A stretch of DNA of 39,892 nucleotides, taken from NCBI GenBank assembly GCA_001725505.1, contig MEGM01000009.1:1-39892 (forward strand). Reading direction: 5' to 3'. How positions within the stretch are numbered: the stretch's first letter is position 1; the number at the start of each line of letters is the position of its first letter. Origin of the DNA: Rubrivivax sp. SCN 70-15. GTDB taxonomy: Bacteria > Pseudomonadota > Gammaproteobacteria > Burkholderiales > Burkholderiaceae_C. Of the stretch, positions 1 through 39,892 are shown one piece after another. Both the position numbers and the translations under genes were made by a program. The notes under the pieces are model-generated. The model was not told the origin of the DNA. It did not search any database and worked only from the letters and a program-made list of their open reading frames with translations.

Positions 1-133
1 TCAGGTGCTGGAAAAGCTCTGCTGCCGTAGTCGTCTTCTGCATTGGACTTGCTCCTCCCTGTAAGTGCGTCGTGGGAACTGTTGTTATAAATAGTAACCG
101 CGATTTTGAGAGCGCCATCTGAAAGGGTTCTGC

Positions 134-670
134 ATGCCAACAGCCAGAGAGACGTTCGACAGTTCCATCAGGGATGCTGTGGAACTACTCGATCACTTCA
201 ACTCCATCAACATTCTTCCGCCACCGCCGAATGCGGAGGTATTGAAGCGAGCGGGGCTCATCATGGCTTGCACTGCATGGGAGACCTATGTGGAAGACAG
301 GGTGCAGGAAGCCGTGCAACAACGACTGGGCGAAGGCAACGACAGCTTCCAGAATCGATTCGTGCTGCGTCATCTGCAGATGACGCTCAAGCAGTTCAAC
401 AATCCCAATACCGAGAAAACCTGCAAGTTGTTCTCCGACTACCTGGGTGTCGATGTGTCGGCAGGTTGGCAGTGGAACAACTACGACAGCGCCCGCGTTC
501 GCCTGGAACTCGACGCACTAATCAAGAAGCGTGGCGAAGCGGTGCATCGCTCGAAAGCCCCGAACGCCGCGGTGCCCGCGGCTCACCTCATCCGCAAGGA
601 CGAACTGGAGAAGGCCATCAGGTTCTTGAAAAGCCTTGTAGAAGCGACGGAGGCAGCTACGAAGGCTTGA
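134..670 (+). CDS. HEPN-domain protein (RiboL-PSP-HEPN-like), putative RNase
   Basis: ORF 178 aa; ACTAWETYVEDRVQ helix and C-terminal RGEAVH (R-x4-H) motif typical of HEPN RNases; convergent with the helicase gene. Confidence 0.72.
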   Translation: MPTARETFDSSIRDAVELLDHFNSINILPPPPNAEVLKRAGLIMACTAWETYVEDRVQEAVQQRLGEGNDSFQNRFVLRHLQMTLKQFNNPNTEKTCKLFSDYLGVDVSAGWQWNNYDSARVRLELDALIKKRGEAVHRSKAPNAAVPAAHLIRKDELEKAIRFLKSLVEATEAATKA

Positions 671-712
671 CCGGTCAGTACCAGCTCATTGGCAGCGCGG
701 ATACCCACGCAG

Positions 713-2464
713 TCACGCAGCAGGTGCTGAGCTGATCGTGTCAGCGCCAAACCAACCTGCAAGAGTGGCGAGCGCCTGTGGCGACAACTGCTGGGTGAAC
801 AGCAGCGTGAGCCGAGTCTTGGGCCTTGAGCAGGCAACGTAGAACAAATTTCGATTGCGTTCGTACGCGGCTTCCTTTGCCGCAGGCACAGCCTGCGCGC
901 CAGCAAGTTCCAGCATCTCGCCGAAGTTGTACTGATTCCAACCGCGACCGACCACCACAAGCACATTCTCAAACTCGGCGCCTTTAACTCCATGCTTTGT
1001 CTCAAAGGGCGAATGGCCATCGAGGTATTTACGAAGTGCCTTGATCTCCGCATAGGGAACCGCTCGGAGTTTCTCGAGTTCTTCCAGAGCAGGGGGTATC
1101 TCTTCACCTGCCGCCGTGTCGAAAGCACGCAACTCGCGCTCACGTTTTTCGACGGCTTCCGGGAGTCTTGGCCGCCTCAGCGCGTGCAGGTGGTCGATGA
1201 TCTGGCCGACCGTACCGGTTTCCCGCAGTGCGATCAGCTGCGTCATGGCGGTGTTCCACAATGCCTTATCGGCATGGCTGCGTATCAACGGCGTTCCACC
1301 GCCGAGTGCTTCGAACATGGCGCCGAACTTGCGCGCCATGAATGCGTCGCACGCGGGCTCGAGTTGATCCACAAAAAATGCGATGTGTGCATGTTCCTTC
1401 TTCGTGAAGGCTTCGTTGTAGCGAAACGTGGTGGGAAGGGACGAATAGCCCTGCTCGCTCGCCAATAGCCGATGCGTCAGCATCAGAATCTTCGTGTTAT
1501 AAGAGGACAAATCCCATCCGTCTTGCTCCAGTGTGGCTTTGACACGCACAAGAGTTTCATGACCGACATCAGAAGGCAGATCACCTGCCCAATGCGCCCC
1601 CTTCTGACGCTGACCTTGCCAGGCGTTTGTATGGAACACACGAACCTGCCCGACCGCTTCGGGATCTTTGACGAACTGCTTGAGCTCCGGCCGCATGCGG
1701 TTGAGGCAGTCGACCACGATCCTGACCGACCGGAAGTTGGCTTCTTTGCCAATTTCGGTCACGGCCGCATGCTCGAGCTTGCCGCACCCGCCACCGTAAA
1801 TTTTCTGCCAGTGATCACCAAAGAAACCGAACAATGGTGCTTCGGATTGACCGAGGAAATGGGTCTTGATCGCCTCAACCCAATCGTTGTCGGTATCTTG
1901 GTATTCGTCGACCAGGATGATCGGAAAGCGGTCAGCGATCATGCGACGGAACTTCGAATGCTCCATCAACGAGATCGTCAGAGGAAGCACGTCATCATGA
2001 TGCAAAGAAGCGCGATCATCACGGACGGATCGGTATCCGAGGCTGTACTCGATGGCGCGACTCCCTAAGCTGCCACCGGCTTCCTCTATGCGATCCTTCC
2101 ACGCAGGAAGAGATTCGACCAAGGCTCGGAGCGGCTTCTGGAAGCCGCTGATAAGTGACCAACAGAAGGCATGATTGGTCTCGCAAAAAATCAGCGGACT
2201 TCGATCCGTGCGCGCGGCAATCTCATCCTTGGCGACATTGGTGAACGTGATGCACGCGATCTGCTGACTTCGCTTGGGTAGCGTTTGCCCATCGCGCGCC
2301 ATCAAGAACTGCAGGGCCTTGATCAAGGAATAGGTTTTGCCGGCACCCGCGCCCGCTTCCAGGCGAAAGCTCTTGCCGGCATCTAGACATGCATACATGG
2401 CCTCCAGGGCGCGCCGGCTGGCGGCTTCTGCGGTGGACTCGACCTCAGCCATCGACCGCTCCAT
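713..2464 (-). CDS. UvrD/Rep-like SF1 helicase (GajB-like partner of the OLD nuclease)
   Basis: Walker A EAGAGAGKT, Walker B ILVDEYQDTD, C-terminal FYVACSRPKTRLTLLF; start reassigned to MERSMAEVE (2464), overlapping the end of the upstream OLD gene. Confidence 0.85.
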   Translation of the reverse strand: MERSMAEVESTAEAASRRALEAMYACLDAGKSFRLEAGAGAGKTYSLIKALQFLMARDGQTLPKRSQQIACITFTNVAKDEIAARTDRSPLIFCETNHAFCWSLISGFQKPLRALVESLPAWKDRIEEAGGSLGSRAIEYSLGYRSVRDDRASLHHDDVLPLTISLMEHSKFRRMIADRFPIILVDEYQDTDNDWVEAIKTHFLGQSEAPLFGFFGDHWQKIYGGGCGKLEHAAVTEIGKEANFRSVRIVVDCLNRMRPELKQFVKDPEAVGQVRVFHTNAWQGQRQKGAHWAGDLPSDVGHETLVRVKATLEQDGWDLSSYNTKILMLTHRLLASEQGYSSLPTTFRYNEAFTKKEHAHIAFFVDQLEPACDAFMARKFGAMFEALGGGTPLIRSHADKALWNTAMTQLIALRETGTVGQIIDHLHALRRPRLPEAVEKRERELRAFDTAAGEEIPPALEELEKLRAVPYAEIKALRKYLDGHSPFETKHGVKGAEFENVLVVVGRGWNQYNFGEMLELAGAQAVPAAKEAAYERNRNLFYVACSRPKTRLTLLFTQQLSPQALATLAGWFGADTISSAPAA

Positions 2465-4511
2465 CTGCGGAAGCTGCGGCCGCTTCCACGGCCAGTGCCA
2501 GTACTGGGTCGGGTACAGGCGCCTCGCCGGCGGCCAGCCAGCGAACACCGCCAAGGATGTACGTCGGCGCAGTCCATCCGGTCTCCGCGATCGCATGCTT
2601 CAATGCAAATTCGGACTTCTTCAGATCATCGGCCTTGCCTCGGGCTTGCATCTCCAACTCCTGCGGCGTCTTGCCGTTCAGCCCGAACATCACCGGATTT
2701 GCAAGAATGAAAGCATCCTCGAAAGTTCTCCCGCAGGGGCCGCCCTTTGTCTCAGCGCATTGGTAGGTAATGCGGTTTCGTGAATTCACCTTCTCCGCAT
2801 CGGACTTCGCAAGGAGACCGGCAAGCGTGAAAGGGTCGTCGTGGGAGAACCACGATTTCAAGCACGCATTGCTTGAATACGTTCCCTGATGGACCGCGCA
2901 TGCCTTGCCCCCAGCCTTCTCGACTGCGTCCAGGTCAGTGACGATCAGACTTTGGAGTTCAAGGAACTGGAGCAAGTCGAAGAAGAGGTGCGCGTAGGCG
3001 CCCCCTACTTCCATCACCGTCATGTATTGGCTGGACAACTTCGGACTGTCAGGCTCGGCTGTTTCCAGTTTCTTGATGATGACCGGAAGCAACAGCCGTT
3101 CGCTCAACCCTTCTACCAGCACAGCCTTGTCGGCGAAAAAAAGATCGCAACGCGTCAGCGTCATGTACTGGTGCAGAAACTTCTTCTCGGGCTCCGATGT
3201 TCCTTTCAGGCCCTTCCGTAAATCCTTGATCCTGGTCTGGCGGACACCTGCTGGTGCGCCAGGAACGCTTGTTCCAAGGAAGTATCGGATGCTCTCGAAG
3301 CCCGCCTCATTGGCAACATGCGACGAATGGGTCGACACGACGAATTGCACTGGCCACGGCGTCTTGTCCACCGTGCTGGCGACCAACTGCTGCGCAATCT
3401 TGGCCAACTGGCGGATAAAAACTTCCTGCATCTGCGGATGCAAGTGAGCCTCAGGCTCCTCGATGAAGATCAGGTGGACACCTGGCTCGGTCGCTTCCGC
3501 CCGAAATGCTTTGTAAAACCCGGCGAGCTGCAACAGGATGAAGATCAGGTTGCGCGCTCCCAACCCGTTGTAGGACTCAGGCAAGGTGATGCCGCTGTAC
3601 CCTGCGTAACGGACCTTGGTGAAGTTGGACAACAGTTTGCGCACATCGAGGATGGTCTCCGTATGCAATTCCTGTCCACCAAGTCCGGGGTAACCGAAGC
3701 TCTGCAGGGCAGGCACCAAGCTTTTGAGTTGGCCACTGAAGTTCGTATCGATCTGCGTTTGGATATCCTGGACAGCGCTCTTCAGCGCTTCGGCGACCTG
3801 TTTGTCGGCGGCATCCGCTGCCGGCGATGAAGCCGTCGCGAACAGGCTCTCAACCGTCTTGGCAAGCACATCCGATTCACGCGACGTCACGTCATCCAAG
3901 CCGCGCTGGGCATTGATGAAGCCGGTCTTCACCAAGCCTCGCAGAGCGCCTGGTTGGAGCTGACGCCGGTTGTCAGTGTCATTGGGGTCTTCAGCCCAAA
4001 TCTTGACGCCGAAGTCGCCAGGAATTCGCTCACGCAGGGCACGAAAGAATGCGATCCGTGTTTCGTCCGTTAGCGGCGTGGTCGGTTGATCCTCAAAGAA
4101 GCGTCCGAGCTGGCCGTCTTTCAGTTCGTAGCGCACCGCAACCAGTGCTTCTGCGCAGGCGGGGTCAAGATCGATCACGAAGGGGCTCAGGGGACCAAGC
4201 TGCGGCTGCGCCGGGTCATACTGAAACTTGAGTCGAAGCTCGATGGCAGGAATGAAGGCGCGGACGGCGTCGTCTTCTGCGCCGTTGTTTCTTGCTTCAA
4301 GGGCTGCACAGAAACCGTCATAGCAGGCGCTCGAGAAGTCCTCGAGCTGAAAGGCAGCTGTGCCATCTGCCATCAATCGGCGCATCACCTCGGAGAGGGA
4401 TGTCTTGCCGCTGTTGTTTCGCCCAACGATGACGGTCGTCTGGTCTTCCAGGGCAAGCTCAACGCCGGCCAAAAGGCGAAAGTTCTTGATCTCCACATGA
4501 TGGATGCGCAT
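2445..4511 (-). CDS. OLD-family ATPase/TOPRIM endonuclease (GajA-like / class 2 OLD)
   Basis: 688 aa; N-terminal GRNNSGKTSL P-loop, LIFIEEPEAHLHP Walker B, C-terminal TOPRIM-like KAVLVEGLSERLLLP and VTDLDAVEKAG; adjacent UvrD-like helicase. Confidence 0.87.
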   Translation of the reverse strand: MRIHHVEIKNFRLLAGVELALEDQTTVIVGRNNSGKTSLSEVMRRLMADGTAAFQLEDFSSACYDGFCAALEARNNGAEDDAVRAFIPAIELRLKFQYDPAQPQLGPLSPFVIDLDPACAEALVAVRYELKDGQLGRFFEDQPTTPLTDETRIAFFRALRERIPGDFGVKIWAEDPNDTDNRRQLQPGALRGLVKTGFINAQRGLDDVTSRESDVLAKTVESLFATASSPAADAADKQVAEALKSAVQDIQTQIDTNFSGQLKSLVPALQSFGYPGLGGQELHTETILDVRKLLSNFTKVRYAGYSGITLPESYNGLGARNLIFILLQLAGFYKAFRAEATEPGVHLIFIEEPEAHLHPQMQEVFIRQLAKIAQQLVASTVDKTPWPVQFVVSTHSSHVANEAGFESIRYFLGTSVPGAPAGVRQTRIKDLRKGLKGTSEPEKKFLHQYMTLTRCDLFFADKAVLVEGLSERLLLPVIIKKLETAEPDSPKLSSQYMTVMEVGGAYAHLFFDLLQFLELQSLIVTDLDAVEKAGGKACAVHQGTYSSNACLKSWFSHDDPFTLAGLLAKSDAEKVNSRNRITYQCAETKGGPCGRTFEDAFILANPVMFGLNGKTPQELEMQARGKADDLKKSEFALKHAIAETGWTAPTYILGGVRWLAAGEAPVPDPVLALAVEAAAASADGAVDG

Positions 4512-4770
4512 TTGTCTCCTTAGGTCGGCGTCGGCTCAAGGAAATAGCCGCCCGTTCTCATATACACATTCTCACACTTTGGCTATTCTGTAGCGGCGGC
4601 AGGAGCAGCACACATGCCAAAGATCGGCGGAACTCACCAAAGTTACTGGGATATCGCCCCTCGCACTAGAGCCCGGAACATGTCAAGGCGGAAAAGCACA
4701 AAGAGAGCAAGCCATGTGACCTTGTCTTCAAGATTGGGGCAAGGCAGTGCGTTCGCCCTCGCCGTCAGAG

Positions 4771-5916
4771 CTACGCGGTCGCCTCTTTCGAGAACTGTGT
4801 CCGCGCCAGATTTCGCAGCGCGGGGACTTCCTTGTCGAAGACTTTCTCCATTTTTCGCACGTGATCAACGAGCCAGTCGATCATGCTCGGCCAATTCTCT
4901 CGGTTATGCCCATCGAAAGGGGCGGCGCACTCAATGAGGGAAACCTTCTTGTCATCCATGCGCCGCCAGGAGAGCGCCCCACCGAATTCAGCTTCAAGTT
5001 GCTCACGGCGCGCGCAGAGGTGGTCAAACAGCGCCTTGTTTGCTTCCTTCGACCGTGTACCGAGCGCGAAGTCCACGCGTGCTTCGTCGCGGTTGAATAT
5101 CATCGAGTAGTAGATGCCGCTCGCGCCTGAGCCGGCATTGAGCCAGTGATCCCGGCTCGGGCTCACATTGGCGTAGAGCGCCACATTTGCCGTGCGAAGT
5201 GCTTCAAGGGCCGCGTGCCAGAAGTCGGTGCGCAGTTGATGCCGGGTCGCTTGGCCGCGCTCCGACGACTGCTCTTCATCCTCTTTCTCCGAGATACCGA
5301 TCATGAGTTCTTCGGCTTCGGGTAGCGGGATGACCTGCTCCATCGTGAGGAAGAGATCGTTGCCGTCCTTGAACGGTGTCGCCCGGAAACACTTCACGAA
5401 AACGCGATGCTTGAGGAGCCACAGGACCGTAGATGTCACTTCTTTACGGAACTGCGCAGCCACCATGATGAGGCGCTGATCGTTTCCAGGATTGAGCACC
5501 ACTTCGGCAAACTCTTCCTGTCCGAGGAAGTCGCAAATGAGATTTCTCGCGTCCTTCCCCTGGCCGGATTTGTCGAGATACTTCTGGAAGATCTCTGCGA
5601 TCTGCGATTTCGACAGCGTCGAGCAATACGACGCGTATTTGAGCGCCTGCCAAACAACGTCCTTCCCGGAGTCGTCCAGCTTGTTCTCGATGATGACCAG
5701 GCTTCCGTTCTTGTCGATGGCCAGCAAATCCAGCCGCTCGCGTGTGTCGTCGAAGCCGTCGAACTCTTTCTGGATGATCAGCAGTTCCTCCCCAAGCGCA
5801 TCGGGCTGGTTTGCCAACCACTCCTGAAGATGATGCCGCTCCGTGAAACCAAGCTCCGAGAAGCTCACCTCTTTCAGCTTGATGATACGGTTCGATGCAT
5901 GGTTGATTCGGAACAT
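4771..5916 (-). CDS. DUF4268-like protein with PD-(D/E)XK-type N-terminal nuclease fold
   Basis: 381 aa; RLDLLAIDKNGSLVIIENKLDDSGKDVVWQALKYA resembles D...ExK nuclease core; C-terminal region resembles DUF4268. Confidence 0.7.
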   Translation of the reverse strand: MFRINHASNRIIKLKEVSFSELGFTERHHLQEWLANQPDALGEELLIIQKEFDGFDDTRERLDLLAIDKNGSLVIIENKLDDSGKDVVWQALKYASYCSTLSKSQIAEIFQKYLDKSGQGKDARNLICDFLGQEEFAEVVLNPGNDQRLIMVAAQFRKEVTSTVLWLLKHRVFVKCFRATPFKDGNDLFLTMEQVIPLPEAEELMIGISEKEDEEQSSERGQATRHQLRTDFWHAALEALRTANVALYANVSPSRDHWLNAGSGASGIYYSMIFNRDEARVDFALGTRSKEANKALFDHLCARREQLEAEFGGALSWRRMDDKKVSLIECAAPFDGHNRENWPSMIDWLVDHVRKMEKVFDKEVPALRNLARTQFSKEATA

Positions 5917-5982
5917 GTGGAACAGGCTGTTGGTTTAGTAGTCGTCGCGGGAATGCTGCAAGTGCTGACCCGGGAGAGTCGG

Positions 5983-6597
5983 TCACCGTCGATGGCTCGA
6001 CGCCACGACGTAGCGATTGGGGGTTGAAAAAAATGTTCCCGGTGGGAGTGGCAACGTGGGCGTGCTGACGCCTCGCCATTCCTTGGTGCCCAGCTTCCAC
6101 ATGCCATCGATGGTGAGAAGGAAGGCGTGGGTTGCATCCTCCGCCAAACCGATGATTTCCTGGAAATCGCACTGATGCCCGGTGCGCAGGCTGTTCGGTG
6201 AGTGGTCGAACATTCCGACCCGGACATCCCAGAAGTCTCCCGCTGCCTGCGTTAAGCTGGCGACTTTCGTCTTGAAGGCTTCCAGGTCGATCTCCCAGTA
6301 GGTTCGAGCGGCCAGGATGATGGTCAAGGTCCCCTTGTGCTCGCCGACGAACTGCACACCAGGCAGCAGGCCGGCCATCAGCATTTCCTCGATCACAGGG
6401 ATGATCCGGCTGTCGTGGTCATCGTCCCAGATGACAGCGAAGTCGTGGATGCGGGGTATGGACGTCGGCTTCTGTGTCACGTCGCGCGAGTCGATGGCGC
6501 GAAAGACCGAATAGTGACCGTAGTGGGAAACGACCGGATGTGCTTGGTCGTACAGACACTGCAGGAGTGTCGAATAGGCAGGCGTGATTTCAGCCAT
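5983..6597 (-). CDS. Hypothetical protein in the defence-like island
   Basis: Long ORF; start reassigned to MAEITPAY with upstream GGAGAG; family not recognised. Confidence 0.6.
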   Translation of the reverse strand: MAEITPAYSTLLQCLYDQAHPVVSHYGHYSVFRAIDSRDVTQKPTSIPRIHDFAVIWDDDHDSRIIPVIEEMLMAGLLPGVQFVGEHKGTLTIILAARTYWEIDLEAFKTKVASLTQAAGDFWDVRVGMFDHSPNSLRTGHQCDFQEIIGLAEDATHAFLLTIDGMWKLGTKEWRGVSTPTLPLPPGTFFSTPNRYVVASSHRR

Positions 6598-7019
6598 GGG
6601 CTCTCCAATTTCGTTGGCGATGGTTGTGGATTCCTCCACTGCCAAGCGGCTTTCGGCCACTCAGCGATTCGGCAATCAGCATATCACTGCGGCGTTTCCG
6701 TTGTCCTGGATGCAGAAACGACGAGCCGGGCCGCGCCGTACGTGCTGCGCGTCGAGTCGCCGATGGCGCCTCGCCCCTTCGGCTCCCATCGCCGATGCCT
6801 TCGCGGCGGTGCCGCTGCGCGCTGCGCTTGCCGATACGAGGTGGGCTATGGGTAGGCTGGCTTGCTGTTCCCTTCATCCTTGCACTCCGTTCTCGCGGTC
6901 AAGGTCTGCGCGTGCTGCGCACGCTGGCGTCCTGCCGGCCGTCTTCGAACCTGTGACAGCTGCGCTGCGGCGTGCCGGTTCCGGTCTCGGGCAATCCCGC
7001 CCGATCACTGGAGTTCGCC

Positions 7020-7556
7020 ATGTCGCACGATCTGTTCTCTTCCCTCGATTCCTTCGTTGCCGTTTCCTCTGCTGCTTCTTCACTGCTCGTTCGTGATGTC
7101 GCGGGCGAGTACCGTCCTGCCGATGCCGACGAGGTGCTGCAGGCCGCGCAGCGGGTGCTGGCGGGCCGGGTACGTGGAGCCGAGGTGCTGACGTCGCCGG
7201 CCGTGGTCAAGGACTTCCTGCTGGCACGCCTGGGGAATCTGCCGCATGAGATCTTCGCGGTGGTTCATCTGGATGCGCAGCACCGGGTGCTCGACTACGT
7301 GGAGATGTTCCGGGGCACCGTGAGCCAGACATCGGTGTATCCGCGCGAGGTGGTGAAGGATGCGCTGAGCCGGAATTCAAGCGCTCTGCTGCTGCTGCAC
7401 AACCATCCGAGTGGTTCGGCGGAGCCATCGCGGGCCGATGAGCATCTGACGCAGACGCTGAGATCGGCGGCGGCGCTGGTCGACGTACGCGTGCTGGATC
7501 ACCTGATCGTGGCGGGCGACTCGGTCCTGTCCATGGCCGAGAAGGGGCTCATGTAG
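7020..7556 (+). CDS. radC: RadC-family (JAB/MPN+) protein
   Basis: LLLLHNHPSGSAEPSRAD ... VRVLDHLIVAGDSVLSMAEKGLM hallmark RadC/JAB motifs; start at MSHDLF. Confidence 0.93.
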   Translation: MSHDLFSSLDSFVAVSSAASSLLVRDVAGEYRPADADEVLQAAQRVLAGRVRGAEVLTSPAVVKDFLLARLGNLPHEIFAVVHLDAQHRVLDYVEMFRGTVSQTSVYPREVVKDALSRNSSALLLLHNHPSGSAEPSRADEHLTQTLRSAAALVDVRVLDHLIVAGDSVLSMAEKGLM

Positions 7557-7561
7557 GCATC

Positions 7562-7588
7562 GAGGGCTTCGGCCCTCTTTGTTTTTTT
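7562..7588 (+). terminator. Rho-independent terminator of radC
   Basis: GAGGGC-TTCG-GCCCTC followed by TTTGTTTTTTT just after the radC stop. Confidence 0.9.
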
Positions 7589-7851
7589 CATCGTGCGCGC
7601 CATGCGCGCATGCCGAGTTCCGGGGATCAGCTTATGAGCACATCCCCGCCGCACCTTGCTTGGCGCTCTTGTCATGCGGCTGAAGAGCCATTGTCTGAAC
7701 AGCCATACAGCAAGGTGCGCCGAGGTAAAGCAGGGGCGAGACGCCGAGCCGATCTCGCAGTGACGGCGGCGACCGATCATTTCATCGTCCTGCAGTTCTT
7801 GTATGTACGTGGCAGGCGTCATGTGCTGGACCGCATTCTGCCGGTCACAAG

Positions 7852-9849
7852 TCACTGGGTCTGCAGGCTACGGCCGTAGCCATTGGCAAGGCGCTGCGCC
7901 ATCTCGGGAAAAAGGATGCCGAGCACGGCGTCATAGCGCGCAGGCCGCAGGTGCGTCTCGTCGCCGGCATCCACCTTGTCGATAATGCCTTGCCGCCAGG
8001 ACGCATAGCGCTCGGCTTGCTTTGGAGTGAACCGGGTCTCCAATCCATAGGCCTTGACGGCCATGGGGTACAGCGTGTGCCATTGCTGGTAGCCGGGGCC
8101 GCTTTGCGTGATGGCGTTAAGCACTTGGTATCCCGTATCGAATGCATAGCCGATGCCCCGGTTGTGCTGGATCGACAGCAGCCGTGAAACGATGCCAGCC
8201 ACACCCACCATCTCCGGGTCGGCGGCGCCCGGATAGCCGTGCGCAGCAAGGGCTTCTGCAGCCTCCATCAGCCGCAGCCAGGGTTCGCTGTCTTTTCCCA
8301 ACAGCACGGGCGCTGCGCCCTCCCCTCTGTGTGCACGCCGGGCTTTGTCGATGCGGGTATTGGTGTCGTGGAACTCCGTGGCGGCGGCCAGATAGATCAA
8401 GCCCCATTCCGATGCTGGCGTCGCGAGCAGTCGGGGACGCCGCAGTTCGGCCAGACGCTCTTGAAAGCGGACCGTGACCGGATGCTGGTCCAGTTCCGCT
8501 TCGAGGATCTGACGGCAGAGCCGCCAGGTCGGGTGATGAACCCAGCGCTTGCCGACGGTTTCGTTCACCACCAGGTGGCGCAAGCCTTCCCGGGTCACCC
8601 GGCCGCCGAGCGAGCCGATGTCGATTTCCAACGTCGGCAGGTTGAGTTCCCGGATGCGACGCAGCTTTTCCTGATCAATGCCGTGGGTCACAGTGACCTC
8701 GATCAGCACGGTTCGAGGCCACTGTTGGCTGCTGTGGGTGTCTTCTATCAATTCTTCAAAGGCCCCATCAAGCCAGGTTTCGGTGAACCCGTAGATATAG
8801 GGCCGCGGCTCGCGCAAGGTGCAGATGACGTCGGGGACGATGCTGCCCTGGCGTTGCTCCAACTGGGTGTTTTCCAGTGGCAGCGTCTCGGATGATGTTC
8901 CCCACTGAGCGCGAAGCGTGTTGTCCTCCCATTCGCCGCCGAATTCGTCGGGTGCGTAGCGGGTCACTTCGACATAGAGGCCGGGCGTCGTGATCTGCGA
9001 CGCCTGTTCCAGGATCGCTTTGACTTCACTGTGCAAGAGGGTCTCGCGACGCCATTGCTGAGCGACGGATGGATCCAGGTCCAGGGGCAGATCCTGATGA
9101 AACAGTGCTTCGTCCGCATCCCCCCAGGCATCCATGGCGTCGTGCGCGGCCTGGTGGGCCTGCGTGCTCGCGGTCGCGTGCAATGCCTGGTCGCTCCAAT
9201 GCGCGCACCAGCGGATGTCCGGAAGCAGGCGCAGCCGCGCACGAATCTCATCCGGCGACATCATCGCAATAGCGGGGTCGGAAAGGGATAGCGTGACGAT
9301 GGCCCGCCCATGGCCATCGCTGCCTGCGTCGCGTTGCCCGGTGAGATCGACGATGAGTTCCCGGCCATCTGGCAGCGTCAACAGCGCCGTGGCGTGATCA
9401 TGGAGTACGGCGCTGACAATGGAAATACGCTCCTCGCCTGTCTCTGCCCAGCCCTCATAGCCCTGGCCGCTGAAGCCAGTGGCGGAGGCCGACATTCTGC
9501 GTCTGGGTAGATCGATGATGCCCTGCTCCTTCAAGTGTCGAATCGCGGCCAGCCGCGCGGCAACGAGGGTGCAGTCATCTTTCTGGGCGCCTTTGGGGTG
9601 GCGGAAATGCGCCGTCGGATTCCGGCGCAGAGGTTGCCCCGCCAACACCGGCGTCAGCGAAAGGTTGCAGGCCGGGCATTGGCATTCGGCGCTTTCTTCG
9701 ACGATCTCAGCGTCGTGGATGTAGCGCGGCTCGCCGGTGCGCGAGTCGTGCCCCCATTTCAGCGGCACGGTGGCGGCATTGGGCACGGGACGCGTCGGTG
9801 CCGTATGGGTGTCAACCTGCCAGATGCTCGAACCTTGCGCCATTGCCAC
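7852..9849 (-). CDS. CoiA-like protein with Cys-rich N-terminus and nuclease-like core
   Basis: 665 aa; CQCPACNLSL, HFRHPKGAQKDDC, then LLHSEVKAIL and IVPDVICTLRE...VLIEVTVTHGIDQEKLRRIRELNLPTLEIDI, resembling CoiA/PD-(D/E)XK. Confidence 0.65.
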   Translation of the reverse strand: MAMAQGSSIWQVDTHTAPTRPVPNAATVPLKWGHDSRTGEPRYIHDAEIVEESAECQCPACNLSLTPVLAGQPLRRNPTAHFRHPKGAQKDDCTLVAARLAAIRHLKEQGIIDLPRRRMSASATGFSGQGYEGWAETGEERISIVSAVLHDHATALLTLPDGRELIVDLTGQRDAGSDGHGRAIVTLSLSDPAIAMMSPDEIRARLRLLPDIRWCAHWSDQALHATASTQAHQAAHDAMDAWGDADEALFHQDLPLDLDPSVAQQWRRETLLHSEVKAILEQASQITTPGLYVEVTRYAPDEFGGEWEDNTLRAQWGTSSETLPLENTQLEQRQGSIVPDVICTLREPRPYIYGFTETWLDGAFEELIEDTHSSQQWPRTVLIEVTVTHGIDQEKLRRIRELNLPTLEIDIGSLGGRVTREGLRHLVVNETVGKRWVHHPTWRLCRQILEAELDQHPVTVRFQERLAELRRPRLLATPASEWGLIYLAAATEFHDTNTRIDKARRAHRGEGAAPVLLGKDSEPWLRLMEAAEALAAHGYPGAADPEMVGVAGIVSRLLSIQHNRGIGYAFDTGYQVLNAITQSGPGYQQWHTLYPMAVKAYGLETRFTPKQAERYASWRQGIIDKVDAGDETHLRPARYDAVLGILFPEMAQRLANGYGRSLQTQ

Positions 9850-10149
9850 CTCCGTGTTGCGGGAAATTCATCCGTGCCTCAGTTGTGGGAGCTGGCCGTA
9901 TTGTTTGCGGCTGGCGTACGGAGTGAGGTGTCGAATGCTGTGCTGACCAAGGATGCTACAGGTCCTGGCAGTGCTGCACTCCATCCTGGGCGTCTCCGGC
10001 CAAGGGGCTATGGCCGGCCGCGCTGTCGTGCTGCGCATCGAGCCACCTTCGGCGTCTCGCCCCTGTCGGGCTTCCATCGTTCCCTCGCGCTGCTCGGCTG
10101 ACGCCTGCGGCCCGGCTTCCAGCTTCGGGCCTGCGCGCTTGCGCTTGCC

Positions 10150-10403
10150 GTGCGGTCGGCGTGTTGGAAGGCCGTTGCCTGTCCAGCCATCTTTCCTGAA
10201 CTCATCACCTTGCTCGCGACTGTAGCCCGCGGCCGTGTGCCGTCAAGGCGCGCCAGGCCGTGTCCTCGCTGCGCTGCGGGCCGCACCAACCTGGCGCTTG
10301 CCTCCTTGACGGCACACGACCGCGGGCTCCCTTTCGTCGCGGGCGATGAACTCAGGAAAGACGGTGGCAACGAGGCCAACCGGGTTCTTCGTGCCGACCG
10401 CAC
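10150..10403. repeat. Long imperfect inverted repeat upstream of the DUF932 gene
   Basis: Symmetric matches about ~10276: GTGCGGTCGGC (10150-10160)/GCCGACCGCAC (10393-10403); TCTTTCCTGA (10190-10199)/TCAGGAAAGA (10352-10361); AGCCCGCGGCCGTGTGCCGTCAAGG/CCTTGACGGCACACGACCGCGGGCT (10224-10328). Confidence 0.88.
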
Positions 10404-10486
10404 CGAACAGCCGGAAGGCTGGGCTCCGAATCTAGGAACCCGGTGTGCGGTTTTCTTCAACAGCCAACTTTGTCAGGAGAAAGACC

Positions 10487-11311
10487 ATGCTTGCAACCCG
10501 TTTCGCTTCCCACTCCCCGGCGCTGCGCAGCGACTACCCGCTGTCCGATGACCAGATTCGCAGGGTGGCTCCGTCCATCTTCGCGGACGCGCCGCATGAA
10601 AGCCGTTCCGAGCGATACAGCTACATCCCCACCGCCGCTGTTCTGACCGAGCTTCGCAAGGAAGGGTTTCAGCCCTTCATGGTGACGCAGACCCGCGTGC
10701 GCGATGAAGGCAAGCGCGAGCACACAAAACACATGCTGCGCCTGCGCCACGCCAGCCAGATCAACGGCGCGGAAGCCAATGAAATCGTGCTTCTGAATTC
10801 GCACGACGGCACGAGCAGCTATCAGATGCTGGCCGGAATGTTCCGTTTCGTGTGCAGCAATGGGCTGGTGTGCGGTGACACGGTGGCCGATGTGCGCGTG
10901 CCTCACAAAGGCAACGTGGCCGGGCACGTCATCGAAGGCGCATACGAGGTATTGAGCGGCTTCGAGCAGGTCAAGGAATCCCGCGACCTGATGCGCGGCA
11001 TCACCTTGGACGATGGCGAATCCGAAGTGTTCGCCCGCGCCGCGCTGGCCCTCAAGTACGACGACCCCGACAAGCCCGCGCCCATCACGGAAAGCCAAAT
11101 CCTGATGCCGCGCCGCTTCGACGACCGCCGCCCGGACTTGTGGAGCGTGTTCAACCGCACCCAAGAAAACCTGACCAAGGGCGGATTGCATGGCCGCGCC
11201 GCCAATGGTCGCAGGCAGCAGACCCGCCCCGTGCAGGGCATTGATTCCGACATTCGCCTGAACCGCGCCTTGTGGCTGCTGGCCGATGGCATGCGCGCTC
11301 TCAAAGCCTGA
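10487..11311 (+). CDS. DUF932 domain-containing protein
   Basis: Start MLATRF after AGGAGA RBS; YSYIPT...FQPFMVTQTRVRDEGKREHTKHMLRLR...NSHDGTSSYQMLAGMFRFVCSNGLV typical of DUF932. Confidence 0.88.
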   Translation: MLATRFASHSPALRSDYPLSDDQIRRVAPSIFADAPHESRSERYSYIPTAAVLTELRKEGFQPFMVTQTRVRDEGKREHTKHMLRLRHASQINGAEANEIVLLNSHDGTSSYQMLAGMFRFVCSNGLVCGDTVADVRVPHKGNVAGHVIEGAYEVLSGFEQVKESRDLMRGITLDDGESEVFARAALALKYDDPDKPAPITESQILMPRRFDDRRPDLWSVFNRTQENLTKGGLHGRAANGRRQQTRPVQGIDSDIRLNRALWLLADGMRALKA

Positions 11312-11381
11312 CCCGCTCCCCCGCCGGAGGGGACGGTTTCCCCTCCATTCCTTGTCTGTTTCATTTGATTGGAGATACACC

Positions 11382-13442
11382 ATGAACGCCGTTAACTACA
11401 CCGAGGCCCAAGCCGTCACCACCGCCGCCAATGTGCTGCAAGCCGCCGACCCGAGCAAGCACATGATTCTGGTTCCGTTGTCGCGGCTGGTGCTGCGCCC
11501 TGCGGGTCGCAACGTGCGCAAGACCCCGCGCATGTCCATCCCTGAACTGGCCGCGTCCATCCAGCGCGTGGGCCTGCTGCAAAACCTGATCGCGATTCCC
11601 GCCAGTGATGGCGAGCACTACGAGGTGGTTGCCGGTGGCCGTCGCTTCGCCGCATTGAAGCTGCTGGCGAAGAAACATCGCATCGCAAAGGATTGGGAGG
11701 TGCCTTGCCTGCGAGTGGCCGATGGCACGGCCCGCACCGCCAGCCTCACGGAAAACGTGCAGCGTGAAGCCATGCACCCGGCAGACCAGTTTGAAGCCTT
11801 TGCAGCGCTGGTGGCCGAAGGACGGCCCATTGAGGACATTGCAGCGGATTTCAGCGTTACCCCGCTGGTGGTGCAGCGCCGCTTGAAGCTCGCTAATGTT
11901 TCGCCCCGGTTGATGGCTGACTACCGGGCCGATGCGGTCACGCTCGACCAGCTCATGGCGCTGGCCGTCACCGACGATCATGCTTCGCAAGACGCCGCGT
12001 TCTACGATGCGCCGCAGTGGCAGCGCAGTCCGTCCGCGCTGCGCGAACGCCTCACCGAGCGCGAGATTGATGCTTACCGGCATCCGCTGGTGCGATTCGT
12101 CGGGCTGGACACCTACGAAGCCGCAGGCGGCGGGATTCGCCGCGATCTGTTCGCGGAAGGCGATGCGGGCGTGTACCTCAACGATGCGGCCTTGCTGGAA
12201 CGGCTGGCGCACGAGAGGCTGGCGGGCATCGCCGCCGAGGTGAAGGCCGAAGGCTGGGCATGGGTGGATGCTGCACACGCCGCCACCTATGCCGACCTGC
12301 AAGCGTTTCAACGCGCCCCGAGAGAGCGGCGCACGCCGGGCAAGCGCGAAGCCCTGCGCATCGAGAAGCTGCAAGCCAGGATGCGGGAGGTAGCCGAAGC
12401 CCTCGATGCCGCGATGGAAGCCGAGGACGAGGACAAGGCCGAAGCCTTGCAGGAGGAAGGCGAAGTCCTGGGCGAGCAATTGCAGGCGCTGGAAGATGGC
12501 TTGCAGGGGTACGCCCCGAGCGTGAAGGCCGCAGCCGGGGCCATCGTCACCATTGACCGCAACGGCGAAGCCGTGATTCATCGCGGGCTGCTGCGCGAGG
12601 CCGAGGCCAAGGCACTGCGCACGCTGGAAAGGCTGCGCCAAGGGTTCAGCGGCGAGGATGCCGAGAGCGACGACGAAGGCGACACGGCAGACGAAGCGCA
12701 AGCCCCCGCCATGTCCGACCGGTTGGCGCAGCGCTTGAGCGCGCACCGCACCGCCGCGCTGCAAATCGAAGTCGCCCGGCATCCCCAAGCCGCGCTGGCC
12801 GCTGTGGTGCATGGCATGGTGCAAACCGTCCTGCAGGGCAGCCACTACGGGCACGACCTGCCGCTGGGCGTGCGCCTCACGGTGCAAGATCGGCTGGAAG
12901 GCATGGCCCCGGACTGGCCGGAATCGCCTGCCGCCGTGGCGCTGCGCGAATTGCAGCAGGCATGGGGCGGCAAGCTGCCCGAGGGCAGCGCCGAACTGTT
13001 CGCCGCGCTGCTGGTGATGGAGCAAGGCGAACTGGTGAAGCTGCTGGCCGTGTGCGTGGCTTCCACGGTGGACGTGGTGACGCCGCGTGCCACGCCGCAC
13101 CAGCCCGGTGCGAAACTGGCGCAGGCCGTGGGCCTCGACATGGCCGCATGGTGGCAGCCGAGCGCAGAAGGCTACTTCAAGCATGTTTCCAAGTCCGTGA
13201 TTCTGGATGCCGTGGGCGCGTTTGCACCGGATTCCGTCAACCGGCTGGCGAAGCTGAAGAAGGCCGATATTGCCAGCGAAGCCGAACGGCTGGCCAATGG
13301 CACGGGCTGGATGCCCGCCATCTTCAAGGCCGAAGACACGCAGGAGGATGCACCCGAGGAAGGCCCACAGGATGCACAGCAGGACGACGCGAAAGAAACC
13401 GCCACCGTGGCGGATGAACCCGTCGAGGCATTGGCCGCTTGA
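11382..13442 (+). CDS. ParB/RepB/Spo0J-like nuclease-domain protein (ICE/plasmid type)
   Basis: ~686 aa from MNAVNYTEAQ; VPLSRLVLRPAGRNVRKTP...ELAASIQRVGLLQNLIAIPASDGEHYEVVAGGRRFAALKLL...LTENVQREAMHPADQFEAF ParB core. Confidence 0.9.
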   Translation: MNAVNYTEAQAVTTAANVLQAADPSKHMILVPLSRLVLRPAGRNVRKTPRMSIPELAASIQRVGLLQNLIAIPASDGEHYEVVAGGRRFAALKLLAKKHRIAKDWEVPCLRVADGTARTASLTENVQREAMHPADQFEAFAALVAEGRPIEDIAADFSVTPLVVQRRLKLANVSPRLMADYRADAVTLDQLMALAVTDDHASQDAAFYDAPQWQRSPSALRERLTEREIDAYRHPLVRFVGLDTYEAAGGGIRRDLFAEGDAGVYLNDAALLERLAHERLAGIAAEVKAEGWAWVDAAHAATYADLQAFQRAPRERRTPGKREALRIEKLQARMREVAEALDAAMEAEDEDKAEALQEEGEVLGEQLQALEDGLQGYAPSVKAAAGAIVTIDRNGEAVIHRGLLREAEAKALRTLERLRQGFSGEDAESDDEGDTADEAQAPAMSDRLAQRLSAHRTAALQIEVARHPQAALAAVVHGMVQTVLQGSHYGHDLPLGVRLTVQDRLEGMAPDWPESPAAVALRELQQAWGGKLPEGSAELFAALLVMEQGELVKLLAVCVASTVDVVTPRATPHQPGAKLAQAVGLDMAAWWQPSAEGYFKHVSKSVILDAVGAFAPDSVNRLAKLKKADIASEAERLANGTGWMPAIFKAEDTQEDAPEEGPQDAQQDDAKETATVADEPVEALAA

Positions 13443-13451
13443 TCTGCGCCG

Positions 13452-13489
13452 AAGGCAAGCGCCCCGGCTTCGACCGGGGCGCTTGCCTT
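13452..13489 (+). terminator. Strong stem-loop between parB-like gene and small ORF
   Basis: AAGGCAAGCGCCCCGG-CTTCGA-CCGGGGCGCTTGCCTT, 16-bp perfect stem. Confidence 0.75.
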
Positions 13490-13505
13490 TCAAGGAGAAC
13501 CGCTC

Positions 13506-13715
13506 ATGATCCGCACCACAACAACCCGCCCGCGCTTGGCGGCGATCTATGCAACTGGCACGGTGCGCGGCCGCCGCTGGCATGGCGATGGCGACGTGCG
13601 CGGCTACCGCCCGCCTTCGGGCTGGACGGCCCACGCCGACCTCACGGACATTCATCCCATCACGGGCCGCACTTTGCCGCGTGCCGTGTGGTGGCTCATC
13701 GAGACGAAGGAATAG
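13506..13715 (+). CDS. Small hypothetical protein (69 aa)
   Basis: AAGGAG RBS 8 nt upstream of ATG; TVRGRRWHGDGDVRGYRPPSGWTAHADLTDIHPITGRTLPRAVWWLIETKE. Confidence 0.65.
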   Translation: MIRTTTTRPRLAAIYATGTVRGRRWHGDGDVRGYRPPSGWTAHADLTDIHPITGRTLPRAVWWLIETKE

Positions 13716-13727
13716 CCGCGATCAGCA

Positions 13728-13797
13728 CCGGCCCCAGTTCATTCGACCTGGGGCCGGCGGGGTCAAAAAACCGGGCGCGGCAGTGGCCGCGCCCGGT
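13728..13797 (+). terminator. Tandem stem-loops downstream of the 69-aa ORF
   Basis: CCGGCCCCAG/CTGGGGCCGG (13728-13757) and ACCGGGCGCGGC-AGTG-GCCGCGCCCGGT (13770-13797). Confidence 0.65.
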
Positions 13798-14042
13798 GTT
13801 GAAGGCAATCAGCCCCCATCAGAACGCCGCCGTCTTCGCTGTGCTCAGGCGACGGCGTTAACGGCATCGCTGTGGTACGCGATGCCTTCGGGCGCTGGCC
13901 GGTTCCAGCACCGGGAACATGCCGCCCCGGGCGGAACGCCATGCGGCATCACACGATGCCGTGTTGCCTCAAAAGCGCCTGCTCGACGGCATTCGACGCG
14001 CAGGCGCTTGAGTTCAGGTAGTGGTTTTGGTGAGTTCAAGAT

Positions 14043-14066
14043 AATATAGTCCCCTAAGCTATATTG
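14043..14066 (+). promoter_or_regulatory. Probable FrmR/RcnR-type operator
   Basis: ATATAGTCCCCTAAGCTATAT: inverted repeat around a C-run directly upstream of the truncated regulator. Confidence 0.5.
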
Positions 14067-14079
14067 ATTGCTTGCCGCC

Positions 14080-14151
14080 ATGCCCCACACCTCCCGCCAG
14101 AAAGACAAACTGATCGCCCGTGTCCGCCGTATCAAGGGGCAGTTGGGGTGA
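14080..14151 (+). pseudogene. Truncated FrmR/RcnR/DmeR-family (CsoR-like) metal/formaldehyde regulator
   Basis: MPHTSRQKDKLIARVRRIKGQL(G*) matches the N-terminus of this family and then stops at the island boundary. Confidence 0.78.
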
Positions 14152-14403
14152 TTTCGGTTTCGGTGCAAATCCTAGCGGTTTGAGGCGCGGGAAAACCCTG
14201 CCCGCGTTTCAACATCAGAAAGGCGATGTAAAGGGCCCACTGACCGGCCTACTCCGCGCACCGAGATGTTGGAGCAGGAGTTGCGGAGAAAAGTCCGCAT
14301 GATGCCCGCATCGACTGTTTGGGCTGGATGCCAAGCCCCGACGACCCCTGGCGGCACGGCCGACCGAAGAAGCGCACCGGGACCAACCCGCCACTCCATC
14401 GCG

Positions 14404-15285
14404 TTACTTCTGTGAGGTGACATTGGCAGCAGCCGCGCGCTTGAGCGGATGCAGCAGCTGGCTCCAGTAGTCCCGCGGGTAGTCCTTTTCTCGCAGGCCC
14501 ACCGCCGCATCGCCCAACTGGTCCCTGCTGTCGAAGTAGGTCCCCAGCGCCCTGTCCCAGATCATGAAGAACTCGCCGAAGTTCACCTGCGCGTCTTCGA
14601 AGTCCCGCTTGTGGTGCCAACGATGCGTCTCGGCAACCCCAATCACATGTCGCATGGGTCCCACCCTGTAGTCCAGGTTGGAGTGCTGGAAAGTCAGGTG
14701 AACGACCAGAATCGCCAGCCAGGCCGCGACAAGCTCCGAGGGAGTGCCCATCGCGAACAGGACGGTCAATCCGGGCGCCGCCATTAGTGCGGCATGCAAG
14801 GGATGCCGCCGCTCGCCGTTGAGCCAGTACAGCCGCTCGGCACTGTGGTGCGGCGCATGCAGGCGCCAAAGCCAGGGCACGGCATGACTGACGCGGTGCA
14901 CGGCATAGAGACCGATGTCGAACACGGCCGCCACGAGCAGCAGCTGGCTCCACAAGGGCCACTGCACGGGAAACAGGCGCCACTCTGGCGGCACGAAGTC
15001 GCCCAGCCTGGCGATCCACATGGCGGTCAGCTGGATGACCGCGAGGTTGACAACGGTGTGGGCGATGTCGGTGTTGGTATCGCCGTGGTCCGCGAGCCAG
15101 GCCGCGCGGAAGGGCCGGAATCGCTCCAGGACCGCAACGGCCAGCACGCCGGCAAGCGAGATTGCGGGCACCATGGGCCAATACGCCATGCCGGCATAGG
15201 CCGTGTAGACGATGGCCAGGGTCGATCCGCCAAATACCAGCGGATAGCTACCCCAGCGGAGGATTGATTGTGCGAGCTGCTTCAT
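14404..15285 (-). CDS. Sterol desaturase / fatty acid hydroxylase superfamily protein
   Basis: Histidine clusters HRVSH, HAPHHSAE, HRWHHKRDFEDAQVNFGEFFMIWDRALGTYF. Confidence 0.88.
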   Translation of the reverse strand: MKQLAQSILRWGSYPLVFGGSTLAIVYTAYAGMAYWPMVPAISLAGVLAVAVLERFRPFRAAWLADHGDTNTDIAHTVVNLAVIQLTAMWIARLGDFVPPEWRLFPVQWPLWSQLLLVAAVFDIGLYAVHRVSHAVPWLWRLHAPHHSAERLYWLNGERRHPLHAALMAAPGLTVLFAMGTPSELVAAWLAILVVHLTFQHSNLDYRVGPMRHVIGVAETHRWHHKRDFEDAQVNFGEFFMIWDRALGTYFDSRDQLGDAAVGLREKDYPRDYWSQLLHPLKRAAAANVTSQK

Positions 15286-15349
15286 GTCGGTACCTTGGTT
15301 CTGGTATGTGCCGACGATAGAGGCGCGCCGGGCTTGCGGCTTGAACGAA

Positions 15350-16087
15350 TCAGTCGATCGCGCCGGAAAGCGCGACTTGTTTCAGCAGGTTTGCCGGGCT
15401 GCTCCCCAACATGGCCCGGAACGTCCGGCTCAGATGGGCTGAGTCGGAGAACCCGCCCAGATGGGCTGCCTCGGTGAGACTGCCTCCCGCCGCGAGCTGT
15501 CGCAGTGACTCGATCAGGCGCACCCACTTCAGGTAGCTGCGAAGGGGCAGGCCGGTCTGCTCCACGAACCAGTGTGAAAAGCGCTCCGGCGAAACATGAA
15601 CCATCGCCGCCAGGCTGCGCCTGTCGGTCTCTCCCCTGCAGGCACGAAGTTCCCGCACGACCGCTTCGAGCCGCGTGTCGGCAACACGCGGCGGGTCCGA
15701 CCGGAAGATGACTTGAACGGTCGTCAGATCGTCTGCGCTCGAGAAGTCCAGCAGCCGCCGCGCCAAGTCGGGATCGAGCGCCAGAGCGGCCTGTTGAGGC
15801 CGCAATCGCAGCGCCGTCGCCTCAGGCGCGAGGGCATCCAGGTAAATCGAGAGCACCGCGCCTCCGCTCAGCCTGTGGCGCATCCCGGCCGGAATCACCA
15901 GTGCCCGACCTCGCAGGCGACCGGCCGGGGTCTCCACCTCGACGGCCCCTTCCAGGCCCACCGTGATCTGGTGGGCAAGGTGCTGGTGCCAGTCGTGTGC
16001 GCCGACGCTTCCACGGAACACGCCTATCCCGGGGGCGATCCAAGCGCGCCCAGCCCAAGCGAGGCCGGCCGGATCGAACGGCTTCAA
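15350..16087 (-). CDS. AraC-family transcriptional regulator
   Basis: N-terminal cupin-like region; C-terminal SLAAMVHVSPERFSHWFVEQTGLPLRSYLKWVRL...AAHLGGFSDSAHLSRTFRAMLGSSPANLL double HTH. Confidence 0.88.
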   Translation of the reverse strand: MKPFDPAGLAWAGRAWIAPGIGVFRGSVGAHDWHQHLAHQITVGLEGAVEVETPAGRLRGRALVIPAGMRHRLSGGAVLSIYLDALAPEATALRLRPQQAALALDPDLARRLLDFSSADDLTTVQVIFRSDPPRVADTRLEAVVRELRACRGETDRRSLAAMVHVSPERFSHWFVEQTGLPLRSYLKWVRLIESLRQLAAGGSLTEAAHLGGFSDSAHLSRTFRAMLGSSPANLLKQVALSGAID

Positions 16088-16557
16088 TGCGCTGGCTTTG
16101 GGCTACGCGGTCCCTGCGGGGGCCGCCGGTGCCCGACCGAGTGCACCCCTTGGCCCGTGGACTTTCGGACGGTGACTTGCTTCAGGCCATCCAGGATGCC
16201 GCACTCGGCCGCCACTCCATCGCATTGCTCTCGAAGCGACTTGAGCTCTTTCTGCAATTCCCTCAGGTCGCGGATGCGCTGTGCCACGTGCTCGATGTGC
16301 TCGTCCAGGACCTCGTTGACGGCATGACAGTCCTCCCGGGGCGCGTCCTGGAAGAGCAGCAGAGCGCGGATCTCATCGAGCGTCATGTCGAGGGAGCGGC
16401 AGTGCCGGATGAAGGCGAGCCGCTCCAGGTGCTCCCTCCCGTAGAGGCGGTAGTTTCCGTCGCTGCGAGGAGGCTCCTTCAACAGGCCCTCGCGCTCGTA
16501 GAAGCGGATGGTTTCCGCCTGCGTCTGAGTTGCTTTCGCGAGTTCGCCGATCTTCAT
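16084..16557 (-). CDS. cadR: MerR-family Cd(II)/Pb(II)-responsive regulator (CadR/PbrR-like)
   Basis: MKIGELAKATQTQAETIRFYEREGLLKEPPRSDGNYRLYGREHLERLAFIRHCRSLDMTLDEIRALL...EDCHAVNEVLDEHIEH; start reset to 16557. Confidence 0.87.
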   Translation of the reverse strand: MKIGELAKATQTQAETIRFYEREGLLKEPPRSDGNYRLYGREHLERLAFIRHCRSLDMTLDEIRALLLFQDAPREDCHAVNEVLDEHIEHVAQRIRDLRELQKELKSLREQCDGVAAECGILDGLKQVTVRKSTGQGVHSVGHRRPPQGPRSPKPAH

Positions 16558-16592
16558 GGGTTGGCCCTTCCAAGCCCGAAGTGTAGCGCCGA

Positions 16593-16613
16593 ACCTTGAA
16601 GTCCCTGTAGAGT
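16593..16613. promoter_or_regulatory. Putative CadR/PbrR-type dyad upstream of cadR-like gene
   Basis: ACCTTGAA-GTCCC-TGTAGAGT, same 8-5-8 spacing as the four promoter dyads listed below. Confidence 0.45.
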
Positions 16614-16652
16614 TTGGCGTCGCCAGTGGCAGCGCCGATAAACCCGGCTTGT

Positions 16653-17216
16653 TCATCGCAAGACGCGTGCAATCACCGAGCCTGCCGCCACGACGAAGGC
16701 CACCACGCTCGGAAGGGCAGTCAGGGCCATGCCGAACGCGCGCGTACCCGCGCCGCCCGGGTATCCCCGCAGGAACGCCACGCGGCCCACGGCGAAGAGA
16801 ATCACGGATGCGCCAACAAACGGCATTGCTTCGCCTCTCAGCAGCAGAAGGACAGCCAACAGCAAGAGGATGGTGACAGTGGCCTGCTCCAGCGTGTTCT
16901 GCAGGAAGGCGGCATACACCGCGATTCGCGGGCTTGGTGGACCATAGGCGGATCCGCGAATGTCCTGCGCGGAAAGCCGCCTGCCACGCGAGACCAAGCC
17001 GATGCCGACCATGACCCAAAGGACAATGAAAAGGATGGCACCGGCCCAGAATGTCAATGCGGAATCAAGGTCGTCCGGGAAGTGCAGCACGCGCGGCAGA
17101 AACAGGTAGGCAAGCCCGTACATCACTGCACAAACGACTGCCGCGGCGCCACTGCACCGATGTACCATGCGCTGCTCCTGTCGGAGTTCGTCTTCTGTCA
17201 ACTTGTACGGTGTCAT
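16653..17216 (-). CDS. MAPEG-family membrane protein
   Basis: 187 aa, four hydrophobic segments; AAFLQNTLEQATVTILLLLAVLLLL and VGRVAFLRGYPGGAGTRAFGMALT typical of MAPEG. Confidence 0.72.
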   Translation of the reverse strand: MTPYKLTEDELRQEQRMVHRCSGAAAVVCAVMYGLAYLFLPRVLHFPDDLDSALTFWAGAILFIVLWVMVGIGLVSRGRRLSAQDIRGSAYGPPSPRIAVYAAFLQNTLEQATVTILLLLAVLLLLRGEAMPFVGASVILFAVGRVAFLRGYPGGAGTRAFGMALTALPSVVAFVVAAGSVIARVLR

Positions 17217-17332
17217 TCCAGCTCCCGCAGTTGAATCCGTCAGCCGATGCGCCCGATCTACAGAAAGACCCGCAGCAGCCCGGGCGGCAATCGCTGAGTT
17301 GGCCGCTTACCATTGCGGCGCCATTCGGACCA

Positions 17333-17941
17333 TCACTTGGCCTGCGCGCCCAGCAGCGCCTGCAGAGCCTTGACGATCTGCGGGCTGTCCCATTCCGCCG
17401 TTCCGCTCATGCGACCCAGTTCGCGGCCTTGCCGGTCCAGCAATAAGGTTGTGGGCACGCCGCCGGCCTTGAGCGTGAAGATCGCGGCCGCATCCGCGTC
17501 CAGGTAGACGGCCAGATGCTTGATTCCCTCCGACGCATAGAAGGATTTGACCCGATCCAATGCCTTGGCGCCTGCGTCCACCGAGAGCGCGACGACCTGA
17601 AAGTCGCCACCGCCAAGTTGCGCCTGCAGCCGATCCAACGAAGGCATCTCCTGACGGCACGGAGGGCACCACGTGGCCCAGATATTCAGCAGAACCATCT
17701 TGCCCTTGAAGCTTGCGAGATCGACCGGTCGGCCCGTGCCATCCAGTACCCTGAGGTTCGGAAGAGGGACAGGCTGCGCGCGCATGACGAGCGGCAGAGC
17801 GCTCGTGCTTGCTCCCCCGGGCGGCCTGTTGGAGTGGAAGTATGCGAACACGCCCAGCCCCGCAGCAGCCGACAGGCCCACCGCAAGGAGCCAGCGCCGG
17901 CCGCGTGGGCGTATGGATTCATCAAGCGGCGCGTGCATCAC
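17333..17941 (-). CDS. TlpA-like thiol:disulfide oxidoreductase
   Basis: N-terminal TM; LLNIWATWCPPCRQEMPSLDRL; GVPTTLLLDRQGRELGRMSG. Confidence 0.9.
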   Translation of the reverse strand: MMHAPLDESIRPRGRRWLLAVGLSAAAGLGVFAYFHSNRPPGGASTSALPLVMRAQPVPLPNLRVLDGTGRPVDLASFKGKMVLLNIWATWCPPCRQEMPSLDRLQAQLGGGDFQVVALSVDAGAKALDRVKSFYASEGIKHLAVYLDADAAAIFTLKAGGVPTTLLLDRQGRELGRMSGTAEWDSPQIVKALQALLGAQAK

Positions 17942-18612
17942 GCGCCATTCAAAAGCAACTTGGCATCGTGGGCCAATGCCTCGGCTCCAGCGCCATACCG
18001 CGCATACAAACGCAGTCGGCCCCGCGGGTCATAGACGAAGCTGGCCGCCGTATGGTCCATCGTGTACGAGGTAGGCGACTGCCCCGGATTCTTGCGGATG
18101 TGGAGCTTGAATTCTTTTGCCAACTGTTGAAGCTGGCCCGGGTCTGGCCGCAACGCCACGAAGGCGGGATCGAAATTGGCCATGTAGGTCTTTAGCACCG
18201 GGAAGGTATCGCGCTCCGGGTCAACGGTCACGAAGATTGCCTTCAGCTTGGCCCCGTCCGAGCCCATCAGCTTCCTGGCCTGCACAACTTCGGTCAATGT
18301 GGTCGGGCAGACGTCCGGGCACTGCGTGAAGCCGAAGAACACGACGGCAACTTCGCCGTTGAAGTCCTTGAGGCTGCGTGTCACGCCATTGTGATCGGGC
18401 AAAAGGAAGTCGCCCGCATAACCAGCGCCGGTGATGTCGATCAGCTTGAATGGGCTGGCAGTGGGATAGGACCTGGACTGCACAAGAAATACGGTCGGCG
18501 CGGCAAGCAGCATGAAGATCCCGAACACCAGCGCGAGGCGCCGGCGCTCCACCTTGGCGTCCTGCGGCCCGCTCGACATCCGGCGAAGTTTGCGAGCACT
18601 GGATTTGCTCAT
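17938..18612 (-). CDS. SCO1/SenC-family protein
   Basis: FFGFTQCPDVCPTTLTEV; TVDPERDT; SYTMDHTAASFVYDPRGRLRLYARYG; start 18612 overlaps the lspA stop. Confidence 0.92.
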   Translation of the reverse strand: MSKSSARKLRRMSSGPQDAKVERRRLALVFGIFMLLAAPTVFLVQSRSYPTASPFKLIDITGAGYAGDFLLPDHNGVTRSLKDFNGEVAVVFFGFTQCPDVCPTTLTEVVQARKLMGSDGAKLKAIFVTVDPERDTFPVLKTYMANFDPAFVALRPDPGQLQQLAKEFKLHIRKNPGQSPTSYTMDHTAASFVYDPRGRLRLYARYGAGAEALAHDAKLLLNGA

Positions 18613-19106
18613 GCCTTCTCTCGAGTTTGCGGTTGCCTCGCCCCGGCAAAGGACGCCAGCACCAAGCAAGCCGCGCCCACGGTGATGGCGATGTCTGCCA
18701 CATTGAACGCCGGCCAGTGCCAGCCGGCGAAGTGAAAATCCAGGTAGTCGATGACATGGCCGCGCAGGGCACGATCGAAGGCGTTTCCCAGCGCGCCTCC
18801 CAGGATCAGACTGAAGGCCAGCGATTCGCTGCGTGGCCGAGGTTGCCGCAACATCCAGATCAACCAGACGGAAGCCACGACCGCGATGGCCAGAAAGAAC
18901 CAGCGCTGCCACCCGCCGGCGCCGGCAAGGAAACTGAAGGCAGCGCCCGGGTTCAGCACATGGACCAGGTTGAAAAAGGACGTGACCGGATGGGACCAGC
19001 CCAGGGGCGTGATGGCGTCGATGGTGCTTTTGGCGGCCTGGTCGGCGGCGAAGACGGCGAAGGCGAGCGAGAACCAGGGAGCTTGTCGATGTGGATGCAT
19101 GTTCAT
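18609..19106 (-). CDS. lspA: Signal peptidase II (LspA/PbrC-like)
   Basis: AADQAAK, NPGAAFSFL, LGGALGNAFDRALRGHVIDYLDFHFAGWHWPAFNVADIAITVGA. Confidence 0.93.
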   Translation of the reverse strand: MNMHPHRQAPWFSLAFAVFAADQAAKSTIDAITPLGWSHPVTSFFNLVHVLNPGAAFSFLAGAGGWQRWFFLAIAVVASVWLIWMLRQPRPRSESLAFSLILGGALGNAFDRALRGHVIDYLDFHFAGWHWPAFNVADIAITVGAACLVLASFAGARQPQTREKA

Positions 19107-20416
19107 TTAGTGGGAATGGGGTCCGTGGGCGTTTCGGGCTCCGGTTCGGGCGGCGCTTTCAACGCGTCCTCGACTTGTTTGTCGGTCAGCGTGGCCGCCG
19201 GTGGTGGCGTGCTGGCAATCCCAGGGAACGCCACCAGGATGCCCCCATTGCCATCTGCAGCACCAGGAAAGGGATGGCGCCGAGGTAAATTTCGGACGTG
19301 CGAACCGACGGGGGTGCCACGCTGCGCAGGTTGTACAGCGCGATGCCGAAGGGCGGGTGCATGAAAGAGGTTTGCAGCACCACCGCCACGATGACGGTGA
19401 ACCAGACCATGTCGATGCCGAGCTTGCGGGCCACCGGCGCGATCAGGGGCACGACGATGAAAGCGATCTCGAAGAAGTCGAGGAAGAATCCGAGCAGGAA
19501 GATGCCGATGCACACGAACAGCAAGAATGGCAGCTGTCCCTGCGGCAGGTGGCCGAAGAGTTGTTCGATCCAGGCCTGCCCGTTGAAACCGCGAAACACG
19601 AGCATGAAGAAGGAGGCACCCAGCAGCAGGAAAATCACGCTGGAGCACAGAACACCTGCGTTGGTGAGCGCTTCGGCCAGCCGCTGGCGGCTCAGGCGGC
19701 GCTTTGCCAGCCCGATCAGCAACGCGGCGCAGACGCCCACCGCACCGCCTTCGGTCGGGGTGGCGACGCCGAAAAAGATCGACGCCAGGACGGCCAGGAT
19801 GAGCGCCAACGGCACGCCAGCCGCCACAGCGGCCTCCTTCCATGCGCTCACGGATGCGCTGGCGGCTTCCATCAAGGGCGGCGCCAGACCGGGGCGCCAT
19901 CGGGTTGCCGCGACGACGTACACCAGGTACAGCCCGACCAGCATCGCGCTGGGCAGCAGGGCTGCGTGGAATATCTCCACCAGCGGTACCTCCATCTGCT
20001 CGGCCAGCACGATGAGCACCAGGCTGGGCGGCAGCATCTGCGCCAGCGTGCCGGCGGCCGCGATCGAGCCGGTGGCAAGCTTGGGGTCATAACCCGCCTT
20101 GAGCATCGTCGGCAGCGCGATCAGGCCCATGGCGATGACCGAGGCCGACACGAACCCAGTGATGGCGGACAGCATCGAGCCCACGATCAGGGTGGCCACC
20201 AGCAAGCCGCCGGGCTGCTTGCGGAACAGGCGGCCGAGGGCCAGGAGGGTGCACGTCGTACATGCTCGAAGATGCGACGCCCAACAGCTTGCGGCTGAAC
20301 GCATTGCCGGCGATGAGGACGGCATTGGCCAGCAGGCCCCAGCGCACCACGAACGCCATCTGGCGATTGACGGAGTCGATGCGGCCAGCAAGGCGCAGGG
20401 CTGCGGCGAACGTCAT
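19103..20416 (-). pseudogene. Degraded TRAP transporter: DctQ N-terminus fused to internal DctM, plus 3' frameshift
   Basis: DctQ-like MTFAAALRLAGRIDSVNRQMAFVVRWGLLANAVLIAGNAFSRKLLGVASSSMYDV (from 20416) runs out of frame into DctM-like LFRKQPGGLLVATLIVGSMLSAITG...; frame shifts again at a C5/G5 tract (19242-19246) to GILVAFPGIAST...PIPTK*. Confidence 0.82.
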
Positions 20417-21021
20417 CGCGTGGCCCGCCACTCGTCAGCGGCGCGCTTCAACGACACGGCCCATCCATAGGTCGCTACAACGCAAGCGCCGCCAAGCAGG
20501 AAGCCGGCAACAACATCCGCCGGGAAATGCGCCCCCAGTGCCACGCGGGACCAGCCGACGGCTGCCGCGAGTGCGAGCAGAAGCAGTCGGAACGGCCAGG
20601 AACCGAGCGGCCAGAGGCAGGCGACGACGGCTGCCGTGTAAACAGCATGGCCGCTCGGAAACGCATAAAGGCTGTCCGGTTCGCCAAGCACCCAAGCCAT
20701 ATCGTTCGCGTAGAGGTCCGACGGGCGCGAAAGCGCAAGCCCAACTTTTGCCGTCCAGGCCAGGAGCATGGCGACCAGGACGCCGATCCCAAAGCGGAAC
20801 GGTGCCAGCGCAGCAGGTTCGGAACGCTTCACGGCCTGCCAGGCCAGCAGAAGCAGGCCCATGACTGGCGCCCCCCAATAGCTGCCGATCGCGGACAGAG
20901 CACGAGCCAAGCCGATCCAGTCCGTCGACATGGATCGGTTGATCCACAGCATCAGTTGGGTGTTGAGGCCGCCCCAGTCGTACACCCAGTGCCGCAGTAG
21001 TCCCATGTCGCCAGCGCCCAT
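20413..21021 (-). CDS. PAP2-family phosphatase (PbrB-like undecaprenyl-pyrophosphate phosphatase)
   Basis: KVGLALSRPS, YAFPSGHAVYTAAV, GWSRVALGAHFPADVVAGFLLG (three PAP2 motifs). Confidence 0.88.
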   Translation of the reverse strand: MGAGDMGLLRHWVYDWGGLNTQLMLWINRSMSTDWIGLARALSAIGSYWGAPVMGLLLLAWQAVKRSEPAALAPFRFGIGVLVAMLLAWTAKVGLALSRPSDLYANDMAWVLGEPDSLYAFPSGHAVYTAAVVACLWPLGSWPFRLLLLALAAAVGWSRVALGAHFPADVVAGFLLGGACVVATYGWAVSLKRAADEWRATR

Positions 21022-21026
21022 ATGGG

Positions 21027-23180
21027 TCACGCGTCGCGCGTTTTCAGCAGCCGCAGGCCGTTGAACACCACCAGCAGGCTCGCTCCCATGTCCGCGAACA
21101 CTGCCATCCAAAGGGTCGCCGTGCCCGTCAATGCCAGCACCAGGAAGACGGCCTTGATGCCCAGCGCCAGCACGATGTTCTGCTTCAGGATGGCTCCCGT
21201 CTTGCGGCTAAGCCGGATGAACTGCGGGATTTTGCGCAGGTCGTCGTCCATCAGCGCCACATCGGCCGTCTCGATCGCGGTGTCGGTGCCCGCCGCTCCC
21301 ATCGCGAAGCCGATGCTGGACTTGGCCAACGCCGGCGCGTCGTTGATGCCATCGCCGACCATGCCCACAGTGCCATGCGCTGCAAGCTCGGCGTCGATGG
21401 CCGTGAGCTTGTCTTGCGGCAGCAGTCCGCCGCGCGCGTCGTCGATGCCCACGTCGCGGGCGATCACGCTGGCCGTCTGCTGGTTATCGCCGGTCAGCAT
21501 GACCGTGCGCACGCCCAGGGCGTGCAGTTCGCGGATCGCCTCCCGGCTGGAGTCGCGGACGGTGTCCGCCACCCCGATGACCGCCAAAGCCTCGTTTTGG
21601 CTGGCTATGGCGATGGCGGTCTTGCCCTCCCCCTCGAGCTTCTTCAGCGCGGCTTCGGCGGGCGCGCTGCCGATCCCCAGTTCCTGCAGCAGCCTGTGGC
21701 TGCCGAGGTAGTACCACTGCCCGCCTACGCGGCCCTTGACCCCCCGTCCGGTGAGCGACTCGAAATCGTCTGCTTCACCGAGCGCCTGACCATGCTTTTC
21801 GCGCCAGTAGGTGGCGACAGCGCCCGAGACAGGATGGTCGGAGCGCGCGGCCAGGCTGGCCGCTAGGCGCAATGCATGGTTCTCACCGGACCCGAGGGTC
21901 ACGACGTCGGTGACGACCGGCTTGCCCTGCGTGATCGTTCCCGTCTTGTCCAGCGCGAGCGACTTGAGCAGGCGGCCCTGTTCCAGGTACGCGCCCCCCT
22001 TGATCAGGATTCCTCGCCGCGCCGCCGCGGCCAGGCCGCTCACCACCGTCACCGGCGTGGAGATGACCAAGGCGCAGGGACAGGCGATGACCAGGAGCAC
22101 CAGCGCCTTATAGATCCAGTCCATCCAGGCGCCACCGAGGAAAAGGGGCGGCACCAGCATGACGGCCAAGGCCACCGCAAAGACCGCGGGGGTATACACC
22201 TTGGAGAACTGGTCGATGAAGCGCTGGGTGGGCGCGCGGCTTCCCTGGGCCTCTTCGACCGCCTTGATGATGCGCGCGAGCGTGGAGTGCGTGGCCTCGG
22301 CCGTCACGCGATAGACGAAGGAGCCGGTCTCGTTGATCGTTCCGGCGAATACCGTATCGCCAGCGGCTTTGGCCACCGGGATACTCTCGCCCGTGATGGG
22401 CGCCTGGTTGACCGCCGACTGGCCGCTTTCCAGGATGCCGTCCAGCGGGATGCGCTCTCCCGGCCGGATGCGAACGAGCTGCCCCACGGCCACTGTTTTG
22501 GCGGGCACCTCCAGCCAGCTGCCATCGGGTTGCTGCACGGTGGCCTGCTCCGGCGCCATCGCCAGCAGACCCCGGATCGCATTGCGGGCCCGGTCCAGCG
22601 ACAGCACCTCGATCACCTCGGCCAGTGCGAACAGGAACATCACCATCGCCGCTTCGGGCCACTGGCCGATGAGGATCGCACCGGTCACCGCAATGGACAT
22701 CAGCGCGTTGATGTTGAGGATGCCGCTCCTGAGCGCGAGCCAGCCCTTCTTGTAGGTGGGCCAGCCGCCGGTGGCGATGGACACCAGCGCGAGGCCGATC
22801 ACCGGCCAGGCGGAATCATTCCCCGTGCTGAACGCGACGGCTTCGGCCACGCCGGCGCTCACCCCGGCCACGGCCATCAAGCCCCACTGCCGCTTGCTCA
22901 CGGAGGGTCTGGCGGATTCCTCGATGTTGGCGTCGCCTGCATCCGGCACGGCCTTCATGCCGATCGAATGCAAGGCGGACTCCAGGTCGGCGGCCAGAAC
23001 CGTGTGCGACACCGTCAGCTTGCGCTGCATCAGGTTGAAGTCCAGGGACTGGACCCCCGGCATGTGCTGCAGCTTGTCGCGGATCAGGCCTTCTTCCGTC
23101 GGGCAGTCCATGTTCTCGATCCGGTAGACGCTGCGCTGCGCACCGCCGGGGACGGATGCTACTGCCTCCGCCGGCGGCAA
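21027..23180 (-). CDS. Heavy-metal P1B-type ATPase (Zn/Cd/Pb; CadA/ZntA/PbrA-like), C-terminal ORF after frameshift
   Basis: ACPCALVISTPV, DKTGTITQGKP, TGESIPV, MVGDGINDAPALA; track start is a TTG inside a sequence continuous with the upstream ORF. Confidence 0.93.
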   Translation of the reverse strand: MPPAEAVASVPGGAQRSVYRIENMDCPTEEGLIRDKLQHMPGVQSLDFNLMQRKLTVSHTVLAADLESALHSIGMKAVPDAGDANIEESARPSVSKRQWGLMAVAGVSAGVAEAVAFSTGNDSAWPVIGLALVSIATGGWPTYKKGWLALRSGILNINALMSIAVTGAILIGQWPEAAMVMFLFALAEVIEVLSLDRARNAIRGLLAMAPEQATVQQPDGSWLEVPAKTVAVGQLVRIRPGERIPLDGILESGQSAVNQAPITGESIPVAKAAGDTVFAGTINETGSFVYRVTAEATHSTLARIIKAVEEAQGSRAPTQRFIDQFSKVYTPAVFAVALAVMLVPPLFLGGAWMDWIYKALVLLVIACPCALVISTPVTVVSGLAAAARRGILIKGGAYLEQGRLLKSLALDKTGTITQGKPVVTDVVTLGSGENHALRLAASLAARSDHPVSGAVATYWREKHGQALGEADDFESLTGRGVKGRVGGQWYYLGSHRLLQELGIGSAPAEAALKKLEGEGKTAIAIASQNEALAVIGVADTVRDSSREAIRELHALGVRTVMLTGDNQQTASVIARDVGIDDARGGLLPQDKLTAIDAELAAHGTVGMVGDGINDAPALAKSSIGFAMGAAGTDTAIETADVALMDDDLRKIPQFIRLSRKTGAILKQNIVLALGIKAVFLVLALTGTATLWMAVFADMGASLLVVFNGLRLLKTRDA

Positions 23181-24088
23181 GTCGACGGCCAGGTGTGCTG
23201 CACGGTCAGCTTTCGCTGCATCAAATTGAAATCGAGGCCGTCGATCCCGTCGAGCGAACCCAGCCGCTTGCGGATCAGGCCCTCTTCCGTGGGGCAGTCC
23301 ATCTTTTCGATGCGGAACGTGTCGGTGCGCAAAGTCGCAGCTGCGGTCCCACCGGGCGTTGCCGCCGGTAGCTGCGCGTCCGCCGGCGGCATGCCAATCT
23401 CCGTCAGGGCCCGGACAACTGCGGCCGTGTCCGGCAGCCGGTGGACGACGGTCAGTCGGCGCTGCGGCAGGTCGAATTCCAGTTCCTCGATGCCGGCCAT
23501 GCCTTGCAAGCGCTCGCGCACCTGCCGCTCCTCATTGCGGCAATCCATCTTCGGCACATGGAAGGTGGATCGGATCGGCAGTTCAACTGCCTGGCGCGGC
23601 GTCGCGGGCATGCCCAGGGCTGCGAGCGCATCGATGACCGCAACCGAATCGGGCAAGCGGTGCTCGACCGTTAGGACACGCTGCGCGAGGTCGAAGTGCA
23701 AGTCCTCGACGCCGGCGATCTGTCCGAGGCGCGCGCGGATCTGCGCGACTTCGTTCTTGCAGTCCATGCGCGGAACGTGGAAAGCTTCGGTGCGCGTTTC
23801 TTCTTGCCGCCCGGGCAGTCCGAGCTCGACGAGCGCCGCGGTCACGGGTGACATGTCGTCGAGCCGGTGCGTCACGGTCAGTCGATGCTGCTGCAGGTCG
23901 AACCCGAGTGCCTCGACCCCCGCAATCTGGCCCACGCGCTGCCGGATCTGGCGCTCTTCGCTCGGGCAATCCATCTTCTCGATGTAGAAGACGGTGTCGG
24001 TCGCTGGCCGTCCCGCGCCCACCAGGGGCTCGTTGGCCAGTGATTCACATGCGGCGGTACCGCACGATTTTGTGCTGCTGGAATCCAT
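23159..24088 (-). CDS. N-terminal metal-binding region of the P-type ATPase, four HMA-like domains, split off by a frameshift
   Basis: Four repeats at KMDCPSEERQ, RMDCKNEVAQ, KMDCRNEERQ, KMDCPTEEGL; start reassigned to MDSSSTKSC because ATG 24121 overlaps the -10 box. Confidence 0.82.
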   Translation of the reverse strand: MDSSSTKSCGTAACESLANEPLVGAGRPATDTVFYIEKMDCPSEERQIRQRVGQIAGVEALGFDLQQHRLTVTHRLDDMSPVTAALVELGLPGRQEETRTEAFHVPRMDCKNEVAQIRARLGQIAGVEDLHFDLAQRVLTVEHRLPDSVAVIDALAALGMPATPRQAVELPIRSTFHVPKMDCRNEERQVRERLQGMAGIEELEFDLPQRRLTVVHRLPDTAAVVRALTEIGMPPADAQLPAATPGGTAAATLRTDTFRIEKMDCPTEEGLIRKRLGSLDGIDGLDFNLMQRKLTVQHTWPSTCRRRRQ

Positions 24089-24119
24089 CGCTTGACTCTC
24101 CACTTTTCTAGATGAGGGC

Positions 24120-24150
24120 ACGATACACCTTATAGTCGCTTCAGGGTCAA
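24120..24150 (-). promoter_or_regulatory. MerR-type promoter of the P-type ATPase operon
   Basis: Minus strand TTGACC-CTGAAGCGACTATAAGGTG-TATCGT, 19-bp spacer; dyad ACCCTGAA-GCGAC-TATAAGGT. Confidence 0.82.
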
Positions 24151-24240
24151 GCGGGCTCCGTGGGTCAGTCGCCTCGGACGCAACCGCACAGGTTCAGCCG
24201 CGTTTCGCCGCAGCTCCGGCCTCGGCGCGTCACCCCAGGA

Positions 24241-25563
24241 TCACAGCGTCCCGTAGCTATGGAGCCCGGACAGGAACATGTTCACGCCCAGAAATGCGAA
24301 GGTGGTCACCGCAAGGCCCACCAGGGCCCACCACGCCGAAACGTTGCCGCGCAGCCCCTTGATCAGGCGCATGTGCAGCCACGCCGCATAGTTCAGCCAG
24401 ACGATCAGCGCCCATGTCTCCTTCGGGTCCCAGCTCCAGTAGCCACCCCAGGCTTCAGCGGCCCACAAGGCACCCAATACCGTGGCCACCGTGAAGAAGG
24501 CAAACCCGACGGCAATGGCCTTGTACATGACGTCATCGAGCACCTCGAGGGCGGGAAGCCGCGAGGCGATGCGTTGCCGCGCCAGCAGGATGCAGGCGAT
24601 GATCAGGGAAGACACGCCGAAGTAGACCGTCCAGAAGGCCCCGCCGGTCTCCGCACCGCGCCGGAAGACGAGCGGCTCCAGGCAGAGCGCGGTGCCCAGC
24701 AGCCAGAGAGGGGCGAGCTTGTACCAGCGAGTCTCGCCGGCCTGCTGCTTGATCAGGTAGGCGAACGCCACCATCGCTGCCAGGGCGAAAGTGCCGTATC
24801 CGACAAAATTGGCCGGCACATGAACCTTCATCCACCAGCTTTGCAGCGCCGGCACCAAGGGCTGGATCTCGTGCTGCTCGCGCACGAGCGTGTACCACAG
24901 CAGGAATCCCACCGCCGCACTGACAATCAGCATCGCAAAACCGCCGAGCGCGCGGGTTTCGTACCGGTCCTCAAAATACAGGTAGAACGCCGCTGTCATC
25001 CAGCTGAACAGAACGAACACTTCGTAGAGGTTGCTCACCGGGATGTGGCCGATGTCCGGTCCCATCAGGTGGCTCTCGTACCAGCGCACCATCGTCCCGA
25101 TGAGGGCCATGGTCACGGCTGCCCAGGCGAGACCCGTCCCGAGCCGATCGAATCCGACGGCGCGCGCGGAGAGCATGCCGCCCCAGTAGAAAGCCGTGCT
25201 CATGAAGAAAAGCAGGCTCATCCACAGGATTGCTGATTGGCTCGAAAAGAAGTACTTGAGCCAGAAGACCGACTCGGCGCGCTGCAAGTCGCCCTGGTAG
25301 GCCACGGCTGCCAGCACCGAAATGATTGCGACGCCGGCGATGAGTGCGCGCAGCGGCCGCCAGAACCAGCCCAGCCAGATCAAAGCCGGCGCCGACAGCA
25401 AGAGGATCGCCTTTTCGTAAACGTCCATGTGGGCCGCATACACGGCAAGCGCATAGGCTCCTCCAGCGGCGACGAAGGCGGCGAACAGCCAATCGAGGGC
25501 GTTGCGACGCGCGAAGAAGCCCTCATTAAGGGTGAGGGTGTAGGTCTGGGTCGTACTGTTCAT
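24241..25563 (-). CDS. Cytochrome c biogenesis protein CcsA/CcsB (ResC-like)
   Basis: Multi-TM; WGGYWSWDPKETWALIVWLNYAAWLHMR WWD-type motif. Confidence 0.9.
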   Translation of the reverse strand: MNSTTQTYTLTLNEGFFARRNALDWLFAAFVAAGGAYALAVYAAHMDVYEKAILLLSAPALIWLGWFWRPLRALIAGVAIISVLAAVAYQGDLQRAESVFWLKYFFSSQSAILWMSLLFFMSTAFYWGGMLSARAVGFDRLGTGLAWAAVTMALIGTMVRWYESHLMGPDIGHIPVSNLYEVFVLFSWMTAAFYLYFEDRYETRALGGFAMLIVSAAVGFLLWYTLVREQHEIQPLVPALQSWWMKVHVPANFVGYGTFALAAMVAFAYLIKQQAGETRWYKLAPLWLLGTALCLEPLVFRRGAETGGAFWTVYFGVSSLIIACILLARQRIASRLPALEVLDDVMYKAIAVGFAFFTVATVLGALWAAEAWGGYWSWDPKETWALIVWLNYAAWLHMRLIKGLRGNVSAWWALVGLAVTTFAFLGVNMFLSGLHSYGTL

Positions 25564-26216
25564 TCGGTGCTGCGCGTGTTTTGTTCAGAGGAGGGAGCAG
25601 TTGGCTTGCGTGAAGCCTTGCGGGCGTGCTCGAGGATTTCCCTGCCGCCGTTGGCCGCAAACAGGGCCGAAACGATGCCCAGGATGAGGTCCGGCACGTT
25701 CGATCCCAACCACAGAACGAGAATTCCGCTGGCAAGGATCGCCATGTTCACGATCGAGTCGTTGCTCGTGAAGATGGCGGACGCCTTGAAGTTGACGTCT
25801 TCGCCCTTGTGGCGCTTGAGCAAGCGCAGGCAGTACACGTTGATCGCCGCGTTCACCCCTGCCATCACCATCATGGCCGGCCCGATCGGTGCTTCCGAAC
25901 CCATGAACCTGCGCATCACCTCGCCGACCAACAGGATCGACAGGCCGATCAGCAGCCACCCGGACAACCGGGCCGCCGCCACCTTGGCGCGCACGCTGCG
26001 GCCGACCGCGTAGATGCCCACCGCATAGACCGACGCATCCGCCAGGTTGTCCAGCGCCGCGCCAATCAGCGCGGTCGAGGACGCCCACACACCCACGCCC
26101 ATTCCGAGCGCGCTTTGTGCCAGGTTGATCAGCAGCACGTACCACAGGATCCTGCGGTCCTGCGCGTTGCTGGACGCGAGGTCCATCGCGGCAAATTCGT
26201 CATCGTCGTCGTTCAC
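25560..26216 (-). CDS. Cation diffusion facilitator-like transporter
   Basis: SSTALIGAALDNLADASVYAVG and ASAIFTSNDSIVNMAILASGILV CDF motifs; overlaps ccsA start by 4 bp. Confidence 0.78.
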   Translation of the reverse strand: MNDDDDEFAAMDLASSNAQDRRILWYVLLINLAQSALGMGVGVWASSTALIGAALDNLADASVYAVGIYAVGRSVRAKVAAARLSGWLLIGLSILLVGEVMRRFMGSEAPIGPAMMVMAGVNAAINVYCLRLLKRHKGEDVNFKASAIFTSNDSIVNMAILASGILVLWLGSNVPDLILGIVSALFAANGGREILEHARKASRKPTAPSSEQNTRSTE

Positions 26217-26851
26217 TATCCGCCCTTGCGCGCCAGTTCCAGCAGGTACTCAGCCACGGAGAGAGACTTGGAATTCGATCCGGCCAGCGAGCCGGATGTG
26301 AGCCAGCGGCCATTCACACCGATCGACGGCGTGCCTTCGATGGCGTAGCCGGTCGCCAGCGCGGTAGCCTGCTTGACCTTCGCCACGATGCCGAAGGAGT
26401 CCAGCAATTGCAGGAACCGCACACGGTCCACGCCATTGGCCGCAACGAAGGCCCCGATTTGATCGGGCGTATCCAGCTTCTTGCGTTCCGCATGGATGGC
26501 CGCGAAGACTTTGGGGTGCAACTGCTCTACGAGGCCCATCGCCTCGATCGCAAAATACAGCTTCTGGTGGATCACGAGGTCCTCCCGAAAGGCCACCGGG
26601 ATGCGGCGGAACAGAACGTCGCGCGGCAGCTTTTTCTGCCACGCGTCGATCATGGGTTCGAAGGCGTTGCAGTGCCCGCAGCTGTAGGCGAAGAATTCCA
26701 GCACCTCCACCTTGCCCGCATCGCGCGTGGGTTGCCGAGACTGCAGGACCAGATAGCTACGGCCTTCCACGGGACGATCCTGCGCAAACGCAGGCATCTT
26801 CCATGCGACCAAGGGACCAAAAAGAGATGCGGTTAAAAGTCTTCGTTTCAT
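26216..26851 (-). CDS. dsbA: Thiol:disulfide interchange protein DsbA
   Basis: Signal peptide; VEVLEFFAYSCGHCNAFEP; GTPSIGVNGRW. Confidence 0.9.
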   Translation of the reverse strand: MKRRLLTASLFGPLVAWKMPAFAQDRPVEGRSYLVLQSRQPTRDAGKVEVLEFFAYSCGHCNAFEPMIDAWQKKLPRDVLFRRIPVAFREDLVIHQKLYFAIEAMGLVEQLHPKVFAAIHAERKKLDTPDQIGAFVAANGVDRVRFLQLLDSFGIVAKVKQATALATGYAIEGTPSIGVNGRWLTSGSLAGSNSKSLSVAEYLLELARKGG

Positions 26852-26887
26852 GAGGATCTGGAGGATGCTGAAGGCATAGGGCCATCG

Positions 26888-26918
26888 ATTAGAAACCATG
26901 TAGTCGGTACAAGGTCAA
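26888..26918 (-). promoter_or_regulatory. MerR-type promoter of dsbA-CDF-ccsA operon
   Basis: TTGACC-TTGTACCGACTACATGGTT-TCTAAT, 19-bp spacer; dyad ACCTTGTA-CCGAC-TACATGGT. Confidence 0.85.
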
Positions 26919-27025
26919 GCGATGCGACTCGCTCGCTGCTCGACAATGGGGAGATTGGGTCGGCTGGAGCGGGCGCTGCCTAGAATGCCCCTCCAGAAGA
27001 ACTTCCACAACGGCGTTATCCGCAG

Positions 27026-28471
27026 ATGGCCCAACAACAATCTCTCGACGTACTCGTCATCGGCGCCGGCTCCGGCGGCTACATCGCATCGATCCGGGCC
27101 GGCCAGCTCGGCCTGAAGGTCGCATGCGTGGAGGCCAATCCCTACGCGGATCCGAAAGGAGAACCGCGCCCGGGCGGAACCTGCCTGAACGTCGGCTGCA
27201 TCCCCTCGAAGGCGCTGCTGTCGTCGAGCGAAGAATTCGAGAAGATCCAGAAGCACGCCAACGCGCACGGCATGCGCGTCGCGGGCGCCACGATGGACGT
27301 GCCGGCAATGATCGCGCGCAAGGACGCGATCGTCACCAAGATGGCGCAAGGCATCGAATACCTGTTCCGAAAGAACAAGGTTGCCTATCTGAAGGGCCGG
27401 GCGACGATCCTCGGGCGGGCAGAGGGCGGCTTCAGGGTGTCCATCTCCCGATCCGGCTCGATTGAAGAGGTGACCGCTCGCAACCTGGTGATCGCAACCG
27501 GGTCCCTCCCGCGCCAGTTGCCCGGCATAGAAGTGGACAACGTGGACGTTTGCGACAACGCGGGCGCGCTGGACCTGCGCTCGGTTCCGAGCCGCATGGC
27601 GATCATCGGGGCCGGCGTGATCGGGCTTGAATTGGGATCGGTCTGGCGCAGGCTGGGTGCGCAGGTCACTGTGGTCGAGGCGCTGCCGCAGTTGTTGCCC
27701 ATGTGCGATGCGGACGTGGCGCGCGAGATGCTCAAGTTGCTCATGGCGCAGGGCATGGATTTTCACTTTGGCGCGCGGGTGACGGGCCTCGAGCGGGCGA
27801 GCGACGGATCGCTGAGCCTCGCCTATGTGGAAGCACAAGGCACAGCCCATTCCGTGGCTTGTGACAAGCTGGTGGTCGCAGTGGGCCGAGTCCCAACGAC
27901 CTCAGGTCTCGGATTGGAGACTCTTGGCGTGAAGACAACCCAACGCGGCTTCGTGGACGTGGACGCGCAGTGCCGCACGTCGGTCGACGGCGTTTATGCG
28001 ATTGGCGACGTCGTGCGGGGGCCCATGCTGGCTCACAAGGCTGAAGACGAGGGTGTGATGGTGATGGAGTGCATCGCGGGGCAGGCGGGGCACGTCAACT
28101 ACGACGCCATCCCGTCGATCATCTACACCAGTCCCGAGGTGGCCTGGGTCGGTCGCACCGAGCAGGAATTGAAGGATGCCGGCATTGCTTACCGGACGGG
28201 CAAATTTCCGTTCACCGCCAACGGCCGCGCACTCGGAAACGGCGACACCTCCGGATTCGTGAAGGTCCTGGCCGACCAGAAGACGGATGCCGTGCTGGGC
28301 GTTCACATCATCAGCACGCATGCCTCAGAGATGATCGGGGAGGCGACGATGGCCATCGAGTTCAAGGCCTCGGCCGAGGACATCGGCCGAATATCGCACG
28401 CCCATCCGACGCTCTACGAGGCCATGCGCGAAGCTTCGCTGGCCATCGGCACCGGAGCGCTCAACCTGTGA
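27026..28471 (+). CDS. lpdA: Dihydrolipoyl dehydrogenase
   Basis: VIGAGSGGYIASIRAGQLG, GGTCLNVGCIPSKALL, YTSPEVAWVGRTE, HAHPTLYEAMREA. Confidence 0.93.
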   Translation: MAQQQSLDVLVIGAGSGGYIASIRAGQLGLKVACVEANPYADPKGEPRPGGTCLNVGCIPSKALLSSSEEFEKIQKHANAHGMRVAGATMDVPAMIARKDAIVTKMAQGIEYLFRKNKVAYLKGRATILGRAEGGFRVSISRSGSIEEVTARNLVIATGSLPRQLPGIEVDNVDVCDNAGALDLRSVPSRMAIIGAGVIGLELGSVWRRLGAQVTVVEALPQLLPMCDADVAREMLKLLMAQGMDFHFGARVTGLERASDGSLSLAYVEAQGTAHSVACDKLVVAVGRVPTTSGLGLETLGVKTTQRGFVDVDAQCRTSVDGVYAIGDVVRGPMLAHKAEDEGVMVMECIAGQAGHVNYDAIPSIIYTSPEVAWVGRTEQELKDAGIAYRTGKFPFTANGRALGNGDTSGFVKVLADQKTDAVLGVHIISTHASEMIGEATMAIEFKASAEDIGRISHAHPTLYEAMREASLAIGTGALNL

Positions 28472-28527
28472 AGTTCTCGGCCATGCGCAGCGCTCAAAGG
28501 CACCGCCGTCCTGGATCCCAGAGGCGA

Positions 28528-29346
28528 CTATTCCGGTTGCACAGGCAGCCCGCGCTTGTGGCGGCTGGCGAGGTAGAGCCGTTCAATGATGGACACCGTG
28601 CTTTCGGACACGGGCCGGCCTTCCAGGAATGCGTCAATCTCGGCGTAGCTGACGCCGAACGCCGACTCGTCGGGAAGCTGGGGACGCAGAGTCTCCAGAT
28701 CGGCGGTTGGAACTTTGCTGACGAGCTCGGCCGGTGCACCTAGGTGCGACGCGAGCTCGCGAACGCGCCCTTTCGTCAATCCCGAGAGTGGCGCCAGGTC
28801 ACACGCGCCGTCCCCGAACTTGGTGAAGAAACCCATGAGGGCTTCGGCCGCATGGTCGGTGCCGACGACCAGGCCGCGCCGTGCCCCCGCGACCGCGTAC
28901 TGCGCGATCATCCGTTGTCGCGCCTTGATGTTGCCGAGGACGAAATCTTCCTGCGAAGCATGCTCGAACGCGTGTCCCGACGCCTTCAGGCTCGCCAGCA
29001 TGGCATCGGTCGCCGGCTGGATGTTCACGGCAAGGACCTCGTCAGGCTCGATGAACGCCAAGGCCCGCTGCGCATCCTGCTCGTCGGCTTGCAATCCATA
29101 GGGCAGGCGCATCGCGACGAACCTGGCGGATGCTCCTTGGGAGCGAGCTTTTGCGACGGCGAGCTGGCATAGGCGGCCCGCCACCGTCGAATCGACTCCT
29201 CCGCTGATGCCGAGGACGAAGCAAGCCAGCTGGGACCGGATGAGGTACGTGAGAAGAAAGTCGATGCGGCGCTCGGCCTCCGCTTTGACGTCGAAATGGG
29301 ATCTCACGCCAAGTTCGCGTGCAATGGCGGTCCGGTCGAGTTGCAT
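28528..29346 (-). CDS. nadE: NH3-dependent NAD+ synthetase
   Basis: LGISGGVDSTVAGRL P-loop; KARQRMIAQYAVAGARRGLVVGTDHAAEALMGFFTKFGDGACDLAPLSGLTKGRV. Confidence 0.93.
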   Translation of the reverse strand: MQLDRTAIARELGVRSHFDVKAEAERRIDFLLTYLIRSQLACFVLGISGGVDSTVAGRLCQLAVAKARSQGASARFVAMRLPYGLQADEQDAQRALAFIEPDEVLAVNIQPATDAMLASLKASGHAFEHASQEDFVLGNIKARQRMIAQYAVAGARRGLVVGTDHAAEALMGFFTKFGDGACDLAPLSGLTKGRVRELASHLGAPAELVSKVPTADLETLRPQLPDESAFGVSYAEIDAFLEGRPVSESTVSIIERLYLASRHKRGLPVQPE

Positions 29347-29524
29347 GGGTACTCCTGAGTGAAATTTGATGAAGAATCGCACTGGCGCTTCAACCGGGGC
29401 CAAAGCGGCTTAGCTTTCTGTTTTGGATTGATTGGGACTGTTGTCGTCGCGGCATTGGGGCCCAAAGTGACCCCCACGATAGCCGCCATCTTCATGGAAA
29501 TGCCGAGCCTGAGTTGAGCAGCGC

Positions 29525-29555
29525 TTGACATTGGAGTCGCTGCAGGGTTTCTAAT
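29525..29555 (+). promoter_or_regulatory. MerR-type promoter of the DUF3703-TlpA-ferredoxin unit
   Basis: TTGACA-TTGGAGTCGCTGCAGGGTT-TCTAAT, 19-bp spacer; dyad ACATTGGA-GTCGC-TGCAGGGT. Confidence 0.75.
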
Positions 29556-29589
29556 CTGTGATCGTACCCCGCACGAAAGAGGCAGAAGC

Positions 29590-29991
29590 ATGCATCAACA
29601 AGCAATCGTTCCTGACGACAGCGAAACGTACGCATACCTCATCCGCCAGTTCGGGCGCAGCACAGACCAAAGTCCCGAGCAGCGCTGGCCATGGCTGATG
29701 GCAGCACACATCATGGGACAGCAGCGCCTGGGCCTGCATCTGCACAGTCACCTGATGATGCTTCGACTCGCTGCGGCTGAACGTGACTGGCCGGAGGCTG
29801 CCGGCCAAGTGTTGCGGCTCCTGCTGGTGCCCCTGGGAAATGGGACGGGCAGGCTCCCATTGGGCAACGTCGGAAGGGCCACGGTCAGTGCCTTTGAGCC
29901 CATGCCAGTGGCTATGCCATTGCGCCGGCTCATTGAAGAAGCCCGCGAAGCGGTCGGGGTGCCATCGTCGCCCCCAAGACCGGCAGACTGA
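29590..29991 (+). CDS. DUF3703-like protein
   Basis: HIMGQQRLGLHLHSHLMMLRLAAAERDW...RLPLGNVGRATVSAFEPMPVAMPLRRLI. Confidence 0.7.
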   Translation: MHQQAIVPDDSETYAYLIRQFGRSTDQSPEQRWPWLMAAHIMGQQRLGLHLHSHLMMLRLAAAERDWPEAAGQVLRLLLVPLGNGTGRLPLGNVGRATVSAFEPMPVAMPLRRLIEEAREAVGVPSSPPRPAD

Positions 29992-29999
29992 GTTCAAAA

Positions 30000-30500
30000 A
30001 TGAAAATGAAAATATTCATCGCCACGATGGCCGCCTCTGCGGTACTGCTTGGCACCGCGCTGCTTTACAGCACAAGCTCCAGCAAGGCACCGGAAGCGAC
30101 GTTCGTTCTTCTCGATGGATCCTTGAGAACGGCCAATGACTTTCGCGGGAAGGTCACGTTGGTCAACTTCTGGGCCACGAGCTGCGCCACCTGCGTGGCA
30201 GAGATGCCGATGATTGTGCGGGCTCATGAGAAGTACCGTTCACGCGGCTACGAGACCCTTGCTGTCGCCATGAGCTACGACCCGCCGAGCTATGTCGTCA
30301 ATTTCGCCAGCACCCGCAAGCTGCCGTTCGCTGTTGCCCTGGACAACACCGGTGCTGCGGCAAAGGCCTGGGGGGACGTGAAGGTTACACCGACGACCTT
30401 CGTTGTGAACAAGCGCGGCAATATCGTCAAGCGGTACGTTGGCAAGCCGAACTTTGACGAACTTGACAAGCTGATCGAAGAATTGCTTGCCGAGACCTGA
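30000..30500 (+). CDS. TlpA-family redoxin with SCATC active site
   Basis: [43 protein letters not shown]. Confidence 0.88.
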
Positions 30501-30559
30501 GCGCGGTCCGACCCCATGATTCGCACCGAGGGCGGTGCAAAGTCGTTCATCCTGATCCT

Positions 30560-30907
30560 ATGACGCACGTGGTCACTGAAAACTGCATCCGATGCAAATA
30601 CACGGACTGCGTGGACGTGTGTCCTGTAGATTGCTTCCGCGAAGGCCCCAACATGCTGGTCATCGCGCCGGACGAATGTATCGACTGCGGCGTCTGCATT
30701 CCGGAGTGTCCGGCAGATGCGATCTTCGGTGAGGACGATGTGCCGCCGGGGCAGCATGATTTCATAAAACTGAACGCCGAACTCGCTCAAGCGCCCGGTT
30801 GGCGCCCCATCGTTCGCACGGTCCTTCCATTGCCGGATGCCGATATTTGGAATGGCAAAGCCAACAAGAGGGAAATGCTGGAGCGAAAGTGGCCTGCCGG
30901 CGGCTGA
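30560..30907 (+). CDS. fdxA: 7Fe ferredoxin (FdxA-like)
   Basis: [18 protein letters not shown] and [16 protein letters not shown]. Confidence 0.92.
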
Positions 30908-31054
30908 CGGTGCTGCTGACATACGACGGCGGTACATCGCTTATCGCCACTGCCAGCCTCTCCAAACCGCAATGCCTACAATGGCGAGCTTCAAAAAGAG
31001 GAATTGCTCCGAGCCAGTCTTCGTTCTGGCATTCAAGAATACTTAAGGGCATCA

Positions 31055-31306
31055 ATGCAAACAACTGTGCCTACGGGTCAACGAGTCAAGGCGCTCGCAG
31101 CCCAAGCTACGGAGTTCAAGCAACATAGCGATAACTGCTCGGGACAGAGCGAAACCTGGAGCGAGCTAAATCTGGACAAGTTTGCTCAGATGGTTGTTGA
31201 AGAATGCGTCAGCGCAATTGAGCAGCACTGCTTAGGAGTTGATCAGAATTCGATCAACGTCAATTCGTTAAAGATCGCCTTACGTGCTCATTTTGGAGCT
31301 CAATAG
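31055..31306 (+). CDS. Small hypothetical protein
   Basis: MQTTVPTGQRVKALAAQ...LDKFAQMVVEECVSAIEQHC...LKIALRAHFGAQ; helical and protein-like, but no clear RBS. Confidence 0.4.
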   Translation: MQTTVPTGQRVKALAAQATEFKQHSDNCSGQSETWSELNLDKFAQMVVEECVSAIEQHCLGVDQNSINVNSLKIALRAHFGAQ

Positions 31307-31499
31307 CCATAGTCTGTGGCGACGAAGTTGGCGACCTGCGAACGTGACACCCGAAGAAGGTGACCTTTCGCCGGCGCAAAAGTCCCATGGCTCGTCTTCT
31401 TTGCTTTGAGTGCTGGCAAGCATGCTTCACAAAACTCTGCATGCCACTTGCATCCGCCAAAGGCCCATGTCGATATTGGCCGCGTTCGCGAGCGGGATG

Positions 31500-33671
31500 T
31501 CAGAGCGACGCGACGGCTGAGCGCACCTCATCCACGCTCAAAATCTCGGACAGCACTACCGGCGGCCTGCCGTTTTGATAAAGCACATACAGCGGCACGC
31601 CATTCCGGCCCAACTGGCCAAGGGCGGCGGTGATGGCCGGGTCGCGCCGTGTCCAATCGGCCCGCACCAACGCGACGTTCTTGGCTGACAGGTCAGCCAT
31701 CACCGCTGGGTTGGCCAACGTGGTCTTCTTGTTGTACTGGCAAGTGACGCACCAGGCCGCGGTGAAGTCGACAAACACAGGGCGACCGGTTGCCAGGATT
31801 TGCTCAACGCGTCCCGGCTCCCAGGCTTGCCAGGAACCTTCGCTGGCAGCAGCCGTGGCCGGCCGGGCATCGACTGCTGTGATGTTCTGACCCGCGTGCC
31901 ACATCAGCAGCGCGAGCACGACGAATGAAATGCCACCCACGATGCGCCGCGAACGCCCGATCAGCGTGAGGGACCAGATCACCATGCTCATGGCGACCAG
32001 CAGCACCAACAGCGAAGCTGCCCCATCGATTCCGCTTTGTTGGCCCAGTACCCACAGCAGCCAGGTCACTGTTGCGAACATCGGAAAGGCCATGAACTGG
32101 CGCAGTGTCGCCATCCATGGGCCTGGCCTAGGCAGTAACTTGGCCACGGCGGGAATCCAGCCGGCGGCAAGGTAGGGCAAGGCCATGCCGAAGCCGAGGG
32201 CGGCGAACACGAGCAAGGCCTGCGGCGTCGGCAGCGTGACAGCTAGGCCGAGAGAAGCACCCATGAATGGCGCGGTACACGGCGATGCGATCGCCACGGC
32301 CAGCACTCCCGACAAGAATGAGTTGACCACTGGATGCCTGCTCTCCAGGGTTGCCAGCTTGTTCGGCAGGAAGGCGCCGAACTCGAATACTCCGGCGAGA
32401 TTAAGTCCGATCACCGTGAATAGCGCCGCCAGCGTGGCGACCACGAGCGGGGTCTGCAGCTGAAAGCCCCACCCAAGCTGCTGGCCCGCCGCGCGCAGGC
32501 CGACCAGGAGGGCGCCGAGCAACACGAACGACACGACCACGCCAGCCGAAAACGCCAGCCCGCTGACGCGATGGCCGCGCCTATCGTCGGCATGGCGCGC
32601 GAAGCTCATCACCTTGATCGCCAGCACGGGGAAAACACAGGGCATGAGGTTGAGAATCAGGCCGCCCAGCAGAGCACCCAGGAGCGCTGCCGCGAAGGTA
32701 AGAGACATAGCAGATGCTGGCTGGCTCAGGCTGTTGCGCCGCAACGCCTCCTCCAGCGCGGGGGACACGCCGGGTGCGGCGGCCACCTGCGGCCATTGGC
32801 CTATGACTTGGGCCTCCGTGCGCCAACCCTTGTCTCCCAGGGTCAGCACCAAAGGCATCAGCGCCGGGCTCTCGCTGCGCTGGGCTGACAAGGGCACAAC
32901 GGCGTTCCAGACCTTGCCGTCCCAGGATTGCGTGACCGGCGCCGCAGTCTCGATCACCTCCTTCGTCTCCGGGAAGAATCCAAGCACCTTGCCCTGCGCC
33001 TCAGCCGGCAAACCGGGCACGCTGACCTTGAGCATTTTGCCGTCGATCCGAACCGTCCCGGCGCCGGGGAGCGGGCGGGGTTGTGCCTGGAAGCTGGCAT
33101 TGAAGACATTCGCGTACAGGGCTGTGGCACTGCGCGCGGGAATCTTGAGTGCGAATTCGCCCTCTTCGGGGACGCACTCCTGCCGGCATATCAGCCACTG
33201 CGCCTTCAGCTTGATTTCCAAGTCACCGCCCAGGAGCGAAGGCTTGAACTGCGGCGTGACGGTGAGTGGCACGGGCAAAAGTACCGTGCCGCTGTAGCCG
33301 TAGTTAGCCAGATTTCCGATCGGGTACTTCTTCGGTATCGGCCAGGCAATCTCGCCAGCCTCCACGCCCGGCGGTAGCGTCCACGTCAACTGGGTGGGGA
33401 GGCCGGAGTCGCCGGAGTTCTTCCAGTATGTGTGCCACTCGGGCTGGTGGGCCAGTTGCAGTCCGACCCACAACGCCTTGCCGGGCTCGACGCCTTCGGG
33501 CGCATGGGCCAGCAACTCGGCCCGCGCGCGCTCGGTCGTGACCACGCTTTTGAGCGGTTGCGCTTCAACCCGCAGAGCGAATGCACTGCCGAAGATCAGG
33601 AGGACGGCACAGGCCAGTCGCGCGACGGCCAAGGGCGCACTTTGGGCAACGGATTCAATGTTTGCGATCAT
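31500..33671 (-). CDS. DsbD/ScsB-family thiol:disulfide interchange protein
   Basis: LMPCVFPVLAIKV, ASPCTAPFMGASLG TM domain; C-terminal DFTAAWCVTCQYNKKTTL thioredoxin domain. Confidence 0.92.
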   Translation of the reverse strand: MIANIESVAQSAPLAVARLACAVLLIFGSAFALRVEAQPLKSVVTTERARAELLAHAPEGVEPGKALWVGLQLAHQPEWHTYWKNSGDSGLPTQLTWTLPPGVEAGEIAWPIPKKYPIGNLANYGYSGTVLLPVPLTVTPQFKPSLLGGDLEIKLKAQWLICRQECVPEEGEFALKIPARSATALYANVFNASFQAQPRPLPGAGTVRIDGKMLKVSVPGLPAEAQGKVLGFFPETKEVIETAAPVTQSWDGKVWNAVVPLSAQRSESPALMPLVLTLGDKGWRTEAQVIGQWPQVAAAPGVSPALEEALRRNSLSQPASAMSLTFAAALLGALLGGLILNLMPCVFPVLAIKVMSFARHADDRRGHRVSGLAFSAGVVVSFVLLGALLVGLRAAGQQLGWGFQLQTPLVVATLAALFTVIGLNLAGVFEFGAFLPNKLATLESRHPVVNSFLSGVLAVAIASPCTAPFMGASLGLAVTLPTPQALLVFAALGFGMALPYLAAGWIPAVAKLLPRPGPWMATLRQFMAFPMFATVTWLLWVLGQQSGIDGAASLLVLLVAMSMVIWSLTLIGRSRRIVGGISFVVLALLMWHAGQNITAVDARPATAAASEGSWQAWEPGRVEQILATGRPVFVDFTAAWCVTCQYNKKTTLANPAVMADLSAKNVALVRADWTRRDPAITAALGQLGRNGVPLYVLYQNGRPPVVLSEILSVDEVRSAVASL

Positions 33672-33719
33672 GGATTTCTCTCGGGAGCCGGTCGGCAGCG
33701 TCAAAGTTTCCCATCTCAC

Positions 33720-34376
33720 TCACTGCGGGTAGGCCGCTTTGAGCTCCCGATTGACCAGGGCTTTGAGCTGTTCATCGCCAAAATCCTTCAACGGCTTTCC
33801 GTTGACGAAAAATCCTGGCGTGCGGGTGACATTCAGGATCTTGGCATCGGCCATGTCCTGTTCGATGTTGGCAAGGACCTCAGCCGAGCCGGCGTCCTCG
33901 CGGGCTTTCCTGAGGTTCAGTCCGGTGCCGTCCACGATGGACCAAATCAGATCGGGCCGGGGGTCGTGGTCAGCGCCCCAGGTCCGTTGTGCGTTCAGCA
34001 AGGCGCGGTTCACCGGCCAGAAAAGACCTTGAAGCCGGGCCGCCTCGAGCACTTTGACAGCCGTGTCGGCGCCGGCATGGAACGGCGTGTACCGCACGAC
34101 CAGTTGAACCTTGCCGGGGTTGCTGTCCACGATATCTTTCACCAGAGGATAGAAAGCCCTGCAAGTCTCGCAGGCCGGATCAAAGAACTCGACGATCCGG
34201 ACCTTGGCCTGTGCCGAGCCATACGTCGGTGAATGCGGGCGATTGAACACCGAGTCACTTTGGCGGGCGAGTTCGCCAAGCCGTTCGTCCTCCATCCGGT
34301 CGTACAGGTACACGCCCAAGCCGAACAGCAGGATCACGGCCATGGCCGAAATCAGAAGAATTCGCTGCCGGTTCAT
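33720..34376 (-). CDS. DsbA-like thioredoxin-fold protein (CETC)
   Basis: N-terminal TM; VRIVEFFDPACETCRAFYP; RTPGFFVNGKPL. Confidence 0.88.
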   Translation of the reverse strand: MNRQRILLISAMAVILLFGLGVYLYDRMEDERLGELARQSDSVFNRPHSPTYGSAQAKVRIVEFFDPACETCRAFYPLVKDIVDSNPGKVQLVVRYTPFHAGADTAVKVLEAARLQGLFWPVNRALLNAQRTWGADHDPRPDLIWSIVDGTGLNLRKAREDAGSAEVLANIEQDMADAKILNVTRTPGFFVNGKPLKDFGDEQLKALVNRELKAAYPQ

Positions 34377-34978
34377 TGGGACCCACCTTTCCTGGTCGCC
34401 AGTAGCAACAAAATAATGATGATGCTGAAGGAAGCCAGCGAGAGCATTGGGATGGTGACCAGGCCGCCCAATTCCAGGCTGACCTCGGCGCAGGACGGGC
34501 CCTTACCGCACGGCTGCAGGCCTTTTGGGATGTAGCCCGAGTACAGCAGCCAGTGGTAGAACGCCGCAAGCCATCCCGCGCCCGCCAGCGGCATGGCGTA
34601 TTTGATGCCTCCTGAATCTTGCGAGTAGAGCCCGATGGCGAGGATTGGCACCAGAGGGAACATTGCGATGCGCTGATACCAGCACAGCACGCACGGCTCC
34701 AGCTTCATGATTTCGCTGAAGAACAGGCTGCCGAGGGTCGCGACGAACGCAACCAAGAAAGCCATCAGCAAGAGGGACCACTGCGGCGATGGAATGTTGG
34801 TGCGGCGAGGAGGGGGGTCTGAAAGACTAATTGGCATGGGGGGATTGCATAGGCTTGATTCAAGCCGTGGAGGGAAAGGCCTTGCCAGCAAATACGCTAT
34901 GGCTCCGAGCGTCACAGCGCCCAACAACAGAACGGAGATCAGGCTGATAAAAATGGCTGTTTCGTTGTGAGCGCCCAT
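34373..34978 (-). CDS. Disulfide bond formation protein DsbB
   Basis: MKLEPCVLCWYQRIAMFPL, GLQPCGKGPSCAEV; start uncertain (34978 or 34837, because ATG 34978 overlaps the -10 box). Confidence 0.85.
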   Translation of the reverse strand: MGAHNETAIFISLISVLLLGAVTLGAIAYLLARPFPPRLESSLCNPPMPISLSDPPPRRTNIPSPQWSLLLMAFLVAFVATLGSLFFSEIMKLEPCVLCWYQRIAMFPLVPILAIGLYSQDSGGIKYAMPLAGAGWLAAFYHWLLYSGYIPKGLQPCGKGPSCAEVSLELGGLVTIPMLSLASFSIIIILLLLATRKGGSQ

Positions 34979-35007
34979 TTGACACATTAAAGTCGGTTCA
35001 GGGTCAA
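34977..35007 (-). promoter_or_regulatory. MerR-type promoter of dsbB-dsbA-like-dsbD operon
   Basis: TTGACC-CTGAACCGACTTTAATGTG-TCAAAT, 19-bp spacer; dyad ACCCTGAA-CCGAC-TTTAATGT. Confidence 0.75.
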
Positions 35008-35092
35008 GCGCCGCCCGCATCAATTGTGCTCTACAGCGATGCGTTAGAGCGCTCGCAGGCGTCGCCCAAAGTAAGTGGCGAGTTGGCGCGCT

Positions 35093-35515
35093 TTAGCCTG
35101 GCACCCCAGCAGGAACGTGGAGCGCTGCGATCAGCGGACAACGAACCTTGCCTTTCGCTTTTTCGCACTGGCCGATCAAGTTGTTCAACACGCGCTCGAT
35201 CCGTTGCAGATCGATCAGCTTCGCGCGGACGTCTACCAGCTTCTCCTGCGCTTTCATCCGGGCCTTGGCGCAACTCGAACCATCCTCGAGTGCGAGGAGC
35301 TCGGCGATCTCGTCAAGGCTGAAGCCCAGCCGTTGCGCGGACTTGATGAAGGCGACGCGAGCCAGATCACTTCCGGCATACCGTCTGATGCCGCCCACGG
35401 GGCGATCGGGCTCGGGCACCAAACCCTTGCGCTGGTAGAAGCGGATGGTTTCAACGTTGACCGAGGCGGCATTGGCCAAGGCGCCAATGGTGAGGAAATC
35501 GGCCGGGCTGGACAT
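35093..35515 (-). CDS. merR: Mercuric resistance regulator MerR (resident copy)
   Basis: [39 protein letters not shown]...[15 protein letters not shown]. Confidence 0.93.
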
Positions 35516-35518
35516 GAC

Positions 35519-35549
35519 TTGACTCCGTACTTTGGTACGGAGGTAAGCT
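35519..35549 (+). promoter_or_regulatory. mer operator/promoter (resident copy)
   Basis: TTGACT-CCGTACTTTGGTACGGAGG-TAAGCT, 19-bp spacer. Confidence 0.92.
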
Positions 35550-35555
35550 TAGTCC

Positions 35556-35882
35556 ATGAACAAGGAGCTTGTCACTCGCATGCCCCGGTCCGGGGGCCGG
35601 GCACTCATTGCCGGCGGGCTCGCCGCTTTGTTGGCTTCGGCGTGCTGTCTGGGTCCTCTGGTGCTGGTGCTAGTAGGGATCTCGGGCGCGTGGATCAGCA
35701 ACCTTGCAGGACTCGCGCCCTATCAGCCGATCTTCGTGGCCGCTTCAGTGGCGGCACTGTTCTATGCCTGGCGGCAGATCTGGCGCCCTGTCGCGTGCGC
35801 GCCGGACCAGGTCTGCGCCGTCCCGCGCGTCAATCTGGCCTACAAGCTCCTCTTTGCCCTTGCTGATCTGGTTGACCGTCAA
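35556..35882 (+). pseudogene. merT: 3'-truncated merT (resident copy)
   Basis: LIAGGLAALLASACCLGPLVLVLVGISGAWISNLAGLAPYQPIFVAASVAALFYAWRQIW...VNLAYKLLF, then MerT similarity is lost and the transposon begins. Confidence 0.9.
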
Positions 35883-35958
35883 GGGGGCAGCTCACGAAAC
35901 GGAAAAAATCGTACGCTAAGCCTTGTCGTGCCAATCTAGCACGATGATTGACATGCCG

Positions 35959-35983
35959 AGGAGGTGTTCATTGAACACCTCCT
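35959..35983. terminator. Near-perfect hairpin at the merA-side end of the element
   Basis: AGGAGGTGTTCA-T-TGAACACCTCCT followed by TTTTCTT on the + strand. Confidence 0.6.
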
Positions 35984-35988
35984 TTTCT

Positions 35989-37686
<1,698 letters not shown>

Positions 37687-37745
37687 TTACCGTTTGTGGC
37701 ACCAGACAATGGCGTCAGATGTACTGCGGTGCCGTTTGCAGTCGC

Positions 37746-38021
37746 TCACTGCTTGATGCTGGACGGATAGCCCGCGTCCTCGGTTGCCTTAGTCAGCTTC
37801 TGCACGCTGGTCTTGGCATTATCGAAGGTGACGACCGCTTCGCGTTTCTCGAAGGTCACGTCAACTTTACTGACGCCTTCGACCTTGGAAATCGCCCTCT
37901 CGACGGTGATCGGGCAGGTGGAGCAGGTCATGCCCGGTACGGATAGCGCGACGGTCTGGGTAGCGGCCCACACGGGTGCAACAGCGGCAACGAGGGCGAG
38001 GGAGGCAAACAGTTTTTTCAT
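37746..38021 (-). CDS. merP: Periplasmic mercuric-binding protein MerP
   Basis: Signal peptide; VPGMTCSTCPITVERAISKVEGVSKVDVTFEKREAVVTFDNAKTS. Confidence 0.97.
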   Translation of the reverse strand: MKKLFASLALVAAVAPVWAATQTVALSVPGMTCSTCPITVERAISKVEGVSKVDVTFEKREAVVTFDNAKTSVQKLTKATEDAGYPSSIKQ

Positions 38022-38036
38022 GGCGAACTCCTGTGA

Positions 38037-38387
38037 TCAATAGAAAAATGGCATGACGTAGGGAAATCCGAGCGCGACCAGCACCAGCGCAGCCACGACC
38101 CAGAAAATGAGCTTGTAAGTCGCTCGCACCTGGGGAATCGCGCACACATCCCCTGGTTTGCAGGCTTGCGCCGGGCGGTAGATGCGCCGCCAAGCGAAGA
38201 AAAGCGCCACCAGCGCCACGCCGATGAAGATGGGGCGATAGGGTTCTAGGATCGTCAGGTTGCCGATCCATGCTCCGCTGAACCCCAAGGCGATCAGAAC
38301 CAGCGGCCCCAGGCAGCAAGCCGAGGCAAGAATGGCGGCTAACCCGCCGGTGACGAGCGCCCCGCGCCCGTACTGTGGTTCCGACAT
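38037..38387 (-). CDS. merT: Mercuric transporter MerT
   Basis: GLAAILASACCLGPLVLIALGFSGAWIGNLTILEPYRPIFIGVALVALFFAWRRIYRPAQAC...FPYVMPFFY. Confidence 0.96.
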   Translation of the reverse strand: MSEPQYGRGALVTGGLAAILASACCLGPLVLIALGFSGAWIGNLTILEPYRPIFIGVALVALFFAWRRIYRPAQACKPGDVCAIPQVRATYKLIFWVVAALVLVALGFPYVMPFFY

Positions 38388-38423
38388 GCGTTTGTCCTTT
38401 TGAGTTTGGAATGGATAGCGTAA

Positions 38424-38454
38424 CCTTACTTCCGTAGTCATGTACGGAGTCAAG
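38424..38454 (-). promoter_or_regulatory. mer operator/promoter (element copy)
   Basis: TTGACT-CCGTACATGACTACGGAAG-TAAGGT, 19-bp spacer. Confidence 0.93.
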
Positions 38455-38458
38455 CGAT

Positions 38459-38884
38459 ATGCAAACTATTTTTGAGAATCTGACCATTGGCGTTTTCGCC
38501 AAGGCAGCCGGGGTCAACGTGGAGACCATCCGGTTCTATCAGCGCAAGGGCCTGCTACCGGAGCCGGACAAGCCTTACGGCAGCATTCGTCGCTATGGCG
38601 AGGCGGATGTGATGCGGGTGCGGTTTGTGAAATCGGCCCAGCGGTTGGGCTTTAGCCTGGATGAAATCGCCGAATTACTCAGATTGGACGACGGCGCCCA
38701 CTGTGAGCAAGCCAGTAGACTGGCGGAACACAAGCTTAAGGACGTACGCGAGAAGATGGCCGACTTGGCACGTATGGAGTCGGTGCTGTCCGAACTTGTG
38801 CGCGCCTGCCATCTGCGGCAGGGAAATGTTTCCTGCCCGTTGATTGCGTCGCTACAGGGGGGTGCAAGCCCGGCTATGCCTTAG
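38459..38884 (+). CDS. merR: Mercuric resistance regulator MerR (element copy)
   Basis: [39 protein letters not shown]...[13 protein letters not shown]; stop codon lies inside the terminal inverted repeat. Confidence 0.96.
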
Positions 38885-38916
38885 CGTACGATTTTTCCGT
38901 TTCGTGAGCAGACCCC

Positions 38917-39084
38917 GTCAAGTTGCTACCGTCCGAAGTGCTGGTGCCATGCCGTCTTCTGGCCGATGAATGGATGCGGGCGGAAGGTGCCAAACCGCGA
39001 AGCCGATTCGGGGCCGTGCTGATCGTGCCTCTGTGGCTGGCCATGGGAGCGGCAATGTGGTTCTGGCTCAAGTCGCATCTGTAG
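38917..39084 (+). pseudogene. C-terminal fragment of an interrupted membrane-protein gene
   Basis: VKLLPSEVLVPCRLLADEWMRAEGAKPRSRFGAVLIVPLWLAMGAAMWFWLKSHL* continues in frame from LPLLIWLTVK left of the element when element and one GTCAA are removed. Confidence 0.6.
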
Positions 39085-39345
39085 GTTGTCTTTGATGGCG
39101 CATTGAACGGCCTGGGCGTGTCGGCGCAATGCGCCGCCGGGCTTTCCGGGCTACGCCCCGTGCCGCCTTTGTCGTCACGGCCATTCGGCTCCAGTCCCTC
39201 ACGCACCTACGCGCCTGCGGCGCTGCGCGCTTTGCTTGCCTCCAGGGGAAAGCCCTGCGGGCTATCCCCGCCGCGCTGCGCTTGGCGCCCCTTGAACACC
39301 GCCGAACCGGCTGCACCGGATCGGCCCGCCTTGCCCGGCCTGCGC

Positions 39346-39642
39346 CTACGGCTGGGCCGCTGCTGCTGCGAGCTGGCTTTCAGCCTCGCTCATCAATACC
39401 GCCGTGCTGCATTCGAGCGCGCCGGCGATCTTGAAGATGATCGCCAGCGTGGGCATGTGTTCGCCGCGCTCGACCTTGCCCATGTGCGAACGCTCGATGC
39501 CGGCCAGGTGTGCCAGCGATTCCTGCGCGATCCCTCGTTCCGTCCGTAGCGCGCGCACCGCCGCGCCGAAGGCTTGCGCCAGTTCGGCATCGAAGGTGGT
39601 GGCACCGGCCGGGCGGCCAGGTTGGACGGATCGCTTCTGCAT
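39346..39642 (-). CDS. XRE-family transcriptional regulator
   Basis: LRTERGIAQESLAHLAGIERSHMGKVERGEHMPTLAIIFKIAGAL HTH; start MQKRSVQ at 39642. Confidence 0.88.
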   Translation of the reverse strand: MQKRSVQPGRPAGATTFDAELAQAFGAAVRALRTERGIAQESLAHLAGIERSHMGKVERGEHMPTLAIIFKIAGALECSTAVLMSEAESQLAAAAAQP

Positions 39643-39653
39643 GGACAGAAGCG
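39632..39653. promoter_or_regulatory. Palindrome spanning the XRE start codon
   Basis: CGCTTCTG-CATGGA-CAGAAGCG. Confidence 0.7.
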
Positions 39654-39713
39654 TCAAATCGCAGGACAATTAAAACCACGTTATCTTTAACTCAGTGCCC
39701 AAAAATCGCTGTT

Positions 39714-39866
39714 CCGTGCTTTTACGGAAATCCGCATTTACGGATTTCCACAGAACCGGGGAATCGCATCCGTGTCTTTCCGGCTTCCTGCAATTGCGCT
39801 TCTGCGCTTTCGTTCTTCTACGGATGCGATGGCTTGTGCATCCGTGTTTCCACACGCATGCACGGT
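39714..39866. repeat. Cluster of CCGT/ACGG-centred inverted and direct repeats upstream of the XRE gene
   Basis: GGAAATCCG-N6-CGGATTTCC (39726-39749); CGCATCCGT (39765-39773)/ACGGATGCG (39820-39828); repeated GCATCCGTGT. Confidence 0.7.
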
Positions 39867-39892
39867 TCCGTGGGAGTTCTGCCCATGACCCT

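Follow-up and report, generated by a model that had tools for sequence, protein, structure and literature searches.

Genes and features of the locus

The 39,892-nt window analysed here (contig MEGM01000009.1 of Rubrivivax sp. SCN 70-15) has a DNA hairpin of 254 bases ahead of the genes for a DUF932 protein and a ParB-like protein, both on the plus strand. The DUF932 protein (10487..11311) matches PF06067 with E=2.7e-56 and is 53% identical to the DUF932 protein of the F plasmid, while the ParB-like protein (11382..13442) matches ParB_N with E=1.8e-6 and is 31% identical to the ParB-like protein of the F leading region. The earlier note, made from the sequence alone, had counted RadC together with these two families; the DUF932 and ParB-like assignments held, whereas RadC was not detected among the tested ORFs of the window. 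In the related element L007, radC is located 5' of the equivalent point.

In the annotated plasmids L007 and L008, an integrase gene, radC and cargo are found to the left of the repeat, and genes for DUF932, ParB, DUF736, DUF2958, DUF2285, RepA, ParA, DUF2840, S26 peptidase and relaxase follow from the repeat onward, in agreement with the core order of Tn4371-type ICEs (DUF932-ParB-...-RepA-ParA-TraF-relaxase). The tested genes after ParB in the window are not ICE core genes. Both oriT and relaxase are absent from the window's contig, with relaxases encoded on other contigs, and the window copy could therefore be a rearranged one.

To the left of the repeat, the window's cargo includes a Gabija pair, GajB and GajA (713-4511), and a PDC-S11 candidate defence gene is present at 4771-5916. 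Just left of the repeat there is a sequence of ~80 bp (10070-10150) that was also found in L007, L029, L030, L032, L006 and other loci. A second copy of it lies 0.6-3.3 kb further left in 11 loci, flanking variable cargo, and this repeated sequence may mark a site of cargo exchange.

Structure and conservation of the fold-back element

The earlier note had described an imperfect inverted repeat of ~250 bp that ends ~85 bp before the DUF932 ATG. Arm mapping, folding and covariation place the element at exactly 10150..10403, and the gap from its end to the ATG (10487) measures 83 nt. The minus strand is its probable strand of action. On that strand, an outer stem joins 10150..10160 (3' side) to 10393..10403 (5' side), a middle stem joins 10187..10220 (3' side) to 10336-10364, and a promoter stem joins 10224-10246 to 10306..10328 (5' side); helix mapping assigns 10247-10302 to the apical part. 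With DNA parameters, the minus strand folds at -102 kcal/mol (z -8.7) and the plus strand at -101 kcal/mol (z -9.0), compared with -66 to -68 for shuffled sequences, none of which (0/200 for either strand) equalled the native fold.

The repeat is conserved in Tn4371-type ICEs. It was matched in 71 of 300 genomes drawn from the same bacterial family (E<=0.001), several of these matches being short pieces only, and in 173 plasmid records (E<=1e-5); 66 distinct copies were extracted and 51 were aligned. When the structure of the window copy is applied to these 51 distinct homologues, 90.3% of cells pair, and sliding one arm by 1-3 columns lowers the pairing to 33-43%. Changes on both sides were observed at 22 pairs versus 10.4 in shuffled alignments (0/500 as high) and in 83 cells versus 24.7, so that the compensatory changes whose absence the earlier note would have held against its reading are indeed present. 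Both-side changes occur at 12 pairs of the promoter stem, and one pair of the outer stem shows a compensatory C-G to G-C replacement in 12 of the 51 sequences. In L057, L058 and L060 the letters of the promoter stem are largely different with pairing partly kept; in L057, the copy examined for its neighbours, ParB follows without an intervening DUF932 gene.

At distant DUF932 loci (38-59% identity) the repeat is absent. One of these, L042 on contig C100 of the same genome, encodes a second DUF932 type (57-59% identity) with an ssb gene directly upstream, making it another leading-region-like operon. A natural mutant was found in L055 (19063-19352), where a deletion of ~80 nt removed one arm of the hairpin. 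Among the candidates examined, the covariance-model match L098 proved to be a chance hairpin. Several short strong hairpins, which differ by compensatory changes between the two elements, are clustered between parB and DUF736 in L007 (23571-23920) and L008 (23541-23960); they were rejected as a second copy of the element, being short and devoid of the -35/-10 pattern.

A predicted strand-specific promoter within the hairpin

The 3' arm contains, on the minus strand only, the pattern TTGAYG-N16-TACRGT, represented in the window by a -35 hexamer TTGACG (10241..10246), a 16-nt spacer and a -10 hexamer TACAGT (10219..10224). The predicted fold pairs the whole -35, leaves three bases of the -10 (10221-10223) open in a conserved internal loop and has a bulge at 10210-10214, near the expected start; the 3' side of the middle stem would hold the part of the promoter that lies downstream and is transcribed first. 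The minus-strand loop opposite the -10 (10329..10335) is variable, with 0.64-1.76 bits per column versus 1.19-2.0 for the -10 itself.

The spacer is 16 nt long in all 65 countable homologues. Among the same 65, the -35 reads TTGACG in 54, TTGATG in 10 and TTGGCG in one, and the -10 reads TACAGT in 53, TACGGT in 10 and TACCGT and CACGGT in one each; TACNGT is thus present in 64/65, and the six columns of the -10 carry 1.86, 2, 2, 1.19, 2 and 2 bits. The -10 of the window matches TATAAT at four of six positions, with a spacer of 16 rather than 17, and the equivalent position on the other arm matches at just 1-3 of six. A neutral scan of 9840-10500 returned a single sigma70-like site, exactly that of the hairpin, against an expectation of 0.0 +/- 0.2, and none on the plus strand. 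Within the hairpin this candidate promoter reads into DUF932, toward the minus-strand 5' end; in the duplex it faces left, away from DUF932.

Probable transfer direction and leading region

In F and RP4, nic normally has the relaxase-side inverted repeat on its 5' side along the nicked strand, and the nic site of MOBP systems reads ATCCTG|C. The oriT of this ICE family has been mapped to the traF-traI intergenic region, which holds a conserved 20-bp sequence and, after it in the direction of traI, an inverted repeat (PMC11448139). We found the 20-bp sequence in 8 homologous elements, in one orientation and 10.2-15.2 kb to the right of the fold-back repeat; the minus strand at this oriT reads CCTTTTGTCTTGCC, a sequence similar to the MOBP nic. 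From the placement of the relaxase-side repeat and the nic-like hexamer, we infer that the minus strand is the transferred strand, which would make traF...parB-DUF932 the leading region, with the relaxase gene entering last. The earlier note had regarded a lagging position of these genes as evidence against its proposal, and the 8 homologous elements, together with the gene directions in L007 and L008, put DUF932-ParB in the inferred leading region instead.

The strand-specific -35/-10, the covariation and the probable leading-region placement together favour that half of the earlier reading which proposed a single-stranded-DNA promoter, as do the G-T bias toward the minus strand, the F homologues downstream of Frpo1 and Frpo2 and the arrays of pOLGA2 described below. 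On the other side stand the imperfect -10 and the 16-nt spacer, the lack of sequence similarity to Frpo, the more distant DUF932 genes that have no such repeat, and the absence of oriT and relaxase from the window's contig. On balance, we put the probability that the element is a working ssDNA promoter at roughly 0.72.

The hairpin tip, a motif shared with plasmids and phages

The apex motif GGTGCGGCCCGCAGCGCAGCGAGGACACGG (10257..10287, minus strand) consists of a GC-GCA-GC mini-hairpin, a representative of GNA-loop mini-hairpins in general, together with GAGGACACGG. GNA-loop mini-hairpins such as GCGAAGC are a DNA-stabilised fold. Extraordinarily stable DNA mini-hairpins have been described (PMC10527192). 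Like the strand-specific hexamers, this tip goes beyond what the earlier note had noticed: it is a previously unnamed motif common to many plasmids and ssDNA phages. A search with the element core found the apex in 366 plasmid records (E<=0.1), including those of Leisingera, Phaeobacter, Sphingobium, Gluconobacter, Xanthomonas and Aeromonas as well as small plasmids. The plasmids concerned belong to alpha-, beta- and gammaproteobacteria, and this taxonomic spread is a lower bound. In the Phaeobacter plasmids L131 and L113, the first gene downstream of the tip encodes a zincin-like metallopeptidase (ArdC-like).

The motif can be written as the expression GTGCGGCCCGCAGN{2,10}CGAGGACACGG, which a few tip copies, e.g. 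that of L060, escape. All 44 distinct contexts matched by this expression contain a mini-hairpin with a fully paired stem of 2-5 bp and a loop of three bases, which is GCA, GAA or GTA and, once, ACA; the reversed pattern, used as a control, gave 0 matches in 399 genomes. A 51-nt query comprising the tip and a short stem matched three Microviridae, namely two Rhizobium phages (92% over 50 nt, E=5e-11) and the Eel River basin pequenovirus (88%, E=2e-9), each match being intergenic by annotation and on the viral strand as recorded; no similarity to coliphage Microviridae was found with this query. Searches of literature text with the tip sequence returned unrelated papers only.

The strands that bear the tip are those exposed as single strands during the life cycle: the Microviridae viral strand and, in a rep/mobV plasmid of 2970 bp, the rep-sense strand. 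These short, tip-alone forms have no recognisable -10 or promoter, which makes the tip separable from the promoter, and we infer that it is a single-strand initiation signal. One might then suppose that the element as a whole is only such a signal, its hairpin starting second-strand synthesis and its RNA serving as a primer and not as mRNA. The promoterless phage and plasmid copies are what this explanation would predict, but in ICEs and MOBF plasmids the tip is extended by a long stem with an invariant -35/-10 spacing directly before leading genes, and pOLGA2 repeats the design for each operon, which a single priming site would not need; we therefore consider it unlikely.

The design in MOBF plasmids

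MOBF plasmids of Burkholderiales have the same design with unrelated stems and the pattern TTGAYK-N16-TACNGT. Four copies are present within 12 kb in pBMUL01, and one each in bglu_4p and a Pandoraea plasmid. The most extensive array is that of the MOBF plasmid pOLGA2 (L142), where ~36 kb of nearly unidirectional small genes (9360-45065) contain 11-13 copies. Of 17 long gaps that separate unidirectional genes in the region 9.4-45 kb, 11 hold the design and two more carry a TTGTCC variant; every copy lies opposite the genes, never on the gene strand. The genes of the array are of the leading type, and the coupling protein and MobF relaxase encoded directly beyond it are as expected if this is a leading region.

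Putting these observations together, we would give about even odds to a broader proposal, namely that the tip is an unrecognised initiation signal of Microviridae, small and conjugative plasmids and ICEs in alpha-, beta- and gammaproteobacteria, acting via a conserved host factor, and that in conjugative elements a -35/-10 stem was added to it, giving an ssDNA promoter family unrelated in sequence to Frpo and present, in some plasmids, once per leading-region operon.

Duplex DNA, mRNA and mobile repeats as alternatives

TTGACG-N16-TACAGT could also be an ordinary double-stranded promoter on the minus strand, serving the left gene (a 665-aa ORF in the window), with the palindrome as its operator. 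In duplex DNA the hexamers do face left, but the left-neighbour gene differs between elements and its direction is not conserved (plus strand in 17/28, with a rough choice of ORFs), which makes a leftward duplex promoter a poor reason for conservation, and a paired 130-nt arm, compensatory changes and a shared tip are all unneeded by such a promoter. We regard this explanation as improbable.

The other half of the earlier reading, a structured 5' leader RNA of DUF932 acting as attenuator or riboregulator, would fit a repeat that immediately precedes the gene. Where selection keeps a hairpin on one strand, G-T pairs are tolerated in that strand, and their complements are A-C. Read on the minus strand, 30 column pairs have G-T departures only versus 11 with A-C only (p=0.004), and the direction is unchanged if plus-strand folds of several sequences supply the structure (p 0.01 to 0.38); these p-values are optimistic since the sequences share ancestry. 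The mRNA would correspond to the plus strand, whereas both the tolerated wobble pairs and the DNA-type GNA loops of the tip are on the minus strand, and this disfavours a leader. In addition, the start predicted from the -10 excludes one arm from the transcript, the scan of 9840-10500 found no plus-strand promoter before the repeat, and no Rfam family matches the element at gathering score, with chance miRNA matches only below it. We did not retain this half of the proposal, which now appears highly improbable. A functionless MITE-like or other repeat remnant, which long inverted arms amid differing flanking genes might call to mind, can be practically discounted given the fixed position before DUF932-parB or parB, the base-paired conservation across distant hosts and the lack of any visible target-site signature.

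A model for action on incoming DNA

As an ssDNA promoter, the hairpin looks like a switch that would allow transcription of the incoming single strand upon cell entry. In conjugation of a Tn4371-type ICE, the minus strand would enter the recipient with the traF-to-DUF932 region first and, as predicted with support from covariation, fold back on itself. The predicted fold would provide a duplex in which the conserved TTGACG is paired and, across the 16-nt spacer, TACAGT lies in a pre-opened internal loop. Host RNA polymerase could then bind the hairpin and transcribe outward, with the 5' portion of the entering strand as its template, crossing DUF932 and parB toward oriT. Once the second strand is made, the duplex promoter would face the opposite way and transcription of DUF932 would end. 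The tip would be a separate module, probably the signal that starts complementary-strand synthesis on ssDNA, because it is also found alone in Microviridae and small plasmids.

Comparison with known single-strand systems

The Frpo ssDNA promoters of plasmid F were reportedly described by Masai and Arai in 1997. Frpo1 precedes ygeA-ygeB, Frpo2 precedes ssb, yfjA, yfjB and psiB, and early expression needs both (PMC9849209); in the gene order of the F record, DUF932 comes after Frpo1 and a ParB-like gene after Frpo2. The element resembles Frpo1 and Frpo2, whose geometry was compared via the published description only, in its long imperfect hairpin on the transferred strand (here the inferred one), the rebuilding of -35/-10 by folding, the leading-region position, transcription toward oriT (here predicted) and the downstream gene families, DUF932 as for Frpo1 and ParB-like as for Frpo2. 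It differs in having no sequence similarity to Frpo (the R1 model gave 14.1 bits and E=1.1 on the F region), in its tip and in belonging to a MOBP ICE. A plain -35/-10 regular expression missed Frpo's own boxes in F. The element thus probably works like Frpo, yet by sequence it is not a member of that group.

In the literature we found one published set of ssDNA promoters, the Frpo/ssi group, which belongs to F- and I-type plasmids, along with candidates based on that group. The Frpo-like candidates of anti-defence islands (PMC11541004) are likewise candidate ssDNA promoters in leading regions, placed ahead of genes of the anti-defence type. As far as the parts of that paper considered here describe it, the survey was based on similarity to five known Frpo/ssi sequences and to candidates from four islands, at detected oriTs; those parts mention neither the fold-back family nor Tn4371 ICEs, and the oriT of a Tn4371-type ICE went undetected by oriTfinder (PMC11448139). 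Hairpins that start second-strand synthesis on ssDNA are also known as sso, ssi or primosome sites and the ICEBs1 sso (PMC4595007); the tip resembles them in its presence on the single-stranded form of phages and a small plasmid, its priming role here being putative.

A second ssDNA promoter family, unrelated to Frpo and located in widespread ICEs with resistance and degradation cargo, would show how establishment genes can be expressed before the element becomes double-stranded. The tip motif and TTGACG-N16-TACNGT would give a sequence handle for leading regions whose oriT is unknown, and a tip common to ssDNA phages points to one host factor that may serve unrelated elements.

Follow-up and report, generated by a model that had tools for sequence, protein, structure and literature searches.

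A P1B-2-type metal efflux ATPase gene with five single-Cys MBDs, very probably interrupted by a recent 34-bp deletion, in Rubrivivax sp. SCN 70-15

In the window, i.e., the whole stretch of 39,892 nt analysed here, the minus-strand locus 21027-24088 is a probably metal-induced efflux ATPase gene with five MBDs and of the P1B-2 type (Zn/Cd/Pb, PbrA/ZntA/CadA-like), very probably interrupted not long ago inside its fourth HMA domain, where a 34-bp deletion private to this lineage goes with a linked T-to-G substitution. Several elements of this explanation can be read directly from the comparisons, namely the deletion, the change of frame, the intact copies found elsewhere and the purifying selection to which each of their HMA domains is subject. 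The event itself is most likely a recent loss-of-function or gene-fission mutation.

Organisation of the split gene and the missing segment

The locus comprises two ORFs read in different frames and overlapping by 22 nt, the first of which starts at ATG 24088 and stops at TAG 23161-23159. The HMA domains were called with Pfam PF00403, all five being above the Pfam cut-off; each bears an MDCxxE motif and none a CxxC motif. The features are:

24096..24101, minus strand: Shine-Dalgarno-like GGAGAG, 7 nt before ATG 24088 (from sequence)
23159..24088, minus strand: ORF1, 309 aa, HMA1-HMA3 and a truncated HMA4, C-terminus WPSTCRRRRQ-stop
23846..23992, minus strand: HMA1 (PF00403), MDCPSEE
23627..23782, minus strand: HMA2 (PF00403), MDCKNEV
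23393..23566, minus strand: HMA3 (PF00403), MDCRNEE
23186..23320, minus strand: HMA4 (PF00403), MDCPTEE, matching profile positions 1-45 of 62 only
23236..23244, minus strand: inverted repeat arm 1, TCGACGGCC; arm 2, GGCCGTCGA, at 23190-23182
23190, minus strand: T-to-G relative to the closest homologue (L039), 10 nt upstream of the junction
23180..23181, minus strand: deletion junction, 34 bp missing
21027..23180, minus strand: ORF2, 717 aa from a TTG, HMA5 and a complete P1B-2-type ATPase
22959..23129, minus strand: HMA5 (PF00403), MDCPTEE

The earlier note on this DNA had the coordinates of the split gene right, as well as the distribution of four HMA domains in ORF1 and a fifth with the ATPase in ORF2, and the MDCxxE motif in all of them. 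The TTG at 23180, which it had placed inside a continuous sequence, is indeed a Leu codon inside the frame of the intact gene, the first to follow the deletion; no Shine-Dalgarno sequence was found before it.

The single nucleotide that was then thought to be missing gives way to a larger loss. The HMA4 match stops at profile position 45 out of 62, a first sign of a loss larger than one base, and alignment with L039 and all other five-domain homologues reveals 34 consecutive nucleotides absent from the window. L039, the closest locus (contig CALMCS010000507.1 of a Comamonadaceae MAG, G061), encodes five MDC motifs in a single open frame of 1066 codons; over 4361 aligned bp, it differs from the window by four mismatches and one 34-base gap in the window, and over ORF1 and ORF2 only by the 34 bp and one base. 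Since 34 equals 33 + 1, the effect on the frame is that of one missing base, which accounts for the earlier inference. The corrected reading then put forward, QHTLAVDLPPAEA, is not a real one, as the intact protein reads QHTLPSTETIVTALKDIGLPPAEA at the break site, and a sequencing error dropping a C is not supported since 34 bp are missing. HMA4 is truncated because of this loss, and adding a single C would bring back the frame yet leave the domain incomplete. More generally, a 3n+1 deletion can mimic a dropped base in a single sequence, a question that a near-identical homologue settles.

Regarding the mutational origin, microhomology at the junction amounts to 1 nt only. Slippage between CTTGCCG direct repeats, which flank the region, was rejected as it would remove 45 bp rather than 34 and produce another junction. 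In L039, one nucleotide separates the deleted segment from the end of an 8-nt inverted repeat (TCGACGGC/GCCGTCGA), and the T-to-G at 23190 lengthens the match between the arms from 8 to 9 nt. Template switching at quasi-palindromes, a process known from E. coli (PMC7202029), increases the likeness of their arms; a template switch at this short quasi-palindrome may have generated the mutation, with the arms matching further after the T-to-G and the deletion beginning 1 nt past arm 2. Such an origin, proposed post hoc, stays a suggestion because ~2.5% of positions in relatives have an 8-nt inverted-repeat arm no more than 2 nt away and DNA folding at the deletion is no better than in shuffled sequence (z = 0.15). 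The junction sequence was not found in viral contigs, nor was a second intact copy of the pump elsewhere in the source genome.

Intact homologues and variation in domain number

Scanning 84,980 species genomes with ORF1 yielded 64 homologous loci, including twelve with five domains (L039-L049 and L078, from Comamonadaceae and other Burkholderiales). The 34 bp are retained in 12 out of 12, so that the search for intact five-MBD homologues suggested in the earlier note returned single ORFs throughout; L039-L044 share 79-100% identity with ORF1, and the same-genus genomes compared gave distant matches only. The MBD array and the ATPase are separate genes at none of the 64 loci, and with this falls the possibility, also considered earlier, that homologues would consistently encode the two parts apart. 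Broken frames were encountered at two loci, namely L082 (frameshift in the membrane region) and L086 (run of N in the scaffold), neither of which qualifies as a natural split homologue, the one being frameshifted elsewhere and the other containing an N gap.

For L039 against L040-L044, dN/dS ranges from 0.04 to 0.23 per HMA domain, for all five domains, and from 0.05 to 0.09 for the ATPase; judging from these values in each HMA domain, the whole array is under purifying selection where the gene is intact. The five single-Cys MBDs, previously regarded as unusual, are real, but they are hardly exceptional with five in 12 of the 64 loci and four in ~27 more. The number of MDCxxE domains per homologue is one, two, four or five, and the final two almost invariably read MDCPTEE; one-MBD homologues occur naturally (e.g., L093-L096). 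Across the loci compared, this mostly betaproteobacterial family thus carries MDCxxE arrays regularly, and the four- and five-MBD forms are ordinary members of it. None of the papers retrieved describes the role of such single-Cys MDCxxE arrays. The intact four- and five-MBD pumps of Zn/Cd/Pb type, recurrent in Burkholderiales, are a more interesting object than the broken allele, and the latter, as a natural truncation, could help to test the function of the array.

Alternative readings of the interruption

The frameshift of copA uses a slippery site, and in ORF1 neither an in-frame X_XXY_YYZ heptamer nor CCCAAAG was found. Programmed -1 ribosomal frameshifting, by which a free four-HMA protein would be released besides the full pump, had been proposed on the model of E. 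coli copA, a precedent that has been reviewed (PMC5009743, PMC9548414), and the overlapping frames of ORF1 and ORF2 do have the correct -1 relation. Besides the want of a heptamer, however, the frame break is restricted to the window and absent from every homologue, including the near-identical L039, and the frameshift product would still have HMA4 minus ~11 residues. On this evidence, programmed frameshifting is rejected for the window gene, its probability being close to nil.

Recent inactivation, also listed among the earlier options, is on the contrary supported, the 34-bp deletion being private and the gene otherwise near-identical to the intact L039. Transcription from the MerR-type promoter would still yield a soluble protein of ~34 kDa in which three HMA domains are whole and one is truncated. 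The ATPase half, if made at all, would depend solely on weak re-initiation, either at TTG 23180 or at a later ATG, giving a one-MBD pump. Loss of function is not proved, since ORF2 is without further damage, and a one-MBD pump made from it would resemble the natural one-MBD homologues, which counts against such a loss. A functional fission, in which coupled re-initiation at TTG 23180 would provide a free HMA-array metal buffer and a one-MBD pump, both in use, can draw on the 22-nt overlap, on the presence of both HMA5 and a complete ATPase in ORF2 and on the existence of one-MBD relatives; it has to contend with a TTG devoid of Shine-Dalgarno sequence, an HMA4 that remains truncated and an arrangement seen in no homologue, and we regard it as improbable. 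That a fission is in progress, the freed soluble MDCxxE array serving as a cytoplasmic Zn/Cd/Pb buffer and coupled re-initiation producing a working one-MBD pump, is a highly improbable scenario.

Within the part compared, the window has three clear frame-breaking lesions of its own, namely the 34-bp deletion in the pump and two in a neighbouring gene:

19186..20431, minus strand: TRAP transporter dctQM pseudogene, with ~650 bp deleted at 20247-20251 and 1 nt at 19244 (both private)

The ~650 bp missing correspond to the segment joining dctQ and dctM, and both lesions are absent from four intact relatives; clustered local gene decay is the simplest reading of the three. Their concentration within 4 kb is also what an assembly artefact or a strain mixture might leave, i.e., a mostly intact population whose consensus collapsed or picked a rare variant; such a reading also draws on the state of the source assembly (G000), which is fragmented (267 contigs, 90% complete) and probably a MAG. 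The window contig (G000:C9) was further compared with three contigs of G061 (C507, C165 and C468; together ~12.7 kb), the metal/thiol island being 99-100% identical between the two. For the other stretch compared, 20 kb of G000:C1, identity to this different MAG is ~81% at the best match, which implies a recent transfer of the island or mis-binning in one MAG and leaves unsupported the idea that the MAG of L039 belongs to the same species as the source; the source assembly yielded no 16S rRNA. Against an artefact, the ~12.7 kb common to the window and G061 show no other indel, and a 34-bp deletion with 1-nt microhomology and a linked substitution would be an unusual assembler error because the joining requires junction-spanning reads. 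An artefact or mixture is thus considered unlikely, and the recent private deletion is the preferred reading.

Pump family, genomic surroundings and known systems

ORF2 carries complete E1-E2 ATPase (PF00122) and HAD (PF00702) domains, CPC and DKTGT, as expected of a P1B-type heavy-metal ATPase, together with TGES, HP, GDGINDAP and K...DMG in the last helices; the stretch LGIKAVFL...FADMGASL holds the P1B-2 signature K...DxG of these helices. It scores 596.7 bits with the general heavy-metal model TIGR01525 (cut-off 346.25) and 498.8 bits with the cadmium family TIGR01512 (cut-off 313.5), consistent with the P1B-2 subgroup, but the Cu model TIGR01511 just passes as well (407.8 against 397), so that the models do not settle the substrate. 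Both ZntA equivalog models remain below cut-off (NF033775, 539.7 against 1240; NF008262, 607.7 against 1005), and the best solved-structure match is the zinc-transporting ATPase PDB 4umv. As P1B-2 pumps of C. metallidurans transport Zn and Cd with similar kinetics (PMC12632275), the metal is not nameable from sequence. The surroundings of the pump gene include:

24120..24150, minus strand: candidate MerR/PbrR-type promoter, TTGACC (-35), 19-bp spacer with dyad, TATCGT (-10) (from sequence)
20413..21021, minus strand: PAP2 phosphatase, pbrB-like (PF01569)
18609..19106, minus strand: signal peptidase II (lspA), pbrC-like (PF01252 and TIGR00077)
~16087..16560, minus strand: MerR-family regulator (PF13411 and PF09278), 5' end estimated from domain position

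The promoter pattern with its 19-bp spacer lies upstream of 8 of the 11 five-domain homologues L039-L049, and the PbrR-controlled pbrA promoter has a 19-bp spacer too (PMC3431237). The locus combines a pbrA-like gene, pbrB- (PAP2) and pbrC-like (LspA) genes downstream of it and a candidate pbr-type promoter, and the MerR-family gene is a possible PbrR-type regulator of the cluster.

Elsewhere in the window, the MAPEG and redoxin genes enclose ~113 nt (17217-17329) that are absent from two relatives (G063 and G064), and a MerA mercury(II) reductase with an N-terminal HMA domain is encoded at 35989-37674 (minus strand), the contig having many thiol-redox genes (DsbA, DsbB, DsbD, redoxins, SCO1, CcsB). 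At 713-4511 (minus strand) lies a Gabija-type defence pair, with PADLOC scores of 885.7 bits for the GajB helicase and 955.1 bits for GajA, adjoined by a PDC-S11 candidate defence gene at 4771-5916. Two overlapping ORFs of 308 and 764 aa at 10457-13655 (minus strand) have no Pfam, NCBIfam or PADLOC match; similar DNA occurs on contigs C29, C76 and C108 of the same genome (87, 76 and 66%) and in another family (79%).

Among the closest known systems are the five-MBD homologues L039-L049 and L078, in which the MBDs come in the same order with similar motifs, whereas their ORF is uninterrupted and keeps the 34 bp in HMA4. With the P1B-2 pumps PbrA, ZntA and CadA (Cupriavidus metallidurans; ZntA 4umv), the window pump shares the ATPase core and N-terminal HMA domain(s), and with PbrA also the MerR-type promoter with 19-bp spacer and the PAP2 and LspA neighbours of pbrABC. 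It departs from them in that its intact relatives have five single-Cys MDCxxE MBDs, its scores fall short of the ZntA-specific NCBIfam cut-offs, the gene is split by a deletion and the cluster holds a broken TRAP gene, which sits between B and C; the nearest MerR gene is ~7.5 kb from the promoter instead of divergent beside pbrA. E. coli copA/CopA(Z) is likewise a P1B ATPase gene in which a frame change may be preceded by a separately made MBD product, but it encodes a Cu(I) pump with a demonstrated frameshift, whereas the window gene owes its frame change to a lineage-private deletion and has no slippery site.
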